Program-made: the position numbers and the translations under genes
From: a virus
DNA: 38,318 bases
IMG/VR virus record: IMGVR_UViG_3300037493_005911
Location: 1-38,318 of that record
Strand: one strand, 5' to 3'
Notes under the pieces: generated by a model
Told to the model about the DNA's origin: nothing
Databases searched by the model: none
What the model saw: only the letters and a program-made list of their open reading frames with translations
In this document: one piece after another, positions 1 to 38,318 of the stretch
Numbering within the stretch: position 1 is the stretch's first letter
Layout of the letters: each line of letters opens with the position of its first letter

Positions 1-2
1 GT

Positions 3-488
3 GCTTCAGGTAAGATCATTGATGTTGCTAAAAATACACCCATCACATACGATGTTCGATACATTATGGCAAACGGCAGCGATCACAGTTCTGTGAATCT
101 AATTCCTGCTTATATCGGCTATAATGTTCCTTCGAATACCGATATTGAATACAATGAACTGTCTGCTAAATTGTTAATCAGCAGAGTGGTTAAATTAGCT
201 GAAAAAGATGAATACAAACAACAAGGGAATGTTTGGAACAAAATCCTGAAATCAATCACTTCTGTAACTCCGATTGCTGGGATCAAATTATCAAACATCG
301 ACTTGAAAGCTACAACTTCTGTTAGTCAAAGTGGCATTAATGTTAATGCTCAACAGAATTATGAGGGTCTTTTGGTTTCTCCGGTAGCAGGCATTTCGGC
401 TAAAATTAATGATCTTGTTAGCTTGAATGTAGAAACTGCTTTCGGTGACGAAAAGAGCATTTCTGCTGGTCTTTCAGTAAAATTCTAA
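3..488 (+). CDS. C-terminal part of beta-strand-rich, outer-membrane-like protein (5' truncated)
   Basis: The frame is open from the window edge, so this is the last 161 residues of a longer gene; the ATG at 66 is internal and has no ribosome site. The C-terminal ~45 residues alternate polar and hydrophobic residues in short strands with turns (NDLVSLNVETAFGDEKSIS) and the chain ends in ...GLSVKF. A terminal Phe on an amphipathic last strand is the usual signature of bacterial outer-membrane beta-barrels. A phage tail or adhesin beta-structure could look the same, and no family was recognised. It is followed after 46 bases by a small membrane protein gene, so it may sit at the end of a late operon. 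Confidence 0.6.
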   Translation, partial: ASGKIIDVAKNTPITYDVRYIMANGSDHSSVNLIPAYIGYNVPSNTDIEYNELSAKLLISRVVKLAEKDEYKQQGNVWNKILKSITSVTPIAGIKLSNIDLKATTSVSQSGINVNAQQNYEGLLVSPVAGISAKINDLVSLNVETAFGDEKSISAGLSVKF

Positions 489-534
489 TTGAAAAACTAG
501 CTGTATAGAATTCAAATAGAAAAGGAGGAACACA

Positions 535-747
535 ATGGCAGATGCACAGGTTAAAATACCGATGAAGCAAATGATTATTAATGCGCTTCTGAGACTTCTT
601 CGTTTAGCGGTAGCTCAGATTCCATTTTTAATCACAATTTTGCAAGGATCTGCGAATCCAAAATTAGTGGCATTAGGATTGTTTCTTAATACCGCTATGA
701 AATTCTTAAGAGATATGTTTCCGTCTCTTATTTGGATTCCTGTCTAA
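535..747 (+). CDS. Small hydrophobic membrane protein, holin candidate
   Basis: A 70-residue protein starting at ATG 535 after a strong ribosome site (AAAGGAGG, about 519-528). After a basic N-terminus there are two hydrophobic stretches, roughly residues 15-37 (LLRLLRLAVAQIPFLITILQ) and 43-69, separated by a short GSANPK turn. The size, two predicted membrane helices and position just before a membrane protein/lipoprotein pair fit a class II holin, but no family is recognised. It could equally be another small phage membrane protein. It ends 19 bases before a perfect 10-bp hairpin. Confidence 0.6.
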   Translation: MADAQVKIPMKQMIINALLRLLRLAVAQIPFLITILQGSANPKLVALGLFLNTAMKFLRDMFPSLIWIPV

Positions 748-833
748 ACGTTGCGGGACGCTTACGGGGATGGGAGGAGACTCCCATCCCTTGGCGCCTG
801 CTCAAATGAGAAGCAGTTGGTGTATAGTTTAAC
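748..833 (+). ncRNA. Omega-RNA / IS200-IS605 right-end-like structured element (no TnpB present)
   Basis: Positions 767-776 and 781-790 form a perfect 10-bp stem (GGGATGGGAG / CTCCCATCCC) closed by a GAGA tetraloop of the GNRA class. It is followed by CTGCT...AGCAG around AAATGAGAAGC (about 798-815) and then TAGTTTAAC (825-833). From memory, a tall hairpin, an ATGAGAAGC segment and a TAGTT(C/T)AAC ending is the arrangement at the right ends of IS200/IS605 elements, where the TnpB guide (omega) RNA is encoded. No transposase or TnpB gene is adjacent. The hairpin lacks a U-tract, so it is not a simple terminator. It could also be an unrelated phage RNA. Confidence 0.35.
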
Positions 834-1011
834 GACCAAAACTTAAGACGTAGTATCACGAAGCACAGATGTTTTTTAAAATTGAATTCGAAAAGTGGTA
901 GACATGAAATTCGAAACTGAAAGAAAAACGGATAGAACGTTATTTTCAAATCTCTCAGCTAAACTTAAAATATTTTTTTATGATCAGATCAAACTATTTT
1001 TAAAGAAATGT

Positions 1012-1039
1012 TTTAAGTCTGAGAGTTTCGGAATACAAT
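1012..1039 (+). promoter_or_regulatory. Phage-type promoter (TTTAAG-N16-TACAAT)
   Basis: TTTAAG at 1012-1017 and TACAAT at 1034-1039 are separated by 16 bases, with TTTCGGAA directly before the -10 box. Four other gaps in the window show the same pattern. Transcription would begin near 1046, inside the AGGGGGGTAGGGGGG tract, giving a leader of about 220 bases before the ATG at 1265. The -35 box lies inside the 3' arm of the stem at 1011-1025. Confidence 0.5.
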
Positions 1040-1112
1040 ACAATAGGGGGGTAGGGGGGTTAACCAGGAATCTTAGGACTAAAGCTTCTAGATCCCGGAC
1101 AAGAGATCTAAA

Positions 1113-1190
1113 GACCTTAGGACTTAAGTCTTTTCTTTCTTTAACTCCTCTTAAAGCTAAGTACGATAAGCTTAAGCTTAAGCTAAGGTC
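1113..1190 (+). repeat. Inverted repeats and AGCTTA-based palindrome
   Basis: GACCTTAG (1113-1120), a GA bulge and CTTAAG (1123-1128) pair with CTTAAG (1177-1182) and CTAAGGTC (1183-1190). Inside are a 10-base palindrome GACTTAAGTC (1121-1130) and a 16-base one AGCTTAAGCTTAAGCT (1169-1184), the latter a short tandem of AGCTTA. CCGGAC (1095-1100) can alternatively pair with GTCCGG near 1189-1194, so two folds compete. Confidence 0.6.
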
Positions 1191-1208
1191 CGGTAAGCAC
1201 TATGGTTT

Positions 1209-1244
1209 AAAGACTAGCTGTAACATTTGCATTAGCTAGTCTTT
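1209..1244 (+). other. 11-bp hairpin next to a ribosome site
   Basis: AAAGACTAGCT (1209-1219) pairs perfectly with AGCTAGTCTTT (1234-1244) around a 14-base loop. The 3' arm ends in a short T-run and is followed 7 bases later by AAAGGAGG of the next gene. It could be a weak terminator or attenuator, or an mRNA-stabilising or processing hairpin for the downstream gene. Confidence 0.45.
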
Positions 1245-1264
1245 TGTCGCGAAAGGAGGAAGAG

Positions 1265-1504
1265 ATGGGAGGAACGATATTAGAAGTTCTGAAGTATTTT
1301 TTTATGGTTCTTGCTTACTTCTTTGATCCTCGAACAAAAGAAAGAGAAGAGAGAAAGAAAGTGTTCAGTCAATTTAAAGAAATAGAGACACAGTATCGTC
1401 AAGCTTTAGCAGACGGAAAACCTCAGCTTGCAGCTCAAATAGCTAAACAGATGCAAGACATGAGAGATCAATACAAGTTTTTGAATGTTGCTACAGGAAA
1501 GTGA
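1265..1504 (+). CDS. Small membrane-anchored coiled-coil protein, possible inner spanin
   Basis: 79 residues from ATG 1265; the AAAGGAGG at 1252-1259 lies inside the longer open frame that begins at 1244, so the later start is preferred. A hydrophobic N-terminal helix (about residues 4-21, ILEVLKYFFMVLAYFF) is followed by a highly charged, helix-forming region likely to be a coiled coil (KEREERKKVFSQFKEIETQ onward). A single N-terminal anchor plus coiled coil, directly followed by a small lipoprotein gene, is the layout of an i-spanin (Rz-like) with its o-spanin. The cytoplasmic or periplasmic orientation cannot be seen from sequence alone. Confidence 0.65.
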   Translation: MGGTILEVLKYFFMVLAYFFDPRTKEREERKKVFSQFKEIETQYRQALADGKPQLAAQIAKQMQDMRDQYKFLNVATGK

Positions 1505-1511
1505 GGTCAAG

Positions 1512-1754
1512 ATGAGAAGCATTATATTGGTGTTAAGTCTAGTTTTTTTAACAGGTTGCGCAACAACGAAACCTACTGTTTTGACAGAGACGGAAGCGTA
1601 TTATCTTCTTCCTGCGAATACTCCGTTTAGAGCTATAGTGAAAGACGGTGGGAAGATTGAAGATGTTCAACGACCGTATGATAGTTATGTTATCGATTCG
1701 GGAAAACTAATTAAACTACAAGAGCAAGCGAATAGCTGCACTATAAACAAGTAG
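1512..1754 (+). CDS. Small lipoprotein, possible outer spanin (Rz1-like)
   Basis: 80 residues from ATG 1512, with GAGGT just upstream. The N-terminus (MRSIILVLSLVFLTGCATT) is a clear type II signal peptide: basic start, hydrophobic core and lipobox LTGC with the lipidated Cys at residue 16. The mature chain is about 65 residues and contains LPANTPF and a C-terminal helix (SGKLIKLQEQAN). Small lipoproteins following a membrane coiled-coil protein are typical o-spanins, which join the inner and outer membranes during lysis of Gram-negative hosts. Any other small phage lipoprotein remains possible. The gene follows the previous stop by only 7 bases. Confidence 0.7.
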   Translation: MRSIILVLSLVFLTGCATTKPTVLTETEAYYLLPANTPFRAIVKDGGKIEDVQRPYDSYVIDSGKLIKLQEQANSCTINK

Positions 1755-1794
1755 AGCTTTTATTCCTATGAACTGCTCTTTACAGGGAGGAATA

Positions 1795-1962
1795 ATGAAG
1801 ACGATTAAAGTTTACATAAACACTCAAGACAAAAAGTCCCGTCAGTTGGTTGAAGCAAAACTCATAAAGGATTATAAAACAACAGTTATTGTAGAACTTC
1901 CTGACGGCAATATTATCAAGAGAAAGAAGTCTAGGGATCTACCATCAGAGAAAGAAGAATAA
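1795..1962 (+). CDS. Small basic protein of unknown function
   Basis: 55 residues from ATG 1795, placed after CAGGGAGG; the in-frame ATG at 1768 has no ribosome site. The chain is short and basic, with a beta-like core (TTVIVELPDGNIIKRKK) and a charged tail. No family was recognised. The stop codon overlaps the ATG of the glycosyltransferase at 1962 (TAATG), so the two are probably translationally coupled and this may be the first gene of the glycan operon. Confidence 0.6.
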   Translation: MKTIKVYINTQDKKSRQLVEAKLIKDYKTTVIVELPDGNIIKRKKSRDLPSEKEE

Positions 1963-2741
1963 TGGATCTGTCGGTTATCATCCCTAGCTTTAAAAGAGCT
2001 GATTTGCTGCAATACGGCTTGAAGTCTTGGGCTTTGCAGAATATCAAATCATCTTATGAAATCATTGTATTGAATGATGGTATCGAAGACGAGACAGCAA
2101 AAGTGTGTTCAAATTATCAATCGAGATTGCCTATCAATTACGTGTTTACAGGACAGAGAAATGCAAAAGACATTGTGTGGAGAATTCCTGGATTTGCTAT
2201 AAATATTGGAGCTCAATTAGCAAAAGGAAAGAATATCATAATCGCTTGTCCTGAGATATACATTCTCAATGATTGTGTTCAGCATATGATAGACACGCTG
2301 AATGAAGATCCGAAAAAATTAGTCATTACATACGGTAAAGATGACAGAGGAGCAGCTTTTTTAAAATATGTCAAAGAAGGTCTTTCAAACAACGACATTG
2401 CAAGTAAGTATGATTCAGATGTAAAAAACACTCCTGCAATTAATACTGAATTTCCGTTCTTTATGGGAATAAATAGAAAAGAGTTTATTGACATAGGTGG
2501 CTATGACGAAGATTTTATAGGATATTGCTTTGATGATGCTGATGTCGTCAACCGATTGAGAAAAAATGGATGCTCTATTCATAAAATTGCATCAAAAATA
2601 ATTCATTTGTATCATCCGAGATTGCGCTATGGTCTAGAAGAGGTAAAAGAGAAGTGGAACTATAATGAAAAGCTCTATTATGAAAGAATAAATCAGATAC
2701 AAAGAAATGTAGGAAGACAGTGGGGAGTTATCTGTGCTTAA
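1962..2741 (+). CDS. Family 2 glycosyltransferase (GT-A fold)
   Basis: 259 residues. The N-terminus DLSVIIPSFKRADLLQYGL and the following YEIIVLNDG are the nucleotide-sugar-binding strands of GT2 enzymes. The usual D-x-D region is replaced by CPEIYIL, and the acceptor/catalytic region GGYDEDFIGYCFDDADVVNR near residue 190 matches the GGfDE...GE/D-D pattern of the galactosyl/GalNAc transferase-like C-terminal domain. It should transfer a sugar from a nucleotide donor to a growing glycan in the cytoplasm. It is coupled by overlap to the genes on both sides. Donor and acceptor cannot be told from sequence. Confidence 0.85.
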   Translation: MDLSVIIPSFKRADLLQYGLKSWALQNIKSSYEIIVLNDGIEDETAKVCSNYQSRLPINYVFTGQRNAKDIVWRIPGFAINIGAQLAKGKNIIIACPEIYILNDCVQHMIDTLNEDPKKLVITYGKDDRGAAFLKYVKEGLSNNDIASKYDSDVKNTPAINTEFPFFMGINRKEFIDIGGYDEDFIGYCFDDADVVNRLRKNGCSIHKIASKIIHLYHPRLRYGLEEVKEKWNYNEKLYYERINQIQRNVGRQWGVICA

Positions 2742-3498
2742 TGTAATTTTTCCACAATTTACAGACCAGAGATATTACGACGTCCATTACAGGTACGTTT
2801 TGAACATATTGAAAGAGTCAAATTGCAATATTTCATATGAAGCAAGAGACGGTTTTGTAGTCACTATAGAAGAAAAGAATTTTTTGTTTGATTATTCTGA
2901 TAGTCCGATTCCTGTAGATTGTCACTTGCCTGTTTTTAAGCTCCATTGCATAAAAGAAAATTCAAAAATATTCTCTTTCCCACCGGTAAACTTCAATCAA
3001 TGGTCTGATTATGTTAAATTTTCAGATTTGATAAAATATAAAGCTGTGGGTGACATAAGCTTTAGACAAAGACATTACGGAAATGCAAAAGAGAGAAGAA
3101 ATTATGTAAAAATGATGCTTGAAAGCAAATATAGAAATATTCTGACTACACAGTTAGCTCAATTCACGTACTGGTTTGATATAGACAATTTGTTTTTGGC
3201 TGTTTTTGTCCCGGGTTTTAACAATAATATGTTAGATAGAGCTCAGTTCCAATATATGGCTTTTGGATGCTGCACAATATCTCCAAGATTGCCAGAGATC
3301 CTTCCTTTCGGAAATTGTCTAATACCGAACGAACATTACATCATGTGTCGAGATGATTATTCTGATTTGATAGATCTAATTGAGTTTTATAGTTGTTGCA
3401 AAGAAGCATGTTTTGAGATGGGACAGAATGCTAAAAAATTGTTTGCTAATACTTCAATACCTTTACAGATAATGAAATGGATCGAAAGTAAATTATAA
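2734..3498 (+). CDS. Putative GT-B type glycosyltransferase, short
   Basis: 254 residues from GTG 2734, with GGGGAG 7 bases upstream; it overlaps the preceding gene by 8 bases. The N-terminal half is poorly conserved. The C-terminal part (AFGCCTISPRLPEILPFGNCLIPNEHY, then residues in the order glycine/aspartate-rich loop and ARKLF-like helix) resembles the nucleotide-binding half of GT4/CgeB-type glycosyltransferases, which search and compare well around the late Glu-Pro/Asn-rich loops. It is shorter than most GT-B enzymes, so function could be reduced or specialised. Context in the glycan island supports the call. Confidence 0.5.
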   Translation: MLNVIFPQFTDQRYYDVHYRYVLNILKESNCNISYEARDGFVVTIEEKNFLFDYSDSPIPVDCHLPVFKLHCIKENSKIFSFPPVNFNQWSDYVKFSDLIKYKAVGDISFRQRHYGNAKERRNYVKMMLESKYRNILTTQLAQFTYWFDIDNLFLAVFVPGFNNNMLDRAQFQYMAFGCCTISPRLPEILPFGNCLIPNEHYIMCRDDYSDLIDLIEFYSCCKEACFEMGQNAKKLFANTSIPLQIMKWIESKL

Positions 3499-3506
3499 GG
3501 AGTCAT

Positions 3507-4145
3507 ATGGAGCAACTCGAAAAGCACTTTACAGACATCTATCATTCAAATGCTTGGCACGGACAGCAATCAAAATCAGGAACAGGATCAGATCTTGAAA
3601 ATACAAAAATAATGAGACCTCAATTAGTAGAGTTAATAAATAATTTAGGAATAAAGACGATGATCGATGCTCCTTGTGGTGATTTTAACTGGATGAAAGA
3701 GATAATTAATGACTTAAAAATAGACAAATATGTTGGTGCTGATATTGTAGAAGAAATGGTATTGAAAAATAAAGAGAAGTATGAAAACAATGGCAGGGTG
3801 ACTTTTGTAAAGGCAAATGTCGTAGAAGAGATATTGCCAAAATACGATCTTATTTTTTCTAGAGACTGTTTAGTTCATTTCTCATATGAAACCGCTAAAA
3901 GAATAATTAGAAACTTTGTAGCATCAGGTTCTACATATCTATTGATGACAACTTTTTTGAGAACAGACAGAAAATATTTTGATATTCTTGATGGACAGTG
4001 GAGAGCTATAAATTTTCAACTGCCTCCTTTGAGTTTGCCTGCACCAGAGAAATTTTTTATAGAAGGTTGTGTAGAAGATCATTGCAGATGGACAGACAAA
4101 ACGTTAGGACTTTGGAAATTGTGTGATTTAGCGGAGTGTGCGTAA
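3507..4145 (+). CDS. Class I SAM-dependent methyltransferase
   Basis: 212 residues, ATG after AAGGAG. Motif I is DAPCGDFNWM (about residues 54-63), the acidic residue after strand 2 is in YVGADIVEEM, and the motif IV region is LIFSRDCLVHFS. This is a Rossmann methyltransferase using S-adenosylmethionine. Its place between glycosyltransferases suggests O- or N-methylation of a sugar or glycan, but small-molecule or protein substrates cannot be excluded. The stop overlaps the next start (TAATG at 4143-4147), so it is likely co-translated with the large fusion protein. Confidence 0.8.
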   Translation: MEQLEKHFTDIYHSNAWHGQQSKSGTGSDLENTKIMRPQLVELINNLGIKTMIDAPCGDFNWMKEIINDLKIDKYVGADIVEEMVLKNKEKYENNGRVTFVKANVVEEILPKYDLIFSRDCLVHFSYETAKRIIRNFVASGSTYLLMTTFLRTDRKYFDILDGQWRAINFQLPPLSLPAPEKFFIEGCVEDHCRWTDKTLGLWKLCDLAECA

Positions 4146-6427
4146 TGTGGTATTTGCTTAGATTTCCCAGAATACTTCATGTCTATTTCGGTGCAGAGAA
4201 ACTGTCCTATTTAAGATATATGACGATATGGACATTCGTCGGTCTTAACAGAGATTGGCAAGTTAAGTTCTACTATCCAAAATATCCTCAGAAAAATAAA
4301 AGTTGGGTGAGTCATGAACAAAAGTATGATTTTGAATGTGAAGATTATTTTCAAAAATTATATGAATTGCCTATAGACATCATTCCATTTGATTTTGAAT
4401 CTATAGGTATACGAAATGACATATCAGAAGTTTATAAATCAGATTTTTTAAGATGGTATCTTTTGTCTACAGAGGGCGGACTGTGGTCTGATATGGATAT
4501 TCTGTATTTTAAGCCGATGGATTCATTATCATTTAATTTTCCAGATAATTCACATTATGACACAGGCGTTTGTATTTGCAAATACGGACATTCAATCGGG
4601 TTCATGCTTGCGTCAAAGAACAATTTGTACTACAAATATGTTTGGCAAAGAGCAAAAGCTGCTTGGAACTCTGAAAATTATCAAAGCATTGGTTCGACAT
4701 TATCAAACAGCTTGTTTCCTACAACAGAGACAATTCAAAGAATATTGCCGCAGCTAAATCCGATCAGCATTCCTATGGATTCTGTGTATGCTTATGACGC
4801 TTTACGGATTGGTGAAATCTATAAGACGTCTAGTATGGAAAGATATACAAAGAATTCTATTGGTTTGCATTGGTACGCAGGTCATCCTCTTGCAGGAGAG
4901 TTTTTAAAACAAACAAAGGGCGGTGTGATAGATATACCAAACAATGTTTTGGGAAAGACGCTTACTGCACTTACGACAACAAGTTTGCCCAATTACATCA
5001 ATAAGCTAATAGATAAGACGGGAGCTATTCTTGATCTTGGGAGCGGAACTAAAGTATTGGCAAAAAGCTTAAATTGTAAAGTTACGACAGTTGATATTTG
5101 GCAGAAGTTTAATCCTGATCTAGTATGGGATTTGAATAACTTGCCTTTGCCTCTTGAAGACGAAAGTTTTGATATGGTGCTTCTTATTGATGTAATAGAG
5201 CATCTCGAAAAAGAAAATGGACGTGCACTTTTAAAAGAAGCAATGAGACTGACAAAAAAGTACATTCTTTTGCTCACTCCTCTGTGGTGGACCGATAATG
5301 CAGACAATATGATGCTAGAAGACTCTCCTTATTATGGAAATCCCTATGAAAGACACCAAAGTTTATGGAAGAGAGAGGACTTTGAAGGTTGGAAGGAAGT
5401 ACAGGAACTAAGTTTTATAGGCAATTACTTTATTGGACTATGGGAGAAAAGCCCTAAAGAGATTACGGTGGAAGTAGAGCCGCCAAAAGTAGAAGAACAG
5501 GAGAAAGCACCAAAGATAGACTTACTTTTTGACTTATCCCATGCATGTACTTACCGGTGTATATTTTGTAGAAATAGTAAACTAGAGCAGAAATTTATAT
5601 CCTTGGAACAAATAAAAAATATTGAAGAATTACTAGCTATGGCAAAAACTGTTGATATCACAGGGTACGGAGAGGTAACGGCACACCCACAATTTAGTAC
5701 TTTTCTTAAATACTTTAAAAAGTTTACTATTCCTGTTCGCTTTGTTACTAATGGTTCTATGCTAACAGAGTCGTTAGTAGAACAAATAATAACTTCCTCT
5801 GTAAATGAAGTTGTGATATCCGTAAATTCGTTAAATCCGGATACGTATTTTAAAATAACAGGAAACAGAGGCAACTTATCTAAAGTACTGGCTGGAGTAG
5901 AACGCCTTATTAAAAGAAACGAGGAAGAAAAAAGCGGAATTAGAATTATCTTTTCTTTTGTAGTAACGAATTACACCTTATCAGAAATAAAAGATTTTAT
6001 TGACTTTGCTAAGAATCACAATAAAGAAGCTTCTTTATTGGATTTAACTCCCACTATTAAAGACTACCAAGAAGACCTTCTTGTGTTGGATAACGTGCAA
6101 AATCGAACACATTTAGTAACAATGAAGAGATATGCCTATTCAATAGGGGCTCAAGTGGTTATCTTTAATTTGGACAAAAGACGAGCACAAAAGGAAAATA
6201 CAAAACACTTGTCAGAGATAGTTACAAGATGTACTTGGCCTTTTACTCTAAGCGCTATTGGATTTGATGGTACTGTTGGAGTATGTTGCTGGAGTACTTT
6301 TTCCCCTGGAAATATATTCTCAGAAAGTTTTAAGTCTATTTGGAACGGTCCAAAGTACAATGAGTTAAGAGAGTGTATTAAAAAAGGCGATACTAAGTAT
6401 TGTTTAAACTGTAGAAGAGAAGGATAA
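4145..6427 (+). CDS. Three-domain fusion: DXD glycosyltransferase + SAM methyltransferase + radical SAM/SPASM
   Basis: 760 residues from ATG 4145 (the frame opens at GTG 4136, but the TAATG overlap favours 4145). Domain 1, about residues 1-270, is a GT32-like DXD sugar transferase (YKSDFLRWYLLSTEGGLWSD, then MDILY). Domain 2, about 285-430, is a class I methyltransferase (AILDLGSGTKVL; DMVLLIDVIEHLE). A Pro/Glu/Lys-rich linker (EVEPPKVEEQEKAPK) leads to domain 3, a radical SAM enzyme with the 4Fe-4S motif CTYRCIFC (C468, C472, C475) and a C-terminal SPASM-like Cys set (RCTWPF, GVCCWS, YCLNCRREG). Codon habits change near the linker. The fusion is unusual; a cytoplasmic role in making or modifying a glycan is inferred. 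Confidence 0.8.
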   Translation: MWYLLRFPRILHVYFGAEKLSYLRYMTIWTFVGLNRDWQVKFYYPKYPQKNKSWVSHEQKYDFECEDYFQKLYELPIDIIPFDFESIGIRNDISEVYKSDFLRWYLLSTEGGLWSDMDILYFKPMDSLSFNFPDNSHYDTGVCICKYGHSIGFMLASKNNLYYKYVWQRAKAAWNSENYQSIGSTLSNSLFPTTETIQRILPQLNPISIPMDSVYAYDALRIGEIYKTSSMERYTKNSIGLHWYAGHPLAGEFLKQTKGGVIDIPNNVLGKTLTALTTTSLPNYINKLIDKTGAILDLGSGTKVLAKSLNCKVTTVDIWQKFNPDLVWDLNNLPLPLEDESFDMVLLIDVIEHLEKENGRALLKEAMRLTKKYILLLTPLWWTDNADNMMLEDSPYYGNPYERHQSLWKREDFEGWKEVQELSFIGNYFIGLWEKSPKEITVEVEPPKVEEQEKAPKIDLLFDLSHACTYRCIFCRNSKLEQKFISLEQIKNIEELLAMAKTVDITGYGEVTAHPQFSTFLKYFKKFTIPVRFVTNGSMLTESLVEQIITSSVNEVVISVNSLNPDTYFKITGNRGNLSKVLAGVERLIKRNEEEKSGIRIIFSFVVTNYTLSEIKDFIDFAKNHNKEASLLDLTPTIKDYQEDLLVLDNVQNRTHLVTMKRYAYSIGAQVVIFNLDKRRAQKENTKHLSEIVTRCTWPFTLSAIGFDGTVGVCCWSTFSPGNIFSESFKSIWNGPKYNELRECIKKGDTKYCLNCRREG

Positions 6428-6428
6428 C

Positions 6429-7679
6429 GTGAAGAACGTAGCTTTTGTTTACTTAAATAATGACAAGGTTATTAGCGTGGGAGCTGGCTACATTGCTACC
6501 ATAATAAAAAATTTAAACTACAACCTTACTTTTTTTGATACTGCTTACGAATCTGTCGATACGGTTGCTTTAAAGATACTGGCTGGGTACTACGATATTG
6601 TGCTGATTTCTGCTTCTACTTTGTTTTATGAAGACATGGTAAAATTGTCTAAAACCATTAAACAATCTAACCCTATTCCTATCCTTATTGGAGGAATTCA
6701 CGCTACGATAGCTAAAGAAAAAGTTTTAGAAGACTGTTCCTACATAGATTACATTTGTGTTGGAGAAGGGGAAGACTTTATTGTTGACTTTTTAACTAAA
6801 TACGACACGCTTGAATTTTTAAGCATACCAAATTTAGGCTATCGAGAAGCATCTGGAACTGTTAAAATCAACCCTATTAGAAAATGTACGGACTTAGCTA
6901 CTCTACCAATGATTGAGCATAAGTTATTTGACAAGCAATCAATTGTCCTAAAGTACCCTATACAAGGATTTTCTTACGTGTATGCTACGAGAGGTTGTCC
7001 ATATAACTGCACATATTGTTGTAATGGTTACTTTCTTTCTTTATATGGAAAAGACTTTTTAAGAGTTAGAAAGACAGATGATGTAATAAAGGAGTTAAAA
7101 TATCTCAGAGACAACTACGATACGAAATTGTTTTACTTTGGAGATGAGATGATTCTTTTTAACATTCCATATGTTACAGAGTTATTCACTAGAATTAAGG
7201 AGGAGTTAAACATTTCTTATGGATGCATGGTTAGGGTGGAAACAATAAAACCAGAGATAGTAGAATTGTTTAGAAATACTGGATGTAGGTATGTAGGTAT
7301 GGGGATAGAATGTGGGGATGAGCCTTTTAGAAAGGAATTTCTTAACAGGCACATGACTAACAAACAGATTATAGAAGCATTCAAAGAGTTGCGCACTATT
7401 GACAACATCATGCTTACTTCATTTAACATGACTGGATATCCTGTTCCGTATGACGCTAGATTAACGGAAGCTACCGTTCGATTAAACAAAATCATCACTC
7501 CTAACATAATACAAACAACGGTATTTTTTCCGTTTCCAGGAACAAAGCTTTACAAGTATTGCATAGAAAATGACTTAATAGACTTAGACAAAGCAAAAAA
7601 CCTACAAAATGTTTTTTCAACATCTGTGTTGAAGGATAGCTTATTTACAAAGGAGAGTGCATGCTCGAAGTCGAATTAA
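6429..7679 (+). CDS. B12-binding-type radical SAM enzyme
   Basis: 416 residues from GTG 6429, following AAGGAT. The first ~130 residues look like a cobalamin-binding Rossmann domain (DIVLISASTLFYEDM; PILIGGIHATIAKE; YICVGEGED). The radical SAM core follows with RGCPYNCTYCCN near residue 187, giving CxxxCxxC for the 4Fe-4S cluster, then FYFGDEM and GMGIECGDE strands of the TIM barrel. Members of this class catalyse methyl transfer to unreactive carbons, ring contraction and similar reactions. The substrate is unknown; sugars or nucleosides are possible given the neighbours. Tyrosine codons are mostly TAC here, unlike the flanking genes, which suggests transfer. Confidence 0.85.
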   Translation: MKNVAFVYLNNDKVISVGAGYIATIIKNLNYNLTFFDTAYESVDTVALKILAGYYDIVLISASTLFYEDMVKLSKTIKQSNPIPILIGGIHATIAKEKVLEDCSYIDYICVGEGEDFIVDFLTKYDTLEFLSIPNLGYREASGTVKINPIRKCTDLATLPMIEHKLFDKQSIVLKYPIQGFSYVYATRGCPYNCTYCCNGYFLSLYGKDFLRVRKTDDVIKELKYLRDNYDTKLFYFGDEMILFNIPYVTELFTRIKEELNISYGCMVRVETIKPEIVELFRNTGCRYVGMGIECGDEPFRKEFLNRHMTNKQIIEAFKELRTIDNIMLTSFNMTGYPVPYDARLTEATVRLNKIITPNIIQTTVFFPFPGTKLYKYCIENDLIDLDKAKNLQNVFSTSVLKDSLFTKESACSKSN

Positions 7680-8902
7680 ACCAGTTGAATGAAGAAATAA
7701 AGCTTAGTAAAATGCAGTTTTTTACTATTACTGAAGATAAAAAGATTTCTGTTTTTGGCGACAACACTAACGATTTAGACTTGCTAAGCAAATCAGGTAT
7801 TTTAGATGAGATAAAAGACAAAAGAGTTTTAGACATAGGATGCAACAAAGGTCTATTTAGTTTTATAGTTAAACAACACGGTGCTAAATACGTTCGAGGC
7901 ATTGACCCCTTAGAGTCTTCAATTACACTAGCCAAAGAGATAGCTAATACACTAAAGCTGGAGATAGACTTTCGATGCGAAAAATTTTCTAAGCAATTGC
8001 TATCAGAAGAGCCTTATGACATAGTGCTGTGTCTTTCTTCTTACCATTATCTGTACCAGGAGTGCCAAAATCACAGAGCTATATTTAGAATGTTATCTGT
8101 AATATGTGACGAGATGTACTGGGAAAATCCGTGGGATATGACGGATGTTACTTGTAAAAGTAAATTTGACCAATTGATGCCGGATAGAATACCAGATTAC
8201 ACTAGGGAAAAAATTCTAGAGGCTTTGACAAGATATTTTGATTATACGTTTATCGGTGTTCATAACAACAGAACTCGATATGCGCTTAAACTAACAAAAA
8301 AGAAGTTTATTAACGACTACACGATTTGTGAGAACTTATTTACTAGCGAACTGACAGGAAGCACTGTTCATAGAGTTGAAAAGAATGGTAAATTATATGC
8401 TTTAAAGGTGAGGACTTTTTCTTCTGATGTTGATATAGACATGTTTATTGACTCCTATAAACTGTACAAGGACTCGGGGATGGAAGATATGCCGGAAATT
8501 ACAAAAACAATTCTTTCAGGAGTGAACGGTTTTAAGTACTATACTTTAATGGAATACCTAGACAATTATCGTAGCTTGGCTACTATACTTGAATTTACGC
8601 CGAATAAACTTTCCACCTTAGATAAACTGCATTTATTTATTAGAACATTACGGATAATGATTTCTTTACATGACCGAGGAGTGACTATAATAGACTTTGG
8701 TCCAGCTAACGTCATGTACAATGAAAAAACACGCGACATTAAAATACTGGACTTTGATTCGCTGATTAAATCCATAACAAACGAAGAGCTAAATGCTAGT
8801 TCACTTCTAGAGTATGAGTGCCAAGAAAAAACAAACAAGATAGCCTACGCTTACAATTTCTTAATAAAACATATTAAGTGGTTTTCAGACATTATAAAAT
8901 AG
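7661..8902 (+). CDS. Fusion of SAM methyltransferase and protein-kinase-like domain
   Basis: 413 residues, ATG after AAAGGAGAG, overlapping the previous gene by 19 bases. Residues ~50-200 form a class I methyltransferase (RVLDIGCNKGLFSF; YDIVLCLSSYHYL). Residues ~215-400 carry kinase-fold marks: a putative ATP-anchoring Lys in KLYALKV (about 246-250), a catalytic loop HDRGVTIIDFGPANVMY (about 337-353) with Asp and Asn in place, and a metal-binding DFD in DIKILDFDSL in place of DFG. This resembles aminoglycoside- or lipopolysaccharide-kinase-type enzymes more than classic Ser/Thr kinases. Such a protein could methylate and phosphorylate the same sugar. It belongs to the TAC-rich block. Confidence 0.75.
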   Translation: MLEVELNQLNEEIKLSKMQFFTITEDKKISVFGDNTNDLDLLSKSGILDEIKDKRVLDIGCNKGLFSFIVKQHGAKYVRGIDPLESSITLAKEIANTLKLEIDFRCEKFSKQLLSEEPYDIVLCLSSYHYLYQECQNHRAIFRMLSVICDEMYWENPWDMTDVTCKSKFDQLMPDRIPDYTREKILEALTRYFDYTFIGVHNNRTRYALKLTKKKFINDYTICENLFTSELTGSTVHRVEKNGKLYALKVRTFSSDVDIDMFIDSYKLYKDSGMEDMPEITKTILSGVNGFKYYTLMEYLDNYRSLATILEFTPNKLSTLDKLHLFIRTLRIMISLHDRGVTIIDFGPANVMYNEKTRDIKILDFDSLIKSITNEELNASSLLEYECQEKTNKIAYAYNFLIKHIKWFSDIIK

Positions 8903-8910
8903 AGGTGCAT

Positions 8911-9525
8911 ATGAACGAACAAGAAAAAAGAATCTACAATGAAGGCGAGCGGCTAATACCGGGAGTCTCACACAATGACAGTGAGAAGCAAAGGCATTTT
9001 GCATCGTACAGTTTCTTTAAAGATCTCATCAATGCAGATGTTCGCACTAAGAATATCTGTCCGATCATTGTTGATCTGGGTTGCGGAGTAGGATTCGGAT
9101 GTAAAATTCTTTCAGAACTTAGCGGAAGCGTGATCATGGGAGTAGACAACTCTGATGAAGTAATAAAATATGCTATGGAGAATTATTTTTCTCCCAACAT
9201 AGTCTACAAGACACAAGATCTTGAAGCATTCATAAAAACATCAGGACCGTATGATTATGTAGTAAGTAGAGGAGTGTTAGAGCACATTGAAAACGGATTA
9301 GAATTAGCTAAAAGAGTAAAATTCAAATATATGTTCATATTTGATGTTCCTTATGATGAAAAGGAAGGAAATCCTCATCATAAGATTCTTGGTATAAAAG
9401 AAGAAGCATTTGAGGATTTTAATTATGTGGAGATTTATTACGAAGATATAAAAGGGAACATTACTAAGGAAAAACCTAGAAAACCGAACATGATAATGTG
9501 CGTATGTAAGAAGTTTGTCCAATAA
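8911..9525 (+). CDS. Class I SAM-dependent methyltransferase
   Basis: 204 residues from ATG 8911 after GAGGTG; the in-frame start at 8878 lies inside the previous gene and has no ribosome site. Motif I IIVDLGCGVGFGC (about residues 47-59), the acidic end of strand 2 in MGVDNS, and YDYVVSRGVLEHIENG identify a methyltransferase of the Methyltransf_11 type. The N-terminal ERLIPG...H segment is common in phage and O-antigen methyltransferases that act on sugars or nucleotide sugars. It directly precedes the aminosugar pathway genes. Confidence 0.8.
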   Translation: MNEQEKRIYNEGERLIPGVSHNDSEKQRHFASYSFFKDLINADVRTKNICPIIVDLGCGVGFGCKILSELSGSVIMGVDNSDEVIKYAMENYFSPNIVYKTQDLEAFIKTSGPYDYVVSRGVLEHIENGLELAKRVKFKYMFIFDVPYDEKEGNPHHKILGIKEEAFEDFNYVEIYYEDIKGNITKEKPRKPNMIMCVCKKFVQ

Positions 9526-9535
9526 AGGAGACGTT

Positions 9536-10627
9536 ATGAAAGTAGTGACTATATTAGGAACTCGTCCAGAAATAATTCGCTTGTCAAAGATCATGCCTAA
9601 GCTTGATCGATCATGTGAGCATATGATTGTTCATACAGGCCAGAATTATGATTACAACATGAACGATGTTTTTTTCAAAGAGCTGGGCTTAAGACAACCT
9701 GACATCTTTTTGGAAGCTAAAAGTTCTACTTTCGGAGGACAAGTTTCTATCATGTTAGAGAAGATAGAGAAAGTATTCAAAGAAGTACGACCCGATAAGG
9801 TCGTTATACTTGGTGACACGAACAGTGGATTGTGTGCAATCGTTGCAGAACGAATGAGAATTCCGGTATATCACTTGGAGGCAGGTAACAGATGCTTTGA
9901 CAGAAGCGTACCAGAAGAGGTTAACCGAAAACTAATAGATTCTATTTCTACATACAATCTTCCCTACACACCGGGAAGCAGAGAGAATCTTATCAATGAA
10001 GGAGTAAGTAAGCAGCAAATTTTTACATGTGGGAATCCAATAGGAGAAGTTCTTCAAGCATACGGAGTTAATGCTTATCAAAGTCATATTCTTAATGAGT
10101 TAAGCTTAGAAGCAGGAAACTATTTCCTTGCAACATTTCATAGGGCAGAGACTGTTGACTTTGAAGATCGATTAAAACAAATCATTGACGGTCTAATAGA
10201 AGTAGAGAATAAATTCGGATACCCGATTGTGTGTAGTATTCATCCGAGAACTAGAGACAAACTTAACAAAATGAAATATACTTTAAATAAAAGTATCTTG
10301 TTCTTAGAGCCATTCGGATTTCTTGATTTTGTTAATCTTGAAAAAAATGCATTTTGTATTTTGACTGATAGCGGAACTGTTTCAGAAGAAGCATGTATCT
10401 TGGGTGTACCTTGTGTCATAATTAGAGACATTACCGAAAGACCTGAAATTCTAGAATGCGGATCGGCTATGCTTTCAGGAGTTAATTCTAAAAAAATTGC
10501 AGACTGTGTAGAGATAATGAGACATAGGGACGATTGGAAACTACCGATCGGTTATGGTGACTATGATGTCTCTGATAAAGTTGTTCAATTCATATTGGGG
10601 GGTATAATAAGGAAAGGAACGATATGA
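9536..10627 (+). CDS. UDP-N-acetylglucosamine 2-epimerase, non-hydrolysing (WecB/WbjD/CapG family)
   Basis: 363 residues from ATG 9536 after AAAGGAG. Family motifs run in order: TILGTRPEIIRLS, VHTGQNYDYNM, ILGDTNSG, HLEAGNRCFD, PEEVNRK, SIHPRTRDK and TDSGTVSEEA. These mark the GT-B-like 2-epimerase fold with the catalytic Asp/Glu/His set. WecB makes UDP-ManNAc, but beside the two next genes this one more likely does the final 2-epimerisation in UDP-L-FucNAc or UDP-L-QuiNAc synthesis, as WbjD/CapG and WbvD do. It overlaps the next gene by 4 bases (ATGA). Confidence 0.9.
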   Translation: MKVVTILGTRPEIIRLSKIMPKLDRSCEHMIVHTGQNYDYNMNDVFFKELGLRQPDIFLEAKSSTFGGQVSIMLEKIEKVFKEVRPDKVVILGDTNSGLCAIVAERMRIPVYHLEAGNRCFDRSVPEEVNRKLIDSISTYNLPYTPGSRENLINEGVSKQQIFTCGNPIGEVLQAYGVNAYQSHILNELSLEAGNYFLATFHRAETVDFEDRLKQIIDGLIEVENKFGYPIVCSIHPRTRDKLNKMKYTLNKSILFLEPFGFLDFVNLEKNAFCILTDSGTVSEEACILGVPCVIIRDITERPEILECGSAMLSGVNSKKIADCVEIMRHRDDWKLPIGYGDYDVSDKVVQFILGGIIRKGTI

Positions 10628-11589
10628 AAGATAAGATAATACTTGTTACCGGAGGCACAGGGTCATGGGGTAATGAACTCGTTAAGCAGCTGCTCGAGAC
10701 AGACGTAAGTCAGATACGAATATTTTCAAGGAATGAATTTTCACAGGTTACTATGGAGAGAAAGTTTGACAACTCTAAGTTGAAATTCATTATAGGAGAT
10801 GTGAGAGAGCTTGATGCGATCACTGATGCTTGCAAAGGAGTTGATGTTGTATATCATCTTTCAGCTCTTAAGCATATCCCAGTTTGTGAAAAATACCCAT
10901 GGGAAGCTATCAGGACAAATATAGACGGAACAAGAAACGTCATTGAAGCGTCTATAGTAAACAATGTATCAAAAGTCATTGATGTCTCTTCAGACAAAGC
11001 AGTAGATCCTCTGAACTTATATGGAATGACTAAGGCAATCGGTGAGAAACTTATCATTCATGCCAATACGAGAACAAACAAGACGAAATTTATTTGTGTG
11101 CGTGGTGGAAATGTCTTGGGTTCTAATGGAAGTGTAGTTCCTTATTTTATCAATCAAATTAAGAAGAACAATGAAGTTCAGATAACAGACAAAAGAATGA
11201 CAAGGTATTTTTTGACACTACATGATGCAATAAGTCTTCTTTTCATTGCTGCTGAAAGCGATGTTGCAGGAGGAATTTTTGTCATGAAAATGCCTGCATG
11301 CAAAATTCTTGATCTTGCATGGGTTCTTATGAAAAACTTAGGCGAGAGAGGAGGAGAGATAAAAGAGATCGGAATAAGACAAGGTGAAAAGCTTCATGAG
11401 GTGTTGGTATCAAAATATGAATCTCCATATGCGTACGAATGGAGTGAGAGCTATTATGTAATCGATCAGAACAAAAGCTTTGAGGGAAAACGAAAGAAAG
11501 TAATTTTTGAGGAATATAACTCTAGTGAAAACTTAATGGATGAAAATCAAATAGAACAGATGTTAATAAAAGGAGGATTTTTAAAATGA
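10624..11589 (+). CDS. UDP-GlcNAc 4,6-dehydratase/5-epimerase-type SDR (CapE/WbjB/FlaA1 family)
   Basis: 321 residues. An extended short-chain dehydrogenase with NAD(P) loop VTGGTGSWG (residues 8-16), HLSALKHIP, and the active-site segment VSSDKAVDPLNLYGMTKA giving the YxxxK pair. These features are diagnostic for the CapD/FlaA1 soluble dehydratases that turn UDP-GlcNAc into UDP-4-keto-6-deoxy-L-hexoses. The C-terminal region (EIGIRQGEKLHEVLVS) is also a family hallmark. It is coupled by 4-base overlaps to the 2-epimerase before it and the reductase after it, making a complete three-step pathway. Confidence 0.9.
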   Translation: MKDKIILVTGGTGSWGNELVKQLLETDVSQIRIFSRNEFSQVTMERKFDNSKLKFIIGDVRELDAITDACKGVDVVYHLSALKHIPVCEKYPWEAIRTNIDGTRNVIEASIVNNVSKVIDVSSDKAVDPLNLYGMTKAIGEKLIIHANTRTNKTKFICVRGGNVLGSNGSVVPYFINQIKKNNEVQITDKRMTRYFLTLHDAISLLFIAAESDVAGGIFVMKMPACKILDLAWVLMKNLGERGGEIKEIGIRQGEKLHEVLVSKYESPYAYEWSESYYVIDQNKSFEGKRKKVIFEEYNSSENLMDENQIEQMLIKGGFLK

Positions 11590-12434
11590 CAAAGAAAAAG
11601 ATTTTGATTGCAGGCGCTGCAGGGATGGTGGGACATATGCTCTATAATTTTCTTCGTTCAACAGAAAAGTATGAAATAGGAGCAACGACAAGGAAACCTG
11701 TTGATTTTCTAGAATCATTAGCAATCGACATAGAAGAAGATCTTTCAGCATTTGGAGAGATTGTTAAGGTGGCAGAACCTGATGTGATTATTAATTGCAT
11801 TGGCCTTTTAGTGAAAGCATCTGAGTCTTGTCCCGCAGAAGCTATTTACGTAAATAGCTTTTTTCCCCATTTGCTAGAGAATATTACGGGAGGAACAAAA
11901 ACAAAAATCATACATCTTTCTACAGATTGTGTTTTTGATGGGAATCAAGAAGTAGATCTTGCATATTATGAAAGTGATAGATTAACTGAGAAAAATTGGT
12001 ATGGTAGGACAAAAGCAATGGGAGAGATTAATAATGATAAAGATCTTACTTTAAGAATGTCAATAATCGGTCCTGAAAAGAAAGACGGGGTCGGATTGTT
12101 TCACTGGTTTATCAGCCAGAAGGGAAAAGTTAACGGGTATGTAAATCATCACTGGAACGGGCTTACGACTCTTGAGCTTGCAAAGCAAATTGACAAGATT
12201 ATTGATACGAATCTTTCAGGAATTTATCATCTTGCTTGTCCGTATAGAATTACTAAATACGATTTGCTCAACCAGATCAAAAAATCTTTTAGTAGAGACA
12301 TTGAGATAGAAAAATTTGAATCTGCAGTAGTTAATAAAGTTCTCGCCAACAATAGACTAGACGAATACAATCCTCACATTCCCAGCTATGAAACACAGAT
12401 TGACGAATTACGAGAATTTATTTCAAAAAAATAA
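11586..12434 (+). CDS. RmlD-like 4-keto-sugar reductase (WbjC/CapF or WbvR role)
   Basis: 282 residues. NAD(P)-binding GAAGMVGHML (about 9-18), HLSTDCVFDG (STDxVFDG is the RmlD hallmark) and NWYGRTKAMGE with the YxxxK pair. CapF-type enzymes usually carry an extra C-terminal cupin domain of ~110 residues; it is absent here, so this is closer to the plain RmlD/WbvR form. It should reduce the 4-keto-6-deoxy intermediate made by the preceding enzyme. It ends the glycan operon; a promoter-like site follows. Confidence 0.85.
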   Translation: MTKKKILIAGAAGMVGHMLYNFLRSTEKYEIGATTRKPVDFLESLAIDIEEDLSAFGEIVKVAEPDVIINCIGLLVKASESCPAEAIYVNSFFPHLLENITGGTKTKIIHLSTDCVFDGNQEVDLAYYESDRLTEKNWYGRTKAMGEINNDKDLTLRMSIIGPEKKDGVGLFHWFISQKGKVNGYVNHHWNGLTTLELAKQIDKIIDTNLSGIYHLACPYRITKYDLLNQIKKSFSRDIEIEKFESAVVNKVLANNRLDEYNPHIPSYETQIDELREFISKK

Positions 12435-12504
12435 AAAAAATAGTTAAACGATGTTCAGATACACGGGATCATTCGAAAATCTTCCTGTACATTCTACTGA
12501 AGTG

Positions 12505-12513
12505 TGATATAAT
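12505..12513 (+). promoter_or_regulatory. Extended -10 promoter for the accessory operon
   Basis: TGATATAAT (12505-12513) is a perfect extended -10 (TGn-TATAAT) of the vegetative type. No convincing -35 box is seen at 16-18 bases. It lies 41 bases before the ATG at 12554, in the 119-base gap after the glycan operon. This gap holds nothing else clear, apart from an A-run just after 12434. Confidence 0.5.
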
Positions 12514-12553
12514 TATACCAGGAAACAAAAAATAGGTGGAAAGGAGGTTAAAG

Positions 12554-12808
12554 ATGAACGGCAAGAAACTCAACAGTCAAGAAGCTCTCAAAAAAGCCCG
12601 CCGAGTTCTTCGAGAACAAGGAATTTCTACAAAAAGAAAGTTCGTATCAATCCTCTGCAAAATCTGCAATAAAGAAATTCGAATACAAACAAGCAACAAG
12701 TTGATGTATACGGAAGAGGTTAGAAAGAATTTCGCATGTCTTTTGTGCGAATCGAAGGTGAGAAAGCAAAACAAACAAGCAGCATTAGAACAACAAAAGG
12801 AGGTCTGA
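12554..12808 (+). CDS. Small zinc-ribbon protein
   Basis: 84 residues from ATG 12554, chosen because AAAGGAGGT lies at 12540-12547; the GTG at 12536 is upstream of that site. A basic helical N-terminus (EALKKARRVLREQG) is followed by CKICNKEIRIQ and later CLLCESK, two CxxC pairs that would bind one zinc ion. No family was recognised. Small CxxC proteins are frequent in phage early operons and often bind nucleic acid or host polymerase. It is first in an operon with the DUF932 gene, whose ATG comes one base after its stop. Confidence 0.65.
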   Translation: MNGKKLNSQEALKKARRVLREQGISTKRKFVSILCKICNKEIRIQTSNKLMYTEEVRKNFACLLCESKVRKQNKQAALEQQKEV

Positions 12809-12809
12809 G

Positions 12810-13805
12810 ATGGCTCACAACATTAACGATGGTAGAATCTTTTACGTAGGTTCAGAAGGAAAGCCGTGGCACGGTATTGGGGTCGCACTTGACAATCCGG
12901 CTACAGCTAAGGAAGCAATTCAGGCAGCTCGGTTGGATTATGAAGTTAAAAGATCGCCGATGCCGGTAACTTTCAGAGATGATTCATTAGTAGAAATTCC
13001 TACGTATGATCGGTTTGGCGTTTATCGGTCTGACACAAAACAAAGTTTGGGAATCGTGGGAGAGAACTATAGGATTATCCAGAACGCATCGGCATTTGAG
13101 TTTTTTGATACGGTTGTAGGAGAAGGAAAAGCAATCTATCACACAGCAGGTGCTTTAGGGAAAGGCGAAAGGATCTGGATTTTAGCAAAGCTTCCTTCGA
13201 ACATGGTTGTAGGTAAAAATGATACTGTTGAGAAATATCTGCTCTTAACAAACTCACACGACGGCAAATCTTCTCTTAGGATGTTCTTCACTCCTATCAG
13301 AGTAGTTTGTCAGAATACTCTCACATCATCTCTCAAGGATGCAAAAGAAGGTATTTCAATTCGACATACAGGAAACATTAAAGCAAAAGTAGAAGAGGCT
13401 CAGAGGGTTCTCGGTATTGCTTCCCTATTCTACAGTGACTTCGAGGAGATCTCAAACAGGATGGCAGAGGTCAAGCTTGACAAGAAGGGTGCCGAGGAGT
13501 TCTTTAACAAAATCCTCTTCAAAGGAAAAGAAGAAGAGGATGTCTCTACAAGATCACAGAATCAGAGAGATGAGCTTTTAGCATTATTTGAAAACGGTAT
13601 GGGCAATGATATTCCTGACATTAAGCATTCAGTTTGGACTGCTTATAATGCCGTAACGGAATATGCAGATCACCGCAAGACAATTAGGAATGTAGATCAC
13701 GATCCTTCTTTGAGGCTTAACAGTATCTGGTTTGGTACAGGACGCGACTTAAAGAATCGGGCGTATACAACGGCGTTGGAGTTTGCAGGCGTAAACAGAG
13801 GGTAG
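12810..13805 (+). CDS. DUF932 / phage-plasmid-like (TIGR03299-type) protein
   Basis: 331 residues with GGAGG upstream. Recognisable family features: PWHGIGVALDNPATAKEA near the N-terminus, YRIIQNASAFEFFDTVV, TNSHDGKSSLRMFFTPIRVV followed by CQNTL, and the C-terminal W-x-N/Y-x-T.Y.DH segment (SVWTAYNAVTEYADHRK). Family members occur widely in phages and plasmids near recombination and replication genes. Their function is not firmly known; some authors relate them to ssDNA-annealing proteins. Length is normal for the family. Confidence 0.9.
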   Translation: MAHNINDGRIFYVGSEGKPWHGIGVALDNPATAKEAIQAARLDYEVKRSPMPVTFRDDSLVEIPTYDRFGVYRSDTKQSLGIVGENYRIIQNASAFEFFDTVVGEGKAIYHTAGALGKGERIWILAKLPSNMVVGKNDTVEKYLLLTNSHDGKSSLRMFFTPIRVVCQNTLTSSLKDAKEGISIRHTGNIKAKVEEAQRVLGIASLFYSDFEEISNRMAEVKLDKKGAEEFFNKILFKGKEEEDVSTRSQNQRDELLALFENGMGNDIPDIKHSVWTAYNAVTEYADHRKTIRNVDHDPSLRLNSIWFGTGRDLKNRAYTTALEFAGVNRG

Positions 13806-13865
13806 TATATTAAGGAAGGCGGGGTAGGTGCAATTGTGGCCTACTCCAAAAAAAGGAGGTTAGAG

Positions 13866-14504
13866 ATGAAAGCATTAATCCCACCATCAATGTGCAGGAC
13901 ATGCAAAAGTAGCAAGAATTATCCCAAGTATTCTTGCAAGACATGTCTCTACAGTTTTACTTCAAATTACAAGCAAGCAAGGGAATACGATTACAAATAT
14001 ATTAACCGGAAACGGAGACGTGATCGTATTGACGAGTCGGTGACTGAGCTTCGTACAATATATTCTCGGATTAAAGAGAAATATTTTGGAGGTAATTATG
14101 TACCTCATCCTGACTTGGTTTCATTTTCGTGGAAGAAGGGGAGGCTCACACACGGAGGTACTTGCTATAAACAAATCAAGCGGATAAAAATAGGGAAGAT
14201 ATACAGTTATGCATTCGAGTTGAAGACAAGAGATCCAGAACGGGGAATAAACTGGTGCACAGATAATTTCAATGAAGAGTCGAGGAAGGGTCTGATTATG
14301 CTGATGATTCATGAAATGATTCACTTGAGATTGCCTCATCACAGGAAAAGTTTCAAGCAGAAGGAGAAGGAGATCTGCGGATTGGTTCGTGATGAGCATA
14401 TGTTAGACTTGTACGATGGATTAATCAGGTCGAATCATGTTGGCGAAGCACCCTCGAAACAGGGCGTTACATCTGTACCGCAGGAAGGACAAGGCAATGG
14501 GTGA
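13866..14504 (+). CDS. SprT/WLM-like zinc metallopeptidase with N-terminal zinc ribbon
   Basis: 212 residues from ATG 13866, which follows AAAGGAGG (13853-13860); the GTG at 13836 precedes that site and is not used. The N-terminus has CRTCK and CKTCL, two CxxC pairs of a zinc ribbon. The catalytic motif is MLMIHEMIHLRLPHH (HExxH), followed by H in PHHRKSFKQKE as a likely third ligand, as in SprT-like proteases that act on DNA-bound proteins. A role in processing host or phage DNA-protein complexes is inference. The stop overlaps the next start by 8 bases. Confidence 0.75.
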   Translation: MKALIPPSMCRTCKSSKNYPKYSCKTCLYSFTSNYKQAREYDYKYINRKRRRDRIDESVTELRTIYSRIKEKYFGGNYVPHPDLVSFSWKKGRLTHGGTCYKQIKRIKIGKIYSYAFELKTRDPERGINWCTDNFNEESRKGLIMLMIHEMIHLRLPHHRKSFKQKEKEICGLVRDEHMLDLYDGLIRSNHVGEAPSKQGVTSVPQEGQGNG

Positions 14505-15174
14505 TAATAATATAATATACAGTAAGTTAAGAATATTAGCCCATGCAATCCCATATACAGGTGATTGGTTGACGCCTTATTTATTGCATCAAGGCAATGT
14601 TGTCATGCTGCCTCCAAAGCAAATGATTGAGATTACAAAAGACAATTATCATGAAGTTGTTGATAAGCTTGCAGACATTCAGATAGGATTTGCTGATAGT
14701 AGGCCGGATCCGCTCATAAGTCTTTTTGCGATGGCAATATCTCCTCCATATTACATTGAGTTCTTGAATTTTATCAAGGACGATATTACGAATAAAGAGA
14801 TCAGCGAATTGATGTCTTGGATATGGACACATACTGAGTTTCCTAATACGTATGATTCAAGACGACTTATCAGATTGTTTAATAGGGTAATCAAAGAAGA
14901 CATGATGACGACTGAGGAAATCGAAAAATACAGATCACTTCCTGATGAGGTAGAAGTCTATAGAGGATTGCAGTCGGAAAAAGCAAAGGTTAAAGCATTG
15001 AGCTGGACTTTGTCTGAAGAGAAGGCACGATGGTTTGAAAGTAGGTGGAAAAAACATGCAGGAGTTTACAAGGCAAAAATTAGTAAGCATCACATATTTG
15101 CTTACTTTAGCGGCAGGAGTGAAGAGGAGATTGTTCTCGATCCGAGAAAACTAAAGGAGGTGCAACATGCGTAA
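14497..15174 (+). CDS. ADP-ribosyltransferase-like protein (R-S-E type)
   Basis: 225 residues from ATG 14497, which has AGGAAGGA upstream and overlaps the previous stop; the frame's earlier start at 14437 is inside that gene. Residues 1-145 are helical and unrecognised. The C-terminal 80 residues hold an ordered set: VEVYRGL (Arg156), LSWTLS (about 168-173, in the STS position), a helix, VYKAKIS and GRSEEEIVLDP (E209 and E211). Arg, S-T-S and E-x-E in this order are the NAD-binding and catalytic marks of R-S-E ADP-ribosyltransferases. It could modify host proteins, as T4 Alt/ModA do. The target is unknown. Confidence 0.65.
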   Translation: MGDNNIIYSKLRILAHAIPYTGDWLTPYLLHQGNVVMLPPKQMIEITKDNYHEVVDKLADIQIGFADSRPDPLISLFAMAISPPYYIEFLNFIKDDITNKEISELMSWIWTHTEFPNTYDSRRLIRLFNRVIKEDMMTTEEIEKYRSLPDEVEVYRGLQSEKAKVKALSWTLSEEKARWFESRWKKHAGVYKAKISKHHIFAYFSGRSEEEIVLDPRKLKEVQHA

Positions 15175-15340
15175 AGGATTCAATAAGATAACATTTGCGG
15201 CTTTTCTTTTCTATGTGACGGGTCCGTTTTTTGTATGCATATTGGGACCGTTCGTGATTTTACTTTTGCCGGTTCCGATCATACTTGCAATTTGGGGAGG
15301 CATTGAGTTCATTGTATCTTGGATAGAAGGAAAGGAGTAA
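15167..15340 (+). CDS. Small membrane protein
   Basis: 57 residues from ATG 15167, 6 bases after AAAGGAGG, overlapping the previous stop. After a basic start (MRKGFNK) there are two hydrophobic segments, ITFAAFLFYVTGPFFVCIL and FVILLLPVPIILAIW, ending in a short acidic tail. It is probably a two-helix inner-membrane protein. No family was recognised. It is the kind of early phage membrane gene often involved in host takeover, but nothing in the sequence proves this. Confidence 0.65.
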   Translation: MRKGFNKITFAAFLFYVTGPFFVCILGPFVILLLPVPIILAIWGGIEFIVSWIEGKE

Positions 15341-15344
15341 TCGA

Positions 15345-15569
15345 ATGGCTGATTTTTGCAAGCAATGTTCAAAAAAACTTTTGGGAATGGATACAAATGA
15401 TTTGACAGGTTTGTCTACTGCAGAAGACACTCAAAAGGGTTTGTTTCCGGTTGTACTTTGTGAAGGTTGCGGTGCAATACAGGTCGATCATTTGGGAGAA
15501 TGTCAGGGAGGATGCATGAGAAAACACGAAAGGAGAGACAATGGAGATCCAATTAACAAATCCCAGTAG
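15345..15569 (+). CDS. Small zinc-ribbon protein
   Basis: 74 residues; AAAGGAG lies 7-13 bases before the ATG. CKQCSKKLLG at the N-terminus and CEGCGAIQVDHLGEC give a four-Cys zinc site with additional Cys at the C-terminus (GGC). The VCEGCG..xVDHxGxC arrangement is familiar from short uncharacterised phage proteins. The last 29 bases overlap the metallophosphoesterase gene in another frame. Confidence 0.7.
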   Translation: MADFCKQCSKKLLGMDTNDLTGLSTAEDTQKGLFPVVLCEGCGAIQVDHLGECQGGCMRKHERRDNGDPINKSQ

Positions 15570-16086
15570 CTCTTGGTTCATTTCTGATACTCATTTTCAT
15601 CATGAAAATGCTATCAAGTATTGTAACAGGCCGTTTGATAATGTTCAAGAGATGGATGAAGCATTAATTAAGAACTGGAACAAACGAGTGGCTAAAGGTG
15701 ATGTAGTATATCATTTAGGAGACTTTGGATTCGGAAGATGCTTAGATGTTCTAGATCGGTTAAATGGGATAATAATATTAATTGAAGGTAGTCATGACAG
15801 CCATATCATGAGAGAATGTGAAGGCAGGTTTTTTCAAATAAATAAGATGAGGACGATAACAATATTGAAGCAAGAGATCACATTATGTCATTATGCAATG
15901 CGGAGGTGGCCGAAATCGCATTATGGTTCATGGCACCTTTACGGGCACTCGCATGGGAAATTGCCGCCATATGGTAAATCGTTCGATGTGGGTGTTGATT
16001 GCAATGGATTTTCACCCATATCCTTTTTTGAAATTCAGACAAAGATGGACCTATTAAAAAATCAAGGTGAGGAGGCGGTAATATGA
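15541..16086 (+). CDS. Calcineurin-like metallophosphoesterase
   Basis: 181 residues, ATG after AAAGGAG. Metal-binding motifs in order: ISDTHFHH (D16, H18), HLGDFG (G60-D61), EGSHD (83-86), LCHYAM and GHSHGK. This is the compact phage/bacterial phosphoesterase family with a two-metal centre. The usual GNHD is GSHD here, so the normal Asn metal ligand is Ser, which may alter activity. The substrate is unknown; RNA ends, cyclic nucleotides and nucleotides are possible. It ends with an ATGA overlap to the next gene. Confidence 0.85.
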   Translation: MEIQLTNPSSSWFISDTHFHHENAIKYCNRPFDNVQEMDEALIKNWNKRVAKGDVVYHLGDFGFGRCLDVLDRLNGIIILIEGSHDSHIMRECEGRFFQINKMRTITILKQEITLCHYAMRRWPKSHYGSWHLYGHSHGKLPPYGKSFDVGVDCNGFSPISFFEIQTKMDLLKNQGEEAVI

Positions 16087-16268
16087 ATAAAGATATTATG
16101 AACGCAATGGGATTCGGTGACCAGGTCAAGAAGGTCGAGCATGGGTTTTGTCCGTTTTGCTCAAAACCAGTTTCAAAAGATGAGTTTAGGGATGAACTGA
16201 GCAAAAGAGAGTACAAGATCAGCGGTTTGTGTCAGGCCTGCCAAGACGAAACATTCAAGCAAAAATAA
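16083..16268 (+). CDS. Small zinc-ribbon protein
   Basis: 61 residues starting in the ATGA overlap with the phosphoesterase. CPFCSKPVSKDEF and CQACQDE supply two CxxC pairs, enough for one zinc finger, separated by ~27 residues including an FRDELSKREYKISG helix. This layout is common among short phage proteins of unknown role. It closes the operon; an A-rich gap and a promoter-like site follow. Confidence 0.7.
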   Translation: MNKDIMNAMGFGDQVKKVEHGFCPFCSKPVSKDEFRDELSKREYKISGLCQACQDETFKQK

Positions 16269-16278
16269 AAAAAAATAA

Positions 16279-16309
16279 TTGTATCAAAATTGCAAAAACC
16301 TTTTATAAT
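16279..16309 (+). promoter_or_regulatory. Possible promoter before small-gene/sigma operon
   Basis: TATAAT at 16304-16309 is a perfect -10 box; TTGTAT at 16279-16284 could be a -35 box with a long 19-base spacer. It sits 30 bases before the ATG at 16339 in an A/T-rich gap. It differs from the TTTAAR/TCG class seen elsewhere. Confidence 0.35.
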
Positions 16310-16338
16310 ATCTAAAGGTTTTACAACGGAGGTTCGAG

Positions 16339-16461
16339 ATGGGTTTTTGCAATGCAATAAATCAAGTAAGTTCCGCATCAAATTTGCTTCTCGTATATTG
16401 CCAATCTGAAATAAAATCAAATAAACAGCTCACTAACGAAAGGACTCTCTATGTCGAATAA
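16339..16461 (+). CDS. Small ORF, 40 residues
   Basis: ATG 16339 follows GGAGG (16328-16332) with 6 bases of spacing, and the frame runs 40 codons to TAA. The product (starting MGFCNAINQVSSASNLLLVY) has no recognised family. The strong ribosome site, the promoter-like site 30 bases upstream and the overlap with the next small gene are the only support. Confidence 0.45.
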   Translation: MGFCNAINQVSSASNLLLVYCQSEIKSNKQLTNERTLYVE

Positions 16462-16606
16462 TAGACCGAGACAAAAACAAGTCGATGTAAGACAAGCTAC
16501 TGCAGAGCCGCAACAAAAGCAGAGAAAGGAGAAAGACTTTTCATTTGATGATATTCAGAGAGAGAAGAGCAGAAGATCAGGTGCAAGAAGCTCAAGCAAA
16601 TATTAA
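16451..16606 (+). CDS. Small, highly charged protein, 51 residues
   Basis: ATG 16451 overlaps the end of the previous small gene by 11 bases; AAAGGA lies 7 bases upstream. The product is rich in Arg, Lys and Gln (RPRQKQ; KQRKEKD) with a short FSFDDIQRE acidic centre and a RSGARSSSKY tail. It is probably disordered and may bind nucleic acid or a partner protein. It lies 27 bases before the sigma-like gene. Confidence 0.5.
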   Translation: MSNNRPRQKQVDVRQATAEPQQKQRKEKDFSFDDIQREKSRRSGARSSSKY

Positions 16607-16633
16607 ATGAGAGATGTGTAAAGGAGGTAAGTG

Positions 16634-17329
16634 ATGTCGAGAGAGATAGGTAAGTCTTACAACGAATTAGCAGTAAAATATTATTCATCAAGAAGCATAA
16701 AAGAAAAGAAAGAAATAAAGAACAAGTTAATAAAGTTAGCAGATACAACCCTCAAGAGATCTCTCACCTATATTGTAGACCAAAATACGCTGTATATCCT
16801 AAAAAATAAAATGAGCATATATGAAGATGATTTGAGACAGGAATGTCTTATCATATTGCTTAACACTCTGGATTCTTATGAGGAAGACAGAGGCAAGTCG
16901 TTCTATAACTATTTTTATTTCAATGTAAAGAGACGGGCAAACCAATTGCTTAGGCAAAGCAATGCCAAGAAGAGATCTATGCATGTTAGGTTAGACGAGC
17001 TTTACGGACAGTCAGATGATGATGAAGCTTCTTTTACACTCGATATTGTTTTTACTCCTGAGGGGCCTGAATACAAAGATGAGGTTAATGTTTCTATTCA
17101 ATCACCAAGAGAGAACGTAAATACGAATATTATGAAGGAATTCGTATTGAAGAATAGCGTAGGCTTCGAGAAAGAGGTTATGAACGATGTCTTATATTCG
17201 AATACTGAATGCATTAGCCTGTCGAGTCTCGCTCGAAGGCATCATGTATCTGTCCCAACTATCTCGAATACGATCAATAAGGTTAAAGGGAAAGTAAGGT
17301 CTCGTGCATCTAGCTATGATCTTTTTTAA
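16634..17329 (+). CDS. Sigma-70-family-like transcription factor
   Basis: 231 residues from ATG 16634 after AAAGGAGG. The central part EDDLRQECLIILLNTLDSYE and the following FYNYFYFNVKRRANQLLRQ look like sigma region 2 (core-binding and -10 recognition). The C-terminal SLSSLARRHHVSVPTISNTI is a helix-turn-helix matching region 4. A region of ~90 divergent residues lies between. This resembles phage-encoded sigma factors that redirect host RNA polymerase to middle or late promoters. The next gene is preceded by one of the TTTAAR/TCG promoters, a plausible target. Confidence 0.75.
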   Translation: MSREIGKSYNELAVKYYSSRSIKEKKEIKNKLIKLADTTLKRSLTYIVDQNTLYILKNKMSIYEDDLRQECLIILLNTLDSYEEDRGKSFYNYFYFNVKRRANQLLRQSNAKKRSMHVRLDELYGQSDDDEASFTLDIVFTPEGPEYKDEVNVSIQSPRENVNTNIMKEFVLKNSVGFEKEVMNDVLYSNTECISLSSLARRHHVSVPTISNTINKVKGKVRSRASSYDLF

Positions 17330-17337
17330 AAAATAAA

Positions 17338-17367
17338 TTTAAAGATTGTCGATATTCGAAATACAAT
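17338..17367 (+). promoter_or_regulatory. Phage-type promoter (TTTAAA-N18-TACAAT)
   Basis: TTTAAA (17338-17343) and TACAAT (17362-17367), 18 bases apart, with ATTCGAAA directly before the -10. Twelve of the 13 bases TTCGAAATACAAT agree with the other members of this class. Transcription would start at about 17374, on the GTG of the next gene. Confidence 0.6.
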
Positions 17368-17373
17368 ATAACT

Positions 17374-17910
17374 GTGGACGATAAAAATGAGCAAATTCAC
17401 TCTATTTGTTTCACAAGGGAAGAAATTCACATACCCGATTCTATTTTAGTAAGCTGCAAGTATTGTAATGAAGAGGTTTGGTTAGAGCTGGGTGAAGTTG
17501 ATAAAGTTCCTTCGTGTATTTCTTGTGCTACAGCTCTTATCGTAAGCAACAAAATAAGAATTTCGACTCAATTCAAAAAACATGATCTTAAAAAATTGTT
17601 TCAGTTTCTTTTGGAGAAGAGAAGAGAGGAGGTAGAGCACGAGATGTCAAAACAGTATGCTAAAGAGATAAGGGAAGTCATTGAGGACGGAAAGAAGCTT
17701 GTTGCTGTTGAATTTCAAGATGGAACATTCTGGATCCCTAAAGCAAAAGATCTTGCGATAATAATCAGCATGATCGGCAAAAATGAAGATGATAGGTATC
17801 CTATGGGAATGGGTCATCTATTAATCAAGAATTTTATAAATGATAGTTTCGGCAAGACGCCTGAAGAGATCGTTGAGCTTTACAATATGAAATATTCGAA
17901 AGGAGCTTGA
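17374..17910 (+). CDS. Zinc-ribbon protein of unknown function, possibly leaderless
   Basis: 178 residues from GTG 17374, the only start codon before the conserved-looking part. CKYCNEEVW and CISCATAL form a four-Cys zinc site (about residues 28-52). A charged helix (KRREEVEHEMSKQYAKEIRE) and an EFQDGTFWIPKAKD beta segment follow. There is no ribosome site, and the promoter's predicted start falls on the GTG, so translation may be leaderless. No family was recognised. It leads an operon through 24501. Confidence 0.6.
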   Translation: MDDKNEQIHSICFTREEIHIPDSILVSCKYCNEEVWLELGEVDKVPSCISCATALIVSNKIRISTQFKKHDLKKLFQFLLEKRREEVEHEMSKQYAKEIREVIEDGKKLVAVEFQDGTFWIPKAKDLAIIISMIGKNEDDRYPMGMGHLLIKNFINDSFGKTPEEIVELYNMKYSKGA

Positions 17911-17911
17911 T

Positions 17912-18412
17912 TTGAAAGAGATTAATAAGGAAGAGATCGCAAGAAGCGTTTCAAGCTTGGTGAATGAAATTCTTACTTACATGAGCAAAGACAAAGAAGA
18001 TTTCGAAAAGTATATGGACATAGTCGTCAAGGAATCTGATAGTATTTTCGATATTATATCTAGCTATCAAGAGAGGTTTACGAGGGACGAAGTTAATTCG
18101 ATGGACTTTTATTACAAAGCTTTAGATCAGCTAACAGGATGTCACATGTATCTTTCTCCTATATTCTCAGCTGCAAAAACTATAATCGAAAAGCAACACG
18201 ACAAATTTTGTCATTTAGTTAAAGTAGAATGTGCTAGTAAGGGTGAGAAATATGTATCTGCTTCTACAGAAAAAGAAGCAGATTATCATATATCTGACAT
18301 GAGGATAAGATTTTCTCGTTTTGAAGGATTTTTGACTTCTTGTTTGCAAGGGATTCAGACGTGCAGATGTAGGATTAAATCTGTTGAAGAAGAAAGGGAT
18401 CTAGCTAAATAG
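17912..18412 (+). CDS. Helical protein of unknown function
   Basis: 166 residues from TTG 17912, supported by AAAGGAGC 7 bases upstream. The chain is mostly charged and helical, with Cys in GCHMYLSPIF, KFCHLVKVEC and a late TCRCRIKS cluster. No motif was recognised. The stop (TAG) shares a base with the next GTG start, so the two are likely coupled. Its position suggests an early or middle replication-support role, but nothing more can be said. Confidence 0.55.
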   Translation: MKEINKEEIARSVSSLVNEILTYMSKDKEDFEKYMDIVVKESDSIFDIISSYQERFTRDEVNSMDFYYKALDQLTGCHMYLSPIFSAAKTIIEKQHDKFCHLVKVECASKGEKYVSASTEKEADYHISDMRIRFSRFEGFLTSCLQGIQTCRCRIKSVEEERDLAK

Positions 18413-18681
18413 TGGACAAGATTTCAGAAAAAACATCAATTACTGATGTCATTGCATTCATTGCTGAAGAAAACCCAGGTGCTATTACTGTTTTAGCTAG
18501 TATCTACAAAAAAGATGCTCTTGTAGGACTGGGATGCTTCATAAGACTGATTACAGAAGAAATTCACGGAAGTGATGTCTGGATCGGTTACAAAGATGTT
18601 TGCAAATATGATCTCGATATGTTCATTAGCTTATTGGGCAAAGGTGAATTGAAACAATCAATAGAGGGGACAAAGAAATGA
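18412..18681 (+). CDS. Short uncharacterised phage protein
   Basis: 89 residues from GTG 18412. The sequence AEENPGAITVLASIYKK, then GLGCFIRLITEEIHGSDVWI with GYKDVCKYDLDMFI, has the look of a small helical phage family seen in many large phages (NPGA..VL; GS.IW..YKD.C..DL..F), whose function is not known to me. It ends with an ATGA overlap into the dehydratase gene. Confidence 0.6.
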   Translation: MDKISEKTSITDVIAFIAEENPGAITVLASIYKKDALVGLGCFIRLITEEIHGSDVWIGYKDVCKYDLDMFISLLGKGELKQSIEGTKK

Positions 18682-19667
18682 GATGTTTAGTTACGGGCGG
18701 ATGTGGTTTCATAGGTCACGAGCTTGTAGAGCATATTTTAAAAAACACTGATTGGGATATTGTTGTTTTAGATAAAATGAATTATGCTTCAAGCGGTTTT
18801 GATCGTCTTAGAGACATACAATGCTTTAATATTGATCGAGTTCTTATTATCGGAGCTGATTTTGCTAAACCGCTATCAGAAGGAGTTATGCAAGAAATAG
18901 GCGATGTAGATTATATTGTGCATATGGGAGCAGAAACTCATGTAGATCACTCTATTGAGAACGCTGAACCTTTTGTGACAAGCAATGTTCTGGGAACAAT
19001 GTATATGCTTGAATTTGCTCGTAAGCAGAAAAATCTTAAGCTGTTTGTTCAATTCAGTACAGATGAAGTTTACGGACCTGCTCCTGAGGGAGTTAATTTT
19101 AAAGAAACAGACGCTTATAACAGCACTAATCCGTATTCAGCTACAAAAGCTGGTGCGGAACAGTTAGCATTAGCTTATGCGAATACTTACAAGGTTCCTG
19201 TTATCGTTACGAATACAATGAATGCATACGGTCCGAGATGTTCTCCCGTAAAGTTCATTCCTTCTACAATGCGTAAGGTGTGGCTTGGCGAAGAAGTAAT
19301 TATTCATGCAAATAAGAATCTTACTAAAGCAGGATCTCGGTTTTACATTCATTCTAGAAACATATCAGCTGCAGTATTGTTTCTTCTTGATAAAGGAAAG
19401 TTCAGAGAAAAATACAATATTGTTGGTGAAATAGAAAAGGATAATTTAGAAATTGCACAGACTATTGCTGACATTATGGGCAAACCGCTAAAATATCGCT
19501 TAGTGGATTTTCATAGTGCTAGACCTGGACACGATTTGCGATACGGTTTAGATGGGAAAAAGCTTAAGAGTATGAGATTTGAATTTCCAAAAACATTTGA
19601 AGAGTCTTTTCGAGATAATGTATTGTGGCATTTCAGAAAAGAAAACATGAGATGGATTGGATTATAA
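18678..19667 (+). CDS. dTDP-glucose 4,6-dehydratase-like NAD-dependent SDR (RmlB type)
   Basis: 329 residues. Rossmann loop VTGGCGFIGHEL (residues 5-16), QFSTDEVYGPAP with the Thr-Asp-Glu catalytic set of RmlB, and NPYSATKAGAEQ giving the YxxxK pair. NTMNAYGPRCSPVKFIPS is also typical of nucleotide-sugar dehydratases, and the C-terminal RPGHDLRYGLDGKK is nearly diagnostic of RmlB. It would convert dTDP-glucose to dTDP-4-keto-6-deoxyglucose. It is isolated from the main sugar island, so its product may feed a different glycosylation step, perhaps with the enzymes at 22582-24077. Confidence 0.85.
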   Translation: MRCLVTGGCGFIGHELVEHILKNTDWDIVVLDKMNYASSGFDRLRDIQCFNIDRVLIIGADFAKPLSEGVMQEIGDVDYIVHMGAETHVDHSIENAEPFVTSNVLGTMYMLEFARKQKNLKLFVQFSTDEVYGPAPEGVNFKETDAYNSTNPYSATKAGAEQLALAYANTYKVPVIVTNTMNAYGPRCSPVKFIPSTMRKVWLGEEVIIHANKNLTKAGSRFYIHSRNISAAVLFLLDKGKFREKYNIVGEIEKDNLEIAQTIADIMGKPLKYRLVDFHSARPGHDLRYGLDGKKLKSMRFEFPKTFEESFRDNVLWHFRKENMRWIGL

Positions 19668-19676
19668 GGAGACGAC

Positions 19677-20111
19677 ATGGAATGTAGAAGTTGTGGAATT
19701 GAAGCTGAAAAAGGCAGATTATTATCGCAGATAGTTGCGAAATACAAGATTCCGTTTTCATGTAAAGATTGCGGAGCACTTGATTTCAAATATCAAGCAA
19801 TAAGAGACATTGTGTTTATCTGGCCAGATCCTCCCACAGAGAAGATGGGTTCGATTTATGTTCCTGACAAATGGCAAAAGCATGATGAATACGGTGTAGT
19901 GATAAGCGTAGGAAACGGGACATTAAATAAGAGCAAAAAGTATTTTGTTGCTACACAAATAAAAGTGGGGGATTATGTCTTGTATGACAAAGACATTCCG
20001 CAACAATGGAGTTTAGATGTCATTGGTTTTGACGGAAAATTTCATACGGTAAAATTCATGGGTGAACAAGACGTGAAAGCGGTGATGACAAACGATGAAA
20101 ATACTCTATAA
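19677..20111 (+). CDS. GroES-like co-chaperonin with added N-terminal zinc ribbon
   Basis: 144 residues, ATG after AAGGAG. Residues 1-40 carry CRSCG and CKDCG, a zinc-ribbon pair not part of normal GroES. Residues ~45-140 follow the GroES pattern: IRDIVFIWPDPP, GSIYVPDKWQK (mobile-loop region), YGVVISVGNGT and IKVGDYVLYDKD, ending with KFMGEQDVKAVM. Phage GroES substitutes (such as T4 gp31) help host GroEL fold large capsid proteins. The zinc ribbon may give it another partner. The last 17 bases overlap the next gene. Confidence 0.75.
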   Translation: MECRSCGIEAEKGRLLSQIVAKYKIPFSCKDCGALDFKYQAIRDIVFIWPDPPTEKMGSIYVPDKWQKHDEYGVVISVGNGTLNKSKKYFVATQIKVGDYVLYDKDIPQQWSLDVIGFDGKFHTVKFMGEQDVKAVMTNDENTL

Positions 20112-20307
20112 AGTTTCATACACTAAAGATGATGGCAGCATTCTCAATAAGCTGAAGATAACAGATACTAAAAATATCGGTATCATTATAGAAGAAATAC
20201 TGGGTGAGACAGGTGACGAAGCTATTGTCTTATTCATAACAGATAGAATCTTAAGTATCGATTTGAGCAAAAGGATCAATGACAAGCAAAAGAAGAGACG
20301 CAAATAA
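20095..20307 (+). CDS. Small protein of unknown function
   Basis: 70 residues starting 17 bases inside the GroES-like gene. A compact alpha/beta-looking body (KILYKVSYTKDD; TKNIGIIIEEILGE; EAIVLFITDRILSI) ends in a very basic tail (NDKQKKRRK). No family was recognised. It overlaps the next gene by 29 bases, so three genes here are nested head to tail. Confidence 0.5.
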   Translation: MKILYKVSYTKDDGSILNKLKITDTKNIGIIIEEILGETGDEAIVLFITDRILSIDLSKRINDKQKKRRK

Positions 20308-20521
20308 GATTGATTTTATAGAAAAACATAAGAATTTCGTTATGAAAGTATTTGACGAAGCAGAGACTCTTATTAGAGAAGGTGAAGAAGTAAGAAAATC
20401 AGAAAATGTATGTAAGCTTATAAGTTTAGCTAGAATAGAGTTGAAATATTCACCCAAAACATATTCTAATGACATATTTTTCGGACTTTTAAGAACTTAT
20501 AAGAGAAGTCTTACAAGATAG
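20279..20521 (+). CDS. Small charged helical protein
   Basis: 80 residues from ATG 20279, with AAAAGGA upstream within the previous gene. The N-terminus is basic (TSKRRDANK); the rest is predicted helix (FVMKVFDEAETLIREGEEV). No family was recognised. The 29-base overlap with the preceding gene suggests coupled translation, although one of the overlapping pair could have a shorter true reading. Confidence 0.45.
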   Translation: MTSKRRDANKIDFIEKHKNFVMKVFDEAETLIREGEEVRKSENVCKLISLARIELKYSPKTYSNDIFFGLLRTYKRSLTR

Positions 20522-20561
20522 AGAGTAAACAGAAACCGAGTAACAAAAAGGAGGAAACGAG

Positions 20562-20957
20562 ATGGACGAGAGAGTAACAGCATTATCGGATACCTTGAGA
20601 AATTCTGCTGAAAAGATAATGAATAAAGCAGAAGTAAAAGAGTATCTAGGGAGCAATAAGATTATTCTTATTGCTGATGTAAGCTGTGTCAAATCAAAAG
20701 TAGTAGAGCCGGTTACAAGGACGAAGAAGCCGACTCAGATGACTAAAGAAGAGACGCAGTCTGTCAAGGACGTCAAGAAGCAGCTGAAGGGAAATCTTGA
20801 TGTAATGAATCTTGTTACTTTAATCGTTAGAGTCAGGGAAGAGCTGAGACGAATTAAAGTAAAAGATTTAGACCCGGAGAAGTTGGCTGCATTGAAGAGT
20901 GTTGTTCGAGAAGTCGATTTGGAGATCAGAGAGAAATTGCTGGGGGTGATCAGATGA
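20562..20957 (+). CDS. Helical protein of unknown function
   Basis: 131 residues, strong AAAGGAGG 9 bases before the ATG. The chain is charged and helical, with a Lys/Thr-rich hinge (TRTKKPTQMTKEETQ) between two helical halves; the second half contains REELRRIKVKDLDPEKLA. No motif was recognised. It overlaps the next gene by 4 bases (ATGA). Confidence 0.6.
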   Translation: MDERVTALSDTLRNSAEKIMNKAEVKEYLGSNKIILIADVSCVKSKVVEPVTRTKKPTQMTKEETQSVKDVKKQLKGNLDVMNLVTLIVRVREELRRIKVKDLDPEKLAALKSVVREVDLEIREKLLGVIR

Positions 20958-21346
20958 AGAAACGTGCAGAGCACACCGGCAAAATGAAAGAGCTCTATGA
21001 AATTCTCAATCGAGGAGGCGTCTCATCATCAGATGATTTGTCTGATGAATTGGGTATAGACAAGTCAAAGGTTAGACTTCTAATATCATCATTGAGAGAT
21101 AGATTCAGATCAAATGATGAGAGTGTTGAATTGTGGATCTATACTACAAAAGGCGGATACACTGTTGACGAAAAGCCTGAGCATGTCATGTACGAAAGCC
21201 GGTTGAGATTGCAGCTCGGAATAGGCGCAATTGTTAACGGAGCTCATGTATTCAAGAGAGCTAAAATGATAGCATCATCTAATTACAGCAGTATGATGCT
21301 GGAGTTTAAACCAAAAGCTCTTATCATGGGAAGTCTTATTAAGTAA
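20954..21346 (+). CDS. Winged helix-turn-helix protein
   Basis: 130 residues. Residues ~10-60 look like a winged helix of the HTH_11/DeoR type: KMKELYEILNRGGVSSSDDL, then a recognition helix in DKSKVRLLISSLRDRF and a wing ending in YTTKGGYTV. The C-terminal half is unrecognised. It may be a phage transcriptional regulator or a DNA-binding structural protein. It is coupled by ATGA overlap to the previous gene. Confidence 0.6.
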   Translation: MKKRAEHTGKMKELYEILNRGGVSSSDDLSDELGIDKSKVRLLISSLRDRFRSNDESVELWIYTTKGGYTVDEKPEHVMYESRLRLQLGIGAIVNGAHVFKRAKMIASSNYSSMMLEFKPKALIMGSLIK

Positions 21347-21375
21347 TTGAGAGGTTAACTAAAAGGAGGTTTGAG

Positions 21376-21789
21376 ATGGCAAGGCACAAAAAGAGTATTG
21401 CTAGAGGCGGTCCTTTATCGCCAGAAGAGAAGAAGTGGTCGTTAGAAGCAATAAAGAAGCTCGATGGAAAAATAACCTTGAAAAGAGTAACAGAGGCAGG
21501 GTTTCTTGAAGAGCACAATAAGAAATTTGACAGAAAACTTAATGCAGCTTCGTCTCTTTATACGAGGTTTAAGATATTGTCAGGAGGCGGTCATTACTCA
21601 TCTAAAAAGAAGCCTGAATATATCTTTGAAAATAGCAGCTATCTCGTGTATATCAAAGGATTCGGGACTTCAGGATTCGAAAGTGAAGATGAGGTTAAAG
21701 CATTTCTTGAGCAGAGTAAGATTATAGGAAATGTAATTGTGTTCAAGAAAGTGAATGTAGAGATCAAGTACGATATTAAAATCGGATAG
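21376..21789 (+). CDS. Basic protein of unknown function
   Basis: 137 residues after a strong AAAAGGAGG. A basic N-terminus (MARHKKSIARGG) leads into a helical segment (EEKKWSLEAIKKLDGKI) and a C-terminal beta/alpha region (YLVYIKGFGTSGFESEDEV). The spacing of the N-terminal and central basic residues could suit DNA or RNA binding. No family was recognised. Confidence 0.6.
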   Translation: MARHKKSIARGGPLSPEEKKWSLEAIKKLDGKITLKRVTEAGFLEEHNKKFDRKLNAASSLYTRFKILSGGGHYSSKKKPEYIFENSSYLVYIKGFGTSGFESEDEVKAFLEQSKIIGNVIVFKKVNVEIKYDIKIG

Positions 21790-21798
21790 GAGGTAGAA

Positions 21799-22581
21799 AT
21801 GGCAGGAGAATGGACAGGTGAATCTCTGATTAGAAATTCTATGGGAACAGTTAGTGCTACAAACAGTGCTGTATTTACCGTGGGTGAAGGAGCTTACTCT
21901 ACGATGTATACGTGGGAAGCTGAAACACCTCATGTAGAGGTAGAAGGAGGCATTAAGAGGAATTCACGAGGGATACATCCGAGGCTATATTTCAAATATC
22001 TGAAGAGCAAATTGACAATGCTTGAGCAGAGAACATTTAAAGCTCGGATGGAAAAACTTGAGAAGATGGTAGATGAATTTACATCAACAGGACAAGAAGC
22101 TATGTCTGATGCATGTGTTAGACAATTCTTAGTTCTTTCTCGAGAAGCGGCTATCTATGCTTGTGGCTTTAAGAAGTTCATTACTGAAGAGCATGTTAAG
22201 AAATACAAGCATGATATTCGCGATTGCAATCTTCAGATTACACCGTTGAAGAACTTTTCTAGAGTTCTTCCTAAGAATGTTTCTGATATTGCAAAGAAGT
22301 GCATCGATAAGAAGTTGTTTGATGACTATGTTGTTTTTCATCTTGATAATAAAGGTAAAATTGAAACCGAAAAAGAACGGATTGAACGCAAGAGAGATCC
22401 GATCCTCTTCGGAAAGCTTGAGCACAGTGAAAAACTCTATCTAATTATTGACTGGGAAGATGAACTTTGTGATTTAAGGTTTAGTGATATTATTGAAAAG
22501 TTAGCTTTTACTGGGGAAGATATTTCACTTCCTAAGAATCCTGAGTTCATGGTTAAAAAAGATGAAGAAAAAAAGAAATAA
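21799..22581 (+). CDS. Phage protein of unknown function, 260 residues
   Basis: ATG 21799 follows AGGAGG. The N-terminus is unusual, glycine/serine/threonine-rich (TVSATNSAVFTVGEGAYST), and the rest is helical and charged. DPILFGKLEHSEKLYLIIDW with EDELCDLRFSDI near residue 205 looks like a conserved block shared with other large-phage proteins I cannot name. The tail is Lys/Glu-rich (VKKDEEKKK). The methyltransferase start follows the stop directly. Confidence 0.6.
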   Translation: MAGEWTGESLIRNSMGTVSATNSAVFTVGEGAYSTMYTWEAETPHVEVEGGIKRNSRGIHPRLYFKYLKSKLTMLEQRTFKARMEKLEKMVDEFTSTGQEAMSDACVRQFLVLSREAAIYACGFKKFITEEHVKKYKHDIRDCNLQITPLKNFSRVLPKNVSDIAKKCIDKKLFDDYVVFHLDNKGKIETEKERIERKRDPILFGKLEHSEKLYLIIDWEDELCDLRFSDIIEKLAFTGEDISLPKNPEFMVKKDEEKKK

Positions 22582-23058
22582 ATGAAGTTGAATTTGGGTT
22601 GCGGCGGCATGATAATGCCCGGCTGGGTGAACTGTGATGCATATGATAAAAAAGCCGATGTCATGTGCGATGTGAGATCTCTTCCTTTTGAAGACAATTC
22701 CATTGAACAAATATACGCTAGCCATATAATCGAGCATTTTGATTTTAAAGAAGCTTTTGCTGTTCTTGCTGAGTGGAAAAGAGTTCTTATAGAGGGAGGA
22801 TGCTTAGCAGTTGAAACTCCTGATCTATTAGGGACATGCAAAGCATTTGTAGAAGCATCTGAAGAAAGACGGATTGATCTATATGGCAATTTATTTGCAA
22901 CTCCCTGGATCGAAGGACAGGTTCACAAATTTCTGTATACCGAGACACAACTGAGATGGACTTTAGACAAAGTAGGATTTAAAAATATAATTAGAGTTCC
23001 TGCATTGAGGTATATCGGAAACGAAAATATAAATTTAAGAATGGAAAGCATAAAATGA
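22582..23058 (+). CDS. Small class I SAM-dependent methyltransferase
   Basis: 158 residues starting directly after the previous stop, with no strong ribosome site. KLNLGCGGMIMPGWVNCDAY is the N-terminal motif I of the predicted SAM-dependent methyltransferases often found with glycosyltransferases; SLPFEDNSIEQIYASHIIEH supplies the next motif. The size is small but complete for this family. It overlaps the glycosyltransferase at 23055 (ATGA), so it may act on the same glycan. Confidence 0.8.
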   Translation: MKLNLGCGGMIMPGWVNCDAYDKKADVMCDVRSLPFEDNSIEQIYASHIIEHFDFKEAFAVLAEWKRVLIEGGCLAVETPDLLGTCKAFVEASEERRIDLYGNLFATPWIEGQVHKFLYTETQLRWTLDKVGFKNIIRVPALRYIGNENINLRMESIK

Positions 23059-24077
23059 ACTCAAACGTTACTGCTATAGTTAGTACAAAAGACAGATATT
23101 TCACTTCTTTACCCAACTTGCTTGTTTCAATAGCAATGCAAACGGTAAAACCAGAGAGACTTATAATTTACGATGATGGAGAACAACGTGATTTGAGATC
23201 AGAATCTTTATATCAAAATATATTTTTAATGCTTCAACAAAAAGGAATCGCATGGGAAGTAGCATTCGGTAAGAGATTGGGACAAGTTTCAAATCATCAA
23301 TCTTCTATCAAAGATGCTAAGACTGATTGGATTTGGAGGCTTGATGATGATAATTTTCCTGAGCCAGAATGTTTAGAAAACTTACTTAAAAGTGCTACTG
23401 ACGGAGTTGGAGCAGTAGGAGGTTTGGTTCTAGATCCTAAACTCAACCAGATGAACAATTCTTTAGCATCAAATAAGATTGAAGACATCTTTTTGGGGTT
23501 GAATATTCAATGGTTCAAATGGGAAGGAATCAAGGAAGTAGATCATTTATACTCTACATTCATATTCAGGAAGGAAGCAGCTAAGCACGGTTATTGTATG
23601 GAGCTTTCAAGAGTTGGACATAGAGAAGAGACGATGTTTACTTATGAAATGAAGAGAGCTGGCTGGAAGCTTTTAGTGAACTCTTCTGCACTTACTTGGC
23701 ATATGAGAGATCAGCAGGGAGGGATTCGATCAGGAAATAGTGCTGATATGTGGAAGCACGATGAAGATATATTTTTAAGAAAATTAAATGAATGGGACGT
23801 ACACCCCAAGATCGTGAAGCTTGTAGTATTGGATAGCGGTTTGGGAGATCACATCGTATTCAAGAAGACGCTTCCTGAATTGAAAACAAAGCATAAAAAT
23901 ATAGTATTAGCTGTGTGCTATCCTCAAGTGTTTAAAGAAGACACAGATGTAGTTTTGATCAGTATTGCTGAAGCAAAACAGATTACCAATATTGATCAGT
24001 TCAATATCTACAAATGGATGGATCAGAGACAATGGAAGCAAAGTCTTGAACAGGCATACAGGGAGGCTTTCATATAA
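23055..24077 (+). CDS. GT2 glycosyltransferase with GT9-like C-terminal segment
   Basis: 340 residues. Residues 1-235 are a GT-A glycosyltransferase: TAIVSTKDRYFTSLPNLLVS, ERLIIYDDGEQ, DWIWRLDDDNFPEPECLENL (DDD in the DXD position) and SRVGHREETMFTYEMKRAG. Residues ~250-340 begin LDSGLGDHIVFKKTLPELK and continue KNIVLAVCYPQVF, the start pattern of heptosyltransferase (GT9)-like domains, but end after ~90 residues, so this part is only a fragment of such a domain. It probably extends a glycan; the acceptor is unknown. TAATG overlap with the next gene. Confidence 0.8.
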   Translation: MNSNVTAIVSTKDRYFTSLPNLLVSIAMQTVKPERLIIYDDGEQRDLRSESLYQNIFLMLQQKGIAWEVAFGKRLGQVSNHQSSIKDAKTDWIWRLDDDNFPEPECLENLLKSATDGVGAVGGLVLDPKLNQMNNSLASNKIEDIFLGLNIQWFKWEGIKEVDHLYSTFIFRKEAAKHGYCMELSRVGHREETMFTYEMKRAGWKLLVNSSALTWHMRDQQGGIRSGNSADMWKHDEDIFLRKLNEWDVHPKIVKLVVLDSGLGDHIVFKKTLPELKTKHKNIVLAVCYPQVFKEDTDVVLISIAEAKQITNIDQFNIYKWMDQRQWKQSLEQAYREAFI

Positions 24078-24304
24078 TGGAAGTATTGAATATCATATGG
24101 GGCGGCTTGAGAGAAGGAACACCGAAGAATTGGACTCCGAAGTTTAGATGGGGGGGCTATCAGTTCAATTTTGAATACTGGGTAAGGAAACATAAAGAGA
24201 TGTTTGAGTTGAAGAATGATGAGCGAAATGTCTATTGCATTATTGTTGATCCGGGAAGACACGATATGAAAGCTATAAAAGAGCATCTTAAAAAGCTACA
24301 ATAA
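24077..24304 (+). CDS. Small protein linked to glycosyltransferase, possible GT9 remnant
   Basis: 75 residues from ATG 24077, coupled by TAATG overlap. It has many aromatic residues (IIWGGLREGTPKNWTPKFRW, then GGYQFNFEYW) and a C-terminal NVYCIIVDPGRHDMKAIKEH. No family is certain. Because the previous protein ends in the middle of a GT9-like domain, this could be a separated remainder or a partner, but no alignment was made. Confidence 0.5.
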   Translation: MEVLNIIWGGLREGTPKNWTPKFRWGGYQFNFEYWVRKHKEMFELKNDERNVYCIIVDPGRHDMKAIKEHLKKLQ

Positions 24305-24312
24305 GGAGTGAG

Positions 24313-24501
24313 ATGTATTTAATAAAAGTTCAAAATAAAGACGGTGAGAATAAAGTCTCCATCAATGCTGATAGTAATCGCTCTTTAATAAACGTTATTG
24401 ATTTTATCGATAAGCATGATGAGATAGAATTGATCTCTGTAGAGAGATGCTTGATGTATTCAGGCATTGAAGGAATTAAAGACGCTTTCGGCATAAAATA
24501 A
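24313..24501 (+). CDS. Small protein of unknown function
   Basis: 62 residues, AAGGAG just before the ATG. A beta/alpha-like chain (YLIKVQNKDGENKVSINADS; SLINVIDFIDKHDEIELISV) without recognised motifs. It is the last gene before the 75-base gap holding a phage-type promoter. Confidence 0.55.
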   Translation: MYLIKVQNKDGENKVSINADSNRSLINVIDFIDKHDEIELISVERCLMYSGIEGIKDAFGIK

Positions 24502-24503
24502 AA

Positions 24504-24532
24504 TTTAAGACTTCTAGTTTTCGAAATACAAT
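24504..24532 (+). promoter_or_regulatory. Phage-type promoter for the replication operon (TTTAAG-N17-TACAAT)
   Basis: TTTAAG at 24504-24509 and TACAAT at 24527-24532, exactly 17 bases apart, with TTTCGAAA directly before the -10. This is the clearest member of the class. Transcription would begin near 24539 with a leader of about 38 bases. The 75-base gap contains nothing else recognisable. Confidence 0.65.
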
Positions 24533-24576
24533 ATCATTAGGACCTAATTTGTAACACTTTATAGAAAGTCTTAATT

Positions 24577-26868
24577 TTGAAAATAGCAAATCTGGATGAA
24601 ATCAAGTCTCAACTTCGGCCTTTTCTATCTGAGTATCTAAAGATTCACGGAATAGATACCTCTCTGAGCAAACACTTCAAGTGTCCCAATTACAAAGCTC
24701 ATAAGAACAATGATGAGACTCCTGCTGCAGGCTTCTTTCCTGATGACGAGCATTACAACTGCTTTGTGTGTAGTTCTGCCGGTGATATTTTTACTGCATC
24801 TTATCACTTAGAAGAAAAACCTCTCAAAGGCGCTGAATTCATTACTGAAAATCTTCTGTATCTTGCTAAGAAATTCAAAGTTCATTATGAGATCATAGAA
24901 GAAACTGAGGATGAGAAGAAGAACAAATATCTCTATAGAGTTATAGAATTAGTTGCTAAAGTATCACATCTTTATTTTACTCAGAAATCAGGAGCTAAGA
25001 TAAAGAAATACGTCGAAGACAGAGGCTGGGGAAGTATCACGAAGTCATTCTATATTGGTCATATTGGCTCTAATGAGCTTTACAGATTGATGCTAAAGAA
25101 TGGGATTAACGAAGAGACACTAAAAGAAGTCGGAATAAATATTATCAAAAATGAAGATGGGACAGTTTATATTCCGATTATAGAGAACAGAATTCTCATA
25201 CCCTACAGGAACTATTTCGGGAAAATATCTTCTATTATAGGAAGAGGAATTTCAGATGATGTTAAGCCGAAATACATGTTTACTCCGAACACAGCTATCC
25301 ATAACAGATCTAAAGAGCTCTTCAATTTGAATGAAGCAAAAAAATATTCAAAAGAAATTTATATCGTTGAATCTAATGCTAGTGTTTTAAGCATGTACGC
25401 AAGTGAGATTAAGAATGTGGTTGCACTTTCAGGAAAAGACATGAATCCTGAACAATACGATTTACTTGTTCGTATGGGAATCGAGAAGATCATTCTCTGT
25501 CTTGACAATGATGATGTAGGCATTGCTGCTATGGAGAAGATCGTATATGATTATAAAGACAAAAGTGATTTTTCTACATACATCAAAGAGCTTCCAAGAA
25601 TAGATGAAGTTGAAGACAAGAACTTAAAAGATCCTGATGATTTCATAAAGAAATACGGAGTTGAAAAATTCATTAACATTCCGGAGTTGAGTGCTTTTGA
25701 TTGGTTCCTCAATAAATTTGCTAATGATAATGAAGATGATGCAAGCAAAGAAATTATCATGTCTTTGATTTTATCAGAAAAGAACTTTTTAAAAAGAGAG
25801 AGACTAGTAAAGAGATTCTCTGAGAAAGCTAAGTTCACACAAAAGACTATTTTATTAGAGATAGAGCAATATTCTTCAAAGAAAGATCTTATTACAAGTG
25901 TTAGAGAAGTCATAGAAGCTAAAGAATCATTAATAAATGACATTGATGACTTTGAAGAAGTAGTATGGAGTAGAAAAGATGAGCTGTTAGGATTTGATAC
26001 AGGTTGGCCCATGTTTAACAAATTTTTTGATGGTCTTCAAGAGGGATTTCTTATACTGGGAGGAAGGACAAATATAGGTAAATCTGCTCTTATGCTCTCT
26101 TTGGTTATGAATCTTTTAAAGAAAAATCAGAGCAAGATCTATATTCTATATTTTTCAATTGATGATAGCATTCGGAAATGTGTAGGAAGACTTTTTGCTA
26201 TGGAGAGCAGGGTCCCTATAAACTGGATAAAGAACCCTAAGTATAAGATTAAACTGAATCCAGCTTTTACAGAAGAAGAAAAGGACATCTTGTTCGCTAA
26301 AAGAGACAAAGCAGTAAGCTATGTGAAATCACTATCAAATTCATTTGCTTTCAAAAGCATAAAGGTTGTTGAAGAAATGGAGAAGTTGATTAAGACATAT
26401 TACAGCATAGCAGAGAGCGAGAGTAAAAAGCTTGTTGTTTTTGTTGATAAGATACATAACGTCTCATCATATAAAACATATGAAAAGAGAAGTCTTACTG
26501 ATTATGTAAGCGTATGTCTCAAGGGATTGTCAAATGCATACAGTTTGCCTATTATAGGAAGCTTTGAAGTTACAAAATCATCTATCATGGGAAGACCCAC
26601 AGAAGAGCACATCAAGGAAACACAGAAGCTAGAAGATGACAGTGATGCTACTATACTTCTTTATAGTGAATCAAAAATAAAAACTGATACGATGTTTACT
26701 TTTACAGATGCAGACAAGCAGCTTCCCATAGTAGAGATGATAGTTCCTAAGAACAAGCTTAGCGATATCGCAGGGTACGATTGTAAGATTTTTTATAGAT
26801 TTTATCCTCATTTTGGGATAATGGAAGAATGTGGCGAAGAAGAACAAAAATACTATGCCTCTCTCTAA
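24577..26868 (+). CDS. Bifunctional DNA primase-helicase (CHC2-TOPRIM-DnaB-like)
   Basis: 763 residues from TTG 24577 (ATT at 24574 is the only other upstream candidate before a stop; only a weak AGAAAG precedes). Residues 33-70 form a CHC2-like zinc finger with C36, H42, C62 and C65. The TOPRIM domain lies at about 261-321 (EIYIVESNASVLSMYASEIK; LCLDNDDVG). The C-terminal helicase has Walker A GGRTNIGKSALM near 495 and Walker B KLVVFVDKIHNV near 618, where DnaB usually has a DYLQ-like segment. The domain order resembles T7 gp4 and other phage primase-helicases. It should prime and unwind at the fork beside the polymerase at 31462. Confidence 0.9.
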   Translation: MKIANLDEIKSQLRPFLSEYLKIHGIDTSLSKHFKCPNYKAHKNNDETPAAGFFPDDEHYNCFVCSSAGDIFTASYHLEEKPLKGAEFITENLLYLAKKFKVHYEIIEETEDEKKNKYLYRVIELVAKVSHLYFTQKSGAKIKKYVEDRGWGSITKSFYIGHIGSNELYRLMLKNGINEETLKEVGINIIKNEDGTVYIPIIENRILIPYRNYFGKISSIIGRGISDDVKPKYMFTPNTAIHNRSKELFNLNEAKKYSKEIYIVESNASVLSMYASEIKNVVALSGKDMNPEQYDLLVRMGIEKIILCLDNDDVGIAAMEKIVYDYKDKSDFSTYIKELPRIDEVEDKNLKDPDDFIKKYGVEKFINIPELSAFDWFLNKFANDNEDDASKEIIMSLILSEKNFLKRERLVKRFSEKAKFTQKTILLEIEQYSSKKDLITSVREVIEAKESLINDIDDFEEVVWSRKDELLGFDTGWPMFNKFFDGLQEGFLILGGRTNIGKSALMLSLVMNLLKKNQSKIYILYFSIDDSIRKCVGRLFAMESRVPINWIKNPKYKIKLNPAFTEEEKDILFAKRDKAVSYVKSLSNSFAFKSIKVVEEMEKLIKTYYSIAESESKKLVVFVDKIHNVSSYKTYEKRSLTDYVSVCLKGLSNAYSLPIIGSFEVTKSSIMGRPTEEHIKETQKLEDDSDATILLYSESKIKTDTMFTFTDADKQLPIVEMIVPKNKLSDIAGYDCKIFYRFYPHFGIMEECGEEEQKYYASL

Positions 26869-27328
26869 AAGAATAAACAAAGATCAATATTTCATGGGAA
26901 TGGCAAAAATTGCATCTCTCAGATCTACTTGTCTTAGAAGAGCTGTAGGATGTGTTCTTGTAAAGAGTGATAGAATCATTGCTACTGGATTCAATGGGAC
27001 TCCTATAGGGTTAGAGCATTGCGAAGTTAGAGGATGTCTTAGAGACATATTGAAAGTAAAATCAGGTGAAAGACATGAGATTTGCAGAGGATTACATGCT
27101 GAAGAGAACGCTATTATACAGTGTGCTCTTTACGGACCGTCTACTCAAGGCAGCATCTTGTATTGTACGACTCGACCTTGTTCAATATGTGCAAAGAATC
27201 TAATAAATGCTAAGATTTCAGAAATAGTCTATATAGATTATTATCCTGATGAGCTTGCAGAAGAAATCATAAAAGAAAGTAAAATAGCAATAAGGAGAAT
27301 GCAGTGGGAAAAACTTGTTCTAGAATGA
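26855..27328 (+). CDS. Deoxycytidylate (dCMP) deaminase
   Basis: 157 residues if begun at ATG 26855, overlapping the helicase stop by 14 bases; GTG 26831 in the same frame is possible but less likely. Zinc-site motifs are GLHAEENAIIQ (His and catalytic Glu) and CTTRPCSICAKNL (PCxxC), with CLRRAVGCVLV and ATGFNGTP typical of the dCMP deaminase/ComE branch. It converts dCMP to dUMP, the substrate for the thymidylate-synthase-like genes downstream. The extra-Cys region EHCEVRGCL is often found in phage forms. Confidence 0.9.
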   Translation: MPLSKRINKDQYFMGMAKIASLRSTCLRRAVGCVLVKSDRIIATGFNGTPIGLEHCEVRGCLRDILKVKSGERHEICRGLHAEENAIIQCALYGPSTQGSILYCTTRPCSICAKNLINAKISEIVYIDYYPDELAEEIIKESKIAIRRMQWEKLVLE

Positions 27329-28278
27329 TTTTGGGAGGTGGGATTTCTGGCTTGATTGCACTTCATTACATAAAGGACTCTGTTCTTTTTGAAGCAAGTA
27401 ATGACATAGCAAAAGATTTCTTAGATAATGTGTTTCCAAAGTTTATACACTACAATGCTAAAACTGAATCTTTATTCGAAGAGCTTGATCTTAAAGTAAA
27501 AATCAAGAAGTTCAGAGTAGGTATTTATGAGAACGGAATGATATATGACTTTTTTGATGATACGTTTAAGAAAGAGAAGAGGATAGAAGTTTACAATAAA
27601 TATTGCATGAAAAAGTACGGAAAAATTGTTGAAGATAAAATGAACGGGTACCTATCAGGGAACTTTGAGAGAGACTACATCGAAAATAAATTTGAACTAG
27701 TAGATGCTATTAAGAATAAATACTCCGACAGGATTGTGTTTAATCATCGAGTTGACAAGATAGATCTTGAGAGCAAAACTGTATATTTCAATAACGATTT
27801 ATTCTCAGATAGTTTTGACGTAAAGTATGATAAGCTGATCTCTACTCTTCCTGTTGACATATTCTCTAGGGTTTCAAGATCTAAATTTACATATAATTTT
27901 GTAGAACTTAAGATGGCTACAGTCTTTGTGGGTGAAAATAGCAAACTGAAGTATCTTGATTCTTGGGATTTTATTTATGTTACTGACGGCCAGTATCCTT
28001 TTCATAGGATTATCATCAATAAAGCTAATAACTGTCTTATCTTTGAATTTAGCGATATGATTAAAGACATTTCTGAATGTGTCAATTTTGCTAAATATTT
28101 CTATACTGAAGTCGGAGCGTATTCATTCAGAGATTTCAAATTTGCTGTCTTGAAAGACAACAAGACAGAAATATACATACCAGATGTCTATTTCATTGGC
28201 AGATTTTCAACAGGAAATTACGCAGTAAAGATACAGGAGGTGATTGATGGAGCAAAGAGTATTTCGAAATCAATCTAA
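27304..28278 (+). CDS. FAD/NAD(P)-binding oxidoreductase, amine-oxidase-like
   Basis: 324 residues from GTG 27304 after AAGGAG (27292-27297); it overlaps the previous gene by 25 bases. The N-terminus ILGGGISGLIALHYI is the dinucleotide-binding loop, followed by the acidic strand end VLFEAS. The C-terminal IPDVYFIGRFSTGNYAVKIQ matches the final FAD-contact segment of amine oxidase, protoporphyrinogen oxidase and UDP-galactopyranose mutase-like proteins. The middle contains KLISTLPVDIFSRV. The substrate is unknown; its position among nucleotide genes could imply base or nucleotide chemistry, or sugar chemistry. Confidence 0.7.
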   Translation: MGKTCSRMILGGGISGLIALHYIKDSVLFEASNDIAKDFLDNVFPKFIHYNAKTESLFEELDLKVKIKKFRVGIYENGMIYDFFDDTFKKEKRIEVYNKYCMKKYGKIVEDKMNGYLSGNFERDYIENKFELVDAIKNKYSDRIVFNHRVDKIDLESKTVYFNNDLFSDSFDVKYDKLISTLPVDIFSRVSRSKFTYNFVELKMATVFVGENSKLKYLDSWDFIYVTDGQYPFHRIIINKANNCLIFEFSDMIKDISECVNFAKYFYTEVGAYSFRDFKFAVLKDNKTEIYIPDVYFIGRFSTGNYAVKIQEVIDGAKSISKSI

Positions 28279-29896
28279 AAAGATTAATGATAAAGATCTT
28301 ATAGATTTGTATGTTAATAAGAGATTTTCTATCACTAAACTTTCGGATATTTCAGGTAATTGCGGAATAACAGTAAGAAGAAGATTGATTAGTCTAGGCG
28401 TCAAGATCAGAAAAGCACATGAGCAAAATATGGGCAATAAGCATAAGAATCATAAGAGATGGAAAAAGATGATAACTTTAGTTTGTAAGAATTGTAAAAG
28501 AGATTTTGAAAAGCCGAAAGCTATGACGGGCAAGAATTGTCCAGTATTCTGCTGTCACAAATGCTATATTGAGTATTTAAGATCTTTTGTTGTATTTAAA
28601 AAAGCAATGTGTAAGAGATGTGGTGTTGAGTTCGAGTATAAGATTACAAATAGAGGGAAATCAACACGGGCAATTAGAGATAGAATATACTGCTCTCATA
28701 ATTGTCAATCAAAAAATTCACACTGGGTCAAGCCTTGTTTTTATAAAGATAAGATGTATAGAAGTTCATGGGAAGTCGAATTCGTAAAGTTTTTAGAATC
28801 ATATCGTCTCGAGTTTGAATATGAGCCTAAAACATTTGAATTAGGGAATGGAATGACTTATCGACCTGACTTCTATATAAAAAATTATGATTGTTGGGTT
28901 GAAATTAAAGGAAAATATTCTAAAGACGCAGAAAATAAAATAAAAATTTTTAAAGAAAAAGTCAACAAAGAACTATACGTAATAAACGGAGGAACTCTTT
29001 TTCATTTCTTTTGGTGGATACAAGAAGTTTTCAATAGGCATTTTTTTAACAACGAATGTACAGATCTAGAAACAAAACAAAATCTTACTAAGGAGTATGT
29101 TGTTCATCTTATGGCAGAGGTTACTGAAATTTTAAATACAGTAAACTGGAAAATGCATCAAGATAAAAAATCAAATGATGTAATTAAATCACAAATGATG
29201 AGCGAGTTATCGGATGTTTTTAAATACACTGTGGGATTAGCTCAAATCTGGGGATATAGTTCTGATGATATATTGCAAGGATTGATAAGAAAGTCGAAAA
29301 TGGTTGAACTTAAATATTGCTATGGTAGAGAGCTCGGACGTCTAAAGGATAAAAAGGTTATAGCATGCGATATAGATGGAGTTCTTAATGATTATCCGAA
29401 CAATTTTATGAGATTTATAAATAAAAAAATCGGAAAGAGTTTCAATGATTATAGGATTGCAAAAAAACAACTAGAACCTAAGTTGCTTATCGATTTGAAG
29501 ACAGAGTTTAGAGAAACAGGTGAAGAAGCTTTGGGTGATGTCAATCAAGATTCTAGATTTTTCTTGAAACAGATGAAGAAGACTGGACGACACATTATTC
29601 TTCTTACTGCTAGACCTAAAGACATTCATCCTGACTTGTTTTATAGAACATGGGATTGGCTTTACGTCAATAATTTTTGTTATGATTCAATATATTTTAG
29701 TAAATATAAGCATCTTGAAATAATTAAAAAAGTTCCTAATTTAGAATTTATGATAGAAGATAATCTTGAATATGCTAATCAGATTAGTGCGAGAGGATTT
29801 AAAGTTTTCCTTATTAATAATATCTATAATCAAGGGCAAGTGAACGAAAACATAATCAGAGTGGATTCTCTAAAAGAAATTGTAGATAAGATCTAA
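28247..29896 (+). CDS. Fusion: HTH/zinc-finger PD-(D/E)XK endonuclease + MazG-like + HAD phosphatase
   Basis: 549 residues from ATG 28247 after CAGGAGG. Residues ~1-60 carry a helix-turn-helix (FSITKLSDISGNCGITVRRR); ~75-155 two zinc knuckles (CKNC, CCHKC; CKRC, YCSHNC); ~170-225 a nuclease core YRSSWEVEFVKFL...YRPDFYI...WVEIKG (E, D, ExK). From ~250 comes a MazG/dUTPase-like helix set (KEYVVHLMAEVTEIL; MMSELSDVFKYTVGLAQ), and ~375-549 a HAD domain (IACDIDGVLND, ILLTARP, MIEDNLEYA). The first half resembles homing-type endonucleases, the second a phage dUTP-clearing enzyme. The in-frame joining is odd. Confidence 0.75.
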   Translation: MEQRVFRNQSKKINDKDLIDLYVNKRFSITKLSDISGNCGITVRRRLISLGVKIRKAHEQNMGNKHKNHKRWKKMITLVCKNCKRDFEKPKAMTGKNCPVFCCHKCYIEYLRSFVVFKKAMCKRCGVEFEYKITNRGKSTRAIRDRIYCSHNCQSKNSHWVKPCFYKDKMYRSSWEVEFVKFLESYRLEFEYEPKTFELGNGMTYRPDFYIKNYDCWVEIKGKYSKDAENKIKIFKEKVNKELYVINGGTLFHFFWWIQEVFNRHFFNNECTDLETKQNLTKEYVVHLMAEVTEILNTVNWKMHQDKKSNDVIKSQMMSELSDVFKYTVGLAQIWGYSSDDILQGLIRKSKMVELKYCYGRELGRLKDKKVIACDIDGVLNDYPNNFMRFINKKIGKSFNDYRIAKKQLEPKLLIDLKTEFRETGEEALGDVNQDSRFFLKQMKKTGRHIILLTARPKDIHPDLFYRTWDWLYVNNFCYDSIYFSKYKHLEIIKKVPNLEFMIEDNLEYANQISARGFKVFLINNIYNQGQVNENIIRVDSLKEIVDKI

Positions 29897-30183
29897 TGGA
29901 AGGTGAATTTTCAGAATTAGTAAGACTAAACGAACACGATCTTCATTACGGAAGATGCAGGATTAAAGGATGTCAGAGATTTATACACAGTTTTCATCAC
30001 AGGTTAAAGAACACGGAGACGAACAGAAAGCTGTTTCCTCTCTTTATAGATAGCCCTATGAATTGTGCAGGTCTATGTGAACAACATCATGTTCGTCATG
30101 CAAGTGTAGAATCATTGGACATTACTGAAGAGGAGGCTAAAAACTATGAAGAATTTTTAGAAAGTCTCAAAAATAGTATTTAA
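29896..30183 (+). CDS. HNH-like nuclease, short
   Basis: 95 residues starting at the TAATG overlap. CRIKGCQRFIHSFHHRLKN supplies a Cys pair and the His of an HNH core, and NCAGLCEQHHVRHASV gives Asn, a Cys and a His pair at the expected distance. This matches small HNH endonucleases of phages, which may act as homing or packaging-related nucleases. No catalytic test is possible from sequence. It directly follows the nuclease-MazG fusion. Confidence 0.6.
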   Translation: MEGEFSELVRLNEHDLHYGRCRIKGCQRFIHSFHHRLKNTETNRKLFPLFIDSPMNCAGLCEQHHVRHASVESLDITEEEAKNYEEFLESLKNSI

Positions 30184-30207
30184 GAAATAAGAGTTTCGAA
30201 ATATAAT
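30179..30207 (+). promoter_or_regulatory. Phage-type promoter (TTTAAG-N17-TATAAT)
   Basis: TTTAAG (30179-30184) overlaps the preceding stop codon; TATAAT is at 30202-30207, 17 bases on, with TTTCGAAA directly before it. The predicted start is near 30214, ahead of the gene at 30240. Confidence 0.6.
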
Positions 30208-30239
30208 ACTAATAGGAACACTAATCAAGGAGGGAAATG

Positions 30240-30440
30240 ATGGCTAAGAAGACTTATATTTCAGTTGTGACGGATCTGATCAAACAAGGAAAGTCTGAAA
30301 AAGACATGTGTGATATTTTGAAACAAGAGTTTCCTGAAAAGACAGACAAAGTTCTCAGGGGTAGACTTAAGCCGGCAATAAAGTACATTACGTCAAAAGT
30401 GCCGAAACAAAAAGCTGATGGCATTCCGGTAGTAGAATAA
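30240..30440 (+). CDS. Small basic helical protein
   Basis: 66 residues from ATG 30240, 5 bases after AAGGAGGG; ATG 30237 is too close to that site. A helix pair (TYISVVTDLIKQGKSEKDM; FPEKTDKVLRGRLKPAIKY) suggests a small helix-turn-helix-like or helical DNA-binding protein. No family was recognised. A 68-base gap with nothing recognisable follows. Confidence 0.55.
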   Translation: MAKKTYISVVTDLIKQGKSEKDMCDILKQEFPEKTDKVLRGRLKPAIKYITSKVPKQKADGIPVVE

Positions 30441-30508
30441 TAGAACTTATTATAGAGGTCGTAAATCAAACAAGAAACGACAAGAGATTATGAGGAGTAC
30501 GTAAGGGA

Positions 30509-31054
30509 ATGAACATCTCGGTTGAAAGCATAAGGCAACACATAATCAGAGAAGGCGAGTCAACACGTAGGGATCGAGGTTACACAAGAGAGATTCTATC
30601 ATTTTCTACAACGCTTTATCCTGATGATTTTATAAAGTGCAATAAGATCGATTTGAACCTTTACTGGAAGATGATTCAGAGACAAGTTCCTATTTTCAGA
30701 AAAGAATTAGAAAACAATAAATTCTCTAGACGCTTGTTCTTTCAGTTCAATCGGTTTGAAAAAGATCCTGGGTTTAAAGATTTCTTTCTCTGTATTGAGA
30801 GCTTTGGAATATTTTTTGTCAGTTCAAATCAGTATGATTTGATTATCAACTTCAGAAGCTCTGACATCGATCGATTAGAGAACGACATCACAATCATCAA
30901 GATGATAGTTAAGAGATTGATTAAAGAATTCTTTGTGACATCTTATAAGAGAAATTTTAACGAAAGTTTAAGGCAAGCTGAAATGAGGAAGATAAAGATC
31001 CATTGTTTCAGCGCACACGTCTATGAAGAACGGATACAGAGTAGTCTTATTTGA
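30509..31054 (+). CDS. Divergent thymidylate-synthase-like (ThyA-fold) protein
   Basis: 181 residues, ATG after GTAAGGGA. The segment FRSSDIDRLENDITIIKMIV near residue 115 resembles the conserved RSxD motif of ThyA (RSCDVFLGLPFN). A Cys in FFLCIESFG lies 21 residues before the Arg; in ThyA the catalytic Cys of PCH lies 20 residues before. The Pro and His next to that Cys are not kept. The chain is shorter than the usual ~260 residues. It could be a dUMP hydroxymethylase-type relative, an inactive copy, or a chance likeness. It overlaps the kinase gene by 32 bases. Confidence 0.45.
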   Translation: MNISVESIRQHIIREGESTRRDRGYTREILSFSTTLYPDDFIKCNKIDLNLYWKMIQRQVPIFRKELENNKFSRRLFFQFNRFEKDPGFKDFFLCIESFGIFFVSSNQYDLIINFRSSDIDRLENDITIIKMIVKRLIKEFFVTSYKRNFNESLRQAEMRKIKIHCFSAHVYEERIQSSLI

Positions 31055-31484
31055 AGGCGGAGATGCTGCAGGAAAAACAACTCTGAAAAGAGCTTTTGAT
31101 AAGAAAGTGAATTATTATCATCAGTGTTGTGATCGTTTTCTTGTATCATCTCTTGTCTACAATAAAGTTTATGAAAGGCATCAAGAGATTGAGGATGCAA
31201 TTTGGGACGATTTGTTCAATTTCATAGAGACTTTTGATGCTCTTATCGTCTTTGTTTTGACCGATCCTGAGATAGCTTGGCAAAGGGTTGTCATCAGAGG
31301 AGACGAGATGACAAAATCAAAAGAAGAAGCTATTGCTCTTTATAAGGGATATAACAGTCTTTATGAAAAGCTTAGGACAATAGGATATTCAAAGTATGTT
31401 ATGGAAGTGAACGGCAACGATCCTGTTGAGCAATCAATTGAAAAAATATTAAACAGATTGGGTGATCAAGATCGGCTTCGCTAA
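31023..31484 (+). CDS. P-loop nucleoside-monophosphate kinase (thymidylate-kinase-like)
   Basis: 153 residues, ATG 31023 inside the previous gene. Walker A is EGGDAAGKTTLK (about residues 10-21); CCDRFLVSS resembles the DR(Y/F) dNMP-binding motif of thymidylate kinase, and LIVFVLTDPEIAWQR the core strand before the lid. It is shorter than bacterial Tmk (~210 residues). It should phosphorylate a pyrimidine deoxynucleotide; a role on a modified dNMP is conceivable from the neighbour. It overlaps the polymerase gene by 23 bases. Confidence 0.7.
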   Translation: MKNGYRVVLFEGGDAAGKTTLKRAFDKKVNYYHQCCDRFLVSSLVYNKVYERHQEIEDAIWDDLFNFIETFDALIVFVLTDPEIAWQRVVIRGDEMTKSKEEAIALYKGYNSLYEKLRTIGYSKYVMEVNGNDPVEQSIEKILNRLGDQDRLR

Positions 31485-34400
31485 GAGTTTAGATATTTTA
31501 AAGAACAAAGCTATCACTCTAGATTCTCTTAAAGATCTTTATGAGAACTGTTCTTGTGAAGATATGACAAAATACTGGGGAGCATTTATCAATATCAAAA
31601 GCTCTCCCTATATGATCGTCGGTCAGAACCCTACTTTCTTCAACGATGATAAAAATTCCACAGATAAGAAGTTTCAAAAGTTTTATTTCCAAGATTCAAA
31701 TAATCTAGAAGTTCTTAAAAAAGCTTTTAGCACCGTAGGAATAAATGTAGAAGATTGTTACATTACAAATCTTTGTAAATGTGCAACAAAAGACAATTGC
31801 CCATTGATGCTTAAGAATGCTGTAGAATGCTTTGAAGCTTTTATGATACATGAGATCAAATTAACAAAACCGAGGGTCATATTCCTTTTAGGGAAGCCTA
31901 CTCTAGAGTTGTTTAAGAACATTGTAGACTCTTCTGATATGCTTAAAGAAAGAATTTTCCCTATGACGTCTGGGTTTGAGCTTGATTCTAATAAGATCTT
32001 TTATACAGCACTTCCTCATCCTGCAGCAAGGTTCGAAGGCAAGTTAGAGAAGATGATAGCAATTTTGAAAAAGTATGAGAATATTTTCAAATTGATAGAT
32101 CGTGATAGAGAATTCAATCATTTGCACATTCATAATCACTTCTCTCTTCATGATAGTTTGATTAGAATCGAAGACTTAGTACGGGAACTGCACAGAACTC
32201 ACAAAAAACAAATAGTAACCACGAATCACGGTTCATTAAGTGATAATTATCAAATCATTAAGAACGCTGAAGAGAACGGGCTAAAATACATTCTCGGTTG
32301 TGAGCTCTATTGCTTTGAAAATGTAGAAGAATTCAAAAAGATAGAAGATGCTACAGAAAGAGGAGAGTATAGCAAGACTAAAAGACGCCACATCGTATTG
32401 ATTGCTAAGAACAAGAAGGGTTACGAGAATCTTATAAAGAATCATAATTGGGGATGGTTGAACGGATTCTATTATCGTCCTGTAGTAGATCTTCAGTATA
32501 TTCTTGACAATAGTGAGGGATTGATTGCATTGTCTGCTTGCACAGTAGGCTTGATAAGTTATTATCTTGTAAATAATGACTTCATGAAAGCTTACGATAT
32601 GGCAAAAAAATTAAAGTCTGTATTTAAAGACGATTTCTACATAGAGATCCCTTTAATCGAATTTGAAGAGCAAGTTAGGATTGCTGATGATCTTATCTCT
32701 ATAGCAAAAGAACTTCAAATTAAGATCGTTGTAACCAATGACGTTCACTATATCAAACACGAAGACTCAAAGTTTAGAGACTTTGCTTATGATATATTTC
32801 ACAATAAGACAGAAAGTGACTCAAAGTCGGATAAGAAGTGTGATGATCTTTATTTTAAATCATATCTTCAAATGAAAGCTGACTGGGAACTTAGATATAA
32901 ATCAAAGAATTTCACAGAAGAAGTCTTTGAAGAAGCTATAGACAATGCAATTGCAATATTGAATTCAATTGAAGTTGTAAAACTTACAACATCTCACAAT
33001 ATCAAGATGTTTGATGATTCAAATGAGAGGTTCGTAAGTATGCTCAATAAAGCTTTTGTTGAAAGATTCAAAGATTTCAATGATGATAAGAAAAAGCTAT
33101 ATAGAGAAAGATTAGACAAAGAGATAGAAATTATTTTAAAGAAAGATTTAGTAGATTATTTTTTGATTATGGCTGACATTGTTAATTATGCAAGAACTAA
33201 GTATGGCAGGTACGTGGTAGGACCGGGAAGAGGTTCAGCTTCAGGATCGTTGGTTAATTATTTGCTTGATGTCACTCTTGCTGATCCCATACGATTCGAT
33301 CTTTTGTTTGAAAGATTTGTAGGTATTGAAAGATCAGATCTCCCTGATATAGACGTTGACTTTATGCCTTCAATAAGAGATGATGTTTTTGTCTATATTA
33401 AAAATAAGTATGGAGAGAACAAATGTATTCAAATAGGAACACATGCTTATCTTAAAACAAAGAACGCTATACAAGATGTGTCAAGATATTTCAATGTACC
33501 TGCTAGAGAGGTCTACGAGTTAACTACAAATTTAGAAGAAATAGAAGAACAAAAGACTACAAAAGAGATCAAGAGTGAAAATCCTTTGCTTGAAGCTTAT
33601 TTCAAAAAGTATCCTAAGATAGAGCAGTATGTTGACAAGATGCGTAATACCATACGACAATTTTCTTCTCACGCAGCAGGCATCATCGTATCGAACGAAA
33701 ATGTCTATGAAACTATGCCCATCAACAGAACTTCAAGAATGATTGTCACTGGCTGGCAAGACGGATCTGATTTTAGAGAACTAACAGATATGGGTTATTA
33801 CAAATATGATATTTTAGGTCTTAATAATCTTGAAATTGTCAATGACGCAGTTAAGCTGATAGGAAAAGACATAAATTTTGAAGAGTTAGATCTAGAAGAT
33901 CCTAAAGTTTATAAGTTTATGAGTGAAGATGACTATATGGGAATATTTCAATTTGAAAGTGCTTTGGCAAGAAAGTCAATAAAATCAATAGGACCTACAT
34001 GCTTTGAAGATTATGTTGCTATCAATTCACTGCTGAGACCGGGTCCTTTGAAAGCAGGGATGGTAGATGAGTATGCAAAGAGAAAGAAAGGGATTGTTAC
34101 TGTTGATGTTCCCAGTTGTATAGAACCCATATTGAGAAGGACTTACGGTATTATTGTTGAGCAAGAACAAATCATGAAGATCTGTAATGTCATCGGAGGA
34201 CTTGATCTTAATGAGGCAAACAATTTCAGAAAAGCATTAGTGAAGTATAGCAGATCTCTTGCAAATGAGATGAAGAGAATTGCTAAAGTTCAAAGTTATG
34301 AAAAGAGGTTTATAGAGAGTGCTAAAAATTTTGTTACAGAGAAAGAAGCAGAAGACATTTTTAAGCTAATTGGAAAATTTGTTGCCTATGGTTTTAACAG

Positions 34401-35208
34401 ATCTCATTCTCTTGCATATGCTCTTGTAGCTTATTGGGAGATGTATATTAAGACATATTATCCTAAAGAGCTGTATTTAGCTTTGCTCAATAACACATCG
34501 ACATCAATCAAGGATAATAGCTTTGAATTTAAACTAAAAAGATATTTGATCTCTGCAGTTAATCATGGGTTCAATTTACTTCCTCCTGATGTAAACAAAA
34601 GTGATATGAATTTCAAGTCAGAGGGAGATGACATCAGGTACGGACTTGTATTTTTGAAAAGTATTTCACCAGGCGATTGTTCAGAGATCATAAAAAAGAG
34701 ACCTTTTGTTTCACTAGAAGATTTCTATAGCAAGGTAGAGAAAAAGAAGTTAAACAAGAGCAAGGTAGAATCATTGATCTTTTCAGGTGCATTTGACAGT
34801 TTCGGCAAGAGAGAGGATGTTCTTAAGAAATTTTATGAAATTAGAAAAGACAAAGATAAAGTTGATCTTACAGCTATTGATTATAAAGTAGAGGAGAAAG
34901 AGAGACTTTACATAAGTTTGTCAGGCATGATAGAGTTTTTTGAGAGATGTAAGCTTGTAAATGAAAAGCATAAGCTAGAAGGTAAAAGAGACTATTTCAT
35001 TATAGATGCAATAATGAAAAAGAAGGGATATGCAATAGCATCAGTCTATAGCAGAAACAGATTTTTTGACAGAATGTTTTTTAGTGGAAAAAAAGAAGAA
35101 TTGGATCGTCTTGATGTAGGAGTTAGATTCGCAGGAGTATTCATAGAAGATTCAAAGGGAGTATCATGCAGGACTTATAAGGTAGACAAAAACAAAACGG
35201 AGGTGTAA
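31462..35208 (+). CDS. Uracil-DNA-glycosylase-like domain fused to DNA polymerase III alpha (DnaE type, PHP domain)
   Basis: 1248 residues from GTG 31462 (no clear ribosome site; the start is probably coupled). Residues 30-200 resemble family-4 UDGs: C30/C32, MIVGQNPTFF, CYITNLCKCATKDN, VECFEAF with C123, PRVIFLLGKPTLELF and LPHPAARF. Four of these Cys could bind 4Fe-4S. The PHP domain starts NHLHIHNHFSLHD (about 219-231) and keeps VVTNDVHYI. The polymerase core has GPGRGSASGSLVNYLL (about 587) and LPDIDVDF (about 627), whose Asp pair binds metal, and FSSHAAGIIVS. It copies the phage genome. Confidence 0.9.
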   Translation: MIKIGFAKSLDILKNKAITLDSLKDLYENCSCEDMTKYWGAFINIKSSPYMIVGQNPTFFNDDKNSTDKKFQKFYFQDSNNLEVLKKAFSTVGINVEDCYITNLCKCATKDNCPLMLKNAVECFEAFMIHEIKLTKPRVIFLLGKPTLELFKNIVDSSDMLKERIFPMTSGFELDSNKIFYTALPHPAARFEGKLEKMIAILKKYENIFKLIDRDREFNHLHIHNHFSLHDSLIRIEDLVRELHRTHKKQIVTTNHGSLSDNYQIIKNAEENGLKYILGCELYCFENVEEFKKIEDATERGEYSKTKRRHIVLIAKNKKGYENLIKNHNWGWLNGFYYRPVVDLQYILDNSEGLIALSACTVGLISYYLVNNDFMKAYDMAKKLKSVFKDDFYIEIPLIEFEEQVRIADDLISIAKELQIKIVVTNDVHYIKHEDSKFRDFAYDIFHNKTESDSKSDKKCDDLYFKSYLQMKADWELRYKSKNFTEEVFEEAIDNAIAILNSIEVVKLTTSHNIKMFDDSNERFVSMLNKAFVERFKDFNDDKKKLYRERLDKEIEIILKKDLVDYFLIMADIVNYARTKYGRYVVGPGRGSASGSLVNYLLDVTLADPIRFDLLFERFVGIERSDLPDIDVDFMPSIRDDVFVYIKNKYGENKCIQIGTHAYLKTKNAIQDVSRYFNVPAREVYELTTNLEEIEEQKTTKEIKSENPLLEAYFKKYPKIEQYVDKMRNTIRQFSSHAAGIIVSNENVYETMPINRTSRMIVTGWQDGSDFRELTDMGYYKYDILGLNNLEIVNDAVKLIGKDINFEELDLEDPKVYKFMSEDDYMGIFQFESALARKSIKSIGPTCFEDYVAINSLLRPGPLKAGMVDEYAKRKKGIVTVDVPSCIEPILRRTYGIIVEQEQIMKICNVIGGLDLNEANNFRKALVKYSRSLANEMKRIAKVQSYEKRFIESAKNFVTEKEAEDIFKLIGKFVAYGFNRSHSLAYALVAYWEMYIKTYYPKELYLALLNNTSTSIKDNSFEFKLKRYLISAVNHGFNLLPPDVNKSDMNFKSEGDDIRYGLVFLKSISPGDCSEIIKKRPFVSLEDFYSKVEKKKLNKSKVESLIFSGAFDSFGKREDVLKKFYEIRKDKDKVDLTAIDYKVEEKERLYISLSGMIEFFERCKLVNEKHKLEGKRDYFIIDAIMKKKGYAIASVYSRNRFFDRMFFSGKKEELDRLDVGVRFAGVFIEDSKGVSCRTYKVDKNKTEV

Positions 35209-35209
35209 G

Positions 35210-36211
35210 ATGACAGAAGAGAGGACGGAAATAGAGAACTTCAGGAAGGCAATGGGAACACTACCTTCTCAAAGCCCGAAAAAGAACTACGACTATAAGA
35301 ATTGCTTAGAGACGATTTATGTAAAGCTTACAGATTGTCCGAGTAATCCCTATAAGACATTAGTTCGGATGTCTACTGCAACTTGGGGTGATGGACAGGT
35401 TACAGAAGGACACGGATCAACACAGAAGTGGGAACAATTATCACCTATGAATAGATATATCGTTGCCTTATCTGTTCTTACAGGGAACACGTTGCCAACA
35501 GCGTTGGAATCAGTAAGTTTTACGTTTGAGTTCAATGGAGTTCCCAGACATGCATTTGATCAATTTGTCAGAATGAGAATCGGAGCAGGACATGCTTCAA
35601 TCGGCTCGAGGGACAACAATAAGCTTGACAGTCCTTTTGTGCTATATCCTTCTTTGTATAAAGAGATTGAGAATGATATGTTCTTAAAAGCTCAATTTGA
35701 AGAATGGATTGTAAAGACAAAAGATCTTTATGAGAAGATCTTGGGAACTACTGAGGGATCTTGGCAAACTGCAAGAGCTGTTCTTCCTATGAGCTACAGT
35801 CATTCTTGGGTTTCATATGTCAACTTGATGTGTCTCAGAGGTCAGATGTCAAGACGCTTGATGGCATGTGAAGAAGCTCCAATGGTTTTGATATTCTGGA
35901 AGATGAGAAAAGAGATCGAAGATAGATTTCCGTTAATAGCAAATTATCTTCGGCCTGTATGTGACAATGCAAAGAAGTGTGTGTATCATGAAGGTCCCGA
36001 GGGACTTACTAAGTACTTCAGCGCATTGTTTGCAGGATGCGGAAGATGGTTAACAAAAGAAAAATATTCAGAATTCAATAATAGCTGCTCTGATTATTCT
36101 GAGATTGGCAAGTATGTTAAGATCGTGGGTCCTAATGATTGGATTCACTATACTCCTGATTCGTATAACAACTTGTCTGCAGCAGACAAGATATTGTTCG
36201 AGGAAGAATGA
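35210..36211 (+). CDS. FAD-dependent thymidylate synthase (ThyX), divergent
   Basis: 333 residues from ATG 35210 after CGGAGGTG. The central block FTFEFNGVPRHAFDQFVRMR with IGAGHASIGSR (about residues 103-135) corresponds to the ThyX signature region, and WQTARAVLPMSYSHSW with CLRGQMSRRL to its C-terminal half. The canonical RHRx7S is RMR with altered spacing, so the dUMP/FAD-binding motif is degenerate. It would methylate dUMP to dTMP using folate and FAD. It ends with an ATGA overlap. Confidence 0.75.
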   Translation: MTEERTEIENFRKAMGTLPSQSPKKNYDYKNCLETIYVKLTDCPSNPYKTLVRMSTATWGDGQVTEGHGSTQKWEQLSPMNRYIVALSVLTGNTLPTALESVSFTFEFNGVPRHAFDQFVRMRIGAGHASIGSRDNNKLDSPFVLYPSLYKEIENDMFLKAQFEEWIVKTKDLYEKILGTTEGSWQTARAVLPMSYSHSWVSYVNLMCLRGQMSRRLMACEEAPMVLIFWKMRKEIEDRFPLIANYLRPVCDNAKKCVYHEGPEGLTKYFSALFAGCGRWLTKEKYSEFNNSCSDYSEIGKYVKIVGPNDWIHYTPDSYNNLSAADKILFEEE

Positions 36212-36903
36212 TCTATTCTTTTAGCAAGCTCAAATTAGCTCACGAATGTCCGCATAAGTTTCGGTTGGTCTATATAGACAAGATGAAGCTTCCCGGAGGA
36301 ACTCCTGCAATTTTTGGACAAGCAATTCATAAAATATTCAAAGACATTGTCGTGCAGGGACTAGACAGAAAGCAAGCTGTGGGCAGATGGGCTAGCTATT
36401 ACGAAAGAGAAGTCACTTCAAATTCAGAAGATCTTGTAGTTCAAGACAAAAGCGACTATTGGATCGTGAGAGGTTATCCTATAATAAGTCTATTCTACAA
36501 GAATCTTGAGAGTTTGAGCATAGGAGAGATTATAGATGCAGAAAAGTTTATGAAATCAGAATACAGAGGAAAACCGTTTAATTTTGTATGCGATCTCATC
36601 TATAAGAGCAAAGATGTAAATCCTAAAAAGAGACTACTTGACTATAAGACAGGAAAAGAAAAGGAGGTGGATCTTTATCAATTGCAGCTCTATAGTGAAC
36701 TGTTAGGAAACAATATTGATGAGGTTTGTCTATACTATGCTTTTTCAGGTGCGAGGATATTCGTTCCTGGAGAGTATAAAGATCAAACTGAAGAATACAT
36801 GTTTAAAGCAATTGAGTTGATCGATAAGGGCGATTTTGTTAAAAAAATTACTCCCGACTGTAAAAATTGTTATTTTCGAAAAACAGGAGTATGTGTAGCT
36901 TGA
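36208..36903 (+). CDS. RecB/Cas4-type PD-(D/E)XK exonuclease with Fe-S Cys set
   Basis: 231 residues. SFSKLKLAHECPHKFRLVYI at the N-terminus, FGQAIHKIFKD, NFVCDLIY (Asp), LLDYKTGK (D-x-K with the catalytic Lys) and YQLQLYSEL (Q motif) are the RecB-family nuclease core. Cys14 and the C-terminal CKNCYFRKTGVC give four Cys, the layout of the 4Fe-4S cluster in Cas4 and AddB. It probably processes DNA ends for recombination or replication. No cas genes are near. Confidence 0.85.
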   Translation: MIYSFSKLKLAHECPHKFRLVYIDKMKLPGGTPAIFGQAIHKIFKDIVVQGLDRKQAVGRWASYYEREVTSNSEDLVVQDKSDYWIVRGYPIISLFYKNLESLSIGEIIDAEKFMKSEYRGKPFNFVCDLIYKSKDVNPKKRLLDYKTGKEKEVDLYQLQLYSELLGNNIDEVCLYYAFSGARIFVPGEYKDQTEEYMFKAIELIDKGDFVKKITPDCKNCYFRKTGVCVA

Positions 36904-36920
36904 TTTTTTTAATACTATCG

Positions 36921-36949
36921 TTTAAGAATTAAGTGCATCGTGATATAAT
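36921..36949 (+). promoter_or_regulatory. Promoter, weaker member of the phage class (TTTAAG-N17-TATAAT)
   Basis: TTTAAG (36921-36926) and TATAAT (36944-36949), 17 bases apart. The bases before the -10 are CATCGTGA, sharing TCG with the other sites and also giving an extended -10 (TGA-TATAAT). A ribosome site follows only 6 bases later. Confidence 0.5.
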
Positions 36950-36969
36950 AATAAAAGGAGGTAGTAGAG

Positions 36970-37209
36970 ATGATTGTTAAGAGGAGTTATGATAGGTTGG
37001 TCAATCTTGGCAATTTTGAAAATGTCAAGATAGGTATCATATTAGAACAAGAGTTCAAACCCACAAACAAAGAAGTTCCTGTTAAAGATCAAATCAAGGA
37101 GTTTTCCAAAAAGTTAGGGAAGCTGGCTGTTCAAGTTGTTGACGAAGAAGTTGCAAGCATAAGAGACGTTAAAGAAACTGTAAAAAAAGATACACAGGAG
37201 GGTGCATAA
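36970..37209 (+). CDS. Small protein upstream of SSB-like gene
   Basis: 79 residues, AAAGGAGG before the ATG. The N-terminal IVKRSYDRLVNLGNFENVKI, followed by GIILEQEF, resembles a short phage family often near recombination genes; function unknown. The C-terminal half is charged helix. Its stop is immediately followed by the next ATG, so both are likely made together. Confidence 0.6.
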   Translation: MIVKRSYDRLVNLGNFENVKIGIILEQEFKPTNKEVPVKDQIKEFSKKLGKLAVQVVDEEVASIRDVKETVKKDTQEGA

Positions 37210-37797
37210 ATGGAACAGACAAAGAAAGAAGTAGTTCTTGAGAATATAGACGGAATGTCTTTTAAAGTCGAATCATCTGAAGTCCAAAGAGATCCCCTTC
37301 CTGAAAAAGAATGGTTGCTTGCAAGGATTTCAAACTTGTCAAAAAAGATCTCAGATGTTGAGGGTTGGAAAGATTCTCTTAAATGGGAATTTACACTTCT
37401 CGATGACAGCTGTAAAGATCGTAGGATATGGGCCGACACATCATTGTATTTTACTCAAGGCACAAAGACATACAATTGGTGTATTGCGGTCATAGGAGTC
37501 AAAGAAATAGCTGTAGGATCAGACATCAAAGTATCTGATGTCAAAAATAAGCTCTGCTACATCATGATCGTTCCATCTACTAAGAAAAAGGGACGACAAG
37601 TTGTAAGTGATATTAAGCATCATGAGAAGAAAGCAGGAGAGATTGATGCCGAAACAGAAAAGATCAAGGAAACAGCAACAAAGAAAGAGACGAAACAAAC
37701 CCAAGCTGCTGATACAGTAAAAAGCAAACCGAAGGCTCAAGAAGAACACGCAACCGACCAGATAGATCTAGATGATATTAATCTAGATGACGTATAA
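37210..37797 (+). CDS. Putative ssDNA-binding protein (SSB-like, acidic tail)
   Basis: 195 residues from ATG 37210 directly after the previous stop. Residues ~20-130 look beta-rich and OB-fold-like (EWLLARISNLS; LKWEFTLLDD; DRRIWADTSLYF; NKLCYIMIVPSTKKKGRQVV). A low-complexity Lys/Glu/Thr/Ala linker (about 150-180) leads to the acidic tail TDQIDLDDINLDDV. A folded domain, disordered linker and acidic tip is the SSB layout, used to recruit partners. The exact family is not confirmed. Confidence 0.55.
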   Translation: MEQTKKEVVLENIDGMSFKVESSEVQRDPLPEKEWLLARISNLSKKISDVEGWKDSLKWEFTLLDDSCKDRRIWADTSLYFTQGTKTYNWCIAVIGVKEIAVGSDIKVSDVKNKLCYIMIVPSTKKKGRQVVSDIKHHEKKAGEIDAETEKIKETATKKETKQTQAADTVKSKPKAQEEHATDQIDLDDINLDDV

Positions 37798-37805
37798 GGA
37801 GAAAA

Positions 37806-38291
37806 ATGCTTAACGAAACTCTGATGATAGAAGTGGTCATAAGGAAAAAACTGATTAAAAAAGACAAATCATTTCCTGAAGGTCTTTCATCTGTCATAGA
37901 GCAGTATAAGCAATATGAATCTGAAGATCGCATTGTCGCTAACTTCCCTCTCGATTGGAAGGGAATGAAAGATGGTACGATTTCAAATATCATCAAGCAT
38001 TACTATGAAGCAGTGTATATTGCTTTAGCTTTCTATGTCAATGACGACTGTCATATCATTTCCGATTTTGAAGGGAAGGAGATAGAGAGCTACTCTGTTG
38101 TTATCGATAATGAAAAGTTCAAGAAATATGTTAAGAAGAAGTTGAGGATAGTAAAAATTCTTAACAAAGAAACCGAAACATTTGAGGTAAAAGGATATGC
38201 TATTGATTTTGATTATCCTGATAGTGTGATAAAGATCTTAGATGTTTATTCGGTAGGAAAAGAGTCAGGATTGCATTTAGACAATTTCTAA
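37806..38291 (+). CDS. Protein of unknown function, 161 residues
   Basis: ATG 37806 follows AAGGAGAAA. The chain has alternating charged helices and strands (VIRKKLIKKDKSF; SNIIKHYYEAVYIALAF; KKYVKKKLRIVKIL) and no recognised motif. It follows the SSB-like gene by 8 bases and is probably in the same operon. Confidence 0.6.
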   Translation: MLNETLMIEVVIRKKLIKKDKSFPEGLSSVIEQYKQYESEDRIVANFPLDWKGMKDGTISNIIKHYYEAVYIALAFYVNDDCHIISDFEGKEIESYSVVIDNEKFKKYVKKKLRIVKILNKETETFEVKGYAIDFDYPDSVIKILDVYSVGKESGLHLDNF

Positions 38292-38304
38292 AACAGGAGG
38301 GTTA

Positions 38305-38318
38305 ATGTGTATTATTGT
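38305..38318 (+). CDS. Start of a further gene, cut by the window end
   Basis: An ATG at 38305 lies 4 bases after AGGAGG (38295-38300) and the frame is open to the window edge (MCII...). Too little is present to say what it is; the strong ribosome site is the only support. Confidence 0.4.

Follow-up and report, generated by a model that had tools for sequence, protein, structure and literature searches.

A homing-type PD-(D/E)XK nuclease fused in frame to the front of a dUTPase/MazG-HAD enzyme in an uncultured phage, with a probable origin by insertion at a gene boundary

How did a DNA-binding nuclease come to stand at the front of a nucleotide enzyme, within one open reading frame of a phage? 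The sequence analysed is an IMG/VR virus record of an uncultured phage, and the window is this whole stretch of 38,318 bases. A preliminary description, made from the letters alone, had read the locus as a single in-frame chain of nuclease, MazG-like and HAD parts, which looked as if a nucleotide-metabolism gene had captured a mobile endonuclease. The single frame was confirmed: it is open, and profiles matched both halves. The capture is well supported by relatives without the nuclease and by the location of the join. From the sequence, we consider it probable that a homing-type gene was inserted at the boundary between an oxidoreductase gene and a MazG-HAD gene, and was then fused to the enzyme once its stop codon and the start codon of the enzyme had disappeared. 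The basis for this reading is both halves, the join between them, the intact catalytic residues, and the relatives of each half that lack the other. The features are listed in Table 1.

Table 1. Features of the fused gene and of its two neighbours, with the evidence for each
Feature	Position	Strand	Evidence or remark
FAD-type oxidoreductase gene	27304..28278	+	weak Pfam/PHROG matches; alignment with oxidoreductases preceding MazG-HAD or HAD genes
Shine-Dalgarno AGGAGGTGAT and ATG of the fused ORF	28235..28249	+	strong; within the oxidoreductase tail (sequence read directly)
Fused ORF	28247..29896	+	549 aa, ATG start; order HTH, two zinc knuckles, PD-(D/E)XK nuclease, dUTPase/MazG, HAD
Helix-turn-helix (HTH) region, aa 14-50	28286..28396	+	three helices in model; weak phrog_8446 match
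Two zinc knuckles, C80/C83-C103/C106 and C122/C125-C149/C153	28484..28705	+	alignment with L119, L120, L148
PD-(D/E)XK nuclease core, aa 166-247	28742..28987	+	T7 endonuclease I match, family alignment
Fusion junction, aa 245-254	28979..29008	+	profiles built without the 38,318-base sequence; structure models
All-alpha dUTPase/MazG-type domain, ExxE (291-294), ExxD (320-323)	29009..29320	+	
HAD phosphatase, deoxyribonucleotidase-like (predicted)	29342..29893	+	DIDGVLND, LLTARP, K488, IEDN motifs; fold match 3bwv
Short HNH-like ORF	29896..30183	+	begins inside the stop codon of the fused ORF (TAATG); assignment weak

The frame of the fused ORF is uninterrupted from end to end. It overlaps the oxidoreductase ORF by 32 bp, and a TTG lies one codon 5′ of its ATG. 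Pfam and PHROG searches placed the nuclease at residues ~165-243, the dUTPase_2/MazG domain at 273-351 (weak), and the HAD domain at 366-549. In the sequence, the catalytic residues of all three domains, nuclease, dUTPase/MazG and HAD, are kept. The GC content is ~0.30 in both halves versus an ORF mean of 0.36 (SD 0.025), and the codon usage of both halves agrees with the rest of the phage. A recent acquisition judged from composition was considered and dropped, the GC content being low but the codon usage typical of the phage. The halves are not separable by codon usage or GC content.

An assembly or sequencing artefact, such as a missed stop codon or a frameshift between genes that are in truth separate, would also produce an apparent fusion, as would a dying element that makes a non-functional passenger chain. 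The contig comes from an uncultured virus and has neither reads nor close relatives, which is compatible with such an error. However, both homologous blocks share one frame and meet within ~10 residues, the active-site residues are all intact and the composition is uniform over the join, and we regard this explanation as improbable.

The description of the N-terminal half as a DNA-binding, zinc-knuckle PD-(D/E)XK nuclease was borne out by the knuckle cysteines and by matches to Phage_endo_I, phrog_9019 and T7 endonuclease I structures. The Pfam family Phage_endo_I matched the fused protein with E=0.0016 and the nuclease half alone with 4.8e-4, and the PHROG match of the nuclease is phrog_9019 (E=4.4e-16). 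The nuclease family profile matched T7 endonuclease I structures (E=4.6e-11). Residues E176, D208, E219 and K221 vary little or not at all in the family and align with T7 endonuclease I, giving the E...D...ExK active site of PD-(D/E)XK nucleases of this type, with a weak fold match. An FCS-type zinc finger match covers the zinc knuckles (E=0.0015), and phrog_8446 (HNH-endonuclease) weakly matches residues 14-69; the HTH region is comparable to a segment of the relative L127. The model of the nuclease half has low confidence overall (pLDDT 74, pTM 0.41) with a confident core, and weakly resembles the folds of Bax1, I-Bth0305I and T7 endonuclease I. Assignment to the EDxHD homing endonucleases (I-Bth0305I) was rejected, as the alignment gives E...D...ExK and not ExDxHxD, and the fold match is weak.

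The long relatives of the nuclease are free-standing phage nucleases with zinc knuckles, HTH or NUMOD3, and they stop 12-57 aa past the PD-(D/E)XK core, except for a member carried by an intein. This intein lies within an HK97-gp10-like gene (L143:2840-4582) and carries a zinc-knuckle/NUMOD3/PD-(D/E)XK nuclease, with profile matches to the intein splicing domain (2.4e-17) and NUMOD3 (1.6e-6). Another relative (L120) has a GIY-YIG homing endonuclease ~1 kb away, and a further one sits between structural-looking genes and has a TAATG junction with the next gene (L121). A UDG domain (4e-19) fused to an XkdF-type phage serine protease adjoins the relative in L119 (L119:2222-3676). The nuclease thus combines a catalytic core with DNA-binding modules, and its relatives occupy scattered loci including an intein. 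Because one relative sits in an intein, the family is taken as homing-type, and on sequence grounds the nuclease half is a homing-type nuclease. The fused protein is not itself an intein, since Pfam gave no Hint domain match in it, unlike in L143. A group I intron was likewise rejected, with no Rfam match at E<=1 and ~710 bp of added DNA filled by the ORF.

The same half could instead be the phage's own Holliday-junction resolvase of the T7 endonuclease I type, fused to the nucleotide enzyme and serving DNA repair or packaging but not homing. The best PHROG match is annotated as a Holliday junction resolvase, the core aligns with T7 endonuclease I, and no other resolvase was recognised within the 38,318-base record. 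However, the HTH and the zinc knuckles are missing from the short resolvase-type rows of the alignment, and the relatives are dispersed over several gene boundaries, with one of them inside an intein. In the tree of nuclease cores, built on few columns and with several weak forks, the fused protein is nearest to L120, L121, L143 and L136, which are long rows resembling homing endonuclease genes (HEGs), and is not part of the clade, itself supported, that unites 45 short resolvase-type rows. With this position and its long N-terminal extension, the nuclease does not agree with a short-form resolvase, and we consider a resolvase origin very unlikely.

The C-terminal half possesses the conserved metal-binding residues of MazG and dimeric dUTPases (E291/E294, E320/D323). 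The MazG/dUTPase_2 match is sub-threshold in the fused protein; stand-alone relatives exceed the PF08761 cut-off. The HAD domain matches phrog_420 (E=8e-14) and presents the motifs (DxD, T/S, K, D) and the fold of HAD 5′(3′)-deoxyribonucleotidases (NT5C-like). In the model of the enzyme (pLDDT 85), the deoxyribonucleotidase-like structure 3bwv is the best covered among the matches listed, with a TMt (target-normalised TM-score) of 0.78. The NT5C Pfam match of the relative L018 is sub-threshold, close to the cut-off. The HAD domain is accordingly predicted to be deoxyribonucleotidase-like. The MazG-HAD family profile matches dUTPase, dCTP pyrophosphatase, MazG and deoxyribonucleotidase structures, each weakly (E 0.003-0.09).

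Relatives of the enzyme half were found by a viral-contig search with an alignment of distant actinobacteriophage HAD relatives, which have an oxidoreductase upstream and DnaE downstream. The search yielded nuclease-free, stand-alone MazG-HAD proteins of ~300-330 aa (L016/L017, L018/L023, L019, L021/L022, L024, L025 and L084). A further MazG-HAD relative (L116) comes from a contig that was assigned to a Thermococcus MAG but may be viral. The short gene between the oxidoreductase and HAD genes of Aikoy and Nocardia P3.1 was considered as a separate MazG and rejected. By comparison of these proteins, the pairing of MazG with HAD is an old family and was formerly a separate gene. The possibility that the fusion is an old, fixed family therefore applies to MazG plus HAD and not to nuclease plus enzyme, as no other locus with both halves was present among ~200 fetched loci. 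A single genome carries the fusion.

Where the halves meet was determined by comparison with nuclease-free relatives, as had been proposed. Both profiles were built with the fused protein excluded; that of the nuclease matches as far as residue 244, and that of MazG-HAD begins at residue 255 with profile position 7 and covers residues 255-549 (244 bits). Only ~6 N-terminal profile positions of the native enzyme are missing at the join, and no linker is present; in the models, the last nuclease strand (243-247) leads directly into the first MazG helix. The earlier view that the nuclease replaces the natural N-terminus of the enzyme does not hold, as nearly the whole native enzyme is kept.

On the other side, the C-terminus of the oxidoreductase is full length, which puts the added DNA between 28279 and ~28985, roughly 710 bp. 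In all seven distinct cases compared (7/7), the stand-alone MazG-HAD gene overlaps or abuts an oxidoreductase gene of the same type, and such an oxidoreductase is upstream in 104 of the 110 HAD loci (redundant set). The insertion is thus at a boundary that is uninterrupted in relatives, all of them distant, as would be expected for homing. Searches with the DNA of the window, and in viral contigs with the whole protein or with DnaE, gave no close relatives. As none with an empty boundary was thus found, we infer the insertion from proteins that are 23-37% identical. In another phage, an unfused HNH+HTH gene is present between the oxidoreductase and HAD genes (L094:5630-6001), at a boundary equivalent to that of the fusion, which seems therefore to have been visited independently.

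The fusion also affects how the enzyme can be started. Past M203, the first usual in-frame start is ATG 29111, within the MazG helices, so the intact enzyme alone has no usual start. M203 is preceded by a weak AGGGA, and a start there could yield a shortened product.

Under the favoured reading, a free-standing homing-type endonuclease gene encoding the HTH, the zinc knuckles and the PD-(D/E)XK domain would have entered the boundary between the oxidoreductase and dUTPase-MazG-HAD genes. The stop codon of the nuclease and the enzyme's own start codon would subsequently have been lost, and both halves would be made as a single 549-residue chain from the strong ribosome-binding site within the oxidoreductase tail. 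The nuclease half may cut the uninterrupted boundary in related phages, where repair would copy the gene across. The enzyme half may still degrade dNTPs (dUTP or related) to dNMPs and then to nucleosides. The fusion would shield the nuclease gene, as breaking its frame would also remove the enzyme.

Genes related to nucleotide metabolism are present nearby, including dCMP deaminase, thymidylate-kinase-like and ThyX genes and a UDG-DnaE fusion. In the last, a uracil-DNA-glycosylase domain (PF03167, 2e-16) is fused N-terminal to a DnaE-type polymerase (31462-35208), and a ThyX-type thymidylate synthase (3.5e-14) is encoded downstream of it (35210-36211). The ORF at 30509-31054 resembles thymidylate synthase only very weakly. 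An HNH gene had been described as following the fusion at once. The short ORF in this place does overlap the fused ORF at TAATG, and its C/H/N residue spacing is HNH-like; its assignment is weak, the best of the weak PHROG matches being phrog_8048 (E=0.0025), with no Pfam match and no relatives in phage or viral collections. In Mycobacterium phage Aikoy, an HNH_3 gene separates the HAD gene from a DnaE that appears to be split (L005:4262-5663). Further upstream in the window, a long array of sugar/surface-modification type genes (radical SAM/SPASM plus methyltransferase, epimerases, glycosyltransferase) extends over 1962-24077, including a GroES-like gene (19677) and a transposase-like gene (21799).

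The preliminary description had left two readings, a selfish invasion that stays in frame and a new enzyme; the first is the better supported, and the second the less likely. In one form of the second, the nuclease would be domesticated, kept since its linking of DNA binding or cleavage with the clearing of dNTPs aids the phage, for example by cutting DNA of the host or of rival phages as the nucleotide pool is cleaned, with a cleavage that is no longer homing. Three intact active sites, a composition uniform over both halves and a strong ribosome-binding site, whereas HEGs are typically weakly expressed, are consistent with this, and phage ICP1 provides a case of HEG-derived domains put to a new use (PMC8263062). 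However, only one genome has the fusion, giving no sign of conservation by selection, and the unfused HNH gene at the equivalent boundary in another phage fits passive insertion. Domestication is therefore judged unlikely. Somewhat less likely still is a selected fusion in which a DNA-targeted nuclease is physically coupled to dNTP clearing, for example so that the genomes of rival phages are cut at a locus held in common and unwanted nucleotides are destroyed meanwhile.

If insertion and fusion occurred as proposed, an endonuclease insertion at a gene boundary has here advanced by a further step, and a conserved nucleotide enzyme now depends on a mobile gene for its sole usual start codon. 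Loss of the nuclease would thereby be costly, which offers a simple path from selfish gene to domain of a host protein. Two further things are indicated: PD-(D/E)XK homing-type nucleases form a family, one member of which is borne by an intein, and oxidoreductase, dUTPase-HAD and DnaE genes make up a phage locus that is conserved.

It is well established that homing endonucleases occur at gene boundaries, and fusions of HEGs in frame have also been published. No published nuclease-MazG-HAD fusion was found in the literature searched, which mostly excluded subscription papers. A PD-(D/E)XK homing-type nuclease fronting a nearly complete, apparently intact nucleotide enzyme had no counterpart in this literature; insertions of a similar kind have been described, but such a placement is unusual.

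Similar to the free-standing seg/mob HEGs of T4 (PMC2988022), the nuclease combines DNA-binding modules with a catalytic domain and is encoded without a promoter between two genes, with a start that overlaps the upstream ORF; the overlap of 32 bp resembles the 20-24 bp reported for T4 HEGs. The T4 enzymes, however, are GIY-YIG or HNH nucleases made as separate proteins, whereas here a PD-(D/E)XK nuclease is fused to the downstream enzyme. T7 endonuclease I shares the core fold and the E...D...ExK pattern, but is a stand-alone resolvase without HTH or zinc knuckles. PD-(D/E)XK catalytic residues are also shared with I-Ssp6803I, compared by fold class only, and with the L143 nuclease, which is of the same zinc-knuckle/nuclease type by profile match; these are intron- or intein-borne and not fused to a working enzyme. 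The phage dUTPase/MazG-HAD proteins (L016-L025, L084) have the same two domains and the same gene order behind an oxidoreductase, but are nuclease-free and possess their own start codon. Odn of ICP1 is a chimeric HEG-derived nuclease (PMC8263062), and like the present protein it contains a recombined HEG domain in a phage, as an example of domestication; there, the partner of the nuclease domain is a DNA-binding domain and not a nucleotide enzyme. Gene 31 of Salmonella phage epsilon-34, an in-frame fusion of the eaE N-terminus with an HNH HEG (PMC2629481), likewise has a HEG in frame with a phage gene. There, the HEG stands behind a remnant of the host gene, its N-terminus only, whereas here the HEG precedes a nearly complete enzyme.
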